A stretch of 64,000 bases of DNA, taken from contig CM037842.1 in NCBI GenBank assembly GCA_021234535.1, forward strand, positions 7,991,361 to 8,055,360. Reading direction: 5' to 3'. Positions 1 through 64,000 of this stretch are shown here, piece after piece (position 1 is the stretch's first letter; every line of letters begins with the position of its first letter). The notes below the pieces were generated by a model. The model was given only the letters and a program-made list of their open reading frames with translations, ran no database searches and was not told the DNA's origin. The position numbers and the translations under genes are program-made. Origin of the DNA: Stichopus chloronotus. Lineage: Eukaryota > Echinodermata > Holothuroidea > Aspidochirotida > Stichopodidae.

Positions 1-450
1 TAGATTATTACTGTATTGCAATCAGACTACATAACTCTAATGTTATTCACCTTACTCAATCACTTTTTGTATATATCTCTCACCACATATATCTCATTAT
101 ATTGATTAGACGCGCATATCATCCGGCAACCTCAAGTGTCATTCTGTTGCTGTAACGGATTCACCACAGTTATTAACTCTTATTGACTTAAAAGTGTCAC
201 TCAACGCAGAGAGGGACGTCAGTCGAAAGCTGTAGCCTGGGATCATTGTAGCCAATCTTTTTGTAGAATTTCACTCTTTGACATTTAGAGAGTAATGATT
301 AACTATGCAAGCAATGTATACAAAGGAGTAAACTATTAAATTAATAACTGAACAGACATTGCCTAAAAAGGTAAATGACTGTTAAGAAGCTTAATTAGAA
401 ACAATATGTATGGGATAAACTTCCGTTCCCATGTGATTGAGTGTACTTAC
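1..450. other. Left-edge sequence, probably intron
   Basis: No convincing coding segment, RNA gene or repeat was found here. It lies immediately downstream, in the minus-strand sense, of a well-formed splice donor at 445-450, so it is most simply read as intron of the gene whose exon occupies 451-645. The next exon would then lie beyond the window. Confidence 0.3.
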
Positions 451-645
451 AACTTTCCTGCCTAGTGCGTTCAAACCAAGGTCATAGACTATTATTCTTT
501 TGTAGGGCATTTTCTCTTGTGCCGTCCCGATGATACCTTGGGCCTCCTTAAAGTGATTTTGAGAGAAAGCAGTAACAATGACCAACTTCTCGTACAGATA
601 CTCTATACTTGGCATTGTCTCATCTATATCAATATATCGAAACAA
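451..645 (-). CDS. Internal exon of a nucleotide-sugar-transferase-like hypothetical protein
   Basis: This open segment of exactly 65 codons is bounded by an acceptor (ttctcag) and a perfect donor (gtaagt), phase 0 at both ends. The translation contains KLVIVTAFSQNHFKEAQ and then KRIIVYDLGL. That pattern, a hydrophobic strand followed by T-A-x-S-x-N-H-x-x-E and, some 25 residues on, I-I-V-Y-D-L-G-L, is typical of the N-terminal part of metazoan DUF1647-like or glycosyltransferase-like hypothetical proteins, where it forms the first strands of a Rossmann-like fold. The family name is recalled rather than searched. No other exon of the gene is identifiable here: upstream (higher coordinates) lies a retroelement relic and downstream the window ends. 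The exon itself has no frameshift or stop. Confidence 0.6.
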
Positions 646-677
646 CTGAGAATCTCTGGTTCGATTATTTTCTGAAT

Positions 678-1330
678 TTACTGGATAATGACGATGAACC
701 GGTCTGAATGTTCGATAGTCTGTGAAAGAAGAAGAAGAAGGTGACTCAGAAATTCAGATTTTATGTAGTATAATATTGGCTTGGTATCCACGGGAACGAG
801 AAACAACTTGGATTGCTTAGAGCAAACACGATTGTCCCTTAAAATCTGCGATAACGGGATAGAGTTTTGCACTGGGGTGGATAGTTACAAGAGTATAGTA
901 AGTAGCTGTGTAAATCAGTAGGTTTGAAATGGATCTTGGAGCTAATGTGGGAGTCCGACCTCAATCGACAGAAGCAACAGAACTGGCCGCAATGGTGTGA
1001 GTGAAATTCAAACAATGCCAGTGTAATGTCTTCTCTGGAACGAACTGACGCTCCTACGATGTCGTAGGATGTATCGCTTATATAGGATGGGTTTGTTACC
1101 GTCAAAGCTGGAGAAAATTGTTCTTCGAAAATCCCATAGTTAGACAAACAATGGTCGGGTCCATTTTGGTTCCCATGGCAACGCCTTTCAGTTGTAAACA
1201 GTGACAACCGTTGATGTGGAAGGCATTAATTGGTAGGACTACTTCGGTGAGTCTTGACAGTGGGGCCGATGACATGTTTGCTCCGTAGATCGAGGTCAGT
1301 GTCATAGATATCTAAGAACCAAATCGTGTG
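678..1330 (-). pseudogene. Decayed Penelope-like reverse transcriptase
   Basis: Retroelement relic split over three frames. In the minus-strand sense, the segment 1102-1305 encodes a stretch with FHINGCHCLQLKGVAMGTKM, the palm-region pattern G-x-A-M-G-T-K-M of Penelope-like and related reverse transcriptases. Further on, the 839-1000 segment has KIHFKPTDLHSYLLYSCNYP, matching the family's K-P-T-D-x-H-x-Y-L-x-x-x-S-x-x-P block. The 678-872 segment continues with IPLSQILRDNRVCS, matching the following I-P-x-S-Q-x-L-R-x-x-R-x-C-S block. The order is right but the reading frame changes at least twice, so it is not functional. The YADD-type catalytic block falls in the damaged middle and is not recognisable. 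It probably sits in an intron of the gene at 451-645. Confidence 0.72.
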
Positions 1331-1559
1331 GGATAGACGTTTACAGGCTACTTACATCTAAAGTGCATCCAACCAGTGAATCCAACCCGTTACTCTTCTT
1401 CTACTGAACCTTTGCGTTCCATAAAACTAAACATTACTGTTTTTCCAATGGTTGCCCAAATTCTAAATTTGACCTCTTTTAATTCTACCCTAATCCAACG
1501 TGTGCGTCTGTATGTTTGTTCGTCGGACCGTTTCTGTGTCTTCTTGGAGTTTGTCAGTT

Positions 1560-1615
1560 TGCTTCAGTATTTTCTCAGTGTGTTAACGGGTTTATACCCG
1601 AAACGTTGTGCTCTT
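1560..1615 (+). repeat. Retroelement-end-like hairpin motif
   Basis: The segment around 1584-1605 reads as a small hairpin (ACGGGTTTATACCCG) followed by AAACGTTG. Hairpins followed by GAAACGTTG are frequent at the ends of Penelope-like and related elements. It lies about 230 bp beyond the reverse transcriptase relic and probably marks that element's edge. The assignment is by resemblance only. Confidence 0.35.
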
Positions 1616-1997
1616 TCTTCAATTTTGTGTTTGTCATATCTACTCTTTGCTCTATAGAAGTGACAGTGGTACTAATGGAAATGTCACTATGTTAGGCTTT
1701 GAAACATTATTCACGTTGTACTTACCAGAGTTAACACTAATATTAGAGATGACTAATGATGATTCGTAAGAGCTCAATAACACTCCAAGTAAGAATGCAG
1801 TCATCAGAGCAAAAAGTAGCTGTAAATAATGCAGTGGTGACGTCATCGTCATGTACTCTGTAACAACCTCACTGAAAGAGACAAAAGCACAACAGAAAAA
1901 AACGTATTACTATGAGTGACATTTTTTTCGATACATGTAAAGAGTTATTTCTCCTACTAAAACAATGATATGGGTTTTAGAATCAAACGGACGTATT

Positions 1998-1998
<1 letters not shown>

Positions 1999-2083
<85 letters not shown>
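1999..2083. repeat. (TA)n microsatellite
   Basis: An uninterrupted alternating TA run of about 84 bases. It would form a very AT-rich, cruciform-prone tract and is likely to be polymorphic in length. Confidence 0.98.
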
Positions 2084-2087
<4 letters not shown>

Positions 2088-2508
2088 GTGCCCATGGGTT
2101 TACCTGAATGGATGATAGAGTAGCGTTGCGTTTACGCGGCTCATATGTTTACCTAAATTCGGGTAAACCTATTGCACAGGGCCTAATGATTCAGTAAATT
2201 TCACTTCCTGGGAATTCAATAATTTCATCTCGGATTAAGAAGCACTGCTTCCGAGGAAGAAATTTTTTGATGTAAGAAGCAGGTAAATGTATGAGATATA
2301 TACATCAGATATTCGTAGACGATAATACTGTGTACATGTGTTTTACGCCAACTTTACGCATCAAATTCAACCTCATGCGACCATATATAGTTGGGAAAAA
2401 CTTGGGTTAGCCTAATTACAATTCAAAGTTCATCATATGCTGGCATCACTTTTTTTTTTGTTTAAATGGAGTGAAAATACCTCTTTTCATTTTTTCATAC
2501 TTGCCTAT

Positions 2509-2514
2509 TATAAA
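2509..2514 (+). promoter_or_regulatory. Possible TATA box
   Basis: TATAAA lies 76 bp upstream of the start codon of the candidate first exon at 2590. The spacing suits a start site near 2540 with a short leader. It is supported only by motif and position. Confidence 0.25.
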
Positions 2515-2589
2515 TTTAAGGTTATCGTACAACGCCCCCATAGCCAAAGAGCATACATCATATCACGCGCGCATATTAGTGCGTGAAAT

Positions 2590-2671
2590 ATGCATGCTAG
2601 GCCTACTACCACCAAGAAAACTACGAATCAGTTCAAGGTTTTCGTTGGACATCTGAAGGATTCCATGAACG
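2590..2671 (+). CDS. Candidate first coding exon, RRM-like start
   Basis: An ATG opens 27 codons plus one base, ending at a strong donor (G|gtaagt). The peptide begins MHARPTTTKKTTNQF and continues KVFVGHLKDSMN. K-V-F-V-G-H-L fits the RNP-2 strand of an RNA-recognition motif, and a basic, Thr-rich lead-in before it is common. The exon is too short to prove a fold. A TATAAA motif lies at 2509. It ends in phase 1, the same phase in which the candidate exon at 7177 begins. I do not recognise the gene; an RNA-binding protein is possible, chance is the alternative. Confidence 0.35.
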
Positions 2672-2689
2672 GTAAGTTTAATTTTCTTA

Positions 2690-5600
2690 AAAACTTTCAA
2701 CCAAGAATCATTAAATGAAATCGGAGTTGCAATATCATGATCATCGAGTGATAAATATAGGCTATATCATGACTACCGAAGTATATAATGTGTGCGTTAA
2801 TATTGTTACATTGCAGTGTTATGTTAGCCTAGGTTACACAGTGTTACTCACTACAGCTACAGTAGGTCGGAGATTCAACAGCCCTAACCAATCCGGGGTC
2901 TAACAATTTCAGAAAGTTTACTTTATTGCAACAGATAGACTTCTGCGTAGGATAGATTGATTAAATAGGCCGTTCCAGCTTCTGAGTCCAAGCAATGAGA
3001 GTGAATAACGTTAAAGACTAAAGGCCTAAAGTAAGGCGTACGCGCCCAGTGTAAGTACAATGTCAACAAAAGCACCAACGCAAGCTCTATAATTTGCCAG
3101 TTGGGATGACTAATCAGACCTATATACATGCCACTTGAAATTGAATCTATACTTGGTGTTTGCCCTAATCACCTTACAATATTTTGAGATTCTGGGGAGT
3201 TTTTTCATCATTTTCTCTTCTCTGGTTTGTCTCTGTGTTAATAATAATATCTACCTCAGATAGCATGGATGTACAGTACCAGCACAACTTCGCATATCAA
3301 AGGTTAAAGTGGAATTACTAAATGCTGTAATTCGAAATCCCTATAAGATTACTAATCTTGTTTAAGCCATTTTAGTGTAACTTGAGCAAATGTGGCAGGA
3401 ATATGATACCTCAAAATCAGTCATTTTATGCAACATTTACTTGAATGAACGATGCTCTGTAAACCTGCTAAACTTCACGCACCTAACTAACATAAGCATG
3501 AAAATCATAACATGAGTCCTTTTAAGCAAATCCTATGCGTAAACCCACGGCAATAAATTGTGAACAAGCTAGCAACATAATCGGTCATGAACAGTTCCAC
3601 TGAGTGGTCAAAATGATGATTGGTGCTTTTGTAACATTAGGCTGTCACGACGAAAAGGGTGCGTTAGGCCTAGCCTAACTTTTCTGTGCAAATGCAGCAC
3701 CGTTAAGTTGACTTATCAGACAAGGGGGATAAACAAACAGTGTCTCAGCTTACTTTTGAGTCATTTCAAGGTATAAGACGATGGTAGTTCTTTTCTTTCA
3801 GTAACTTGTACGTCCAGGTTCGAATCTTTCATAAGTTGCATATGTTGTACATACAGAGCGCCCTCACACCAATATCCAAACTGCTCCGGTCACCAGTGGA
3901 CGGACGCAGTCAGAGGAAATGCGGGTTCGAGGATGGACTCCCTGAGATTTTGTCATTGTACTGTGGGCATATGGCATATACTGTATGTGTGTGGTCGTGG
4001 ATTGTGGGGGGACAGAAAGATATACACTAAGTCTTGACCAAGATTAGGTGTATTTAGGCCTACTATACAGGGAGATGCCACACCACAAATGCATAGTAGG
4101 CGAAGTAGGAATATGTATACAGCGCAAGTGCTGGTCACAGAGAATGCATACAGATGAGAAGGGAACATGGTTCCCGGTTTCACTCGGTAGTTCTGTAAGG
4201 AAGTCGGTTTAATTGACTCACAACCATGCCTATGGTAACTTCAGTGAGATCTTTGAAAAGGAACAGACATAGATTACTAATTTATCTGATTGCATTTTGC
4301 ACACAGCTCAAATTTGGCCTGAAAAGTTTGCCAGGGTGTAAACTGGATGCATATATATTCGCCAGTTGGATTAAGTTGTCTTTGAAAGCCAATAGCGCAG
4401 TAAGTACTGTAGACCATTGTTAAGTTTATACAGTAATAAATAACTAATATGGAGTTTTTCTCTTTTTGTGTTTACTGTGGACCCACCCCCTTGGGGAAAC
4501 ATTGTTTGATGGAATAACAAGATGCAGATACAGAGTTTCAGAATGTCATAATAATCCTTTAAATACAGTACAGTACATCACATTTGTGTAAAGGGATCAT
4601 ACCTCAGGCATGGATTCAGAAGGGGCACACCGAGTGCACGTCCCCCTTCTTTTCGATGACCAATGATTGTTTGACCAAAATGAGCTACTAGATAAGGAAA
4701 CTGTACTTCCTAGGTGCAGGCAGGAAATCCCATCTTAGCGCATAAAGAATTCAGATTTTCTTGGTCCGAGGACACATAAATCCCCTAAAGTGGCTTTGCG
4801 GCGTCGGCGCTTGCTAGTCACGGTCAGCCTCCCTTCTCAAAATCTTGGATCTGCACCTGGTACTAGCACATAACATACACCGCTTACACTTATTCACGGA
4901 AAGGACCATCTATTTCCCTTTAGGAAAAGAAGGAAATTGCATCTTGAACTATATGCTGTGTATCGTGGGCGAAATTCAGCAATCTGACACCGCAGAGTGC
5001 TCGCACAGCGGTTGTGTCGTTTTTCACTTTGAGTAATAATTTTGGATATGAGTACGGTACTAAAATACAGTGTGGGTACCCAGGTAAACCTGTGAAAACA
5101 CTTTTTCATATATTGCATTTGCTCCAATGTATCCTTTAAAGTTCCCATCTTATGAAATGAAAAGAATGATAAAAGGCCAGAAAGATGCTTTTTAGTGCAC
5201 TGCTGTGAGCAGTAGCGTGTATAACACAGGGTGCAGTACAAAATAAGGGTTGAAATTCTGTATGTAAACTTGTTGTGAAGTGTCCTTACTAGTGGGACAA
5301 ATGATGATAGTAAAAAAACAGAGTTTTCATTTTCATCATTTTCATACATTTTGACAATGTATAAAGGTTGCTCCACATGAAGTGAATGAAAGGCAGTCAA
5401 CAAAGGAAGCACATTACAGTTTCATTATCATTCCATTCCTGTAATCTGATTCTTAACTTAAGAAGGTCTCAAGTCTTTTAATTTCAAACATAGGAAAACA
5501 AATCTTGACTTGCAGTAAGGGTACTATTTTCAGTTCCTTATAAGTCCTGAAATCTGTTCTCTAGGAGCTGCTGTTCTTTAGAGTTAAATATCACAAATTT

Positions 5601-6560
5601 TTTCAACTTGTTACATCCTGTGCTGCCAGTTGTATGAATAGCTGATATTTGAAATTAACCCCATGTCATACATTACCAAATCACAAGTTGCATCATACAG
5701 TACACCACTGTTCTGTATAATGGTTTTAAACCTTTAGCAAAATGAGCGGTCCATTCGAGAATTTCAGGAATATGTGCCTGCAGGAATGTATTTGCAACTG
5801 ATATGTACTGACACTTGGCCTGACTTTATAAGTCAGTCCATTAACATCACCAATGGACACTACAGAAATTACTACTGTATGTGAGTGGATAGTAACAAGT
5901 AAAAGCCACATAAACGTTGTAACAAAAATATATGCAGGGACATAAATTAGACCATAAATTCTCCCATTGTCTCCTCCATTGCAAGTGTTATACATCTACA
6001 AAGCTTTTTACCAGAGTGGACTTGACCTGTGGGACATCAATGGACATTCACCTGAGTTGCTGGACATGCACAAGACATGCACTGAATATTGACCATTACA
6101 TCTACAGTAGTTGACTTTAATGGACTTAAAATTTTGGATCCTTTCCTCATCCATAGTCCATATGTCGATGTGAATGTACAAGTCTGATAGACCAACTGCC
6201 TCAATGTCAATGTACACTGGTTCAAAACATGATGGACACAGGATCATTTCCTTTGTGCTATGACAGTAATGGAAACTTTCTGGTACATTTCTGCATTTTA
6301 TAGATCTATCCTTGACTGAAAGTACTCCTGTTGCAAGTTAATTTTTGTGTCTTTTTTCTTTTCAAAATATTGCATCATAGCATATCATATTTGAGGAGTA
6401 TACAATTTTCTTACCTGATCTTACTCTGAGTGGTAAGAAGTTATGAATGAGATTTCTATCATCATGACTGAATCTGTTCATAGTATCAATGAATTACAGT
6501 TGGGTTCAGTTTCATGATTATTCTTCATTTTCAGACCGCAAGCCTTAAGCGAGAAGAGTT
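2690..6560. other. Non-coding stretch, probably intron
   Basis: No exon could be supported here on either strand. Several open frames exist, the longest being 172 codons on the minus strand at 4894-5412. They have irregular composition, no recognisable motif and no consistent splice sites. If the flanking candidate exons belong together, this is a ~3.9 kb intron of the plus-strand gene. Confidence 0.3.
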
Positions 6561-6581
6561 ACAGTAAGTGCAAACACGCAG

Positions 6582-6633
6582 CCTCGGAAAACATCACAAT
6601 ATAGTTCTGCGCCATCCAGTCCTCCAGTGACAG
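6582..6633 (+). CDS. Candidate exon, Ser/Pro-rich linker
   Basis: The frame reads PRKTSQYSSAPSSPPVT and ends one base into a codon at the donor CAG|gtaaag. The low-complexity basic, Ser and Pro-rich composition looks like a disordered linker with possible phosphosites. The 5' boundary is uncertain: the cacgcag acceptor has a poor pyrimidine tract, and the same frame stays open upstream for about 13 codons. The donor phase (1) matches the acceptor of the exon at 7177, so the two join as ...PPVT-G-SSSQTF.... Confidence 0.4.
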
Positions 6634-7176
6634 GTAAAGTTTCTCAGATACGAACAGGTAGGGAAGGGGCTGGAAACTTGGCATTAAATGCATTCATTGC
6701 TTAGATGTTGGAAAAAAAAAATGAAGCTTGAATTTCACTCCACCATACCAAAATAAGAATGTAGTCAAATGAAGTCATTATTTGGGTTCGTACATATTGG
6801 ATTGACTGGTGATGAAAGATATTATGGTTTTACAAAGGAGTTTCTGCTGAAAAATATGTAGTATACCTAGTTTGCCATTATGGTATTATGATTCAAATTA
6901 CTTTACTTTTTTCCTTTGTTTTGAGATTTGGCTTGCAAGCATTTCACTATTACTTACAACACTCTGTGTAAGTGGTTAAATATGTGGAAATACTTAATTT
7001 TCTTACACGTTTTTCAAGTTTCTCAGATGATTTTGGAATACATTTGCTGTTTTGGGGAGCTTCTTTTTTTTTTTTGAGATCAACCTCTCTGTGTCCTCAT
7101 ATATTTTTAAGTAAACTGTTAAAGTAGAAGTAAGTGTTGAGACCAAACTATATTTATTTTCCTTTTGCCTTTTAAG

Positions 7177-7250
7177 GATCATCTTCCCAAACATTTGTGG
7201 ATGAAGACAACTTTCTTTCAGTCATTGTGTATACAGTTGAAGTACGTAAT
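7177..7250 (+). CDS. Candidate internal exon of unrecognised gene
   Basis: A strong acceptor with a pyrimidine tract (ccttttgccttttaag) and a perfect donor (AAT|gtaagt) enclose 74 bases that are open in the phase set by the preceding candidate exon. The peptide is G-SSSQTFVDEDNF then LSVIVYTVEVRN, an acidic turn followed by a beta-strand-like hydrophobic run. I do not recognise the family. It joins in phase with 6582-6633, or alternatively directly with 2590-2671, which also ends in phase 1. It ends in phase 0. Confidence 0.45.
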
Positions 7251-7454
7251 GTAAGTGGATTTTGGCAACTTATTCTTGGAAATAAATGTTGATTGAGGCT
7301 TTTAGAATTAATATTACAAACCTGATCACAGTTGTCGCATAGTTTTATGCAGCATGAGACTTGGAAATATTCATGTGGATGCAATAAAACCAGTCTGTTT
7401 TTTTTTTTTTTCACTTTTTGGTTTCGATGATAAGCGTAACCTTTGTAATCATGT

Positions 7455-8120
7455 GTGGTGTGTGCGTATGTGTGTGTGTGTATGTATGTCCGTGATGCCC
7501 TACGTACCTTGTAAACACGATATCTCAAGAAGCAAAGCTTGGACAGATCTCATACTTGGTTTGTAGGTGTACCACATCACATAGAAGAACCCTATTGTTT
7601 TAGGTGGAGGTCAAAGGTCATTTGGGGTCAATAGGGTTCAAATTGTGAAAACATTGTAAACACGATTTCTCAGGAAGCAAAGCTTGGACAAATCTCATAC
7701 GTGGTTTGTAGGTGTACCACATTGAGTAGAAGAACCCTATTGTTTTTGATGGAGGTCAAACGTCATTTGGGGTCAACAGGGGTCAAATTATGAAAATCTT
7801 GTTAATACAATATTTCAAGAAGGGAATCTTCGACAAATGTCATATTTCGTGCACTGGTGTACCACATTGACTCCAACATCCATATTGATTCTGGTGGAGG
7901 TCAAAGGTCATTTGGGGTCAACAGGGTCACAGTGTGGAATTCTTGTAAACATATTATCTCAAGAAGGGAAGCTTGGACAGATGTCATATTCAGTGTGTAG
8001 TTGTATCTCATTTAGCACAAGAATGTTAGTCTGTAATGGAGGTAGAAGGTCATTCCATGTCAGCAAGCGTCAAATTGCACACATGTAGATATGATCTCAA
8101 GAGAGGAAGCTTTGTGCAGA
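7455..8120 (+). repeat. Tandem array, ~144 bp unit, with DR1 motifs
   Basis: A TG-rich lead-in (about 7460-7495) is followed by four to five diverged units of about 144 bp starting near 7510, 7655, 7799 and 7944. Each unit begins like TTGTAAACACGATATCTCAA, continues with an AAGCTTGGACA block and ends with GGAGGTCAAAGGTCATTTGG. The AGGTCA-A-AGGTCA direct repeat is perfect at 7608-7620 and 7898-7910 and degraded in the other units. The same DR1-bearing block recurs inverted at 9.06-9.48 kb, so the two arrays may be arms of one element or of related elements. Confidence 0.85.
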
Positions 8121-8189
8121 TCTCATATTTTATATAAAGCATACGTAGCTTAATGTGACACATACTAATGCTATTATATCAGATTGTGC

Positions 8190-9545
8190 AAACAATAGCC
8201 CAAGGGCACTGTGGTTCCTTGCACAGATGGAAAGCACATACTGTAAATTATGAAGTAAGAGGGAGCATATTGCATGACTTTGTACAATAGCCCATATGGT
8301 CCATTTCCGACCATGAACTCTCACTTTTGTAACATAAAATCTGTAGAGAGAAAAACATATTTCATGCTTTTATAAAATGGCCCATTCCAGACATTGGACC
8401 CCAAACATGCACCCACATGGAACCACTTCCATTGCACTAATACGACCATCAACAGTGTAATACATGCAATCTGTAAGAGAAGAAGTATTTTGCATGATTT
8501 CACAACAGACTATGGGCACTATGGTCCCTTGCACTTGAAATACACATACTGTAAAATGATATGCCTGAATTCATAAATATCGATAAAGCCATTTCAATTA
8601 ATTCAACAAATTGAAGAGGTTGATTTAGAACTGCAATATACAGCAATATCCCATTCATTTTACAAAACACAAACAGCTGTGAATCTCTGCAAATTGCAAT
8701 AAGGCTTATCACATATATGCCCCTTTAAAGTCCATCAAACTCACAACATGCCCTGGAGGGAACTCCTGGGATCTACCTTAAACTGGTGAGAACACCAACC
8801 CTGACTTATTTTCTTTCATTGTGTTCTGCCCTCTTCACTTATTGAAAAGACACATGAATGAACACATTAGCACTCATGCACAAGGAGGTAAACTGATCCA
8901 GCCAAAACCTGTCTGGTGTGACCACCTACAGTACTGCAAAGAGCACACTGCTGCTTCTTCATTTGATCAAGAAACTGCTAACTCAAGCAGTACTTCCATG
9001 ATGCACTGGAAGGGAACTGATGGAACATATGAGCATCCATAGCATAACAAGGTTTTCAGACTTATGCCCCCAGTTCCCCCAGATGACCTTTGACCTCCAC
9101 CAAAAACAATAAGGCACACCTTCTCAATATGGCAAACCTACACACTAAGCTTGACTTTCATCTGACTTTCCCCTATTGAGTTACAGCGTACCCAAGTAGA
9201 ACAGACTTTTGCCCCCAGTTCTCCCAGATGACCTTTGACCTCCACCAAAAACAATAAGGCATACCTTCTCAATATGGCAAACCTACATACTAAGTTTGAC
9301 TTTCATCTGACTTTCCCCTATTGAGTTACAGCGTACCCAAGTAGAACAGACTTTTGCCCCCAGTTCTCCCAGATGACCTTTGACCTCCACCAAAAACAAT
9401 AGGGCACACCTCAATATGGCAAAACTACATACCAAGTTTGAATTTTATCTGACTTTCTCCTATTGAGTTAGAGCGAACCTAAGCAAGTGTCACAGATGCA
9501 CACACACACACGCACACACCCCTTTGCTGACGCAAGGAACCAAAA
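8190..9545. mobile_element. Array-type repeat element with short inverted ends
   Basis: It begins near AGCCCAAGGGCACTGTGGTT followed by CCTTGCAC and ends near 9540 with GACGCAAGGAACCA. The outermost TGGTTCCTTGC and GCAAGGAACCA are inverted repeats. Inside, the left part has diverged units carrying a TTGCATGATTTCA-type block (around 8265 and 8485). The right part is a DR1-bearing tandem array in reverse orientation, ending in a CA-rich tract. The same arrangement, with the same first bases, recurs at 31777-33405. No coding capacity was found, so it is a non-autonomous element or the shell of one. Confidence 0.6.
9057..9480 (-). repeat. Three-unit tandem array with perfect DR1 motifs
   Basis: Three near-identical units of about 147 bp start near 9060, 9206 and 9352. 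Each carries CAGATGACCTTTGACCTCCA, whose complement holds the perfect direct repeat AGGTCA-A-AGGTCA, at 9084-9096, 9229-9241 and 9374-9386. Each is followed by ACCAAAAACAATA and a CTTTCATCTGACTTTCCCC block. The high identity between units suggests recent duplication or homogenisation. Confidence 0.9.
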
Positions 9546-9835
9546 ATTCTCTTAATCGGATCATCGAAACCGCAATGCATTTCTGCATTAAGATCACGTA
9601 CATGAGCAGTAAGAGTACAGTCAGTTGTTGCCTTGGGATTACCATAAAGTAACTTATTATTAATGCAGTATTAAGCATAAATATATTAGGATAAACTGAA
9701 ATTTTGTTTAAGGGACATATCTTTACTCCCACTTCATGTGAGCCTTGACATGCATTTCTGCTTTGTCTGTTGCAAGTTTTTTTTTTTTTTTTTTCTTCTG
9801 ATATGCTCTCATTTTGCTTGATCATTGCTTTTAGG

Positions 9836-9946
9836 TGTATTCAGCAAAGAGTCTCCAAGATTTAACACAATTTACTAAACCAATAAGGAAAAGCAAGACT
9901 GGGAAGCCAAAGTTAACTCATATTCAAAAATGTCATAGCTTAGCTT
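9836..9946 (+). CDS. Weak candidate terminal exon
   Basis: After a pyrimidine-rich stretch and ttttag, the phase-0 frame reads VYSAKSLQDLTQFTKPIRKS, then a Lys-rich segment to a TGA about 37 codons on. It would follow the phase-0 donor at 7250. No good donor occurs inside, so it could be a terminal exon. The function is unknown. Chance is a serious alternative, because open frames of this size are common here. Confidence 0.18.
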
Positions 9947-9959
9947 GATTCTTTTACAT

Positions 9960-11500
9960 GAGTTAGAGGTGTTCATATCAGTCAGCAAGCATTTGTCAGT
10001 GTCTTAGATTATTTCTGTCTCTCATCAGCTTGAAAAAATTTACAAGTTTGGTTAACAACAGTGCTCAAGAATACAAGTGCTTCCTGACTAATGGAGGAGG
10101 CGTTCATCCACTTAGAAAAGGACCTCGGGTCACTAGTGGTCAACAGCATCGAGATCAAACCTGTTTCTTCACGTTGATGGTGAATACATCCATTGAATTC
10201 AGTCCAGTCGAGCATTTCAAAAAAAGAAGCTACACCAAGATCACCAAAAGTTTGTTCTAGTCCAGTATCTTCTTGCTTCTTTCCTGCAGAACATCCTTGT
10301 GTGCAAGTAGGAAATTTGTCAACTTTTAAGGATCAGTTTACAATTCATACATTTCCATTTGCTTATCGCACTTCATAGCTCCATCTCTGATATATAGAGG
10401 TACTTTATTGTATAGAAGAAAGGGTGTCAAACAAACCAAGAAATGTGTGTAAGATTAAAGACAAAAATCCAAAAATTAGTGGAAAGTAATAGTAGTACAT
10501 GTATGGAAAAGAGGAACAGTGATCGTGATCTGCATGGGAATATGTAATTTGTAAATGGAAATCAATTCAAATTAAAAAACAGAAGGGAAAACAGGAATCT
10601 AATTTGAAAAATTGCCATGCCGTTACTCCTACATTAAAGTGGGATTCACTTCAACCTCACTCTTCTTTTGTTCTACTGAGGTTCAACTTGTTGCAAATTT
10701 TCATTGACATAAGGTCAGTTTTTTCACTTCATGCTGTGATAATCCACATGGTCAATTAAAACATCAAGTCTTGTAAAGTAATTCAGGTGTGTCAATCTAA
10801 TGACTAGGCTTTCATGAGCTGCCTGGCAAGGGGTATTAGGTGTCATGTCCATAGGTAATACATGTGTAATCGGGCATGAAAGAGGGTCTGTTAAACACTT
10901 TAGTACGGTTGTAATGTCATGTAGTACCTTGGTCTTATATCAGATAGTTTCCAAAGAAGCAAATGTATGTCATGGAGTAAAAAGAAAGTCATTTTTACAC
11001 TGTTTTTAGAAGCTATCACTGCTGTTGTTTGATGCGTAGTTCCTTCTGCAATCTTTTCTGTTCTCTTTTCTCTCCTCTGACAGACACTTATCATGCAGAC
11101 AAGGCAGACAGTTTGACCATCATGTTGCAAAGGCTATGGTTCTTACCTTGTGCCAGTTGATGCCTAACATTGCCCAACTAATGTCAAATTGTGGTGTTGT
11201 CTGTTTGAAATAAATCCCCTTGGTGAGTCAGTCACAGATTATCTTGTTTCTGCAGCAGAAGCTGCAACTAGGGAGACTGAATGGAAAGACTGATGTAATG
11301 CTTAACATTTGGGGCTGTTCCTCACACTACATTCAATAATAACCTATGTACAAGTAAACCTTAGTGATGATGAAACCGTTTATAAAAATGAAAGCAAATT
11401 TGTTATGTTCATAAAACAAACAAAACACCTTCAAGGTGTGGACACACTGTCAGATCAAATGTATCACTTTAAATATATGGCTACTCCTTAAAGTTGGCAG
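9960..11500. other. Unassigned stretch, no supported gene
   Basis: Short open frames occur on both strands at 10009-10260 and at 11090-11215 (after ctctgacag). They lack matched donors and recognisable motifs. No tandem repeat or inverted element stands out. Confidence 0.3.
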
Positions 11501-12038
11501 CATAGGGTGATTTTGGTCCCTGTAATGGTGGGGCAGAATTTTTGTGTGGAGAACCCGACCTATGTATGGGAATTTCCGGGTCTGGATTCTTTCACCACTT
11601 ACACAGAGATTGACTGCCTCAGGCAGAAATTACACGCTTGGGCTGGCCAAGTAACTTTGGTCAATTACCTCTGCAATCTTAGCTGGGATATTGGTTACTC
11701 CATCAACACACAAGTAGGTCTGTTTCTAGGATGGTTATAAACTACATCCTATTTTGTGTTCTGCATGCTTTTCAATTAATTATGGTAAACCCTCTAAAAA
11801 TTTCCTTACTTTCTGTGCAGAAATAAGACAACAAACTGATAAGCGAAGGAGAACAAGGAAATTAAGTAAGAGCTTAGAAGATAAAGTTTCACGCCATTTC
11901 ACCCCTGTAGGGAGAAGGCTAGGGATGATGTTTATTGCCTAATTGTCCGTGAACTGGAAAGATGTTATCACAGTGAAGGTTGTTGGAGTGAAAAAAAAAA
12001 TCTTGCCCCATGACTACTGGGGACAGAATCACACTATG
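11501..12038 (+). mobile_element. CATAG-ended repeat, copy 1 (538 bp)
   Basis: First of three highly similar copies. The left end reads CATAGGGTGATTTTGGTCCC followed by TGTAATGGTGGGGCA. The right end, read inward on the other strand, is CATAGTGTGATTCTGTCCCC then AGTAGTCATGGGGCA. These are imperfect terminal inverted repeats of about 38 bp, so this looks like a MITE-type non-autonomous DNA transposon. A 77-codon frame lacking an ATG runs in from the left end in all three copies. Copies differ mostly at amino-acid-changing sites, which argues against protein selection. No convincing target duplication is visible (flanks ttggcag and gcaagta). Confidence 0.8.
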
Positions 12039-12039
12039 G

Positions 12040-13330
12040 CAAGTATCACAGCATCAGCACACTAATCCAACTTTTGTGTGAGTAATTAATCAAGGTTGTT
12101 ACCATCACTGTGACAAACAGAGATCACTTTCACATGATAGTGGCCACACTCTTGTCATCTTAGAAACTGTTTCGTGGGAAGTTTGAACATATCATGTTGC
12201 CCTATGAGAAGTTCATTTCAATTCTTCATGAATATGAATGAAAAAGGTTTGAAATGGCTTAAGTGAGTCAGAAGACCTGTTTGTCTTTGGAATTCAAGTT
12301 CTAAACAAGTGTACACTTGTGCAGCACTGCCTTCCAATCGCTTTACCATATGCATCTAGCAGAGCCATTACACTATGATTGATCATAGTTATGACAAGAG
12401 CCCAATATGGGCACTGTGGTGTCTCCATGAATGTTCCAAACTGAGCCCTCAAAATATTAATCCATGGTAGTTTTCCTGTGGCTCTGGTGACTGTTACGTG
12501 ACCCCCAAAACTGTTAATTACATCAAGTAAAGCTACCCTATAAAATTCATAGCTTGACCTCCCATGAACAGTAGCCTCTAATAATCTCTATAGTAAGTTT
12601 GGCTTTCATTTGTTGATGAAGTTACAATAAACCAAAGCAATGTCACCTGGCTAGTGGTAAGCCAAGCAGGAAATGGCGGTTCAAGCCCCAGCAGCAACCA
12701 ATGTGACAAAAACATACACATTCAACATTGGCTAGAAAAAAAAAGAAAAACAAGAGCCCAAGGCACTTTGATTTCTTGCATTAAGATGCTTTAACTTCAA
12801 AGGGAAGTAAGTTGTTTAGAAGATATCAAGATGGCATACAAAGAAAATAAGTTTAGTCATTGTATAACCATTCACTCTCATAAATAAACATTTGCAAAAG
12901 CTTCATCCCCTCGAAACTTTATGCATGTGATGATCGAGTAGCAGAAGATGGGTTATTTGACTTTGGAAAAATTTGGGTGAAAAAATTAGTCTTAAGTCAC
13001 AAATAACTGAATTTCTGTCTGTGAGAAACTTATTTCTTGAAAAGAAGGCTAGTTCTTTCTTATTTTGAATAATCTATCTTTCTGTGTCCATAAACATTGG
13101 TTTTAAAAATATAGTTTTCTGTAAAACAAACACCTTATATCCCTTTAAACCTAGCCTGAGATAAGGAGGTCAGAAATTGGCTGGGCACCTCTAAAAATCT
13201 AGATCATTTAGCCGCCTTACTATCACGTATCAAAGTTTGTTGATACCACGGAGTATTTTTTGGGGTGGGGGAGCTGGCAATGATCAATTGAGATTTATCT
13301 GGCCCTGATGATGTGCAAGTACTAAAAGCA
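12040..13330. other. Repeat fragments and unassigned sequence
   Basis: No gene was supported. Two partial matches to the start of the array-type element (AAGAGCCCAA...GGCACT) lie near 12395 and 12752, apparently truncated. Around 12648-12690 there is a tRNA-promoter-like pair (TGGCTAGTGG and GGTTCAAGCCCC) that is too close together for a tRNA and may be a SINE remnant. Confidence 0.35.
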
Positions 13331-13356
13331 CAGTACAGTAGTAGCAGTAGTAGCAT

Positions 13357-13370
13357 GTAGTAGCATGTAC
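13357..13370. repeat. Possible left target-site duplication
   Basis: GTAGTAGCATGTAC abuts the left inverted terminus of the 13.4-22.2 kb interval. GTAGTAGCATGTGTAC abuts the right terminus at 22238-22253. The two differ only by an extra GT. The left copy lies at the end of a short GTA-rich microsatellite, so slippage is a possible alternative. Confidence 0.45.
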
Positions 13371-14036
13371 CCAAGTAGCATTCCCATATGGGTCCCATGT
13401 GGGACCCAGATCCACTACAATATGGGACCCATATGGGACCTCCCATATGGGCCCCAGCAGGTTTTGCACCCAAGACCCATGTGGGCCCCATATGGGTTAT
13501 CCCATATTAACCAAATGGGATCAATCTGGGGCCCGTTCGGGTCCCATCTGGGCTAGTAATATATGGGTAGAATATGGGTTACATTAGGGCTGTCCTTTAT
13601 GTAAGATACATGGGCTCCATATGGGGCCCATGTGGGTAAGTAGTTGCTGGGTTAAATATGGGAAATCCCATATGGGAGATATATGGGTTGTATCTGGGTT
13701 GGCTATCCATTCATATGGGCTACATATGGGGCCCATAGGGGCACTGATAATCCCATATGGGCAATGCATGGGTTTTATCTGGGCTGATAATACATGGACT
13801 GAATATGGCCCATATGGGAACATATGGGTTGCATATGGTGCCCATGTGGGTACGACTTGTGGGCTCAGTATGGGAAATCCCATATGGGCAACAAAATGGA
13901 TTCTATTTAGGTTCCCAATAAGTGGGTAAAATGTGGGCTGAAGATGGCATAATCCATATGGGGAACATATGGGCTCCGTATTGCGGTGCTGTTTTGGGTA
14001 CGAAGTATGTGGGCCAAATTGGTCTATCCCATACAT
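13371..14036 (+). repeat. Left CCCATATGGG array
   Basis: About 660 bp densely packed with perfect and one-mismatch copies of CCCATATGGG, interleaved with GGGCCCATGTGGGT-like variants. A higher-order period of roughly 120-140 bp is visible from repeating blocks such as TATGGGAAATCCCATATGGG near 13659 and 13869. The palindromic core CATATG is an E-box-type CANNTG. Reading frames on both strands across the array are by-products of the repeat. Confidence 0.9.
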
Positions 14037-14910
14037 GCATGAACTTCATGCTTTTTACTGGGGCTATATTCCGAATACTACCAATTTTTGGGATGAATTA
14101 AGTGTAAAATCAGTTTCACCATGCACCTAGGGATTCAGCAATAAACAGAACAGACACTCTGAAAATGAACATTTTAAGAATAACCTCACTAGAAGACATG
14201 TAAATCAAGGTTGCAAGAATGCTTTATTGTTGTTAATTTATTCCAACCTAACCAAAGAAAAAAAAATGCGATAGGAATTTATGAAATTGACCCATTCTAG
14301 AATACTAGAGCAGCAAGGTTACTTTACAATGGGGTACCCCACAGGGTGATGCTACTCATCCATTACATGTGTTTCCATCGCAACCATTCTCCCATGGGTA
14401 TACAGTCCAAGTTGTAGCCCTACTAGCAAAGTGCATGACTACAATATCTCATCTTTACCCCTGTAGGATGAGATAATAACCAAAAATGCTCAGTGCATGC
14501 ATGCATCTATTGCTGCTCAGTAGTAACAGAATTTGGGTAAAAACAAACGAATGTGTGACTAACAACTGAACGTTTCTTCAAATGAGTGCATGTCAACCCA
14601 TGGCATCCTCAAGAAACCACATACCATACAAATTCAATCTTCAATTTTAGGATGACATAACCCTCAATCATCTGCTAAGACATACCTTTCCCTGCATATT
14701 ATCAGGTTTTCTAAAAACAAATAGATAAATAAATAGATGTAGAAACAAAAAAACATTTACTTCTGTTTTTCCCACAAAAGTAGTTAGGTATATAACGAAG
14801 ACATTATTATATTAATTATTACAAGCATTATAAACGGCAAGTGTTGACACTTGACAGAACTTTTTTGCCTTACCGCTTAAGATGCCCCTTGCCTATTCGG
14901 CTTCATTTGT
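14037..14910. other. Unassigned interior of the putative transposon
   Basis: No coding exon, RNA gene or repeat array was recognised between the left CCCATATGGG array and the foldback element. Confidence 0.3.
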
Positions 14911-14913
14911 TAT

Positions 14914-15464
14914 AAGGATGGTCTAGCCACAAATTTAGCTTGACTATGTTGAAGAGTAAGTTTATCCAACCATTCTGGTGAAACTTCGATTCAGTTCCCA
15001 TGTGTGGTTCTCAAGATATTACCAGCTGAATTTACCCCCTTTGCAACCAACAGTGAACTTGAGGCAAATAGGAGTGACGTCATCTCCGCACATGGCTGAA
15101 TAGTCTTATGTTTTCTTTATTATTGAATTTCTTATTTTGACCTTGAAATCAATAAGCTTAGGTACTGGTTATGTGAAGGTCGCAAAACTCTCATAGCCCT
15201 CATACATTCGCATTATGATAGCACTAGATATTGAAGTATTAAATTTGAGTAAAGTTTAAAGAAAAACATAAAATGCTTTATCAATGTAAAGAGATGACAT
15301 CACTCCTGCTTGCTTCAAATCAACTGTTGGTAACAAATATGGCAACTCCAACTGCTCATATCTCACACATGGGAATTGAATGGAAGTTTCACTCTAATGG
15401 TCAGATTAACTTGCTCTACAACATATTTAAGCTATACTTGTGGCTAGACCATCCTTTTAAGAGT
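14914..15464. mobile_element. Foldback MITE, copy 1
   Basis: The left arm begins AAGGATGGTCTAGCCACAAA. The right arm, read on the other strand, begins AAGGATGGTCTAGCCACAAG. Similarity continues for nearly 200 bp inward on each side (shared blocks TTCCCATGTGTG, CAACAGT, GGAGTGACGTCATCTC), leaving a short central loop. A second copy of the same structure lies at 27472-28011. The flanks are TTAT on the left and TTAA on the right; copy 2 has TTAA on the left and GTAA on the right. This suggests a TTAA target duplication with one side decayed in each copy. The 86-codon frame at 15273-15533 is a by-product. Confidence 0.85.
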
Positions 15465-15733
15465 GTGAGTAATGACAGTAAAGACAGTATGATTTATCTA
15501 TTTCTACGATCTACACAGTTTTTCTTACATTAAAAGTAAATTTCAAGGTGTTCTTCATTTTTGATAATGCTCACTTTTAACTGTGGTTAAACTCTTGTCC
15601 AACTGATGGAGGTAGTTTGCACAAAGACTCTGCTAATTGTATTAGTCTATCCTCAAGATACATCGTGTAATAGATATGTCTATACATGTAGTTTTTGTTT
15701 TTAAACATAAAAATCAATTTGCAAAGTCTTAGT

Positions 15734-15893
15734 TTATAGTTCATTTTCATCCTGATCACCGTCTAATTCATCTTGGAGGACCTGTTGCCCGTTTGATCTT
15801 CTTTTCCGTCCTCCTTTCATGTCCCGTGCATTGTACAGGTATACTTTTTTACTTCATCTTGCGTTGCTTGTCCAGTCCTCGATTTCTGTCATA
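15734..15893 (-). pseudogene. DUF4806-like gene, C-terminal exon with in-frame TGA
   Basis: An acceptor (tttcaggtgcag) is followed, in the phase set by the exon at 16575-16729, by SMTEIEDWTSNAR and then TGA at 15854-15856. The same frame continues past the stop for 39 more codons (SKKVYLYNARDMKGGRKRRS, then an acidic tail) to TAA at 15734. The E-I-E-x-W-x-x-N-A-R pattern resembles the segment that usually follows the DUF4806 core, and the post-TGA stretch keeps a basic then acidic coding-like composition. Either the true end is the TGA, or a nonsense change truncated the tail. Confidence 0.45.
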
Positions 15894-16574
15894 CTGCACC
15901 TGAAAGTGAAGTCATCGGTGTCAATTTAAAATTACGCTGGAATTTTTTACTTGCATATACAAAAGTGTACAGCATCTCAGAATTATTCTATAAGGAACAT
16001 TTGTAATGAATCGCGTATTCGTATGCATGTCATTCCATGCAAAACCAACAAATTCCCTAAAAAATATTGGCTGGTCATCCTCTACAAACCAGGCAGAATT
16101 TAAGGAAGGAATTGTGGCAGGAATCACATTTCTTGAACAATCGACTGAGATCGAGGCAATTATAGTGACATAATTTAACAAACTGTATCTCACTAACTAC
16201 TTGTGTATTCCATTGTTTCCTGTTATTAGCACACAGATGTATCATGGAAAAGGTTTTCTACCACCTCGGAGATTAGCCAACCCATACTTTCTCTAAAAAC
16301 ACTCATGTTTGGCAATATACTTTCTGATCCTTGGCTGAATAAAACTATTCTTAACTGCACAAATATCCATTTACGAGCAGTAGATGGTCACCTTTGCTAC
16401 TAATGTTTCCCTACAAATACGAATATGACACCCTAATTTCTATCATAATTAATCAATCAGACATTTACACTGCGGACTGATACCTTTGTGATAACACGGT
16501 TTAGAGAAAATAATTCTGCAGATATATTAGTTGAAGTTAAATGCAAACTTTGTGTAAGTCAGGAATTCACTTAC

Positions 16575-16729
16575 GAAGTATAGCTGTATTGAGCTTTAAA
16601 GCCCGGAACTCTTTCTTTAGCTCCAGTCCAGTTATACTGGCACGCAACTTCCAGTGTCAGGATGTGTGAAAGTATTGCTTTCACAGTGGCGGGTACATCT
16701 GTACCCCAAAGAACACGGAGTTTCTGTAC
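16575..16729 (-). CDS. DUF4806-like core exon
   Basis: The exon runs from acceptor ttgcacag to donor gtaagtg, 155 bases, entering in phase 0 and leaving in phase 2. The peptide has VQKLRVLWGTDVPATVKAIL and, further on, LEVACQYNWTGAKERVPGF. The order (Leu-rich helix, small Gly turn, helix, then A-x-x-Y-N-W-x-G-x-K...F) matches the DUF4806 domain common in invertebrate proteins of unknown function. The family name is recalled, not searched. It is likely nuclear, by analogy only. It lies inside the putative large transposon; whether it is cargo, an element gene or a resident gene is open. Confidence 0.55.
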
Positions 16730-16839
16730 CTGTGCAATATAAAATGAAGTAGTAAAGGTAAGTAAACATTTTTTTTTTTTTTATCAGAAAAGGACAGCTT
16801 TCCAGAAACATGACCACTGTGAAGAAGAACACAACATGT

Positions 16840-19130
16840 TTTCTAGAAATTTTTAACTACATGTAAATTACTGTTGTGTAACATACATTTACTAAACTAA
16901 AAGCCTAATTCATATATTGATAAAGCCAGAAAACTGCCCATGAACATGGTTACTGTCTCAATGAAAGTGGCACATGGTTTTAACTTCCTGACATTTTTCA
17001 CGTTTCAGAAATAGCAGGAAGGACGATTGTCACAATTATTACTTAGGGGTTTGTATTGAGATGTATAACTGCGCAGTTTGAGATATATTCAGAGGAATAC
17101 AACTGTGAAACTATTAAAGTGTGCACATTTTTACAGAGGCAAACCATCTAGAGAAGCTATGGTCACAGGGAGGAAAGTTGTAAGAGGGTTATGGTAACCC
17201 CCAGAAAACAAAAGTGGGTATGCTGTGCACAGATTTTGTTTACAGAACTCTATAGTCTCATTAAACTTACAAAAGACACTTGGCTTTGTTATTATTTCTT
17301 TCATGTCAGTGAAAAATAAAATCTTACTGAATTGAGGATAATATTGTCTGGGGACTGGTCAAGATATCATGCAATGCAGGTTGGGAGGCCAGTGAGAGGG
17401 ATTAGCTTTAGGGGAATGCAATGAAAAGCTTTGGTGGATATATACTGTTCATTATGTGTAACAATAAGGTACTGTATGAATTAAAGTTTTTCTTATCCGC
17501 TCCTGGTGCAGCCTTACATTTTCAGCATGTTTTGGTAACTTGGTATGTAACACTCTTTTGAAGTATCACGAATGCAGTCAGAGCTGAAGCATGAATAATA
17601 CACTTCTGTTGTGCGGGCTAGTTGTAACATTACTCCCTTGAACATAGTCAGTCAATCCTCTATGCTGCATTCACGAATTAGGGTAAAAAGGCAAATGTAC
17701 TAGCTCGTCTACGGGTAGAGGGACTAATGCGCAACTGCTTAAACTATCAAAGTAAATATAGACTTCCCCCTCCTCCACCATCGATAACAGCTCACTCCTA
17801 ACTGTAACAACAATATACTATCATGCATTCAGTTAGCTAAAAAGGCAAAAATGGAGTCAAAATTAATCGAACTACAGTGTCGATAATTGATACATACTTT
17901 TCTAATGCTCTAAAAAAGCCACCCACACTCCCCATATTCAGATCCTCGATGTTTGTTACTACCTCCTGAATGTACACTAGCCTATATAGAAAACTACTTT
18001 TGCTTATACAATGTGAACGTGGTATTAAATGAGGCCAACCAAGATTTACAACATTACAGCAAAGTATTAATAAAATTCCCTAAGTTTGCTTGATACATAG
18101 CTTAAATTGAAAAAAAAAAAGATTGCTTTAGCAATAGCAGTAGTCAGTCAAAGGGAAGTGCAGAATGATTGTGTTATTTGGTTGACCTACTTTTGCCCCC
18201 CCCCCCCCCATAAATATCAAGGAAATCTGATTAATATAGCACATTAACATTTTCTACCTCCTTTTAACATATTTCATCATTCCGTAAAAGTAGTCATCCT
18301 TCACTTCAGTCTACAAACCAACGTACCACACACAACAGAGAGACTTCTATGCACACAGGTACCATTGATCTTTGACTTTTTAGCCAGCTCTAACATACAT
18401 CAAGTGTCAAATCAGAACAATTTACTTCTTAGCACTCAAATCTGCAAAAAATTTCCTCCCGGGAGATCTGAAATTTCAGGCTGTATAGGCAAATGGGTTT
18501 TTAATGTGAAAGTGTGGTTTACTTTCAGAACGTAGATGGGTTCATATATGGTGTTTTTTATGTATATTTTTTTCTATTTTCTGTAGAGACCCACACTCAT
18601 TTTCTAACACGTTGAATACTTATTCATACTGTAGGAGGTGGTATCGAAAGCACTCCTAGAAATTCTAGACATGTGGATCACATGGGGTCATATTGATCAA
18701 CCGCATGATGAAAAAAAAAGCTTATTTCTGACTACTAGGTATTCAAGGCGAACCAAAAAAAAAAGAAGGAAAAATAGAAAATACTAGAAACTGACAGAAT
18801 TATCATATGTTGTGGGTAAATGCAGGGAGGGGAGTGCCATTGAAGGCAAATGCTCTTTACCTCTGCACACACAGGAATGAGAGGATGCATGGAAATTCTC
18901 TTAAAGGCTGTATTGCATCACCCTAAGCTATATTTTTACCTCCCTGAAAGGAAAATTCTCAACTGGTTCTAAGTTACAGTACTCTTAGATTGCCAGCAAA
19001 TTCGAAAGATGCAGAGCAGCTCGTATCACACAGCGTACACAGGGATCCATTGTTTTGAATACACATGTGGAGGAATGTAGACAGGCTGAGGGAGGGACTA
19101 TAGAGGTAGGTGGTTGGGAGGATTGAAACT
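16840..19130. other. Unassigned interior, no exon supported
   Basis: This is where further N-terminal exons of the DUF4806-like gene would be expected on the minus strand. None could be supported by an open frame with paired splice sites. A poly-C tract of about 13 bases starts near 18197 and poly-A tracts lie near 18110 and 18710-18760. Confidence 0.3.
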
Positions 19131-19139
19131 GTCTGGAGT

Positions 19140-19734
19140 CATAGTGTGATTCTGTCCCCAGTAGTCATGGGGCAAGATTTTTTTTTCACTCCAACCTACC
19201 TTCACTGTGATAACATCTTTCCAGTTCATGGACAATTAGGCAATAACCATCATTGCTAGCCTTCTCCCTACAGGGGTAAAATGGTGTGAAACATTATCTT
19301 CTAAGCTCTAAGCTAACTGTAATTGTGTGCCTAGTCAACACTCACTTAAGCTGGGCCATGTATTCTTTTCTTTGTTTTGACAAATTCCTTGTTCTGCTTC
19401 TCTTATCAGTTTATTGTCTTATTTCTGCACAGAAAGTAAGGAAAGTTTGCCAAAATTAATTAAAAAACATGCAGAACACAAAATAGGATGTAGTCTATAA
19501 ACATCCTAGAAACAGACCTACTTGTGTGTTGATGGAGTAACCAATATCCCAGCTAAGATTGCAAAGGTAATTGACCAAAGTTACTGGGCCAGCCCAAGCG
19601 TGTAATTTCTGCCTGAGGCAGTCAATCTCTGTGTAAGTGGTGAAAGAATCCAGACCCGGAAATTCCCATACATAGGTCGGGTTCTCCACACAAAAATTCT
19701 GCCCCACCATTACAGGGACCAAAATCACCCTATG
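19140..19734 (-). mobile_element. CATAG-ended repeat, copy 2 (595 bp)
   Basis: Same element as at 11501-12038, in reverse orientation and nested in the putative large transposon. It carries about 60 extra bases around 19310-19380 that are absent from the other two copies. The termini and the ATG-less reading frame (19495-19728) are retained. The flanks (ggagt and tgatg) show no duplication. Confidence 0.8.
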
Positions 19735-19749
19735 TGATGCATTACAGCC

Positions 19750-20225
19750 TTTAAAGAAATCAGATTACAAATTAATATTTTAATTAAACAAGACTTATTT
19801 GAAATTAATGTTTGATTAAACAAGTTAATGATTTGGAATTAATATTTGGATTAACAAGTTGGTAACTTGACTAAATAAAGTAAAAATTTGATTACAGTAA
19901 ACAAATAAATAATTTGAGTAAAAATATAAATTTGAATAAAACAATTTGTTCGATCAAATAAGTTTTAAGCTGACTAAAGAAATTATGAATTTGATTACAG
20001 AAATAGTTAATTTGATTAAAAGTAACAATAATTGAAATTAATATTGGAGTACAGAAGTTAATCATGTGATTAAAGAAATTAGAAATTTAATTGCACAAAT
20101 TAATAATTTGAGTGAACAAATTCAAAATGGAGATAAAAAAATTAATTTAAGGAAAGTTTTAATTTGAATAATTAACAACTTGAAACATTTGATTGAAAAC
20201 TTAACAATTTCACTAAACATAAATC
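19750..20225. repeat. AT-rich degenerate minisatellite
   Basis: About 475 bp of diverged units of roughly 20-25 bp built on AATTTGATTAAA followed by AAATTAAT-like spacing. G and C are almost confined to the TTTGA/TTGA step. It starts just beyond the CATAG repeat copy 2. It could act as a matrix-attachment-like or replication-prone tract, but nothing in the sequence proves that. Confidence 0.75.
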
Positions 20226-20452
20226 TATCATAGATAGGTTGGCGGTATTACATGCAGTAGTTTTGTTGAAGATGTTTGTAGTCCCAGGGACTTTTTTTAG
20301 TCGCCATTGCGACCTTGGCTACCGGAATTGCATTGGGTGATTTTTATCAATTACACAATTCGTAATAATCGCAGGCTGAGACGTACGTGCAGTGTGCGCA
20401 ATAAATTAAAAACTAACATCGTTAGATTTTAAAGAAGAATTACAGAGCTTAC

Positions 20453-20620
20453 CTCCACTTGGTTCAGACTTGTAAGTGATTTCTTGCTTTTCTTGCTGAA
20501 ATTGTAGGAGTTTAACTTGCAGTATTTGCTCCAGTCCACATCTGTACGTGAGGCGGACTTAGCTATAATTCGTGGATGGTTCTTCTCATTCAAAACTGAC
20601 ACGATGATCACAATGAAGTT
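20453..20620 (-). CDS. Weak candidate upstream exon
   Basis: An open segment ends at a strong donor (GTGGAG|gtaagc). Its peptide includes FIVIIVSVLNEKNHPRIIAK and then DVDWSKYCKLNSYNF before a Lys/Ser-rich end. A strand, a variable region and a W-x-x-Y block loosely resemble the N-terminal portion of DUF4806 proteins. No in-frame ATG lies upstream before a TGA, and no clear acceptor was found, so it is uncertain. Confidence 0.25.
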
Positions 20621-21404
20621 GGTAAAGTTGCCTCACGGTGAGATGTAACGGCAAACCATGCATCGAATAATACGTGATATACTGTGTAAGCAAGTGTATG
20701 CACAATGGTACATACATACATGTACAGATGCTAACACTAGCACTGTACGTAGTGCATATACTGAGTAACTGCTAACCGCATTTATGAGTCACGATTTCTT
20801 TGAAATTGGCGGGCTGTTAGAATTTGCATACTATCATCGACTGATTTCTTTGTTCTTCAGATACGGGATACATTTGTTCAGTTATGTTGCCATGGCAAGC
20901 TCTTGCTGTTACGTTCTTGCAAAGGCAAAATTGGATCCATTTAAACCTATACATAATACGGGCATGGAGCTTGATATAGGGTAGTAGAAGCTCCTGGAGT
21001 ACACAGGCATTATTGTGTAGAGTTTGAAGTTGGTGGAGGCAGGGCTGTGTCCGGCTCATGTGTACTACTAGATCCACATGGTCGGGGTATAAATGGGTGG
21101 GTGGTGGGAAAGAGGGAGGTACAGCGGTACGGGGGCGTAGAGGAGAGATCAAAGGGAAGGGGTGACTGTTGGAATTAATGTAGGATGAGGGCCCGTATAG
21201 GGGAATTAGGGGATCAGGTGCACAGGAGATGTAAGAATGGAAGGTGATCGATATGATCAATTTGATAAGGAGTTGTAGGCCTGTGAATGCAGGGCTAAAG
21301 AAATATATAACAACAACATCTGGGCCTAGCTTTTATTGCCAAGTTATTTTCATTTTTGGAACTGATTGAACTATTTTTGAAATATACGAGCTGGGGCATA
21401 CAAC

Positions 21405-22237
21405 ACTTATATGGGTGTGCCCAGGTTATTTTAATACGATACCCATATTGGAATTAAGCCACATTGAACCCATACCTGATCTTTTCCCCCATATTGTTGA
21501 GACAGTCCACAGAAAACCTGTATGGGTTTGCCCAGGTAAGTCTGATATGATACCCATATTGGTTAACCCATATTGTACCCACATAGGTACCCCATGTTTA
21601 CCCCATATAAAGCCCGTATGGGCGGGACCACACAATACCTTTGGGGGTTTGCCCAGGTTATTCTAATATGATGCCCATATGTGTTAACCCATATTACACC
21701 CACATGTGGTATCCCGTGTTTACCCCATATAAAGCCCATATGGGCTGAACCACATAATGCCCATATGGGTACGCTCATATCATTCTAATATGATACCCAT
21801 ATGGGTTAACCCATATTGCACCCACATGGGGCAACCAATGTTTACCCCATATAAAGCCCATATGGGTTTCACCACATAATACCCATATGGGTAGGCCAGG
21901 TTGTTCTAATATGATACCCATATGGGTTAACCCATACTGTACCCACATGGGGCTATCCCATGTTTACCCCATATAAAACCCACATGGGTGAGCCCATATA
22001 CTCCCCATATGGGACAGCCCAGTGTAATCCCACGTGACACCCACATGGGTCAGCCCATATTGTGCCCACATACACTGGCCCAGATGGTGCCCATGTGGGA
22101 CCCATATGGGTCAGCCCTTGTAATTATTCTTGTAGGGTTTCCCATATTCAGCCCATAAGTGCCCCATATGGGTATATGGGTATTCCCAGATGGCCCAGGT
22201 AAATCCCACATGGGCCCCATATGGGAATGCTACCAGG
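21405..22237 (-). repeat. Right CCCATATGGG array
   Basis: About 830 bp packed with CCCATATGGG-type decamers, with a clear higher-order unit of about 120 bp. The anchor TAATATGATACCCATATGGG or close variants recurs near 21428, 21541, 21664, 21785 and 21906. The last 100 bp lose the period and become an inverted match of the left array's outer edge. Open frames here are repeat by-products. Confidence 0.9.
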
Positions 22238-22253
22238 GTAGTAGCATGTGTAC
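22238..22253. repeat. Possible right target-site duplication
   Basis: GTAGTAGCATGTGTAC directly follows the right inverted terminus and matches the left flank at 13357-13370 except for an added GT. Confidence 0.45.
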
Positions 22254-22469
22254 CTTCTCTGTGTAAAAACAACTGATGACACAGCAACTTGCATACTGTA
22301 CCTGTTCTTATACACTGATCATGTATTCAGCATAATGCATAGTGCTACACATTCTGTACTTCCATGTGTTTTCACTAAGTAACTTGACTTACTGTAGGAG
22401 CATCATGGGAGGGTATCATAACTGAATTTTGGCCTGTCTTTACAAGACCTATCCACTCATCACAAGGAA

Positions 22470-22700
22470 GGTCACAAAGGTCAAATGAATGGGTCAACTG
22501 AGGTCATCATCTGCACTTCACACAGATGAACAAAATTTTCTATTACACCACCGACTTAAGATGTTTTGTTGGAGAGTAACCTCACTTTCCAACCTTTTGC
22601 ATACCATGCATTCTTATCTGTCACACACACACGTGTGCACACCCGTACATGCACATGCCGCAGTGACTGCAAAGGTTCCTTTGCTAATACAAGGAACCCA
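22470..22700. repeat. Truncated end of the array-type element
   Basis: This segment contains AGGTCACAAAGGTCA-like half-sites, a CACACACAC tract and then TTTGCTAATACAAGGAACCC. The order and sequence match the right ends at 9.48-9.54 kb and 33.30-33.40 kb. No left part is present, so it is a fragment. Confidence 0.6.
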
Positions 22701-22790
22701 AAAAAAAAATACTGGAAACTTGCTCCTGCATGAGGATGTTGCTCTATTGGTAATTACCAGCACACCCTGGAACCCTACATACACACACTT

Positions 22791-23331
22791 CATAGGGTGA
22801 TTTTGGTCCCTGTAATGGTGGGGCAGAATTTTTGTGTGGAGAACCCGACCTATGTATGGGAATTTCCGGGTCTGGATTCTTTCACCACTTACACAGAGAC
22901 TGACTGCCTCAGGCAGAAATTACACGCTTGGGCTGGCCCAGTAACTTCGGTCAATTACCACTGCAATCTTAGCTGGGATATTGGTTACTCCATCAACACA
23001 CAAGTAGGTCTGTTTCTGGATGTTTATAGTCTACATCCTAGTTTGTGTTCTGCATGCTTTTCAATTAATCATGGTAAACTCTCTTAAAATTTCCTCACTT
23101 TCTGTGCAGAAATAAGACAACAAACTGATAAGAGAAGCAGAACAAGGAATTTAAGTACTGTAAGAGCTTAGAAGCTAAAGTTTCACACCATTTCACCCCT
23201 GTGGGGAGAAGGCTAGGGATGATGTTTATTGCCTTATTGCCCATGAACTGGAAAGATGTTATCACAGTGAAGGTTGTTGGAGTGAAAAAAAAATCTTGCC
23301 CCATGACTACTGGGGACAGAATCACACTATG
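22791..23331 (+). mobile_element. CATAG-ended repeat, copy 3 (541 bp)
   Basis: Same element and orientation as copy 1, with an open frame extending to 96 codons. It lies about 540 bp outside the right edge of the putative large transposon. Substitutions relative to the other copies are scattered and change amino acids as often as not, so the frame is probably not maintained. The flanks (cactt and tgtag) show no duplication. Confidence 0.8.
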
Positions 23332-23339
23332 TGTAGTGC

Positions 23340-24450
23340 CTTTGTAGTGTTGCCATGCAAGATCACACAATTCACAATAACTCACAGCTCAAATGTGCAA
23401 GAAGTACACACAAACAGTACACAGGATAGATTACACATCTGCCTCTGGAATGTATGATAGTAAGACAGTTCTTCCTAGACAAATCTCTCGCCACATACCA
23501 GAGTGTCACAGACAAACAAAGTACACACATACATGTCATACTCACAATAGGGCCTTTTTGATAAAGGCAAGAAACGTGCAAAATTTATCAAACAAGAGTG
23601 TTGTGTGGGCTATTGTCAAGACTCTGTTACCAAAATAGCTAGGTCTTAATAAATGACAAGATCAAATATTTCACTATGATTTTACATGGCTTTTATCATA
23701 TGTTTGAGTTTTTCTTGCCATCTTCAAATGATGCCATCCATGGGTGTCATACATAATCCTTTCAATATCGGCACTGGGCAGATGGCTGTGATATATAGTA
23801 TGAATCGGCATTCATATCAGCACATGCTGTACTTTCAACCATGTATAGAAGGTTCACATCATAGAGAGCTACTACATGTATCCCGCTTGCTTTAGGCATA
23901 GCACACAAGTTCATGTATGTTAAGGCAATTCTTGCCTGCTTCCATTCATTGTGGTTGCATGAACATACTTTTAAATATTCTCCTGTGAGGTTCTTCATGC
24001 ATGACATGCAGTGTGGGCTTAAAGTTCGCAATCACGTTTCAACGTACATGTAAAGATCAGTAGACAAGAAATGTGCTATGGCTCTCCTTTAATATTGCTG
24101 CTACCACTCTGAGTGTCTATCTGCTGTAAGTGGCAAGTACTGTGTCATGATGAATTACATCAATGTACAGTTTTCCTTAACAACAAAATGATGTTTTATA
24201 TAGAGTACATTCACTTTTGTGTCCACCAATTACATAACATTACATTAGACATATCTCATGTAAAATGGATGAACTGAGGATTGTAGGAAATTTATTGAAG
24301 CCACCTTAGAAGAGCCAAAAAATGTGCACCAAGGTACTGTACCTTGTAAGGAAACTGAACTGTGAGCACAAAATCAAAATTGCTTTCTGGTAATCACCAG
24401 GCCTGCATGTACTTCACATGCCTGTTGCAATTTGCAGTGAATATTTTTAA
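23340..24450. other. Unassigned stretch
   Basis: Only short open frames without motifs or paired splice sites on either strand. No repeat structure was recognised. Confidence 0.3.
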
Positions 24451-24459
24451 AATACAGAA

Positions 24460-26010
24460 TGCTACCTACCAAATTCTCCGGGGGTTTGCCCCTTCTAGTG
24501 ACCTCTGATAAGCTCCAAATAGCCTTCACCAAGCTTTTTTCAATTAAGATTGCTGTGCGGTAAATTTTGTGTTCAAGTCCATTCGAAAGGCATGCCTTTG
24601 CCTCCTAGCTATTGTAACAAGGTGATGTTCTTAGTGTTGGACCGTGATGATCTTGACTCCATACTTTACCCACACATAAACAATGGGAGTGATCTTCTCA
24701 TGGTAACACATCTTCATACCAAGCTTCTTACATTGAGGTATCATGTCAATGGTGTGTCTGCTGTTTGACCCCAGATGACTTTTGAACCCTTCAAGAGCAA
24801 CATGCTTAAGACCTGCTCCTCAAATCCACATACCTGCAGTAGTATGATATGCATCCAAGCTTCCTACCTTGAGATACCTAGATGAATGTCCAATGTTTGA
24901 TCCTGGTGACCCCACATGAGCGATGATACTAGCCAGGAACAAAAGTTTTCATAAATCAGCTCACTAGAAGGCATCCACACATTGGTGTTTGACCCAATGA
25001 CCTTTGACCACAAATAACATATTCAGGAGTAATGTTCTCAAAGTCACATCCACCCACGAACAATGAAATCCATGTAAGATAACTGCCTTGGGATTATGTT
25101 GAAAAATTTTCTCAGTGTCTGGAACTTGGTAATCCCAGATGACCTTGACCTCCATCAAAAATACTTTGAGTACTTTGACCTTTCATGACCTTTCACAAAA
25201 ACACCAATAACTTCTGATGGAAGTGTCACAGAAGTGTAATTGAGTTTTTCATTATCTTGAACTGCGTCCACAGAACACAAATATCACCAAAGGTCATCAA
25301 AAGTAAAATACGTCCTTGGATAATGCGTACATTTCATTAAGATGATCACAATCACACCACCGTCTCAGTATGCTTCATTTACAACACATTCCAAAAACAA
25401 AAGTTTTATGACCTCAGATGGCCTCTTCCACACTCAGATTAGTTGTACATTTTTTACAAAAACATTTTCCCTCATTGTCATAAAATGATACCCAGTGAAA
25501 ATTCACCTCCTGTCACACTTTACAAAATGTAACATGTAGTACAGTAAATATGACAGGAGACATGCCTTTTGAGTTAACATTTAAGGTTTTTTGAGCACTT
25601 GCAAATAACACTGCTTTAGAGAAGACAGAGTGCTCCATGGACTGCTTCCAAGGCCCCTAGTGTGGACTTCACCAGTGGCTCTTGTGAGAGCTCGAGGAAC
25701 CACATCAGAAGTGGCTGGTTCCTTTTTCTTCAGTTAAGCCTGGCCTTAAAACCTTGTCTAGCTTCAGCCATGCTACTGACCTCCAGTGACATTTGACATA
25801 CACCAAAAACAATGGCATGTATACCTTCAAAATTTGGTGAATCTATATACAAAGTTTGACTTTCATGGTATTGAGTTTGAGTTTCCATGGTATTCAGTTG
25901 AGTATGAAACTATTAAATCAAGTGTCACAGACACCCCATATGCATACACACATATGCACGCACACACATACTGTGTGCAAACCTGATTGCGCAGGAACTA
26001 GAAGGAACCA
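24460..26010. repeat. Degraded array-type repeat copy
   Basis: Diverged tandem blocks recur, each containing a TGACC-rich segment (for example CCCCAGATGACTTTTGAACC near 24770 and ACCTCCAGTGACATTTGACA near 25780) followed by AC-rich text. It closes with GTGTCACAGACA, a CA-rich tract and GGAACCA near 26010, the family's right end. The DR1 motifs are degraded here. Confidence 0.55.
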
Positions 26011-26122
26011 GGCGTAGTGAAGAAAAATTAATTCCCCCCCCCCCCCATATCATCCACCTTTAAAGAAAAAATGGACATGGAGCATTTTACTTGGCCTAAT
26101 GTCTGTCATTTCCATTTTTCAG

Positions 26123-26210
26123 GCATTCATCTTCAGTTCATAATCACTATCCTACTATAGAAAAGAAATATGTGGAGAAACAGAAGCATCAAATGGAGAA
26201 ACAGTTGCAA
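26123..26210 (+). CDS. Candidate coiled-coil exon of unrecognised gene
   Basis: The acceptor tccatttttcag and perfect donor CAA|gtaagt enclose 88 bases. The frame entering in phase 2 reads HSSSVHNHYPTIEKKYVEKQ and continues KHQMEKQLQ. The charged Lys/Glu/Gln pattern suggests a helix or coiled coil. It might belong to the plus-strand candidate gene starting at 2.6 kb, but more than 15 kb separates it from the last plausible exon and no direct link can be shown. Confidence 0.4.
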
Positions 26211-26540
26211 GTAAGTTTACCAATTTCAGGATACCTCAATTATTCCTTCGTAAAGCATACTGTATATTTGTAAATGTAAGGGAAACATTCGTCCTCACTA
26301 AATTGTGAATTTAGTGACGATGAATACATGTACCTCTGAAAGTATACCCTGAAAGGTAAGTTAGTATAGTGAGTGTATGTATTGTACAGCTTACATTGTT
26401 ATGAGCCAGACTTGAGTTGATGGGAGTGTTGCAAGTCATTTCCTAAATTGCCTAAGTCGAGACAAGCAAAAACAGTATAAAGCACATCAAGTCCAATATT
26501 TGATACCAGTTCACTTAATTCCATAATTGTAAACACAGTA

Positions 26541-26640
26541 NNNNNNNNNNNNNNNNNNNNNNNNNNNNNNNNNNNNNNNNNNNNNNNNNNNNNNNNNNNN
26601 NNNNNNNNNNNNNNNNNNNNNNNNNNNNNNNNNNNNNNNN
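26541..26640. other. Assembly gap (100 N)
   Basis: Exactly 100 unknown bases, the conventional placeholder for a scaffold join of unknown size. Any exon or repeat crossing it cannot be read, and distance and order across it depend on scaffolding. Confidence 0.99.
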
Positions 26641-27315
26641 GAGTATATTTATACACTGACCCGGTCACTCTTAAATTTGCAATACGTTAAACAAACGCAT
26701 AAGACCTTGAAATTGTCATTTCTTTACCCTGATCGGAAAGATACCCCTATGCAAGTTCAATACAGGTTTCCAATGACACTTTCTAAATTAAAACTTTTGG
26801 ACCCGGTGAAAAATTTTGTGAAAAATTGTGTCTCCATTACTTTTCACATGTTTATACATACAAATTAGATTTGGGTTTTCTTGATCTTTTAGATTACATC
26901 TCATGCTTGAACACCCACTAAGTGTAAAGCTTTACCATTTATATGAGGAATGCACGTTTTGTTTCTTGTATCTTCACAATACTGCTGACTGACTGTTGAC
27001 TTCGTGATCTTTGACCTTCGATCTCTGTCTAAAACTTTCTAGCTCGCGCAACACAACCCATACGATGAGTAGAAGTCTTATCCGGATTTATATAGGTTTA
27101 ATGTACGTCAGGAGTTATCGACAGTTGATCTTTTACCGATGACGACAGGTGGTCACTGAATCTCTTACTATATCATTTACCCACTAACTATTAAATTCAT
27201 TTTATTTTAATGTCGTGTTTTAGGTTTGTTTGGGGTTAGTTGTGGTGTTGACTGCCCTGTGTCGGACATCTCGGCTGTTATGACAGCAACGTACGTCCTG
27301 TTACATATATTACAA

Positions 27316-27374
<59 letters not shown>

Positions 27375-27375
27375 G
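27316..27375. repeat. (GA)n microsatellite
   Basis: A run of about 55 bases of alternating G and A with one interruption (GAAGAG near 27350). Confidence 0.95.
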
Positions 27376-27471
27376 AAGGTCCAGAGTTATTAGGCCTAAT
27401 TAGATTTGTTCGACGATTAGGGTTTCATTTATTTGACGATTCGACTGGCACACAAAATTGTTAAATTAAAA

Positions 27472-28011
27472 GGATGGTCTGGTCACAAATATAGCTTTGA
27501 TACGTTAAAGAGTTAGTAAATCTGACCATTTTAGTGAAATTCCCATGTGTGGTTCCCGAGATATGAACTATTGAAGTTGCTACATTTATTAGTGACAGTT
27601 AACTTGAAGCAAGCAGGAGTGATGTCATCTCCCCACATTCATAAAGTATTTATGATTTTCTATCAAATAAACACCAAATTTAATACTTCAATATATTGGG
27701 ATATCATCATGTGAATGTAGGAGGGGTATGAGAGTTTTTTGACCTTCACGTGACCAGTATGTAGGCTGATCACCCACTGATTCCAAGGTCAAAATAATTA
27801 ATTTAAAAATGAAGAAAACAAAAGACTGTTTAGCAATGTGAAAAGATGATGTCATTTATGTTTGCTTCAAGTTCCCAGTTGGTAGCCAAGGGGGTAACTT
27901 CAACTGATAAAATAGTGAGAACCATGCAGGGAAACTGAATGGAAGTTTTACCTTAGGGTCAGGTTTACTTACTCTCAAAATATCAAAGCTAAATTTCCGG
28001 CTGGACTATCC
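27472..28011. mobile_element. Foldback MITE, copy 2
   Basis: The left end AAGGATGGTCTGGTCACAAA and the right end (other strand) AAGGATAGTCCAGCCGGAAA start two arms of close to 200 bp that match each other and the arms of the copy at 14914. The left flank is TTAA and the right flank GTAA. Several substitutions separate the two copies, so they are not a recent pair. Confidence 0.85.
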
Positions 28012-28019
28012 TTGTAAGT

Positions 28020-30110
28020 TGACGATGATGATTGAAAAATCCGTTAACAGTTAGTCTACATTACGATGACAAAGGTAAGTAAGAATACGACCGATGAGAC
28101 AGGCCTACCTAATGACAACGGCAGATGCCTATGTTGATATTTCAACAACCAAAATCGCCAGCGTCAGCCCGTGGCTGTGTCGACACTTCAATCCCCGCTG
28201 AACAGATGTGGGTCACGAGGGTCAATGATGACTTTAACCAATCAGGATCATAGATACAAATGCGCAAATCGCAGTCACCCACTACTCATCAGTCCGATTA
28301 ATATTGCGACATACTTTTCCGTGTGAGTGTTTGTTCCGCCCATTTCATCATTGTCGGGAATAGTTGACGGATCGAAATAGAAAGGGTCAGTAAATTGGCG
28401 TGATAACACCAGAGGGTGAACTTCTTAGCCCTATTGAGATACGGACTATTGTAATGAATCTACTACATGCAATATTAAGGTGGTGACGCACTTACGTTTC
28501 CTCCTACCAAAGCACTATAGGTTCAGTAATTTTTAGAATACTGCCCTCCTTTGGGCGGTCGGTTCCATAACAATTGTCTCGAGCCTGTACAATGTAAGCT
28601 TTGAATATCATTTGGAAATATAGCTACCTTTCATGGAAGTGGTTGTCAGACCCATCTGTCAAGTCGCATACGACCATTAATTAATTGTTATGCTCATCAG
28701 CGGGATTTGTTAACGTTCGAGAAAAGTTCTTAACATGGGCCGCGGGATCCCTTTTTCGTCACGTGATCATTCACATATTTGTTTTACGTGGATGCTGCAC
28801 CAGGAGAGATCGCAGATGACGTGATCAATACCGAAAATAGTCATCTCCACAAATCAATGTACAGTGCAAGTCGCCCTCATGACATTTAATTGAGCAATCG
28901 GCCATCAAATGTTGGCGACGGTTACAAAATCACCCACTTCACGCTAAAGGAATGAACCGATTATGGCTGCCCTCATATTGTCTAATTGAGTCGGATGAGT
29001 TATAACCTATCATTGTCGACCCATAACCCTCAAATTTGCTTGTTCACACTTGAACTTCCTCTGCTGGTAAATAGAGTTGAGAGGTGCCGCTTATTCTAAA
29101 GATTTGCTTTACTAGGCCCACTCGTATCCTCATCAGCACCTACAGTATACATACAAGGTTACTGCGTTATTCATTGCATTATCAAACCATGACATATAGC
29201 GCAGCATGTGGCTAGCGAGGGAAATTTCCAAGAGTTATGTTTCACCTTACATTGTCTTTTAGATTAATTTTTGAGATGTTTCAATTACAAGAGTGCGCAT
29301 TATTTGGCATGTTTAGTTTTCCGGTGGTACAAGAGGGACGGGGTGGTCTTTGTACATGTATGTTATTTCAGAGTATATTTTACAAACTTCGTAAGGTTTT
29401 GAACTGTTTTTTTTTTTTTTTTTGTCTTTGGTGGTAATTTACAGTTTTCACAAAAATTACAAAAAGTCCTTTGTGATATCGATTGACGCATGATGTCTTC
29501 AGCTGAATCCTTTTGTGTTTAAGCTCAACCCCGTCTTCAGTCACTTTCGATGATTTCCTCAAAAAACAGTTACTGTACATCAACATTCATTCTTCATGAC
29601 GACCACAGCTTTAAACACGCCAGTTGCATAACCAATCCGCCCATGTAATTTCAAGTAAATCATTTACTGCCGGGGGGGATGGTGAAACACCTTGCTGACA
29701 GAGATTTCGCATCTTTCATAGAGCCTACAAAGGAGTATATAGAGTGTGATCCAAAAATAGATTACATTTGAGCAATATATTCAGATTTGTAGAGATGATT
29801 ACGGCTGATATGGCAACTAAGGTTTCAAGACAGTTCGCTAACGAGAAATGAAAGTGTGAAAAGAATGGAATGAAAGCAGGTACTCGATATCGCGCATGAG
29901 GGAGGACAAGGGTGAATCATATGGAATTATATTTTTTTTTCTAAAGGTGGTACGTCTCCGTAAGATGAACAGATTTGAAGGGTAGATATACGGGTATTAA
30001 ATCATTCCTGATGAAAAGATGGGGTTTACTTCGCAGTGTAGGGGGTGTGCCAAAGTGGGGGGTGACTACCAGCTTAACAATTTCAGATAGAATTTTGCAT
30101 CTTTTTTTTT
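28020..30110. other. Unassigned stretch
   Basis: No exon, RNA gene or repeat array was recognised. Short open frames on both strands lack supporting splice sites. A poly-T tract lies near 29405. Confidence 0.3.
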
Positions 30111-30119
30111 TTTTTCTCA

Positions 30120-30248
30120 AGGTGAGTTCAAATTTCATTGTGACCCGGCTGAGGAGCGAGCACGGAACCTTCCTGTTCCTACGGCTTGCCACCACGTTTT
30201 TCCACTCGGTCACAGCACCAGCATGTTCAGCAAGTATCTTTCTAAAAT
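30120..30248 (-). CDS. Weak candidate exon
   Basis: After an acceptor-like ctgtattttag on the minus strand, the frame reads KILAEHAGAVTEWKNVVASR and continues RNRKVPCSLLSRVTMKFEL before a long A-run in the sense strand. The composition is coding-like. There is no clear donor before the A-run, so a processed fragment ending in poly-A is an alternative. The family was not recognised. Confidence 0.25.
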
Positions 30249-30299
30249 ACAGTATGTCAGGTCATTAGGCCCACTGCAATAAAAAAAAAGATCTTTTAG

Positions 30300-31770
30300 G
30301 TATATGCACGTATTTCAGCGGGGTGCACTTAACTTGCAAGTGCTAAATCATCAACTTACATTAACTAAAACCAGAGTGCAAAAATGCAAGTTTCAACTAA
30401 TTCATTACACAACAGTTAGAACAGGAATGGCGCTTATGTTGGTTGAATGTTCTAGGTCAAAGACAGATCCTTCCACAGTACCGAGTAGAGTCCTTGGGGC
30501 TTAAAGTATGAATCATACAAGCTTAGTCATCTTGTGACGTCAAGATTACAAGTTTTTCCAGGATTTTAATTCTCCTTTGACTTCACTAATGACAATGGAG
30601 TTAACTTATTCAGTACAGACAACAAGTATAAAGGCGATACTGAGAGTCTTTCAGTAAGCTAAAACTTCTCAAGCTGGTTACCACAACAGACCTAATCATC
30701 TATTCAAACACTTGCATACCAGAGAGGTCAAACTAATCTGCAAGACGACTCGAGTCCTTTTTAAAAGACAGGTGTCACGCTTGTCTCGACTCACTTGGAA
30801 CGATGCCTTCATACGGGAACTTCTGAAAGATTAGACACAGGGGATCCAAATCTTTCTTCACAGAGGTACCTCAGATGAAAACTTTCACCACCAGCAGTCT
30901 TATCAGACACAACTCACGAGTTCTCCATTTCACATATCTTTTTATGCCTCCCATTGAGAGTCCTACAATCCATGTACAGATTTCTTTCGAAGTATCCTTG
31001 GACTGGCAACTGACTACACTAGGCATATCAAATATTCACTTGTTTCACAGTTTAAAGTCATTTTGAGAAGACAGATAATAGAGATACAAATATAAAACGA
31101 ATTAAATATGACTAAAAATATGACTAAAAATTTTATTTCAGAAAGAATGTTTTATATATAAATTAGCAATACTGTTCATCATTGATTACACTCTTTGAAA
31201 TAATTACTCCCCTCTGATACTCACAAAAAAGTTACAATAGGTTATTCTTTCTTATGACAAATAGTCTTTAATACAGTGTCCAAAATTGTCTTAAAAAAAT
31301 GCTTTCAGTTGCGTTTAGCTCTACATGCGGAACAAAGGACTGAACACAAGGTAATGTAAAAGATGTAACTCCACTAAATATGAATAAGGCAACAAGTTAG
31401 TACTGTGAAATGATAAGATCCACACGTGTGAATATAAATCCAACCAAATATGATTTACAGATCATGACAGAAATTTACCTCTACCTTGGGGAAATATTTC
31501 CCATATACTGTAAATTAATCAAAAGCATCAACACTGCATAATGGTTAATGCAAACAGAAAGTAAATCTTACAACCATGATTAACCAATCAAAAATAAACC
31601 CATACAGTGGTCTCTGTCAGAAGCCTATCCCAGTTTTTTTCAGAGTTCCAAACAAGAATGAATATTTTGTTTTGCATCCTTGTAGAGAGAATGAAGTACA
31701 GGTCAATTTATGATAAAAAAAGAGGTAAGAGATCAGGACAGAAATTTCCTTCTGTTTTGGGAAAACCTCT
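30300..31770. other. Unassigned stretch
   Basis: No gene or repeat was recognised in this interval beyond short low-complexity AT-rich text. Confidence 0.3.
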
Positions 31771-31776
31771 CCAAGA

Positions 31777-33405
31777 ACAAGAGCCCAAAGGCACTATGGT
31801 TCCTTGTGTGATGATTATTTGAACTGTAGTCATTTAGCCTTAATCAAGGTTAATCCACTCTTTATCACATCCCCAAAAAGTTTGAAGTCCATATTGTCAC
31901 TAAGAATGCTGATCAGTCAAACGTGCTTGACTACCAAAGTACTAATGTAAGAAATTCTCAACATTGTAAAAACAATCTGTTGAAGAACAAATGCTTTGCA
32001 CAATGTAATAACTTACGGCCCATATGGCCCATTCTGAAGCTGAACCCACAAATGTTGAACACTTTAAAGGGTTCCTAACACAATGCTAATCTGACAAACC
32101 TTTCACACTGTCAAGCAAAGTATGCAGAAAAGAGACATTTTGCATGATTTCATGAAATGGTCCATATAGACCATATGGGATCAATAATCCTGAACAAACC
32201 TGAAGGAACCACTACCGTAGTGGCAACATGACACAATTTCAACTTAATATCATACAACCTGTAGTAAAAGAGACACTTTGCATGATTTCAGAAAATGGCA
32301 CATATGGGACCAACAATCCTGAACAACATGAAGGAACCTCTACCATAGTAGTAACATGACACAATTTCAACAATCCAATGTGTAGAAGAAGGGGCAGTTT
32401 GCATGATTTCATAAGAAAGCCCATTTGGACCTTGGACTCAAAAATATTGAACAACTCGAAGGGAACACCACCATAGTAGCAATGTGACGCAACCTCAGTT
32501 TTAGTACTACGCAATCTGTAGGATCATTATCATCATAATCATTTGGCATACTTGCAAAAAGTGGGCTGTTTAAACCACTTTAAAGTCCACACGTGACCTT
32601 TGATGACCAACTTTTCTACACTTCCTGATGGCTCATAATCCAAGCACCATTGCCCACCAACTTTCAAGTAACTGCATCAAAGAGTGTTTGAGAGTAGCTG
32701 AGGGCAATTTTGAACAAACAAATAGAAAATTTCATCACAATAGTTTACAACCCTTTACATGGTGTAAGGAGAGATGTTTAGTTACTAGAGAGATGTTTAG
32801 AAACTAGATCAGTACTCCTGCTGTAAAATGACTAACATTGATGGCCCATATAAGCATCTGTGGCATGAATATGAGGAGAAATCAGCTGGATAACAAAACA
32901 CAGTAACTGCAGTACATCACTGAGAATCAAGTATTTGCTATACACTCTCACTACACCATAATAAATGACAATTACTATAGAGAGTGTGTGGTAGCCCAGT
33001 ATTGGCATAATATTACTGTTTAGGGCTAAAATAAGGACACTGCCTTTGCCTCTTTCTTCACCTCCAACATGAGAAATCAAAATCTTCTTCTCACCATAAT
33101 GCAATAAGTGCCTAACCTTATAACTTGAGATATTATGTTCGAAAGGTTTTCATAGTTTTTCCCTTCAGTGCATACCCCAGATGACTGTTGACCTTGATAA
33201 AAAAACGACAGGGCACACAACCTCAATATGGTAAATCTACATACGAAGTTTGAGTTCATCCCACTTTCCCCTTTTGAGTTGGAGTGTACCCAAACAAGTG
33301 TCACAGATGCACACACACCTACACAAACACCCACCCTCATACGCATACATACAAGCAAATGCAACCACAGAGGTCCCTTTGCTTAAATGCAAAAAAACCC
33401 AAAAA
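31777..33405. mobile_element. Array-type repeat element, longest copy (~1.6 kb)
   Basis: It starts AAGAGCCCAAAGGCACTATG and continues GTTCCTTGTG. It ends around GGTCCCTTTGCTTAAATGCA after a CA-rich tract. The left half holds at least three units of about 125-135 bp with TTTGCATGATTTCA (near 32140, 32275 and 32397), a CCATATGG-type block and GAAGGAACC...ACCATAGTAG. The right half has one diverged TGACC block near 33180. It matches the layout of 8190-9545 and has no coding capacity. It lies just beyond the 3' end of the AMP deaminase coding region. Confidence 0.6.
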
Positions 33406-33666
33406 AGACAAACAAATGGAAGAAATCTCTGCAGTAGTTTCAATGTGGGGAGAACGAAAGTCCTGTTGGTTCTAGAAACAATCTAAGTGCTCAAAAGGGA
33501 CGATCTGAGGCAAAAGCCTAATCCCACTCCCGCAGATTCTCAAGTAAGCCTGAAGATTTCATTTGCCTCTTGCAGGAAATTTGGAGCTGCTGAGTGAAGA
33601 AATGAACACCTTTAAAAATATGATGAAGTTTCAGGTGAAAGTAGACACAACATGGAACTATAAAAG

Positions 33667-33831
33667 TCACCAGCTATCTGCAGTTTTGGCAGCAGAAGAT
33701 ATGATTTCAAGTTCATTGCACAAACTTTCATATCTGAAGGCCACTCGGATGTCCGGTACGTTTGTCCTGAGAATGTCGTTGCCCTCTGGTCCGTCCTTCC
33801 TCCAGTTAAGTCCTAGCCAATGTTCCTTCAC
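33667..33831 (-). CDS. AMPD: AMPD exon 12, C-terminus
   Basis: Acceptor tttcaaaag, phase 0, ending at TGA 33669-33667. It carries [16 protein letters not shown] and then [19 protein letters not shown], the most C-terminal conserved block of the family. The tail is short ([10 protein letters not shown]). No AATAAA or ATTAAA signal was seen in the next few hundred bases. Confidence 0.93.
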   Translation of the reverse strand: MKEHWLGLNWRKDGPEGNDILRTNVPDIRVAFRYESLCNELEIISSAAKTADSW

Positions 33832-36800
33832 CTTTTGAAAGAAATAAAGCAAAGAACTTTTCTTTACAGGCACTTTATCTCCCTGCTTGTCTGACCACCC
33901 TTGTCAACGGATAGATCCATACACAACCATTTGCATATCCATAGTGCATATACCTATGTCAATTGATAAACACATTTAAAAAAGTTAACAAAACAGATAT
34001 GCAAATAGAAGATAGTAATTGTGCAAGATTACCATTTACTACATTTCCTAACTCCTGTGGATATTTTTTGGCCAATATGTAGCAACAAATCATTATTATT
34101 TTTCTATCACAATACATCTATCAGTGTAGAACAACCAAACATCAGTCTTATCAATAAATGAGTAACTTGACTACTGCAATATCGAACAAGTAGGCAATCC
34201 ACAGATTTGCAAATCTCATCCCTATCTTTTTGCATGGTGATTCGATACCCATCATTTCTTGCCCTCCCAAAGAATGCTGACCTGTAAATCATTTTCCTAA
34301 GTGATTCACATTGCTCGTTGCAGATAGAATTGCTGAATATTCAAGTTACCTAGTGGTCTAGCACTGCAGTTCCCCCCATACGCACTGATTGGTAAAAAAC
34401 CTTCATGCACGTACACAGGAGCCTAGAAATCAAGTGGGCATCAAAAGTATTCCCAGAAGTGTGCGCACATCAATGTATTCCTCAGTTCCACACGCACCAT
34501 TACACTGGATGTTTTGAAAAGTGCATTGTGTGTGCTACAATATTTTCACAGTGTGTAAACATCTCAAGTTCTTGAAAAATTGTATAGTAGGCATATATAT
34601 TGCAAAAATATCCTTGGTGAAAGGACTACCAATGCATGGAATATGGTATTGCTACCAGACATAATCACTCAGCTCAGAACATGGTTGCATAGACCATGTC
34701 ACATTCTTGGAAAAGCTAGGATGCAAAAGTCATGTTGACACCATGCACTACCAGCACCTAACACACTTTATTATGTGCAATAGAAACATTCACCTTTGAC
34801 CTTGACCTATGATGTCACTAGTCAAGCTGACACCACATCTCAAACCCAGGCACCTACTGATCAAGTTCATTTCACATACCATCTAGGAGGAGATTGTGAC
34901 ACTTTTTTAAGCATATGGACCAATCTGAAATTCGATCATGTGACATTTGACCTTGTGACATCCTCAACTGTTGTATCATCTACTTTCCATATGTAGTACT
35001 TTTATAATTCTAGGATATTTGAACATAGATAATGCTAAAAATGAGTTTGTGAAAATGGTAAAAAAGCTGCTCTAAGAAATTAGCAAGATTAAGTACATAG
35101 CATGGAAAAATACATCTGAGGTACAAAAAAGACACACCATACATTTAGTAAGTACAAAGTAATGAATCCAACCAGTTCTCTGTGCACCTTCATCTTGCAT
35201 AAGCACCAATCTCATGGTCACTTGAACCGGAACAAAACAGTCCAATTTCAGACAAAAGAAGTTTTCCCAAAGCACTTCTTGCTCAGTAAACCCTATCCAC
35301 ATGTACCAATAGTAACACAGTACTCCTTCTGCAGTGTCAGAAAATGTGTCAAGTGCAATGCCAGAGGATCTTAGTAACACCTGATCGAAGATGAAGTACA
35401 TACAGTGCAACAGAACAGAAAACAAACAAGATGCTTCATCACAGTTAGAATAAACTTACTTCCTCTTCATAGCCACTCATGATGACACTATTTCTAGCCA
35501 ATTCGCACATATCAGACTTGGTCAGCTTCCACACTTGCGCTGCAATGCTGTATTCTTCCATTAGAGGCTCCTAAAAGGTAATTTAAGCATAATTCTATTG
35601 AAAAATTTCATTAGTTTATAATACTAACATAGCTTTGAAATGATTCTTCATCTTGCATGTAATAGTCTGAAATAGCTTCTTGTGAAATTGTTTGAAATTT
35701 CAGAAGAAGCCATATGAACAGGCGAAGGCAAAAAGAGAACTGACGGGAGGTGAGATAGTTGAAACTAGTAATCTCACATTTCAATATTAGAAAAAACATG
35801 ACACCTGCAGTAACTGAACTGAAGAGTTATAAACACAGCAGTGTAGTTTGTTGGAAACTGGCAAATTGTTCATTTCCTTGCTGTCAAAGGGGGTCATTGC
35901 AACATTGCATCAAAGGAACATAATAGAAACCTTGGGAACAGTAATTGCAAAGTGACATCACACAGAGGTGGAAAAAGTAAAACATTTGCAGAAAGGGGCA
36001 ATCCCAGAAAATACATTTCTGGATATTGAAGCTCTTCATTACAAATATACAACTTTTGCAACCTCAAGCGAAGGTGTCAAAAAAAAAAGACTTTGAGGAA
36101 GCATCAGGGTAAATGATGCTCCAACTCCAAAATGGACAAGGGTAGTCCGCAGTTAGTCGGGTACCCCAAAATATAGTTTCCATTACCCTTAGAGTTTACT
36201 GACACAACATTTTGCTTTGGGAGTTAATGTTAAACATCATGCATCTTACCTGAGTGAAAGTTGTTTTTGGTCAGATACATGCTGATTTTTTTCACACATA
36301 CATTGTACATTGATTAAACTTTGGAACCAGGTGGCATGGCTAGTATCCCAAGTACCAGATGTCAACTCTAGCAAATGGTTTTGTTAATAGCATTATAAAA
36401 AGGGCACGTCATGACAGTTTGATAACTTGATACATTAAACTAAATGATACACATTCTAACAGTGACCAAAAACCAGAAACCATTATGTTAAGATGGGACT
36501 GAAAACTTTAAGATACTGACTCAACAATTTTTTTTTTTGTACAAGATCCTTCATTTGCAAAGTTATAGTCTTGTTTATGTACAAGATGGCTGCTTCATGT
36601 TTACTTCCAATTTGACAGTGTCTTACAAGGAAATTCAATGCCAAGATCTCACTCTTACTGAGTAAAGGCTAAGTTTAAGTCCTTAAACACTGCTGTTTAT
36701 CATTAGGCTTTTATTAAATCTATTTAAAATGGAACTGGCATTACCTTGGTAAAGTGGAACTGAAGGGGACCATCTGTTGACAGGGATAAGAGCAGACCCC

Positions 36801-39800
36801 TCGCAAAAAGGTCTGGGAACGGATTACGAGGATAACTGAGGAAGAGGCAGTTGTTGGCGACGGGAGAAATGGCGATGCCGATCTGGGCTAAGTAAAAAAG
36901 ATACTGCAAGACTGATGACTGAAATGAAAGAAAACCACAAATGTAAAGGGTTGCAGAAGATGATCGAGGGAAATGAAGTTTGTGAAGTACACATAAACAG
37001 AGCGAGGATCATTATCAAGAGCTGAAAATTTGAGAAAGAGTAGACTGTCTACATTCAATAAACTGTTCTTAATATCATTGAATCTGCTGATATGGAAGAT
37101 GTCATAATATACTTGCTTATATATCCACAAGTACTGTATCTCATGGAGGAACAACTACGACCAAGAAATTATTCTTTGAAGCACTGGGGCTGTCAAGCAA
37201 TAGGACCCTCTTAGACCTTCAGGAAATATATGTTTCATGAAGAATGTAGCATGTTATGACCCTGAAATTGAAAACAGGACTCCCAGTTTTTTGCAACAGC
37301 TAGGGTACGTTGTCCTTGTGATGCACTGAGAGGTTTCAGTTACATGCATGGCTCAAAATACCACACATCAAGAAATAATCCAATATTTCAGAAGATCATT
37401 TACACAAATCTCATAGTTTAAAGGTATCTTTTGAGATGTCTGGTTGGGTCCCACTTTGAAAGCTACAGTTGGGCTACTGCCACCCCCCTTTGAAATCTGC
37501 AGCGGGTCTCACTGGAATATGCAGATGGCTTCCACTTTCAAAGCAGTTTATATCCATTTGCAGTTTATATCCATTCAATACATAAATACTAGCTCTGCAT
37601 GAGCCTCTGTTGATTTTTTTTCCAGACCAGTGATCAGACAAATGCAACATCAACATGATGTTTCAACAATACTTCAAACACGTTTTCTCAGAAAAGTACA
37701 AACCTATATTTCATCTATACTTGATATCTCAGATCTCAGACTGGAGTAGTCCTAAAATTGCACATCAATCTGGACCTGATATGTCGACTGCATGGCTAAA
37801 TCTCAGTCAGTTTGGGACAATTTCCTACACTACAAATCACTCAGTACTGTCCTCCCATTATTTGTTTCATAACACTAAATCTATGACTACAAACAGATCC
37901 TAATCTGTAGCCAGCCAATTGGGTCAGTATCCTATGCTCCTAACTACTCTACACTGTCCTCTCATGTACTATGTGTCAAAGCACTAAAACTATCATACTA
38001 ACAGTTCTTATCTTTTGCCTGACAGAAACAGGAATAAACATGTTATTCAAACTGCTTGCACTGACAATGATAGTGCCCTGAAGTAGGACATGAAAGCTCA
38101 GCATAGAAAATATTGTTTCTTGCTCGGTGACATAGCTCATTTAATCACTGATTTTAATTTATCACTCACCCTCTTAAGTAAAATACCATGGCATATATTT
38201 TCAGCCAGGATGAAAGACGTAACAAGGTGATGTATGGCACCAGCCTCTCCGGAATGAGGACGATAAGAAAATGTGTTCATTCTACGCTTTCTGAAAAATG
38301 ATGAGTGAAGAATAGCTATTAATTACAGTACAATGTTTACACATTTTTAAGTTGGCTTAAAAAAAATTACTTCATACCCAAAGCTGCATTATGTAAATTG
38401 CATGCATCTTGTACTGACTAAATCCACACATATTATGTGTTAAATACCTTTTCTATATATACACTGGGTAGTGTGGTCTTTTGCACATGTGAACACGTTC
38501 CTACTTTTTGCCAAAAAATGAATTTTCCACAAAGGATATCTCAAACAATAGTGTTTTGATTGAATTGATTGATGTACAACTTCATTCATTCATGGAATAT
38601 GATATATATGAATATATGAATAAAAGAATTAAGCACAGGCTCTTCATAATATACATTTCTAATACAGTCATCACTGGAATTTATTCACAACGAAGTATTA
38701 AGTATATCAGGAGGAGTCATACTAGAAACAGACCTGAATTCCTTTCAAATCAATTCAATTATTAAACAACAGACCTGTGCCAAACTCTTAAAAGGAATAA
38801 AGGCATTTACAATGCATCAACATCAAACAAAAAGAAAGCAACTTTAATCATATTAAAACCATTCACTCTCATTAAAATTTACTTCTTGCAAAGAATCCCA
38901 TTGTCCTTTCTCATTTTGACATTATTTTCATGAAGTAAAGCACCCTAATTAGTCATCAACTTAGAAATATTAGTTCAATAATATTGATGCTGTGCTCTTC
39001 TTAGTGTTTATGGATCTGTCTTCAATGGGTTTCTCAAAAGTTATCATCACCACTTCATTAAAAGTATATCCTACCTTATACTAGGTAGTATATCATAGAA
39101 GTACAGTACTTACTTCTACAGAAGTAGTGTATCATGTAGTTACATACTATAAGTATATCATATTACCCACAAGTTCACAAATTTGCCACAACAACTGTGA
39201 ACACATTATTTTTGTGGCAAAACTTTCACACCAATCTGGCATGTTCCATAATATCAGCCAAGATTTCTCCTTCCAAGCATTACAACCACCATCCACTAGT
39301 AACTGCCTGCAATAAATCTACACTGAAGGCACAGAAACAACAGATGACAAAAGACAGAGATCAACTAGCAAGGAAAGTATGGACATTTAGAGGGCTTATT
39401 GATAGGCTTGTGTTGTTCCCTACAACCATGATTGGTGAGATCAATTTACAATACCAAAAACTAAAATCTGAATGCAATACCTGGCCTCAAATGCAACTTA
39501 ATTTCACAAGATGACAGCAATAACACTTCACTGAAATTGTATCTCAACAGTCTTTTGTTATTGAAGGATGCAATGTAAAGTTTAATGATCGTGTGATGTG
39601 GAAATGGAAATTTTGGAGTATTGGGTGCATTAGGTATTGAAAATATTAAAAATAGCCACAAATTCCGTCAAAATAATTTGCAGTTTAATTTGTGAAAGAT
39701 CACAGGCAATCTAGTGTCCCACAGCTAAATAAACATTGGCTAAGTATGCAAATTTGTGACATCAAGAGATGGAATCCTATGATATGTCTTATGTAAATCC

Positions 39801-42800
39801 TTTGCTTATGTAACCTTAATTTCAAGGACATTTGAGAATTTTATATGCCCGGGGATTTTATGTTGGAAGCACATATTTTCTTCTTCACAAATATCTATAT
39901 CACTTACCGATGCAAACCTCTGTAATCTAGTAATTAAGAGGCAAAATATAGGCTTAACAACAGAAATACTGACACTGCAACACTCCATGTCATCTATTTC
40001 TCATTTTTCTCAACTTTTGAAAGGTTATATCTCAAAAATGGTACACAACATAAACAAAATTCTAACAGATTCTCACACAAGAGTTTTTCATGGCAGCTTC
40101 TGAATGAAGGGTGCTCTTTTGTAGAAGCATGTCACACAACCTTTAAATGCAAAATTTCATAAAAACCTGTGACCAAAGGTAGATACTGGTAATGTTCTTG
40201 CCAACATTGTACAGGCTGCTAGAAGCCATAACAAGTTCTTTCAATATCTTCACATACTCAGGCTATTAAAGGTACTTTTAAATTATGTGAAAAATCTGCT
40301 TTTTGTGGCCGCTAAGCTGACTCGTCAGAAAACATTTCCTACCTTCGGAAGTCATTGAGGGTGGCCAAGTTTGCATACATGTAGAATAGGTGGTAGGAAT
40401 ATGGCGGATTATCTGAGGTACTCCATCTGGACGGTTCCGGCGAGTCCTTGGTAAAGAGGTGTCCCTCTGGCTTAGATTCATCATCCACCGAATCAAAGCC
40501 GGTCACGTACTTCAGGAACTGGTGGAGCTCAGGGTGGGACGTGGGATCCCTGGTGACCTCAAACAGGGGAAGGAAGAAGTTCTCTAAGAGTTCACCAAAG
40601 TTTGAAATGAAATGGTTAGCATGATGGATGTTGTAAATCCTAGGTACTTGCACCAGCCACCTGATGTTGTCAGAATACACTTTGTTTTGTAATCCCCATT
40701 TGGCTAATTTGTCCCACTCGTCTCTACGGCGACCGTAGATGGAGATTCGATACTCTGCGTTCTGGTACTTGCTCTCCTCCAGGTCAGACGCAACTTCCTT
40801 AAGACAACAGACAGGAAAATCGAGTCAATATCATGTCATGCACAAGATAGCCAAGATATAGCCAACTACAAAACACCAATACCAAAATATACCAAACCAT
40901 GCTACCCCATACCATGTTGTATAAAACCATGATATACTGTAGTATACCAATACCATACCACACTACAACATACAATTTCATGCTGTGCTATACCATATTC
41001 AACAGAGACTAATAGCACACCGTACCGCACCCTTCAATTCCTCTCCATGCTACACCACATTAAACCATGCCAGACCAAACAATTCCACAGTATACCATGT
41101 CATACACTACAGAATGCCAATACCTAGTATCCTTCCTCCTCTCATACCATACCACACCATACCATACAACACCATACCATACCATACAATTAAAATCAAA
41201 CTACATCACACCATAACATACCACGCTACCCTACAGCATACCACATCATACCATCCAACACCATTCAACGTCATTTCATGAACCACACCATTCCACATAA
41301 TGCCATTACACCTGCATCATAACATGTCACACAATGCTAAACTGCTAACATACCGTACAAGCAACACGTACAATACAAGATAACAATGTGTCTCAGAGCT
41401 TCCAGAGCAGTGACATACTTGAAGACTATCGAGTGTTCTTACTTTACTCCTCATCACCTAACCTTAATTATTTCAGCAAAGTACCGGCCCTGGATGAAAT
41501 TATCAGTCTTGATGAATATCTCCCTCAGTTTACTCTCTCCCACCGGATTAAACTTTGTGTTGAAGTTATCAAACCTGTGAAACGTCTTGTTGTCCTGTTG
41601 CAGAATAAAGTGAAAAATGGATTATGGCAACATGTAAGTGTTACATATTTGTGAAATGTGAAAATGAAGTTATTGACATCGGAGGAAAGACAATAATCCA
41701 TTTCAATGTTTTCTATGACATTTTTTCTCCCCATTTTTGTTATGCCCTTGTTTGAGATGGGGAAGGAGATTGGTTCCACACATAATCATCTGGACTAGAA
41801 CTAGAATCAAGTTGAGGTTTTGTGACTGAATTGTTTTCACGGCTTTGTGACTCCTGAAAAATGCAAACCTTACTTCAAAGAAACATATGACTACAGTAAA
41901 GATATTCATAAAGAAAAACATAGTCAGTTACTGTTGAAATATCACTTACGGCATGAACATCAAGAGTATCCACGTTCAAATCATATGCCGTGAGATTCAA
42001 ACTTTCAAAGACCTGTTAAGATGAAAGAGACAGAAATAGCCTGCCCACTGTCGTCTCATCTCAGAACTTATTTAATAAAATATGGAAGCGAGAAAGAAGT
42101 TAGAGTTTCCCCAATCAGGACACCCTGCCAAGATCACCAGTCATTTTATGGTGTGGTCTCAAATCTTAACACTGCCACCAAAACAAACAGTGGTTTAAGG
42201 AAGGAAAGAAATGTGGCCAAGAAAGATTGAGAACTTCCAAACAGCTGCACTTGAAATTATTATATGTACATGCCAGTTTATCTAAAAGAAGGCTACCAGC
42301 TCCACCTAGGACTAACCCCAAACTGGCAAACACAAAGCACAGACGGTATACGTTGGAGTCCAGTCTTTACTATTTCTCAACTTCTCTTAACCCTCTATCT
42401 CAGTCAGCTTCACACCTTTCCTTCAGGAGATCAAGGAACGAAGGTTATGCTAGTGTCCTCTCGGCTGACAATTCAGTATGTGTACATAAGACCCATAATA
42501 ATAGACTCAAGCAGTGAAAAATTACAGAAGGGGTGATTTCGTGGCATGTTTAACTTGTCCTGGCATCTTCAGTGACTTTGCATGTAATGTGTCACAACCT
42601 TTTACGCTAACTTAAGATTAAAACTTATATACCGTACCTCTCCTAATGTGAGTGATGTCTTCTTTGTCTTGTCAAAGTAAACTTGAACATCTCTTTCTGT
42701 GTTCATCTTCTTCTTGATGAACTTCAGGAGATGTTTCTGAGTCATCCCACAGGCAACGTGGATGTGAGTGTCCACCTGCGGAGGAGATGAAGAAATATAG

Positions 42801-45800
42801 TTTATACCAAACCGAGTAGTATATATGGAACTACATCACAGGTACTGGTAAATAGTACATTCAAAGTGATTGCGAAGGGCTGACAATTTAAGGAGCTATG
42901 TTAGAGATGATCGATACTGCATTTTGAAATTATTACACTCAGCAGCACATTAAGTAACATGATTGCATATGTCCCATGGTGCCTAGAAAAGAATACACTT
43001 AGCAACATATAGAACTATAACTGCTGATGGTAGGGATAACTTTAAAAAAATATTTGGATAAATCGGTACCCCATACAAATGAAAAAGTACCCCTGCTTCG
43101 GGCCAAACACAGATGACTTCTACCAGGATCACTGTCCTAGCTGCACTGTGAAGAGATGAACCATGTCAAACAGAATGAGAAACATTCCAACACTGCATTC
43201 CAAAATAGGATAACGATAGTTGCACAAAAATTCAATGACATCCTTGAGCAACATCAAGCTCACTGTAACATTTCTGAGCGAATCAAATTGAATCAGATCA
43301 TTGCTTGATCACAGGTTAGATGGTTAGATGAAGACTAACCTTACATGTCCTGTCATCAACATCTGCCAGTTGATGCCTTTCCCAGTTCAAGTCATCAACT
43401 GGCAGATGACTTGACTCAAACACGATCGAAACCGACTCGTAACCATCGTTACACAAGCCACATCAAAACTGATCAAAACTACATGAATGTCCCAGGAGTC
43501 CATACCTTCCGCACATTGTAGAAGTCTCTGTGAGGGACTGATTTCTGCTCTTCCTGTTCTTGAACTTCGTTTAACATCTTGTGAAGGGTGAACTTGGACT
43601 GGAGGCAAGTCAAACGGCGGCTCGCGAAGGATTTTCTATGGATGAGTGAAAAAAAAAAAAAAATATTCTCAAGGAGAATCAGTTTTTACATGACTGCGTG
43701 AAATAGAAGCAAAAACTCCCATTTAAGTAAAGCAATACAGTGGCTGTGAATCCTGATCAAAGGCAGCACAAATACAAAATAGGACTAAATAAACTATGTT
43801 CCTTTCTCCTTCGTGAATATGTCCTCATGCCTAAAACTCCCCTTCATAACATCAATCTAATCATATCACTGAACTAAAGTATACAGCTCGTAGTGAGTTC
43901 ATTCTATCTTTGTCTATTGGCCACGAAGCAGAAACAGTGGGGTGCAAGGGTAAATTATCAACAGGGAAATATACATTGTCTTCAGCAGTGCACAACCCTC
44001 ACAATAAGAGACTCAGGAAAGATTGCAGACAGTGGGAAAGTCTGCCAGCTACTGGGCAGTTCCTTTTAAGATTTAGCCATAGTGTGCTAGCTAATCTCAC
44101 ACTATAACTTATTGAGTCTTACCTACCATTTTTTCCTGCATAATCACACCACATATTTGTCATAGATACATTCCTTTACAACACCATCAAAACTGTTGAC
44201 TTGATAAATTTGTCCAATACCAACAAGTTTTCGAATCAAAATCACCACTATTTCCTTATTCCAAACTACTTGTACATCAACTCCCATCACTCCCCAAGAT
44301 TACAAGGGCAAACAATTCTAAAGGCGAATGAGCATCTTAGACAATGTAGTAGTTTTTTAGTTTAACCATGACCATGGAATTTGCCACAAAGAACGTATCA
44401 CTGTCCTTCTTTCTAGCATGTGCAGGGAGTGTAAGAACAAGTCTTTACTTAAGTCAAGGCTTCCACATCGACCTTCAAATGTCAAAGCAATGAATCAAAC
44501 TGAACATAAATCTTACATCCTTTCATTCGTTATCATGGAATGAATCAGTTTATGGTCTGCTAAGAAAGTGTCTCTGTCCGGATACGAGAGTTCCACCGGT
44601 TGTCCTTTCTCGACGTTCTCTTCGCTGTCGTAGACTTTGATGAGACCTCCCTCCATCTTGAAGATGCAGTCCACGGGTTCCTGCCATTCTGTCTCGAAGG
44701 GATTATCTCTGTTGCTAGGAGCATGGACGGGATGATCTATCAATACACAAGGATGGAATAATGTTGCCTGTAAGATGAGAATGCATCGATTCTAGAGTAA
44801 GTTTTTTGAAATTATTTTCATTCATGTGTTCATCAGGTCATCTGTGGGACAAAGAATCCCTTCCCTGAGTAGATGTCAGTCATAGCACGCTATGGCTCAG
44901 TGTTAAAGCTTCACGAAGAGTGATATAACAAAACCATGAAGAATAAGTCACCTACCACTACATAGGCTGAGGCAATGAACACTGAGATTCTGTGAGGGTA
45001 ATACCTGTTATGATGCAAACTGGAAGGGGGGGGGGCTATCTTTTATCACTTAGTGAAATTTGCTACGGCTAGAATGAACAGAATATACCCTAGTGAAAAT
45101 GTTACCTCCATAATAGTGATGGAACTATGAGTAGTAGCTTGTGGTAATATTTCAAACAGTGACATTGGATGTATTCCTTCATGTCGTAGTTTACTATGGA
45201 CGAAGCTCGTAACAGTAAATTCCTTTTTAATTCCTGCAGGTTTGGCTATGATTTCACCTACAGATAATCACACACGTGTCGGTGAGGATGACATAATATT
45301 CTCACATTACAAAACATTCGGGCGGGTTCACTGACGCTGTTTTCAGTTTGCTAAGGACATGCAGGCAAAGAGACAAATCCAGCATTCAATGCAGTAAACA
45401 CAGATGATGCCGAAAGCAACCAAAATATCCAACAAACCCAGACTTCCAGTAGTAGCGTAATTTTCAGGTGTCTTATCTCATGGTAACTTATCAACGTGAT
45501 CTGTCTATATCAGTGATCACTTTTGTTCTTTGTTTCATTCTTTCTTGTTCATTGTGCAAAGGCAAAGGCATGGTAAACCCAGAGGTATAACGAAAAAGTA
45601 GTATCAGGGTTGAAATCGTCATGACAATATGCTCTCAGCTAGACTTGTGGTATACATGCTGCAGTTTTCACTCAAAAACTAAGTGCATGCAAGCCTTCCC
45701 TGTCATGATATGTGCTATAATAACTGAAAAGCATCACAAGTACTACACGATGCAGTGTGCTTGGGCCTTCGTGTACATGCACATTATATCCCATCATTAT

Positions 45801-48800
45801 ATCCCATCATTAAATACTGTAAGATTCAACAGTTATCTGGCAAGTGCTTGAAATTACTGTGAGTGTGCAAAGGGTTCCGTGTTGACAGATCACGGATTTC
45901 TGGTGGTTAAAAACCTGTACGGTACATTTCAGAATAAAGTGGACGATAGTTGCGTTAATCGTTAGAAATTTGCATCGTTACTAATGTTAGTATTGAACCT
46001 GTAGTAACGCTGCTATCGATACTTTCGTGTACAAAGTCAATCGTTACTTGCCTTAGGGCTGTCAGTGTCAGCATATGTGTGTTTTGCCAAGTAACGATTA
46101 TATCGTTAGTTAGTCAACATAGCACACTGCGTCGGCTTCTCATGCACATCTAGTGCGTTCGTAACGCTACTTGCGATACATGCGTTAGGCTAGGTCAGTA
46201 AATCGGCATACTCCGATCCTCATAGATTGCGCGTGGTAAACAGAGACAGTTTGACTTTGTGGGAGCTCTTAATATCTCGCGCACTTATTGGTATCACACC
46301 CCACCACTAGAAGTACGTATTCCAGAAAGATTAGTATATGCATGATCAAAACTAGGGAAACCCCCGTACGTTGTGTGTACAAGCTATCGTCCAGAGAACT
46401 GCCAGGGAGGCACCTGTGCAAAACAAAAGAAAATTACCGACCTTCACTGTAAAATTACGACACACTTTTCCTAATAGCCAGACACGCTGGGTGGATCCAC
46501 GGCCTGTACTTTCCGACTCTTCTTCGCTGTACTTTTCGGCTTTCCGATACTGTAGGTCTTATGTTAAAATAAGTTCCAGAGGTTGCAAAAGTAAAACAAA
46601 CTTGTTTGCCCAAGAAGGTGTTGGAGACTGTAGCCGGTTTCCTGTACCGTGTCAAGTTCAAGAATGGGCACTGATTTACCACATTTACAGCCAACGTTTT
46701 GGCCGGTACTCTTTTATCTTTTTCATACTTTTCCGACAAAAGGCACGGCCCTGAGATATTGATCGGGCTGATCTCTTACAGGCTCACTAATCCTGTGAAG
46801 CCCCTCAACTTGCGCAATTCTCCACAAAAGAAACTGATCAGAAAAAAAGAAATGCATCCTTATTTTGGGGAATGGCGTGGATTCTCCACAGCAAAGCTTT
46901 AGAAATCGTCAACCTTTAATGTTCAAACAAACTTCATTAGATGTGTATCTATGAATATCACTTATTGTGGGTAAGAAACCTTTGATGTTTGCAAATGATT
47001 GCAAGATGTGCGATGTAGCAAAAGGCCAGACCAACATACATTAAATGCCAGGAAGTCAGTATCCAGTTGCCCAGCCTTTCCTCTTAATCACCATGGGGAC
47101 AACTTTAGTAAGATGATTAAGGTATCTTTGGCACTTCTCGGTGGTCACTTTTGTACTCCACAAGTCCAAAATGCCCTACTTCAACTCATCTTTTGTTCTT
47201 GGCTGCACTTCCTAGAAGGAAAACGGTATTTAAATTCAAATAGGCCTACCTGTTACTGTAACTGCTGTAAATATATACTTTAACAGGACTGTAAACCCAG
47301 CTTGTATTGACTACAAATACATGCTACCCATTACTGATCTGCTCGCTCCCTCCTATGTTTTTTTTTTTTTTTTTTTCAAGTGGTAGTAGTGGATAAATAG
47401 GTGCCTCAAATGTGGATGTTACAGGGGGTAAGACTGCTCTTACATGACGGTTTATCCCTGTCTCCCCCCCCCCCCATGTGGTGCAAACTTCAGACGATTC
47501 TAGAGGCATATACAAAAACCTCTTAAAATGCCCGTCACATTTTATTTACACATATAAGACTTCCTCCCACCCCTCGTAGGATCACTACCATATAATTTAC
47601 CACAGAAATATTTGACTGCATTTTGGTAAGCTTGCCCCCCCCCCCCCACCACCAAATTCAATGCTTCTACTGCCACACTGGTGCTGACTCATTTTGGATA
47701 GGCTACCTGTACCTACAGTACTTATCTACCCTAAGTATTTATACTAAACACCCTCCCAAGTTTCCATGGAAGTAGTCTTGTAGTAGTAAGTTTTGAAGAA
47801 TTGTTATAGAAATTACTTGTTGGCCATTTATACAGCATGCATTTTGAGAATTAACCATTTGTCAGTACAATAATAAGGCCCATAGCTAAACAAGTGGGGA
47901 GTGTGGGGATATTATACAGGGAAAATATTTTAGCTTACTTAACTAAGGGTTTAACAACACAAAAACACAGATGTGTTGTAAAGTGTCAGCTAGATAAAGT
48001 TGTAAAGTTCAAATATAGTTAAAGTTCAAATACTGTATGGTCCGCCCCTTTTAGTCACCTCTTACGACAGGCAGGGAGCCCTAACCATATTCAAACTGCA
48101 ACCCCTGCTCAAAAGGGGACACCCCACTCACAGGGTGCAAGACAAAAAGTTTTGAGGGTTAGGGGGTTCATCCCCATTCCCTTATACTGTGAGAGTTTAG
48201 AAAACTCTAATTCATTTCAGCTAAAATTACATAACCATGGTGATTCATATATATATCAATCTACAAAATGTTAGTCAAATTTGAATAGATTATAATCAGT
48301 TGGTCACAAATGAAAACTCATTTCAAGAAACTGTACAGTATGATACGGAACATGGGTCATATCATGTAATGCTCTGCAGTTGAAATAAAAAGTTCTACAA
48401 ACCTTTCAAAGATGATGTTTCATCTCATGCCAGACATTTTCAATGGGGTTGAGGTCTGGGGACTCACCTGGTGTTCACCACCAGTTGATTGAATTGTCCT
48501 GAAAGTGTTTCTTAACTAAATTACTAGTGTGCTTGGGATCATTGTCTTGCTGGAATCTGCATGTTTCTCCTTCCTTAAATGCTTTTTTAATAAATGGCAT
48601 AAGTGCTTTATCAATGGTTGTTGTATAGAAGTCAGCTTTCATGATCCCATCGAAAATACAAATGTCTGTCCTTCCCCTGTTTGAAATACCAGCCCACACA
48701 TGCAATTTCATAGGATGTTTTGCCTTCGGTTCGCCCAGATTTCTGAGTCGACATAAATTTTGTTTGTCTCTGCTAGGTGCGATTTCCAGAAAACCATTTT

Positions 48801-51800
48801 CGCATGACAGTCCAATTCGATTGATGATTCGTCTGAAAATATAACATCATTAGAGAATTCCTTCGTTAAAATACAACGAATCGCAAAGTCCAGTCGGCTT
48901 GCCTGATTGATCTGTCGAATTAATTGGCAGTAACGGGACTTTGTCTTTACCCAGCCTAGCCTTTTACGATATCTCTTAATTGACGATAGAGAAAATATCT
49001 CTCCAGCCTGAAGCTGCATCGCTTTTCGCAGGTCTACCGATGTCTCCTCATTATTTGCAATTAGAACTTGGTCGATTATGTCCATGTGCACAGTAGAAAA
49101 ATACAGTTTCCGACCTCGACCAGTTCTGTCCAAAATAGATTTATTTAAATTGTACCTCCGTAATAACGCATAAACACCTGATGTAGATGCTGGAATTCCA
49201 TCCGAAGAAAGAAGTTCCACAATTTCATTTACACTTTTGCCATGTCTTGAAATTTTGGTATTCTTCCTCTTAGGTTATACTTCATTTTTCCCATTGCTGT
49301 CACTCCAGAATGTACTACAGAATTAGCTAAATATGTTATCCTTATGTGAGAGATGACAGCTTGTTTTCTCCTGAAAGACGTGTGGAACCGAGGGAGTTTC
49401 CCTGGAGATTGGGTAGTGTTGTCAAAATAGCCGACTTCAAACAACTGCGCACTACAGTAGGCTAGACGACTTCTAACACTGTTCCACCCGCAGGTACCGT
49501 ACGTAGCACACCATATACTTTGCTATTGCTTACATATATATCTATATATACGCCAAGGCTACAGTCGACGTTATAAAAAATGTTCCGGTCTAACGCAGAT
49601 AACGCAAGTAAGGTTAGGAAAATCAGAGATTTACTGTAAACTAACGATAGCAGCGCTACTAACAGCACAGAAGCCCTCTAACTCAAGCAACCCAACTATC
49701 ATTAGAGAGAGCGAAACGTTACTAACGTTAGATTCTCTGTGCCCCATATTTTTCTAACGAGTAACGCAACTAATGTCCACTTCGTTCTGAGCTGTACTGT
49801 AGTAATGATCTGGTGACATTTTTCCTCTTCTTTGAAGTAAAGGACATTAACTTTCAAACACAGGTAAAATACTGATGAAAGAATGTACAGTACAATAGCA
49901 ACATAGCAAGCACTGGAGTAGTTCAAGGTGAAATCCTCTGAATGGACAACAATTAAATGAGTGATTCATTTTCCTTATAGAAGTTCTGACTGATCTTCAC
50001 ACATCAGCACCACTGATGGTATGGACAGGGGGCACGACACCCTGACAGCTGTTCCTTGAGAGGTGATGCAAGATTGAAAGGGCACCTGTGGAGTCTAGGT
50101 AAGTGACTTCCAGCAGTCTCAGGGGCATTTTTATCCAAACATTGTCTAGTAAGCACCACGCCAAGTGACGGTGGCACTCTGCTTAAATGGTCTTCCCACA
50201 ATTTTAGCTATCATGTAAGTGATGATAGGAGCCACCGCAGTTGAGATTCTGACTAACCCCCCAGGAAGAATGTACCTACACCACCCAAAACTTAATACAG
50301 TGTGATCAGTACTTGTTCAAAGTAGAAATGACAGTCCAGATTTCATTTAAAGACAATTTCTTAAAATCTCGCTTGTCATTAGTAGGGCTCACATGATCCT
50401 AAACTTACTCAAAGCATCCTCTGTAATACTGGACTTTCTATTAGTGGTTTCCTGTGGTTTTCCATCGACCCGGCGGAGGAACTTCGACGTATTCGGAGGG
50501 AAGGAGTGCATCGCCAACTTACAGAACTTCTCACGGATCAAAAGGGCCTGGACCAGGGATGAAGAGACACTGCTGAGATTATCTTCAGTCATCTGTCAAG
50601 GAAAGAGACACATACAACGAATACATAAATATATGACGTAAAGAAGTAACTGAAGAAGTATTCCTAGATATGTACTGAACAGTGTCAACTAAAATCAGTT
50701 CCATCTGGTTATACAAGAAACAAATAAATGGCAATACCTTAAAGTAATAAGTTCAACTACTGAATTTAATTCCCTATGTTGTTCACTTCCACTATCAAAA
50801 CTAATTAAATACAGACTCATTAACAGATTCTGGTACAGATACTACACAATTAACTTTCTTGATTCTTCAAATTGCTAATTACTGCATTGTCTGGGGGTGT
50901 CAACTTTGAAATAAATGTTGTTGACCTTCAGATAACTTTGATGCCAAGAATACCATAAAACCATTGGGGACTAAGACAATCACATATTTCTACACCATAA
51001 TTTGTTTTACTACTGATGGAAATATTATGTTGTAAACGGATAAATTAAGAAGATCAATACAATGTTTCCCCAAATAAAGGTCAACTTCAAGATTCTTTCG
51101 TAAGCTCACTGTAACTATTATTAATATTTTTTTTGGGGGGTGGGGGGTTGTTGGTGGAGTGATTAAATAGTCACAAAGCTTTGATGCAATTTAGGAAGTT
51201 CAATTGACAGGCCTTGAGTTTAAGATTTTCCAGATGAGCTACAAATCACACTCCTTAGGAAAGTGAGGAGTGTGGTAGGTGTGCTGTTTGTTAAACTGTA
51301 ACACATTCATCTTTGCGCCCTTCTTTATCTAGGTGTGCAAAAAATCGCACTCCTCACAGTGAATTGAGGCGAGTGTTGGTGTGCAATCGCACTCGCACGC
51401 CTCAGAATTCAAGGCCTGAATTGATAAATTTTAAAACAAAGCAATCAAGAGATCTATGCCTGTGGCTCCGATAAAGATTACTTACAGTAAGTAATCTCTC
51501 TTAAGATAAAATGAAATAAAACCTTTCTCTCAATACCTCCCACAAGACTATCTCCTTGAAAACATTTTCTGAAATTTTCTGAAATTATACTAGTATGCAC
51601 TGCTGGGTCAATTGTGCAGTTTACTGCATACATACCTTCTCACCTCTCTGGTATAAATTGGGATAAACTCAGGGCTAATTGAGCAGCTCTTTGACTATAC
51701 ATGTGAGGCTCTGAGCATTCTTGTAGGAATCACACAAATAATGCTGGTTAAAACAATTTGAAACTAAGAATTCAATTACTGTACTCATAATTCATACATT

Positions 51801-52649
51801 GTCAGAGAATATTAAAGTGAGTGTCCAAAATTGGCATACTGTACCACTGTTTTGCATACTGTTTTCAGGTTTCTTTGGTATTTTATCATAACTTGAAAAT
51901 CAGAGAAAACCATTATATTGTACATACAAAAGCTGCAACATAATATTCCCTTTGTGTAATACTTCTATCATTATGTGTAGCAAATGAGATGCAATGCCAG
52001 GTAAATTTCTGTTTTCAACTGCATATAGGACACAAACTTTTGCAAATATTCTGCGACAAATTTCTTGCAAAATCATTACATGCAGCATGAATTCCTCTCA
52101 TTGATACTGTAAATAAGTTGTAAAACACTTAAGTTTTATAAAATGAGAGTCAAGTCCGTTACTTCATGAAATGCAAGGTAGGGACTTAGGATGGTTCACT
52201 AGCTACGTGAAAGTTTCTCAGTTGTTTATTACTTTTCTTTGACCCGCAAATGGTAAAAAAAGGATGGTGAGATTCCTACTGATAGATTACTGGCTGGGTA
52301 AGGCATAACTAAACTGTAGTGCAACGTCTGTACCTGTTAGCATACACAGAGACGAGAACCTTTCTAGCTTGATGTAATTGTGTCCTGAACTGTCAGTCAA
52401 TCTGGTCACACGATCACGTTCCTAAATGCGTACTTATTATAGGTGGATTCACTACGCGGTTTCAAGTCGGTGCAGTACATTCGTTGCTGAAGAAGAACTA
52501 GTCACGAGGCCTTTTCAATCACCAAGGCCATTTATTTGAAATAATAGATGGTTGAATATTGTCACCAGAGTGTAAAATGAAATACCTGTACTCACCCCAG
52601 CAGTCAATCCTCCACTGAAGGACACTCTTTGGAAATCCAGGCCAGACAT
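33667..52649 (-). CDS. AMPD: AMP deaminase, 12 coding exons, 648 residues
   Basis: AMP deaminase converts AMP to IMP and ammonia in the cytosol, controlling the adenylate pool. The coding parts, in order, are 52649-52596, 50592-50409, 44736-44517, 43635-43506, 42775-42638, 42012-41950, 41594-41463, 40797-40343, 38290-38170, 36918-36745, 35570-35460 and 33831-33667. They total 1947 bases, and every junction is GT-AG and in phase. Similarity to vertebrate AMPD2 and AMPD3 runs almost end to end ([54 protein letters not shown]). Zinc ligands His200, His202, His471 and Asp548 and catalytic Glu474 are present, but residue 549 is Gly where the family has Asp (STDDP). It lacks the ~100-residue variable N-terminus of vertebrate isoforms, so other promoters or exons may exist. 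Introns are rich in mobile elements. Confidence 0.93.
35460..35570 (-). CDS. AMPD: AMPD exon 11
   Basis: 37 codons, phase 0 at both ends, donor GAA|gtaagt. It encodes [16 protein letters not shown] and [16 protein letters not shown], the helices that follow the catalytic aspartate loop. Confidence 0.95.
36745..36918 (-). CDS. AMPD: AMPD exon 10, catalytic loop with Asp-to-Gly change
   Basis: 58 codons, phase 0-0, donor AAG|gtaatg. It encodes [20 protein letters not shown] and ends [14 protein letters not shown]. The family motif is S-T-D-D-P. The first Asp (zinc ligand) is kept; the second, which contacts the substrate in this superfamily, is GGT (Gly) at 36771-36769 instead of an Asp codon. 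One A-to-G transition would explain it. Confidence 0.95.
38170..38290 (-). CDS. AMPD: AMPD exon 9, zinc-binding His and catalytic Glu
   Basis: It enters in phase 2 after ttttcag and leaves in phase 0 at AGG|gtgagt. It encodes [20 protein letters not shown]. The H-x-G-E pattern supplies the third zinc histidine and the general acid/base glutamate, and the second His-rich step (IHH) is also kept. Confidence 0.95.
40343..40797 (-). CDS. AMPD: AMPD exon 8, central barrel
   Basis: The largest exon: 455 bases, phase 0 to 2. It carries [48 protein letters not shown] and [20 protein letters not shown]. The [14 protein letters not shown] block is closest to AMPD3-type sequences as recalled. It ends in [20 protein letters not shown] and the split codon of FRR. 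Confidence 0.96.
40855..41370. repeat. AMPD: Degenerate CCATA-type minisatellite
   Basis: About 500 bp made of imperfect CCATA, CCACA and CCATG pentamers (for example ACCATACCACACCATACCAT near 41146). It lies in the AMP deaminase intron between exons 8 and 7. Open frames through it on both strands are artefacts. Confidence 0.9.
41463..41594 (-). CDS. AMPD: AMPD exon 7
   Basis: 44 codons, phase 0-0. It encodes [20 protein letters not shown] and [19 protein letters not shown], strongly conserved in the family. Confidence 0.95.
41950..42012 (-). CDS. AMPD: AMPD exon 6
   Basis: 21 codons, phase 0-0, between ttaacag and GCC|gtaagt. It encodes [20 protein letters not shown] then Ala, matching the vertebrate L-T-x-Y-D-L-x-V-D-x-L-D-V-H-A. 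Confidence 0.95.
42638..42775 (-). CDS. AMPD: AMPD exon 5, first zinc motif
   Basis: 46 codons, phase 0-0. It begins [20 protein letters not shown]. The H-I-H pair (residues 200 and 202) are the first two zinc ligands at the mouth of the TIM barrel. Confidence 0.95.
43506..43635 (-). CDS. AMPD: AMPD exon 4
   Basis: 130 bases, phase 2 to 0. It encodes [20 protein letters not shown] and ends [11 protein letters not shown], matching the segment just before the first zinc motif. Confidence 0.94.
44517..44736 (-). CDS. AMPD: AMPD exon 3
   Basis: 220 bases, phase 1 to 2, donor GAT|gtaaga. The acceptor chosen is ttgatag at 44737-44738, the only nearby one that keeps phase with exon 2. It encodes [20 protein letters not shown] and [20 protein letters not shown], the regulatory N-terminal strand region before the barrel. 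Confidence 0.9.
46371..46754 (+). other. Overlapping open frames of unknown meaning
   Basis: A 127-codon frame on the plus strand and a 94-codon frame on the minus strand overlap here, inside the Tc1/mariner-like element. Neither shows a recognisable motif. They may be chance or the relic of a second element gene or of captured sequence. Confidence 0.2.
48421..49330 (-). pseudogene. Tc1/mariner-type transposase, inactivated
   Basis: In the minus-strand sense there is an N-terminal helix-turn-helix region ([10 protein letters not shown]... then [20 protein letters not shown], and a GRGRK hook-like basic patch). It is followed by a DDE domain with [11 protein letters not shown] (first Asp), [12 protein letters not shown] (second Asp) and [14 protein letters not shown] (Glu). 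This is a DD34E-type arrangement that moves DNA by cut and paste. It is broken by a frameshift near 48710-48720 (between VDSEIW and [15 protein letters not shown]) and by TGA in [12 protein letters not shown] at about 48471-48473. There the family usually has Arg, so a CGA-to-TGA change is likely. The N-terminal part also changes frame near 49225. Confidence 0.88.
50409..50592 (-). CDS. AMPD: AMPD exon 2 of the coding set
   Basis: 184 bases, phase 0 to 1, between cttgacag and TTGA|gtaagt. It encodes [20 protein letters not shown] then [18 protein letters not shown]-x-I-R-E-K-x-x-x-L-A is the family's N-terminal helix signature. The following IREK-distal region is less conserved. Confidence 0.92.
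51208..51418. mobile_element. 211 bp MITE with AATTGA duplication
   Basis: The left end CAGGCCTTGAGTT and right end AATTCAAGGCCTG are near-perfect 13 bp inverted repeats. Both sides are directly flanked by AATTGA (51202-51207 and 51419-51424). The interior has alternating GAGTGTG and TGCACTCGCAC-type text. It is non-coding and too short to be autonomous, and lies in the AMP deaminase intron between the 50.4 and 52.6 kb exons. A hAT-like origin is possible from the CAGG start, but a 6 bp duplication is short for hAT. Confidence 0.8.
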
Positions 52650-52678
52650 CTTCTGCTGGCTTGGTGCCCCTTCAAATT
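52596..52678 (-). CDS. AMPD: AMPD first coding exon with start codon
   Basis: The exon follows acceptor tttttccag at 52679. The start chosen is the ATG at 52649-52647, giving [18 protein letters not shown] before donor GGG|gtgagt. L-D-F-Q-R-V-x-x-S-G is the conserved N-terminal block of vertebrate AMPD2 and AMPD3, where it lies about 100 residues in. The frame stays open upstream to the acceptor (EFEGAPSQQK), so a longer N-terminus from another exon is possible. Confidence 0.82.
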
Positions 52679-54108
52679 CTGGAAAAATTCACCTACATAC
52701 CATTTCTCCCTGCCCTGGAAGTGGAAGTGAAAGAATATTTATTTTCCTGTTATTAAACTTAGCATCATAGAATCATCAGGTGCAAGATCAAGCATTAATG
52801 GTTGCTCAAGCAGTGTCAGTCGTGAGGATTATGGACTGGATCTAAGAATGACGAAAGAAATGGTGGACGAATGAGAACTTTTGATGTAATGAGGTAAAGT
52901 ATGCTTTTACAAATACGAGTTAGTACATATGTGTGCAACACCACGCATTTGAAATGATGGATGAGCCACTCGGCCATCAGAGGTAACGAGGTGGAGCTGA
53001 GAATGATCGCACAAATGGAGGAGGATGAATTTTCTGCTCTATTTATTAAACTGAGCATGTGTAACAGAGAGCATTCAAACTGATCATGAGGTCATCAAGA
53101 ATAACAGACTGTATCTTAACCTTGTGATATCCCCTTTTTCTCTCTTCGAGATGAGCTCTAACAACCCACATGTAGAGAGACTTGGTCTTTTTAAGTTTTA
53201 ATAATTCATAAGTTTCAAACTTAAAATCTGTGGTACAACAATCAAACCAGATCCATATGGATATGTAAGATGAAATTCATGAATTGCAAGTACACTGAAC
53301 ATATGACCGTAATAATATGTGTGTCATGTACCATGGATAAATCAATTCATGTATAGAATACGGTCAGGAGCTGTGAAAGCTTTGATGAAGTACATGCGAT
53401 GACTGCAACTGTTGCAAATTTTCATTTAACAGAATTTTAAACTTTTGGACCATTAATGCACAGTGATGTGACTGAGGCCTAATCATTTGTGATTTAGAAT
53501 ATACAGTAGGCATATGGTTTGAGTTCATCGGTGAATAAAACTCACAGTACAGCACAGCACAACAGCACAGCACAGTTCTTATTATGCATATTCAACTGTG
53601 ACTATAATCACTTCATTGAAAGTCTACTGTCATTTAATTTAATAGCATGTACAGTATACGTACAGCAAGCAGGTTTTGACTGGAACCAGAACAAGAGACT
53701 CTACGATCACAGAAAACCCATCGATACATTATGGATGGAGAAGGGTAGCAGTATACAGTATGTAGATTGCAAATATGGGCTGTACTGCAAATTAATTCAA
53801 ACAAAATGAATACAACACTTGCCTCTAGATGTACCAATCAACTAACCACAAAATAGGCACTGATGAAAGATACAATCAGTCCCTCCTGAACAAGTAATAA
53901 AATGTACAGGAAAAGGATTTCAATTGTTGATGAATGTCCAATGAGTTATCCTCGTTGAGAGATCTTGCTTTAATTGGAATATGGTGCGGGATGTCCAGCT
54001 TGAGAGACAACACATGGCACTGTGAAGAGGATGTAAATGATACATGACCACCACTTCTAGTGTCAAATGTGAAATTGGTAAGTTAACAAATATAAAATAC
54101 CTCAAAAG

Positions 54109-54181
54109 CTGTATCAACAAACAATGTGGAATGCTTCTTCCTGTGCCCCACGTGACTTGAAGCAAGTCCAGAGTGTAAGAT
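54109..54181 (-). CDS. Possible alternative upstream AMPD exon
   Basis: The acceptor ttttcag and donor GAG|gtattt bound an open segment, one frame of which reads LHSGLASSHVGHRKKHSTLF then VDTAFE. It lies between the 5' untranslated exon at 57.4 kb and the first coding exon. In that frame it ends in phase 0 and does not join in frame to EFEGAPSQQK, though it would to the 50592 exon. It may be non-coding leader or an alternative isoform exon. Confidence 0.3.
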
Positions 54182-54339
54182 TTCTGAAAACAAAGCAGTC
54201 AAATGCAGGTTACAAACACAAAAGTGGAGGCTTAATTGCAGACCGTACTCCTCCAAAACTATTTATCCTGCTGACTCCATTTTAATTGTCCGCGATCTTT
54301 GTACTGAACCACAGTATTTTACCAGTCACATACAGACTG

Positions 54340-55045
54340 TATTATCAGAGTGTTGCTGCATTTCAGAATAAGTGTCAAACCATTCAAGAACTGATCCAGT
54401 TACACCAAAATTGTCACAAAGACACTTGAGTAACAAGTAATGATCAAGAGTGTCGAATGCTACTTGGCAGATCAAGAAGAGCCATCAAGAATACCTTCCC
54501 CTTGTCAACAGCATTCATTTGAAACGTTAAACTTGACCTGCAGCAATGATCAACCTGCAGTATTGAATGCTGTTTGACAGATCATGAGGAGCCATTAAGA
54601 ATACCTTCCCCTTATCAACAACATTCAAACATTAGACTTGACATGCAGTAATGATCAACAGTATCGAATGCTGTAGTGCAGTACTAATGCCATTTCAGTA
54701 AATTTGATTTGTATCCTGACTGGTACACTTCACTTAGATTACTAGCCTGGATATGGAAATTAAGCTGCATGGCAACAACTTTCTCCATCACTTTGGGCAA
54801 AATAAAACATTGGACACTGGTACCTGTAGTTCTGAAAAACATTAATACAACCAAGAGGTCTGATTTCTTGGTTACATGAAAATCAAAGCACCACCAAGCA
54901 ATTTTGGAAATGGAACTGCTTAAGTGATAAATTAATGCTGTGTGAAAAAATGGGTAGAAAAAAAAAACAATAGTGTCTTTCAACAACCAAGTTAGAATTG
55001 GATCCATTATGCAGGATTTATTTACCACAGCTCTTGCTAACCTTG
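54340..55045 (-). pseudogene. CR1/L2-like non-LTR reverse transcriptase relic
   Basis: In the minus-strand sense, the order CIMDPILTWLLKD, then LPKVMEKVVAMQLNFHI, then EVYQSGYKSN, then MALLDL and AFDTLDHYLLLKCLCDNFGV, then GSVLEWFDTYSE matches the first half of CR1/L2/Jockey-type reverse transcriptase. The typical forms are LDPIPTWLLK, L-S-K-V-x-E-K, QSGFR, AFDTVDH. Several frameshifts separate the pieces, and the segment with AFDTxDH is repeated about every 110 bp. The polymerase FADD box is not present. It is an old 5'- and 3'-truncated copy in an AMP deaminase intron. Confidence 0.8.
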
Positions 55046-57384
55046 GTGATATAATCTATTGTAAAAAAAAAAAAAATCAGAAAAAGGAAATGAAACTCTT
55101 GTTTAAACCTTCACTGTCATTATTTCCATCTTCTGGTTCTAGTGCATGTTAGCAGCACGCTAGCTATATTTAACAAATCATGAACCATGAAAACCTTCCC
55201 TAATTTCTTTTTATGAAAACTGTGATATGTAAGTGAAAGTGAAATACTGCCCTCTATTCTGAGTAAGTTCTTGATCAGCAGAAACAAAACAAAACAGATT
55301 GCATTAACCTCTAAAGAGATGGTGCATGGGTCTTTATTCCAGTGAGATTACGGATGAAGACATCTCACAAAAAGAATTTTGAAAATTGATTACCTTTATG
55401 CAATGTTTAATCAGAAGATGGCAAACACAATCATTTTTATTCAAAAGAGTATTCACCACTTTGAAAACTTCTTTCATCATTTGCACCTGACACATTTTCC
55501 CTGTATTACTAGGATACTTATTTTCTTTGATTCAGTTAGTTTGTTGACTTTTCCCATTGGTCAGTAAAGGCCACTCTGCTTTCCAGTAATTGAGATTTAT
55601 GCCACTTTCTCTCAAGTCTTCATCTGATGTGAGTAAGAGTATTACCAGGAAACATGGTCTTAATACATTTTTCTTCTCTATTTTGAGAAGCATACATTAA
55701 GAACACTTTATGGACACAGCCATATACTGTAGGTACAATGTACTCATTCGCAACTTGGTCCAAATATCATAACAGCAGGTCTTGCTTGAACTGTCAAATT
55801 TAACAACAGACATTTAACACAGCATGGACAATCATTCATGCATGCACAACTGGCACTCATTTGAGCAGAACATACATTCATTGTCAAACGGACAACCACA
55901 GCCATTCAGCGTCTGTTCTTCTACAAATTTCTACATCATCAAAGGCTTATTTTCTCTGTGGGGTTAACAAACTACAATCAAGCAGAGAATGAACACGTAA
56001 CAGATGAGGAGGGACAGTTGTATCATGCATGCCTTCACAGAAATTCATAAGAAGGCCCCATTGAACTAGCCTTTTTTAGGGGTCCTTAACCTCAGGCCTG
56101 ACAGCTGCACAGAACAGGTAATTTTACCAAATTCAGAATGCCCCCAGGAATCATTTGAATTTCAAATTCAGCAGCAGGAAGCTCATATCCATGGGCTCAT
56201 CAAGGACCCTAGGCCTACAGTATTCTATGTTCATCATGGATGGGCACTGCATGGGGGAGATTCGCCTACTCTCTTTTGGATAAGTGTCCAGAGTATAACA
56301 AGTAGATTTGGTAACGAGGCAGGGGTGAAACCAAACAATCGCTAATGCAAACCCAAACATGCTCCCAGTATAGCCATTTAACAGCTTCATCCGACAGACA
56401 AGAGTGTATACCCTCCTGTCTTTAAGCCACTTTCCTTCAGGTGAACCTGTTCAGTTTAGCAGCCATTAGCTGGAGAGATCTAAAGCACTCTCTACCTAAA
56501 TTGGACAAGAACAACCCAAATAACCCCTCAAAACCACTGTAAATAGCAGTGGCTTCAATGCTGAACAAGCCAAATTTGAATCACCAGAAATTTCCAAATT
56601 CATTCCCCCGACATTTGATCTGGGAATCCAAAAATAGCAAGACAGCAACTCTACCCACCGAGTTGATTCTCCAACCCCATTTGAAAGTGGATATCATGAA
56701 AGTGTACCAACTGTTGTTAGTGTTCGGCCTGGACCCTCAAGCTCCTAGTCCTACTGTTGGCCTAGCCAGGCTACACCACTAACTACTGTAATTGTGCAAA
56801 CCGCTCTTCGCCAGAACAAATTTGGTCGTACACTATCAAAGAAACTTTTGGCACAAAGGTGTAGGCCTATGTTCACGGTTATGACTTAGCCTAGATCTGT
56901 GCGAATAATGGAAGTTATCCCCGTTTTAATCGTGTGAACAATATCAACCAAAGTACAGTGCTACATAGAACTACTAGCCAAGGCTGCCCTTTAATTATTA
57001 GGGCACAGAATATTAAGCGGGGGCCGAGAAGTAGTAAGTAGGCCCAGTACAGTACTAGTAGTGCCGGTACATGTATACCTCAGCCTAGGCTACAGTACAA
57101 TCGGCAATATTCGCACTGTAGGTACAGTAGCCTAACGTTAGAATCAGTCAAAATGAACTTGTTCTGCCCATTTTCGTTAAGGTTAGTTAAGTAGCTTAAT
57201 GATTCGAGCAAAAACTAGGGAATATTCGAGACGCACCACCTGTGCCTTAGTTTAAAGTTGACTGCGTTAGTGAGCACTAAGTAAGGCCCCTGGTCGTAAG
57301 TGTTATATTGCCTTAACGGTCCAGCATTGCAACCTGCTAGGTATATACTGTACTAGACTGTCACCGTACCATTCACCACCTTAC

Positions 57385-57480
57385 CTGTAAAGTTGTGATG
57401 GTCCAGCCGAGTCACGGAACGCGGATGAACTTAGCACAACGATGGGAGTTGGTCTCCGATAGAATTTGTTACAAGTTTGA
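57385..57480 (-). other. AMPD: Probable 5' untranslated exon of AMPD
   Basis: The sense strand ends ACCATCACAACTTTACAG followed by the perfect donor gtaagg at 57384. Upstream is moderately GC-rich with no long open frame. Position and orientation fit a first, non-coding exon. The 5' limit is not defined and no clear TATA box was seen. Confidence 0.4.
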
Positions 57481-57660
57481 AGTAAAAATCTGAACAAGTT
57501 AATGTACATTTCCTAACGCACAATCTACAAATAACGTAAAGTCATTAACTATGTCTTTTCTTTTCTGGGGTCGTCGGCCTTTTCAGTTAAATGAAGACTT
57601 GACACATTTAGAGCCCCGACGTTTATTCGAACGGATAGAGTGGGCCTAGTAGGCTGGTAT

Positions 57661-57887
57661 GGGGGGAGGGGGGTTCAGGGGGTTCGGACGACCCTCCCCC
57701 CCCCCCCCACAAGATCGGGAATTCCTCTCAGCCGGCCTATAATAGTAGGCCTACGTTAGCAACATATACAATGAGTTTTAATTTGTTGGTCATAATTGTC
57801 GGGTAAAATGTTCCACTTGTGGTAAAATCGAAACCCCCCCCCCCCCCCACAATGAAAAAGCTGCATACGGGCCTGCCTGCATACCCC
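57661..57887 (+). repeat. Poly-C-bearing interspersed repeat, copy A
   Basis: It contains GGGGGTTCGGACGACCCTCC, a poly-C run, a block with TAGTAGGCCTACGTTAGCAA then CATATACAATGAGTTTTAAT, TAAAATGTTCCACTTGTGG, a second poly-C run and CTGCATACGGGCCTGC. The same order recurs inverted at 62925-63118, so this is a dispersed element of about 200-230 bp. Confidence 0.75.
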
Positions 57888-57889
57888 AG

Positions 57890-59900
57890 AAATTGTGAAT
57901 GACCTCTTTAACCCGACGAGTTAGCTGAGTTAAAACCTCTCGCTTGGGTTCGAATGTATGTTTATACTTCAAATTAGATTAACTATTATTCATCCTAAGG
58001 ACTTAGTAGGTGTTTTGGATGAACCCGCAATTGTGGAACAGATCACTGCAGGGCAGGCCTACTTCAAGGAGTCTACAAGGCCAGATAACGCTTCGTTACT
58101 GTGTATAGCGAGGAGTAATTCGGTATGAGTTACTAGGGTAAGAGTAATGATGGGTCGATCAGTATCATGGGGTGATCACCGGGTTCACAGCATGAAGACC
58201 AGATTCGATTTCAATCTTACAATGACCACCGAACAGTACTTCAAATTGATTTTTAGCCCTATCATTCATGTTCAAAGCGAATATGTTGCTTTATTTTCTT
58301 CTTCACGATGAATGATTACCAAAATTATTGCTACTAAAATGTATCAATGAGGATTGTATAGAACACTTTTCAGTAGGAATAAAAGACTATATGTTCTTTT
58401 CTATAATAACTAGTTATAGTTATTTGCTTTTACTTGCTCTTATCCTAATAGTGATTCACTCAAAATTAGTTCATAGACATGCGTTGTGTATTGCAATCTT
58501 CATTTCAAAATTCATTTTCTATGATGGATTACTCACAAATCACCAACTATAGCAGAAAAAGAGAGACACCTAACCAACACTCACTGCAAAGTTCATAGTA
58601 AATGTTTATATATTTTATGATCACAGTGTTCCCTAAGACATCGACTTACATACAGGAAGGAGACATTGTAGGTCTTTTCACCGTTGAGGGGTTATAAATT
58701 AATCGCCAAAAGTGACACTTAAATGGTAGCACGCCTCACAGCTCCAGTGTGAAATTCAACCTAAAATTGTTGGGTCAGTAGTCTTTACGTGGGGAACGTC
58801 ATGGTATGCAAATGGCATAGACTATATTACCGATTGGGGTTAGGAGGTAGAAGGGGTGTCGAAATGTGTGTGAGGGTGCGTGTGCAGGCATGCGTGTGCG
58901 TTGGTATGATGATCATAACGAAATTTCACTGTTTGTAAATATTACTTTTATGGTTGTCAAGAAGTTTTCTTTTTTAAGATTCTAAATCATAAGCGGGAAG
59001 TTCGAATCTACCAATTGGGGTTTATTGAAGATTAACAATAGTGAACATTGCAATACGCAATCTTTTATTTCATTTGTGAATGGTAGAATAAACCGGCAGC
59101 GAGTCAAATTCAATCGTTACGCACTCCTTTTAATTTAAAGCTGTCTTGCCTTGGGAGCAATTAAAACATACATCTTCTCATGACGTTAGTGTAAGGAAAT
59201 TGATGTAGTCGAATATATTTCCATATTTCGCGCTACCTTCTCATCTGCTGACTTGTGTTCCACCTGTTGGAGCACGCTTGTCCTTTATTATGCTAAAGTT
59301 TGTATTTGTTAGGTTGATAATTAAGTTTATGCATGTCTTGGTTAAGTGATAAGTTTATTTTCGTTGAGTTTGTATGTAGTTAGTGACTGGAGAATCAAAC
59401 CAAATAAATATTTTTCTCTGTACGTGAAATCACTGCATGTACAATGACCAACTCTTGACCAACTCGTCACACGTTACATTTAGTGTTAGGGGTGTTTTAA
59501 ATACTGCTAATTCACGGTAACATCGTCGACTTTTATATAAAAAAATCTTATTTTTGAGGAGGTTGTACTTGAGACTGCGGATATTTTAAAGAGTGCTTAT
59601 GTCAACTTTTCTTGATCCTAATAATCGAAAACGTGTCTACTGTTCAATCTTATTATCTTTGAACACCGTCATAGTGCACCATAGCAACAAATTCTACATT
59701 GCTGACTTTCTGACGCAGGTTTACGCCTAAGTCTGTTGCAGAACCTGGAAATGGAGCTTTCTGATCCATAGATTATCCGATGTACGGTGTTCGATGATAG
59801 TCAATCCTCTAAATGAGCTTTTCGTGATTGGTGGTACGTACACCCTGACGACTCCTTGGTGAGTCGTATTGTTTAAAAATGAGTTAACATGACTTTTTTG
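57890..59900. other. Unassigned intergenic stretch
   Basis: No exon, RNA gene or repeat array was recognised. A GGTTCGAAT motif near 57948 is not accompanied by a tRNA fold. Confidence 0.3.
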
Positions 59901-59922
59901 ATGATGGTACTCTCCTTAATGG

Positions 59923-59930
59923 TATAAAGA
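59923..59930 (+). promoter_or_regulatory. Possible TATA box
   Basis: TATAAAGA lies about 140 bp upstream of the candidate start codon at 60066. The intervening sequence is free of splice-site requirements and could be leader. Supported by motif and position only. Confidence 0.25.
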
Positions 59931-60065
59931 CCGAGACAGGAAACATGCTTGAACTTTTGCGGATAAGATAGAGAACATAACACAAACAATACTGACTGTA
60001 AATGCATACCAGACTCTATGGTGGTGTATTGTATTAATGTTGCTTGTTTAGATTTTTCAGAGGAA

Positions 60066-60092
60066 ATGCATGTTATGTGTTGGTTTCTTGGG
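60066..60092 (+). CDS. Candidate leader exon (start of a secreted or membrane protein)
   Basis: ATG opens MHVMCWFLG, a short hydrophobic run like the start of a signal peptide, and meets a strong donor (GGG|gtaagt) in phase 0. A TATA-like box lies upstream. Split leader exons are typical of immunoglobulin-superfamily genes, and a candidate Ig-like exon follows at 63504. At nine codons, chance is quite possible. Confidence 0.25.
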
Positions 60093-60899
60093 GTAAGTCC
60101 TTTTAGTTTCGATATTTTACCCTTTAATTAAAGGGGCTCATTGAGTTGATAACAATAAGTTAATGATGATTTTGAAGGGTATAAACCCATGAAAATACTT
60201 ATGATTAACATAATTGTTTAAGTTTAACATCCAGTAGTTATGAAACCATTTTGAATCTTTGACCCTTGCTTGTGCTGTATGTGTGTATGCCCAAATAGGT
60301 GAATATGACTAATACTAACATGAAAAAGTGTCTGGTCACGAATTTCCGAAGCACAAATTGAATCATTAATTGCTCACTTTATTAGTGTTCCTTTGTATAT
60401 AAAACATTGGGATTTTGTTAGTTTAATCATTTGTCATTAGTGTGTTAAGGAAAATTGATAGGTTCAGGAAAATTAGTGAATTTCACGAAACAACTCAACC
60501 AGTCTCTTTATTTCCTTACATATTCAGAGTACATTTACCACGCCGAAGGATATCAACGACCCTTCAAATGGTTATAATGTAAAGCGTATCCTCCCCCCCC
60601 CCCCCTTTTTTTTAATGAAAACAGCTTGAAAGACTTTTCCTAATTGTTACGCCGTCTTCATGTGGCATTGACGGCTTTCCATGCAAGGAAATACAGAAGA
60701 CATAGCAAATGTCTTACCTGTAGACTCTTACCTGTAGACTCGGTGGGACTGCATTTAATTGTGAAATTAGACAATGATTAAGTTAAGACGGTAATGATAC
60801 AGATCTTTGAGAAACCGTATGTTTCCACCTTAAATACATGCATTAATGCCAGACGTGTAATCCTGCTTAGGAATCCTGACCCTTAGGCCTGGTTCGGAA

Positions 60900-61350
60900 T
60901 ACAGTGTGTAAATGTAATATTTTGAATTTTTTATATTGGTGATTATTTTTTATTCCATCCCAGATTTGATTATGTGATGTTCTAATTTTAATGCATGATT
61001 CTGTAGCATTTTTTGCTTGTAGGCCAGCAGTTGGTAAATGGAACCAAAAACGATAAAATTCAGTCCATGTCATATGTTGATTACGTAATCACGAGTGACA
61101 TAGTACAACGACCGTCCTTTGCTATGCACGGCACCATTTTGTTTGACCTCGTCCGATTTATCATTTCTAATTATAATTTTTAAAATAACTGTTCTTGATT
61201 TTTTCCTTTCATTATCGATTTGGTAGGGTCCGGTCTAATTTAAACTCCCGATTTTGTAGTCATTTGTATTTGATATGCACCTAGTTGATAGAAATGGAAC
61301 AAAATACTATAAAATTCAGTCCATGTCATATGTTGATTACGTAATCATAT
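60900..61350. repeat. Direct duplication around AATTCAGTCCATGTCATATG
   Basis: A block of about 43 bases containing AAAATTCAGTCCATGTCATA and GTTGATTACGTAATCA occurs at about 61056 and again at about 61310 with one or two changes. The text before each (WGGAAC-AAAA-CxATA) also matches. It may be part of the tandem array that follows. Confidence 0.7.
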
Positions 61351-61439
61351 GTGACAAAGTTTAAACTTGGTAAAGTTGCTCATGATGCCAAAATGTCCAA
61401 GATGTATAGGTTGTATGGTAAATTGAGTGATATTTCCTG

Positions 61440-61920
61440 ATTTTGAAAAAAAGCCAGTTTTGCCACAAAATTGGTATTTCCAGTATATCTTGAGATGTAG
61501 TTGAGCATTTAATGCAAAATTTTGCAAGGACTTACCTAAGAATGTAATATTCAAGTTATATCACTGTTGTATTAAAGGGAGTGAAATTTGCTGATTTTAT
61601 TCGAAAAAAAAGCCAATTTTACCCCAAAAGTTGTATTTTCAGGATATCTTGAGAACTATTAGACAAATTAACTTAAAGCTTTGTAAGAACTTACCTGAGA
61701 ACACATTGTTCAACGTAATATTATTGTAATGGTAAATCCAGTGAACTCTCAGTGCTGATATTTGAGAAAGCTAATTTTGCCTCAAAATTTGGATTTCCAC
61801 CATATCTTGAAGGCATTGTACCCAAAATTCGCAAGGACGTTCCTGTAAACACAGTAATGAAGATACAGTATATCACTCTTATACATAGTAAACTAGTGAA
61901 ATTGTATGATTGTTTTCTAA
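61440..61920. repeat. Tandem array, ~155-160 bp unit, three diverged copies
   Basis: Units begin near 61445, 61603 and 61765. Each has GAAAAAAAGCCA-like text, TTTTxCCxCAAAA, a TATCTTGA block, GCAAGGACTTACCT-like text and a closing block with TATATCACT or its variants. Divergence between units is considerable. Confidence 0.7.
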
Positions 61921-62924
61921 AAAAATATATTGGAGCCGACATCCGGGTCAATAGGCACCGCCTTTTAACCTATATATATACATATATCTCTGGCAGGCTT
62001 TAAGGTGGACTCGGCGTGTCATTGGGACGTTTCTTTACTGTTGTTTTGTAGCATATTTTTCCCTTGATACTGCTGAAGACTTCTCTCATGCGTGTGTGTT
62101 GGATACCCAAGGGTAATGTGCACGGTAGTCAGCTTCACCATTGTGTGTTGTATTAAACACAGGCGTTTACTGCTGACATCGATCAGTTATGAAAGGTTCA
62201 GCATGGCTGGTTCTTTAGCAAATTTGTCATTGAGTTTCTCAGAAATTACAATACATTGTCTCTCAGACAATATATGGCATATTTACATGATGCCGTTGGG
62301 CACATTCTCTGATTTCAGACGATGCAAACTATTTCACCTGATAGTTACAAATTCCTCGTACGAATGCTGGTACACCGTCCCATAGACCCCTCCCCTATAC
62401 TAGGCCACCGGTCATCCATTTCACGTTATCTTCTGTTAAAATTATACTTCAAACATATGCGTAGTAACAATAGTTATTGGTGCAATAGAAACTCCCGAGT
62501 TTCCCTTTTAACCGTGAATGGTCACAGTAACACTGGCACTGATTCCAATATCGGACAGCCCGGGATGAAGCTGGTGTTAAATTTGAGCTGTTAATCTGTT
62601 TGAACCAACTGAACTAGTTGCTGTAAGTGCTCGGTTCTCCTTAAAGAAACTGAAAGGACACAATGTTTTGTCTGTATAGCCAAAAATGTCAAAGTGTAAA
62701 ATCTATAGACTAATGGACGATTTTACAGACACAGAATTGCTGTCTTCGTAAATGAGCATAAACTGCTTCGGAAATGAGCATTCGCTAAGTATGCAAATAT
62801 ATGACAAGAGAGGGACTTGCATCATATGTCTTATACTTTGTTTTATTTTCAAGGATATTCTTTATGTGTCTTTTGTTTTGTTTTGTCATGGTAGCTCGCG
62901 TTTTCGTCTTTACATGATAGCGAT

Positions 62925-63118
62925 CAAGCCCGTATGCAGTTTTTTTCAGAGGGGGGTTTGATTTTACAAAAAGTGGAACATTTTACCTGACAATTATGAT
63001 CAACCAATTAAAACCCATTATATATGTTGCTAATGTAAGCCTACTATCATAGGCTGAGCGGAACTACAGATCTTGTAGGGGGTTCGTCCGAACCCCCTGA
63101 CATCCCCCCCCCCCCCAC
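62925..63118 (-). repeat. Poly-C-bearing interspersed repeat, copy B
   Basis: Inverted relative to 57661-57887. It runs CCCGTATGCAG, AAAAAGTGGAACATTTTACC, ACAATTATGATCAACCAATT, TTGCTAATGTAAGCCTACTA, GGGGGTTCGTCCGAACCCCC and a poly-C tract. The TTCGTCCGAA palindromic end is complete here. Confidence 0.75.
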
Positions 63119-63503
63119 CCGATACGTACCTGGTGTTGTCACTTGCAAAGTATGAAACCTTTGTAGCATATTAAAATGTTCACTATAAAGAAATGCAGAT
63201 GCTGAGAACTACCCCACGTCATCATTATATCTTTTATCACACTTTGAGAAAGGATAGCCTATGTCAAAAACGGTAACAGATATTAGCACAATTTCCAAAG
63301 GATTTTTGTTCCGAGTTTCACTCTGCAAATTTGAATAAAGCGAGCTCTTTGCTAAAGGCATATCAGATGAACTTTAGAAACAGGGGACATATAGGTAGAT
63401 ACATATGTATAATGATAAAGTTCACCTCTGATCACCCTGACGAAAGGTCCTGTAAGGGAGTGTGGATGAGCTACGGGGACATTTTTTTCCTTTTCTTTTT
63501 AAG

Positions 63504-63584
63504 GCAAAACTATCCATTGACAACAATGAGGATGTCTACAATTACACTGCGTTCTTAAAAAAAGCTGTAACAATTTCTTGCAAG
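63504..63584 (+). CDS. Candidate Ig-like exon
   Basis: The acceptor ttccttttctttttaag and donor AAG|gtaatg enclose exactly 27 codons, phase 0 at both ends. The peptide is AKLSIDNNEDVYNYTAFLKK then AVTISCK. The final V-T-I-S-C is the typical B-strand with the first cysteine of an Ig domain, and N-Y-T is a potential N-glycosylation site. The partner cysteine and Trp would be in later exons beyond or near the window end; none was found in the remaining 400 bases. Confidence 0.4.
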
Positions 63585-64000
63585 GTAATGGAAGTGAGCC
63601 AGAAAGGTACTTGAATGCGGATTATAGCAAGAGGAGGTTCTGCATACTTAGGATGTTTTAAGAAATGCATTGTAGCGGCTTGGTCTTTTCGTAACTGGCG
63701 TTCAGATCAACTACCAACAACCGAGTTGCTACCCTTGTAAAGTTTCAAATCTTAAAGTCTCGGAGGAAATGAAAAAAATCGTACATTGCGTTGTCAGAAT
63801 TGTGGGTATAAGACCTACCAATGTAACCAGGGATTTTACTAGCGAGCAGATATGGGTTGCAGCTTCCACGAATTCTATTTAGAACTTACTCATTCGCGTC
63901 AGCTATAGTGGTAAGAGAAATTCTACAGTAAAGGACTGGACGGATTTTTCTTTTTGGCAATCTTGACGAGGATATCGGACGGAACATAGGCAATGGAGAC

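What the first reader, a model, noticed from the sequence alone, without database searches (positions are those of the whole stretch)
13371..22237. Possible new large DNA transposon with CCCATATGGG-array termini
Two arrays of the same palindrome lie in opposite orientation, their outer edges share an inverted terminus (TAGCATTCCCATATGGG...), and a 14-16 bp direct repeat flanks the pair. The enclosed 7.4 kb carries DUF4806-like exons but no transposase I recognise. Known DNA transposon superfamilies usually duplicate 2-10 bp, so a 14-16 bp duplication would be unusual.
Basis: partly seen in the sequence, partly recalled or inferred. Interest (0 to 1): 0.75.

Follow-up and report, generated by a model that had tools for sequence, protein, structure and literature searches.

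The report
Non-autonomous CACTA-type transposon with palindrome arrays
The two palindrome arrays are the ends of one 8.9 kb jumping DNA element with near-copies at eighteen other places in the same genome; its end sequences and 2-base target duplication place it in a known transposon group (animal CACTA/TRC elements), and the one gene remnant recognised in it may have coded for a DNA-binding protein of the kind that such elements use on their own ends.

Summary
In the 719 Mb source genome the exact terminus occurs 37 times (control 0). These give 19 loci, 16 of them 8.3-10.0 kb long, with shared interiors (13 full copies: 93.7-99.4% identical pairwise). The 14-16 bp "duplication" is a microsatellite accident: the target-site duplication is exactly 2 bp in 18 of 19 loci and 3 bp in none. 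Both ends (CCCAAGTAGCA, CCCTGGTAGCA) match the published Tribolium TRC terminus at 10 of 11 positions; CCC ends plus a 2-bp duplication mark animal TRC elements of the CACTA/EnSpm superfamily. The palindromes are subterminal repeats: about 35 and 42 half-sites ATATGGG, pointing inward from both ends, most often 11 bp apart. No transposase was found in any copy, so the family is taken as non-autonomous; three other loci in the genome carry Transposase_21 with long open frames. All 19 loci carry two exons of a DUF4806 gene, as do, at least in part, three older relatives, so it is a long-term resident. DUF4806 is reported to be a BEN-type DNA-binding domain, and BEN proteins bind palindromes. That it once bound these arrays, as TNPA does in plant CACTA elements, is my most novel, untested reading.

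The parts
13368..13369 (.). target-site duplication TA, left copy
   Evidence: TA/TA here; exact 2-bp duplication in 18 of 19 loci
13370..13404 (+). left terminus, CCCAAGTAGCATTCCCATATGGG..., left arm of the terminal inverted repeat
   Evidence: inverted repeat; same end in other copies; 10 of 11 with the Tribolium TRC terminus
13383..14013 (+). left subterminal array, about 35 half-sites ATATGGG within 1 mismatch, pointing inward
15636..15899 (-). last exon (E4) of the DUF4806 gene remnant, lower end approximate; broken in this copy
   Evidence: the exon is open over its whole length without gap in 6 of 19 loci (L018, L023, L026, L027, L033, C23:16.4M)
16575..16729 (-). DUF4806 core exon (E3), acceptor CAG and donor GTAAGT present; 5 nt shorter than in 14 of 19 loci
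17890..17965 (-). possible further exon (E2), uncertain; absent from 6 of 13 full copies
19142..19734 (.). younger MITE inserted in this copy (not part of the family); absent from the duplicate copy at C14:7962489
20453..20632 (-). possible 5' exon (E1) of the same gene remnant, open in the window copy, donor GTAAGC; no Pfam match of its own to DUF4806
21402..22225 (-). right subterminal array, about 42 half-sites in the opposite orientation; 61/122-bp higher-order repeat
22204..22238 (-). right terminus, reads CCCTGGTAGCATTCCCATATGGG... inward, right arm of the terminal inverted repeat
22239..22240 (.). target-site duplication TA, right copy

Best explanation
13370-22238 is a non-autonomous cut-and-paste transposon of the TRC branch of the CACTA/EnSpm superfamily. 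A Transposase_21-type transposase made elsewhere recognises the CCC...GGG inverted ends, cuts them out and joins them to a target cut with a 2-nt stagger, which gives a 2-bp duplication. The inverted arrays of CCCATATGGG and its half-sites are subterminal binding sites, which an accessory DNA-binding protein would occupy so that the two ends pair. Shown: ends, inverted arrays, 2-bp duplication, shared interior at 19 loci, no transposase recognised in the copies, Transposase_21 present in the genome. Inferred: which protein cuts, and what binds the arrays.
For: 37 exact termini, control 0, 30 of them in 15 inward pairs; 4 more copies recovered from the 7 single termini. Interiors shared; 13 full copies 93.7-99.4% identical in aligned columns. 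2-bp duplication exact in 17 of 19 loci as first paired (shuffled mean 3.6, maximum 11 in 20,000), 3 bp in 0 of 19; one of the two misses was a wrong pairing in a nested copy, whose outer ends are flanked by GA/GA, so 18 of 19, or 16 of 17 independent insertions. Animal TRCs in print: CCC core, 2-bp direct repeats, Tribolium terminus CCCTAGTAGCACCG...; both ends here match its first 11 bases at 10 positions. Repbase files non-autonomous elements by equal duplication length and at most 1 mismatch in positions 1-11. Array orientation kept in 18 of 18 copies tested, p 1.6e-8 to 2.7e-5 each, the copies being related. Three Transposase_21 loci over cut-off, open frames of 947, 760 and 474 aa.
Against: No copy shows a transposase (longest interior frame listed 171 aa in 15 copies; these frames were not all put through Pfam), and the nearest of the 94 terminus matches within 3 mismatches lies 0.96 Mb from a Transposase_21 locus, so the mobilising enzyme is not identified and the superfamily rests on ends and duplication length. 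A recent paper says that the wider CACTA-Mirage-Chapaev-Transib group has 5'-CA..TG-3' ends in most cases (PMC12730594 passage), which CCC...GGG is not. SmTRC1 itself showed the 2-bp repeat in only 7 of 14 copies. One locus (L019) has TA/TC. No two-sided empty site was found among the fetched loci.
Confidence: 0.86

Rival explanations
1. A Mutator-like or foldback element such as Muta1 of Aedes: long inverted ends built from a palindromic terminal motif and short tandem repeats.
For: [quoted passage not shown]
Against: Those make 8-10 bp duplications; here 3 bp or more match in 0 of 19 loci.
Confidence: 0.03
2. An undescribed DNA transposon superfamily that happens to have CCC ends and a 2-bp duplication.
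For: No transposase found in the 15 copies scanned; Transposase_21 loci not near matching ends; CCC is not the usual CA..TG of the group.
Against: 10 of 11 end match with a known TRC on both ends (chance 8e-6 for one end at one given register, not corrected for the choice of reference), same duplication length, same subterminal-repeat design.
Confidence: 0.08
3. Two independent short array elements that flank an ordinary host gene by chance.
For: Three terminus matches (on C4, C9, C12) have no recognisable partner end within 20 kb.
Against: 19 loci carry both ends round a shared interior, with a 2-bp duplication outside the pair.
Confidence: 0.01
4. The DUF4806 gene is a captured host gene and plays no part in transposition (Pack-type cargo). 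This concerns the cargo and is compatible with the best explanation.
For: Changes between recent copies are close to neutral (106 at 485 non-synonymous against 44 at 133 synonymous sites, ratio 0.66; changes per site 0.19, 0.19 and 0.31 in the exons against 0.21 and 0.23 in two intron stretches); stops and frame-shifts in several copies; four exon-like copies on C5 have no recognisable end near them.
Against: Three older relatives carry the gene with a terminus match in the expected order; dN/dS against L026 is 0.53 (C3) and 0.35 (C14) in two of them, 52 and 38 codons, and 0.23-0.68 in the four C5 pieces, too few codons to be firm; the third relative was not measured.
Confidence: 0.5

Closest known systems
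TRC element of Tribolium castaneum (CACTA superfamily; PMC1636069, passages)
   Same: Terminus CCCTAGTAGCA, 10 of 11 with each end here; 2-bp direct repeats
   Different: About 5.2 kb, found as a transposase-bearing element, 27-bp inverted repeat; no palindrome array mentioned in the passages seen
SmTRC1 of Schistosoma mansoni (PMC1636069, passages)
   Same: CCC ends, 2-bp direct repeats, a tandem-repeat region
   Different: 54-bp inverted repeat of other sequence, encodes Transposase_21; 2-bp repeat in 7 of 14 copies
Spongebob_HMa / EnSpm-4N1_HM of Hydra (PMC4298943, passages)
   Same: CCC ends, 2-bp duplication, no intact transposase
   Different: 5.8 kb; no arrays or DUF4806 mentioned in the passages seen
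Plant CACTA elements En/Spm and Tgmt* (PMC2613891, passages)
   Same: Subterminal repeated motifs bound by an accessory protein (TNPA), said not to be homologous between families
   Different: CACTA ends, 3-bp duplication (Tgmt*), different motif
Muta1, Mutator-like foldback element of Aedes (PMC5225508, passages)
   Same: Palindromic terminal motif plus 12-bp subterminal repeats
   Different: 8-9 bp duplication, Mutator-type transposase

Membership tests
CACTA/EnSpm, TRC branch | Inverted ends with CCC core | tested here: met
   CCC at both ends in 19 of 19 loci; the search itself asked for the 17 bases just inside, not for CCC. Criterion from passages of PMC1636069
CACTA/EnSpm, TRC branch | First 11 bases within 1 mismatch of a known member with equal duplication length (Repbase rule for non-autonomous elements) | tested here: met
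   10 of 11 for both ends against the Tribolium TRC; rule
CACTA/EnSpm, TRC branch | 2-bp target-site duplication | tested here: met
   17 of 19 as first paired, 18 of 19 after correcting the nested copy
CACTA/EnSpm, TRC branch | Repeated subterminal motifs | tested here: met
   18 of 18 copies tested (the fused L031_32 left out)
CACTA/EnSpm, TRC branch | Encodes Transposase_21 (defines autonomous members only) | tested here: not met
   No long frame in the 15 copies scanned; the 3 PF02992 loci lie outside all copies. Hence filed as non-autonomous, for which Repbase uses ends and duplication
CACTA/EnSpm, TRC branch | Moved in trans by that transposase | not testable with these tools
   needs an excision/insertion assay
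CACTA-Mirage-Chapaev-Transib group at large | 5'-CA..TG-3' ends (said to hold in most cases) | tested here: not met
   CCC...GGG here; passage. TRC elements differ from the group in this respect
Mutator/foldback (MULE) | 8-10 bp target-site duplication | tested here: not met
   0 of 19 loci match at 3 bp or more
Mutator/foldback (MULE) | Long inverted ends made of subrepeats | tested here: met
Tc1/mariner | TA duplication only (recalled) | tested here: not met
   TA, AA, TT, AC, GT, CC, AT, TC, GA all occur

The most novel reading that the evidence does not exclude
The DUF4806 protein is this lineage's own TNPA: a BEN-type DNA-binding protein, encoded in the element, that bound the inward-pointing CCCATATGGG arrays, often spaced by one turn of the helix, and assembled the two ends for a TRC transposase. 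This would give an animal CACTA lineage a named array-binding partner and might explain why DUF4806 genes are expanded in some animal genomes such as Hydra.
Probability: 0.2. Interest if true: 0.65.

Novelty: new member of a known kind. Interest (0 to 1): 0.38.

Why it matters
It settles a striking structure as a transposon family and shows how a single locus can mislead on target-site duplication. If the novel reading holds, it names a candidate for the protein that reads subterminal arrays in animal CACTA elements, and gives a domain of unknown function a job that a gel-shift assay can test.

Tried and rejected
A Mutator/foldback reading looked best from the window alone (8- or 10-bp flanking match; passages on Muta1 and Tetris) and was dropped when the copies showed 2 bp. 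The two bacterial/archaeal contigs with the terminus 17-mer each hold a single CCCATATGGG and are taken as chance. Seven IMG/VR contigs with three ATATGGG at 11-bp period hold short tandem repeats; a pattern of the terminus had no match in that collection, so they are taken as unrelated. My early view that the DUF4806 gene was dead in all copies was wrong: it rested on the frame and lengths of the window copy; E3 and E4 join in frame in L026 and are open in several others. Pfam PF16064 against the genome gave 0 matches at E 0.001, a weak test, since the control genomes gave none either; a protein query gave 62 exon matches at E 10 or less, the last ten or so at chance level. Sequence comparison with solved structures gave nothing (1 match, E 0.76). 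Terminus matches near the Transposase_21 loci were looked for in the list: none. A paper search for the palindrome itself gave 34 papers, of which the 10 listed have titles on other matters. The species was not determined.
Full report
What is there. The window is eukaryotic (AMP deaminase exon at 40339-40824, E 5.6e-75) and lies at C14:7991361-8055360 of a 719 Mb genome in 267 contigs; I do not know the species. CCCATATGGG, within one mismatch, occurs 41 times in 64 kb against 1.4 expected, 36 of them in two blocks at 13383-13962 and 21442-22225. The outer edges form an inverted repeat of 37 nt at 92%. Outside full palindromes the half-site ATATGGG points inward on both sides (19 to 3 on the left, 3 to 22 on the right; p 2.6e-7). 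The right block has a 122-bp higher-order repeat, seen also at 61 bp.

Copies. The exact terminus TAGCATTCCCATATGGG occurs 37 times in the genome and never in the reversed control. 30 of the 37 form 15 inward pairs, 4.8-13.3 kb apart, the window's among them. I fetched the other 14 pairs and 20 kb inward of each of the 7 single matches. Four of the 7 proved to be copies with one mutated end; three (C4, C9, C12) have no recognisable partner within 20 kb. That makes 19 loci, 16 of them 8.3-10.0 kb long, the others 4.8, 13.3 and 14.6 kb. Interiors are shared: 84-90% of the window copy is covered by each of the 12 other full-length copies, 54% by the short copy L029 and 64% by L031_32; among the 13 full copies the coverage is 80-100%. 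In aligned columns these 13 are 93.7-99.4% identical, median 94.9%. The other four also align to two reference copies over most of their length. Two pairs are single insertions seen twice through segmental duplication: the window copy and C14:7962489 (99.4% identical, flanks included, inverted), and L020 and L021_22 (the 30 flanking bases shown on each side are identical). So there are 17 independent insertions.

Target-site duplication. Aligned at CCC...GGG, the flanks match at exactly 2 bp in 17 of 19 loci; a shuffle of right flanks gives 3.6 on average and at most 11 in 20,000; a 3-bp match occurs in 0 of 19. One of the two misses, L031_32, is a nested case. The relaxed terminus search found a CCCTGG end (1 mismatch) 5.2 kb further on (C23:21826042), and the two bases after it are GA, as before the left end; so the outer copy has GA/GA, and the count is 18 of 19, or 16 of 17 independent. 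The remaining miss is L019 (TA/TC). The inner copy of the nest lies at GGCG-GT-AACATGCAG of the outer copy's interior, a site that the five copies looked at show unoccupied; its far side is lost in an inverted fusion. Nine different duplications occur: TA in 5 and AA in 4 of the 16, the others (TT, AC, GT, CC, AT, TC, GA) once each, so no fixed target is needed, though A+T may be favoured. The window's longer flanking match, 12 bp exact, sits in a simple repeat and is accidental.

Class. Passages of DeMarco et al. 2006 (PMC1636069) describe animal elements related to CACTA (TRC) with CCC as core of the inverted repeat and 2-bp direct repeats; the Tribolium terminus printed there is CCCTAGTAGCACCGAATATTTGTAAAA. 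The ends here, CCCAAGTAGCA and CCCTGGTAGCA, each match its first 11 bases at 10 positions. Passages of PMC4455052 give Repbase's rule for non-autonomous elements: equal duplication length and at most one mismatch in positions 1-11. Spongebob of Hydra was filed as TRC on its CCC ends and 2-bp duplication (PMC4298943 passages). Against: a passage of PMC12730594 says that the wider group has CA..TG ends in most cases. Subterminal repeats are a CACTA trait, bound in plants by TNPA-type proteins that are not homologous between families (PMC2613891 passages). No transposase-like open frame was seen in the 15 copies listed (longest interior frame 171 aa), but not every frame was put through Pfam. The genome has three Transposase_21 loci over the cut-off (none in 14 control genomes), so a mover is plausible, but the nearest terminus match within 3 mismatches is 0.96 Mb from one of them, and I could not read their surroundings.

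Arrays. In 18 of 18 copies tested the inward orientation bias holds (p 1.6e-8 to 2.7e-5; the copies are related, so these are not independent; the fused L031_32 was left out). Of 1360 spacings between successive inward half-sites in these copies, 556 are 11 bp and 210 are 14 bp. That two in five sites follow the last one at about a turn of the helix suggests bound protein on one face; this is inference.

The gene. Exons of a DUF4806 gene lie on the minus strand, with splice signals. In the window copy it is damaged. In L026 the exons E3 and E4 join in frame; the spliced piece matches PF16064 at E 9e-4, 20 bits, under the cut-off of 25. E3 and E4 sequences are present in 19 of 19 loci, E1 in 17; E4 is open throughout, without gaps, in 6 of 19. 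Changes among copies are nearly neutral (ratio 0.66), and 6 of 13 full copies lack E2, if it is an exon. A protein search gives 62 exon matches. Outside the 19 loci, three older relatives (C3:5563933, C14:497103, C23:26529269, the last with two stops) have E4 66%, 73% and 58% identical, with a terminus match 3.7, 5.3 and 11.7 kb away in the orientation expected; the end type fits at C14 (CCCTGG), roughly at C23 (TCTTGG, 3 mismatches in all) and neither type exactly at C3 (CCCAGG). Four C5 matches have no end nearby. Against L026, dN/dS is 0.53 (C3) and 0.35 (C14), and 0.23-0.68 in the four C5 pieces, two and two near-duplicates, on 36-52 codons each: too few for certainty; the C23 relative was not measured. 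The gene is thus an old resident of the lineage, less clearly a needed one.

Novel reading. [quoted passage not shown] BEN proteins bind palindromes: ACATGT for NAC1, CCAATTGG for Insv and Elba1, though NAC2 is said to bind a non-palindromic site (PMC7764960 passages). A palindrome-binding domain inside an element whose ends are palindrome arrays suggests a TNPA-like role. This is inference; no binding was shown. My searches for the domain name (4 papers, two seen in one passage each; with 'sponge', none) and for BEN with CACTA/EnSpm (10 of 81 listed, none of the 10 holding 'BEN domain') found no such report; that is a narrow search. DUF4806 is expanded in two Hydra species (69 and 54 genes against 0-6 in the five other species of the table; PMC7642931 passage).

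Noticed in passing
window 1074-22332 against C14:7962395-7982394: An inverted duplicate of this part of the window lies just left of it, 97.9-99.4% identical: a large palindrome or an assembly artefact.
   Followed up: partly
window 11501-12042, 19142-19734, 22791-23331: A MITE family about 93-95% identical, ends like CATAGNGTGATT; the first two are absent from the inverted duplicate, so they moved recently. One site there is clean, the other holds six further bases that look like an excision footprint.
   Followed up: partly
window about 18907-19750: Insertion of about 845 bp against the other full copies; without the MITE inside it about 250 bp remain, which the duplicate copy shares. By eye its two edges are an inverted repeat, so it may be a second MITE with the first nested in it.
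   Followed up: no
window 14910-15460 and 27466-28017: A fold-back repeat inside the element, 77% identical to a second place in the window; the same fold-back shows in other copies.
   Followed up: no
genome-wide, e.g. C18:18557840-18575744: A related end, CCCAGGTAACATTCCAACATGGG, is exact in 19 of the 94 relaxed matches; two overlapping 9-kb pairs with similar ends lie on C18. Probably sister families; no DUF4806 match there.
   Followed up: no
L003-L009 (IMG/VR contigs): Seven viral contigs carry three or four ATATGGG at exact 11-bp period; possibly a binding-site array unrelated to this element.
   Followed up: no
window 48475-49274: Two overlapping frames that look like a broken Tc1/mariner-type transposase (recalled; Pfam gave no match).
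   Followed up: no
C9:18373942 (L038): A lone array end lies a few hundred bases before what reads like the first exon of an RPA-interacting-protein gene (recalled likeness; sequence).
   Followed up: no
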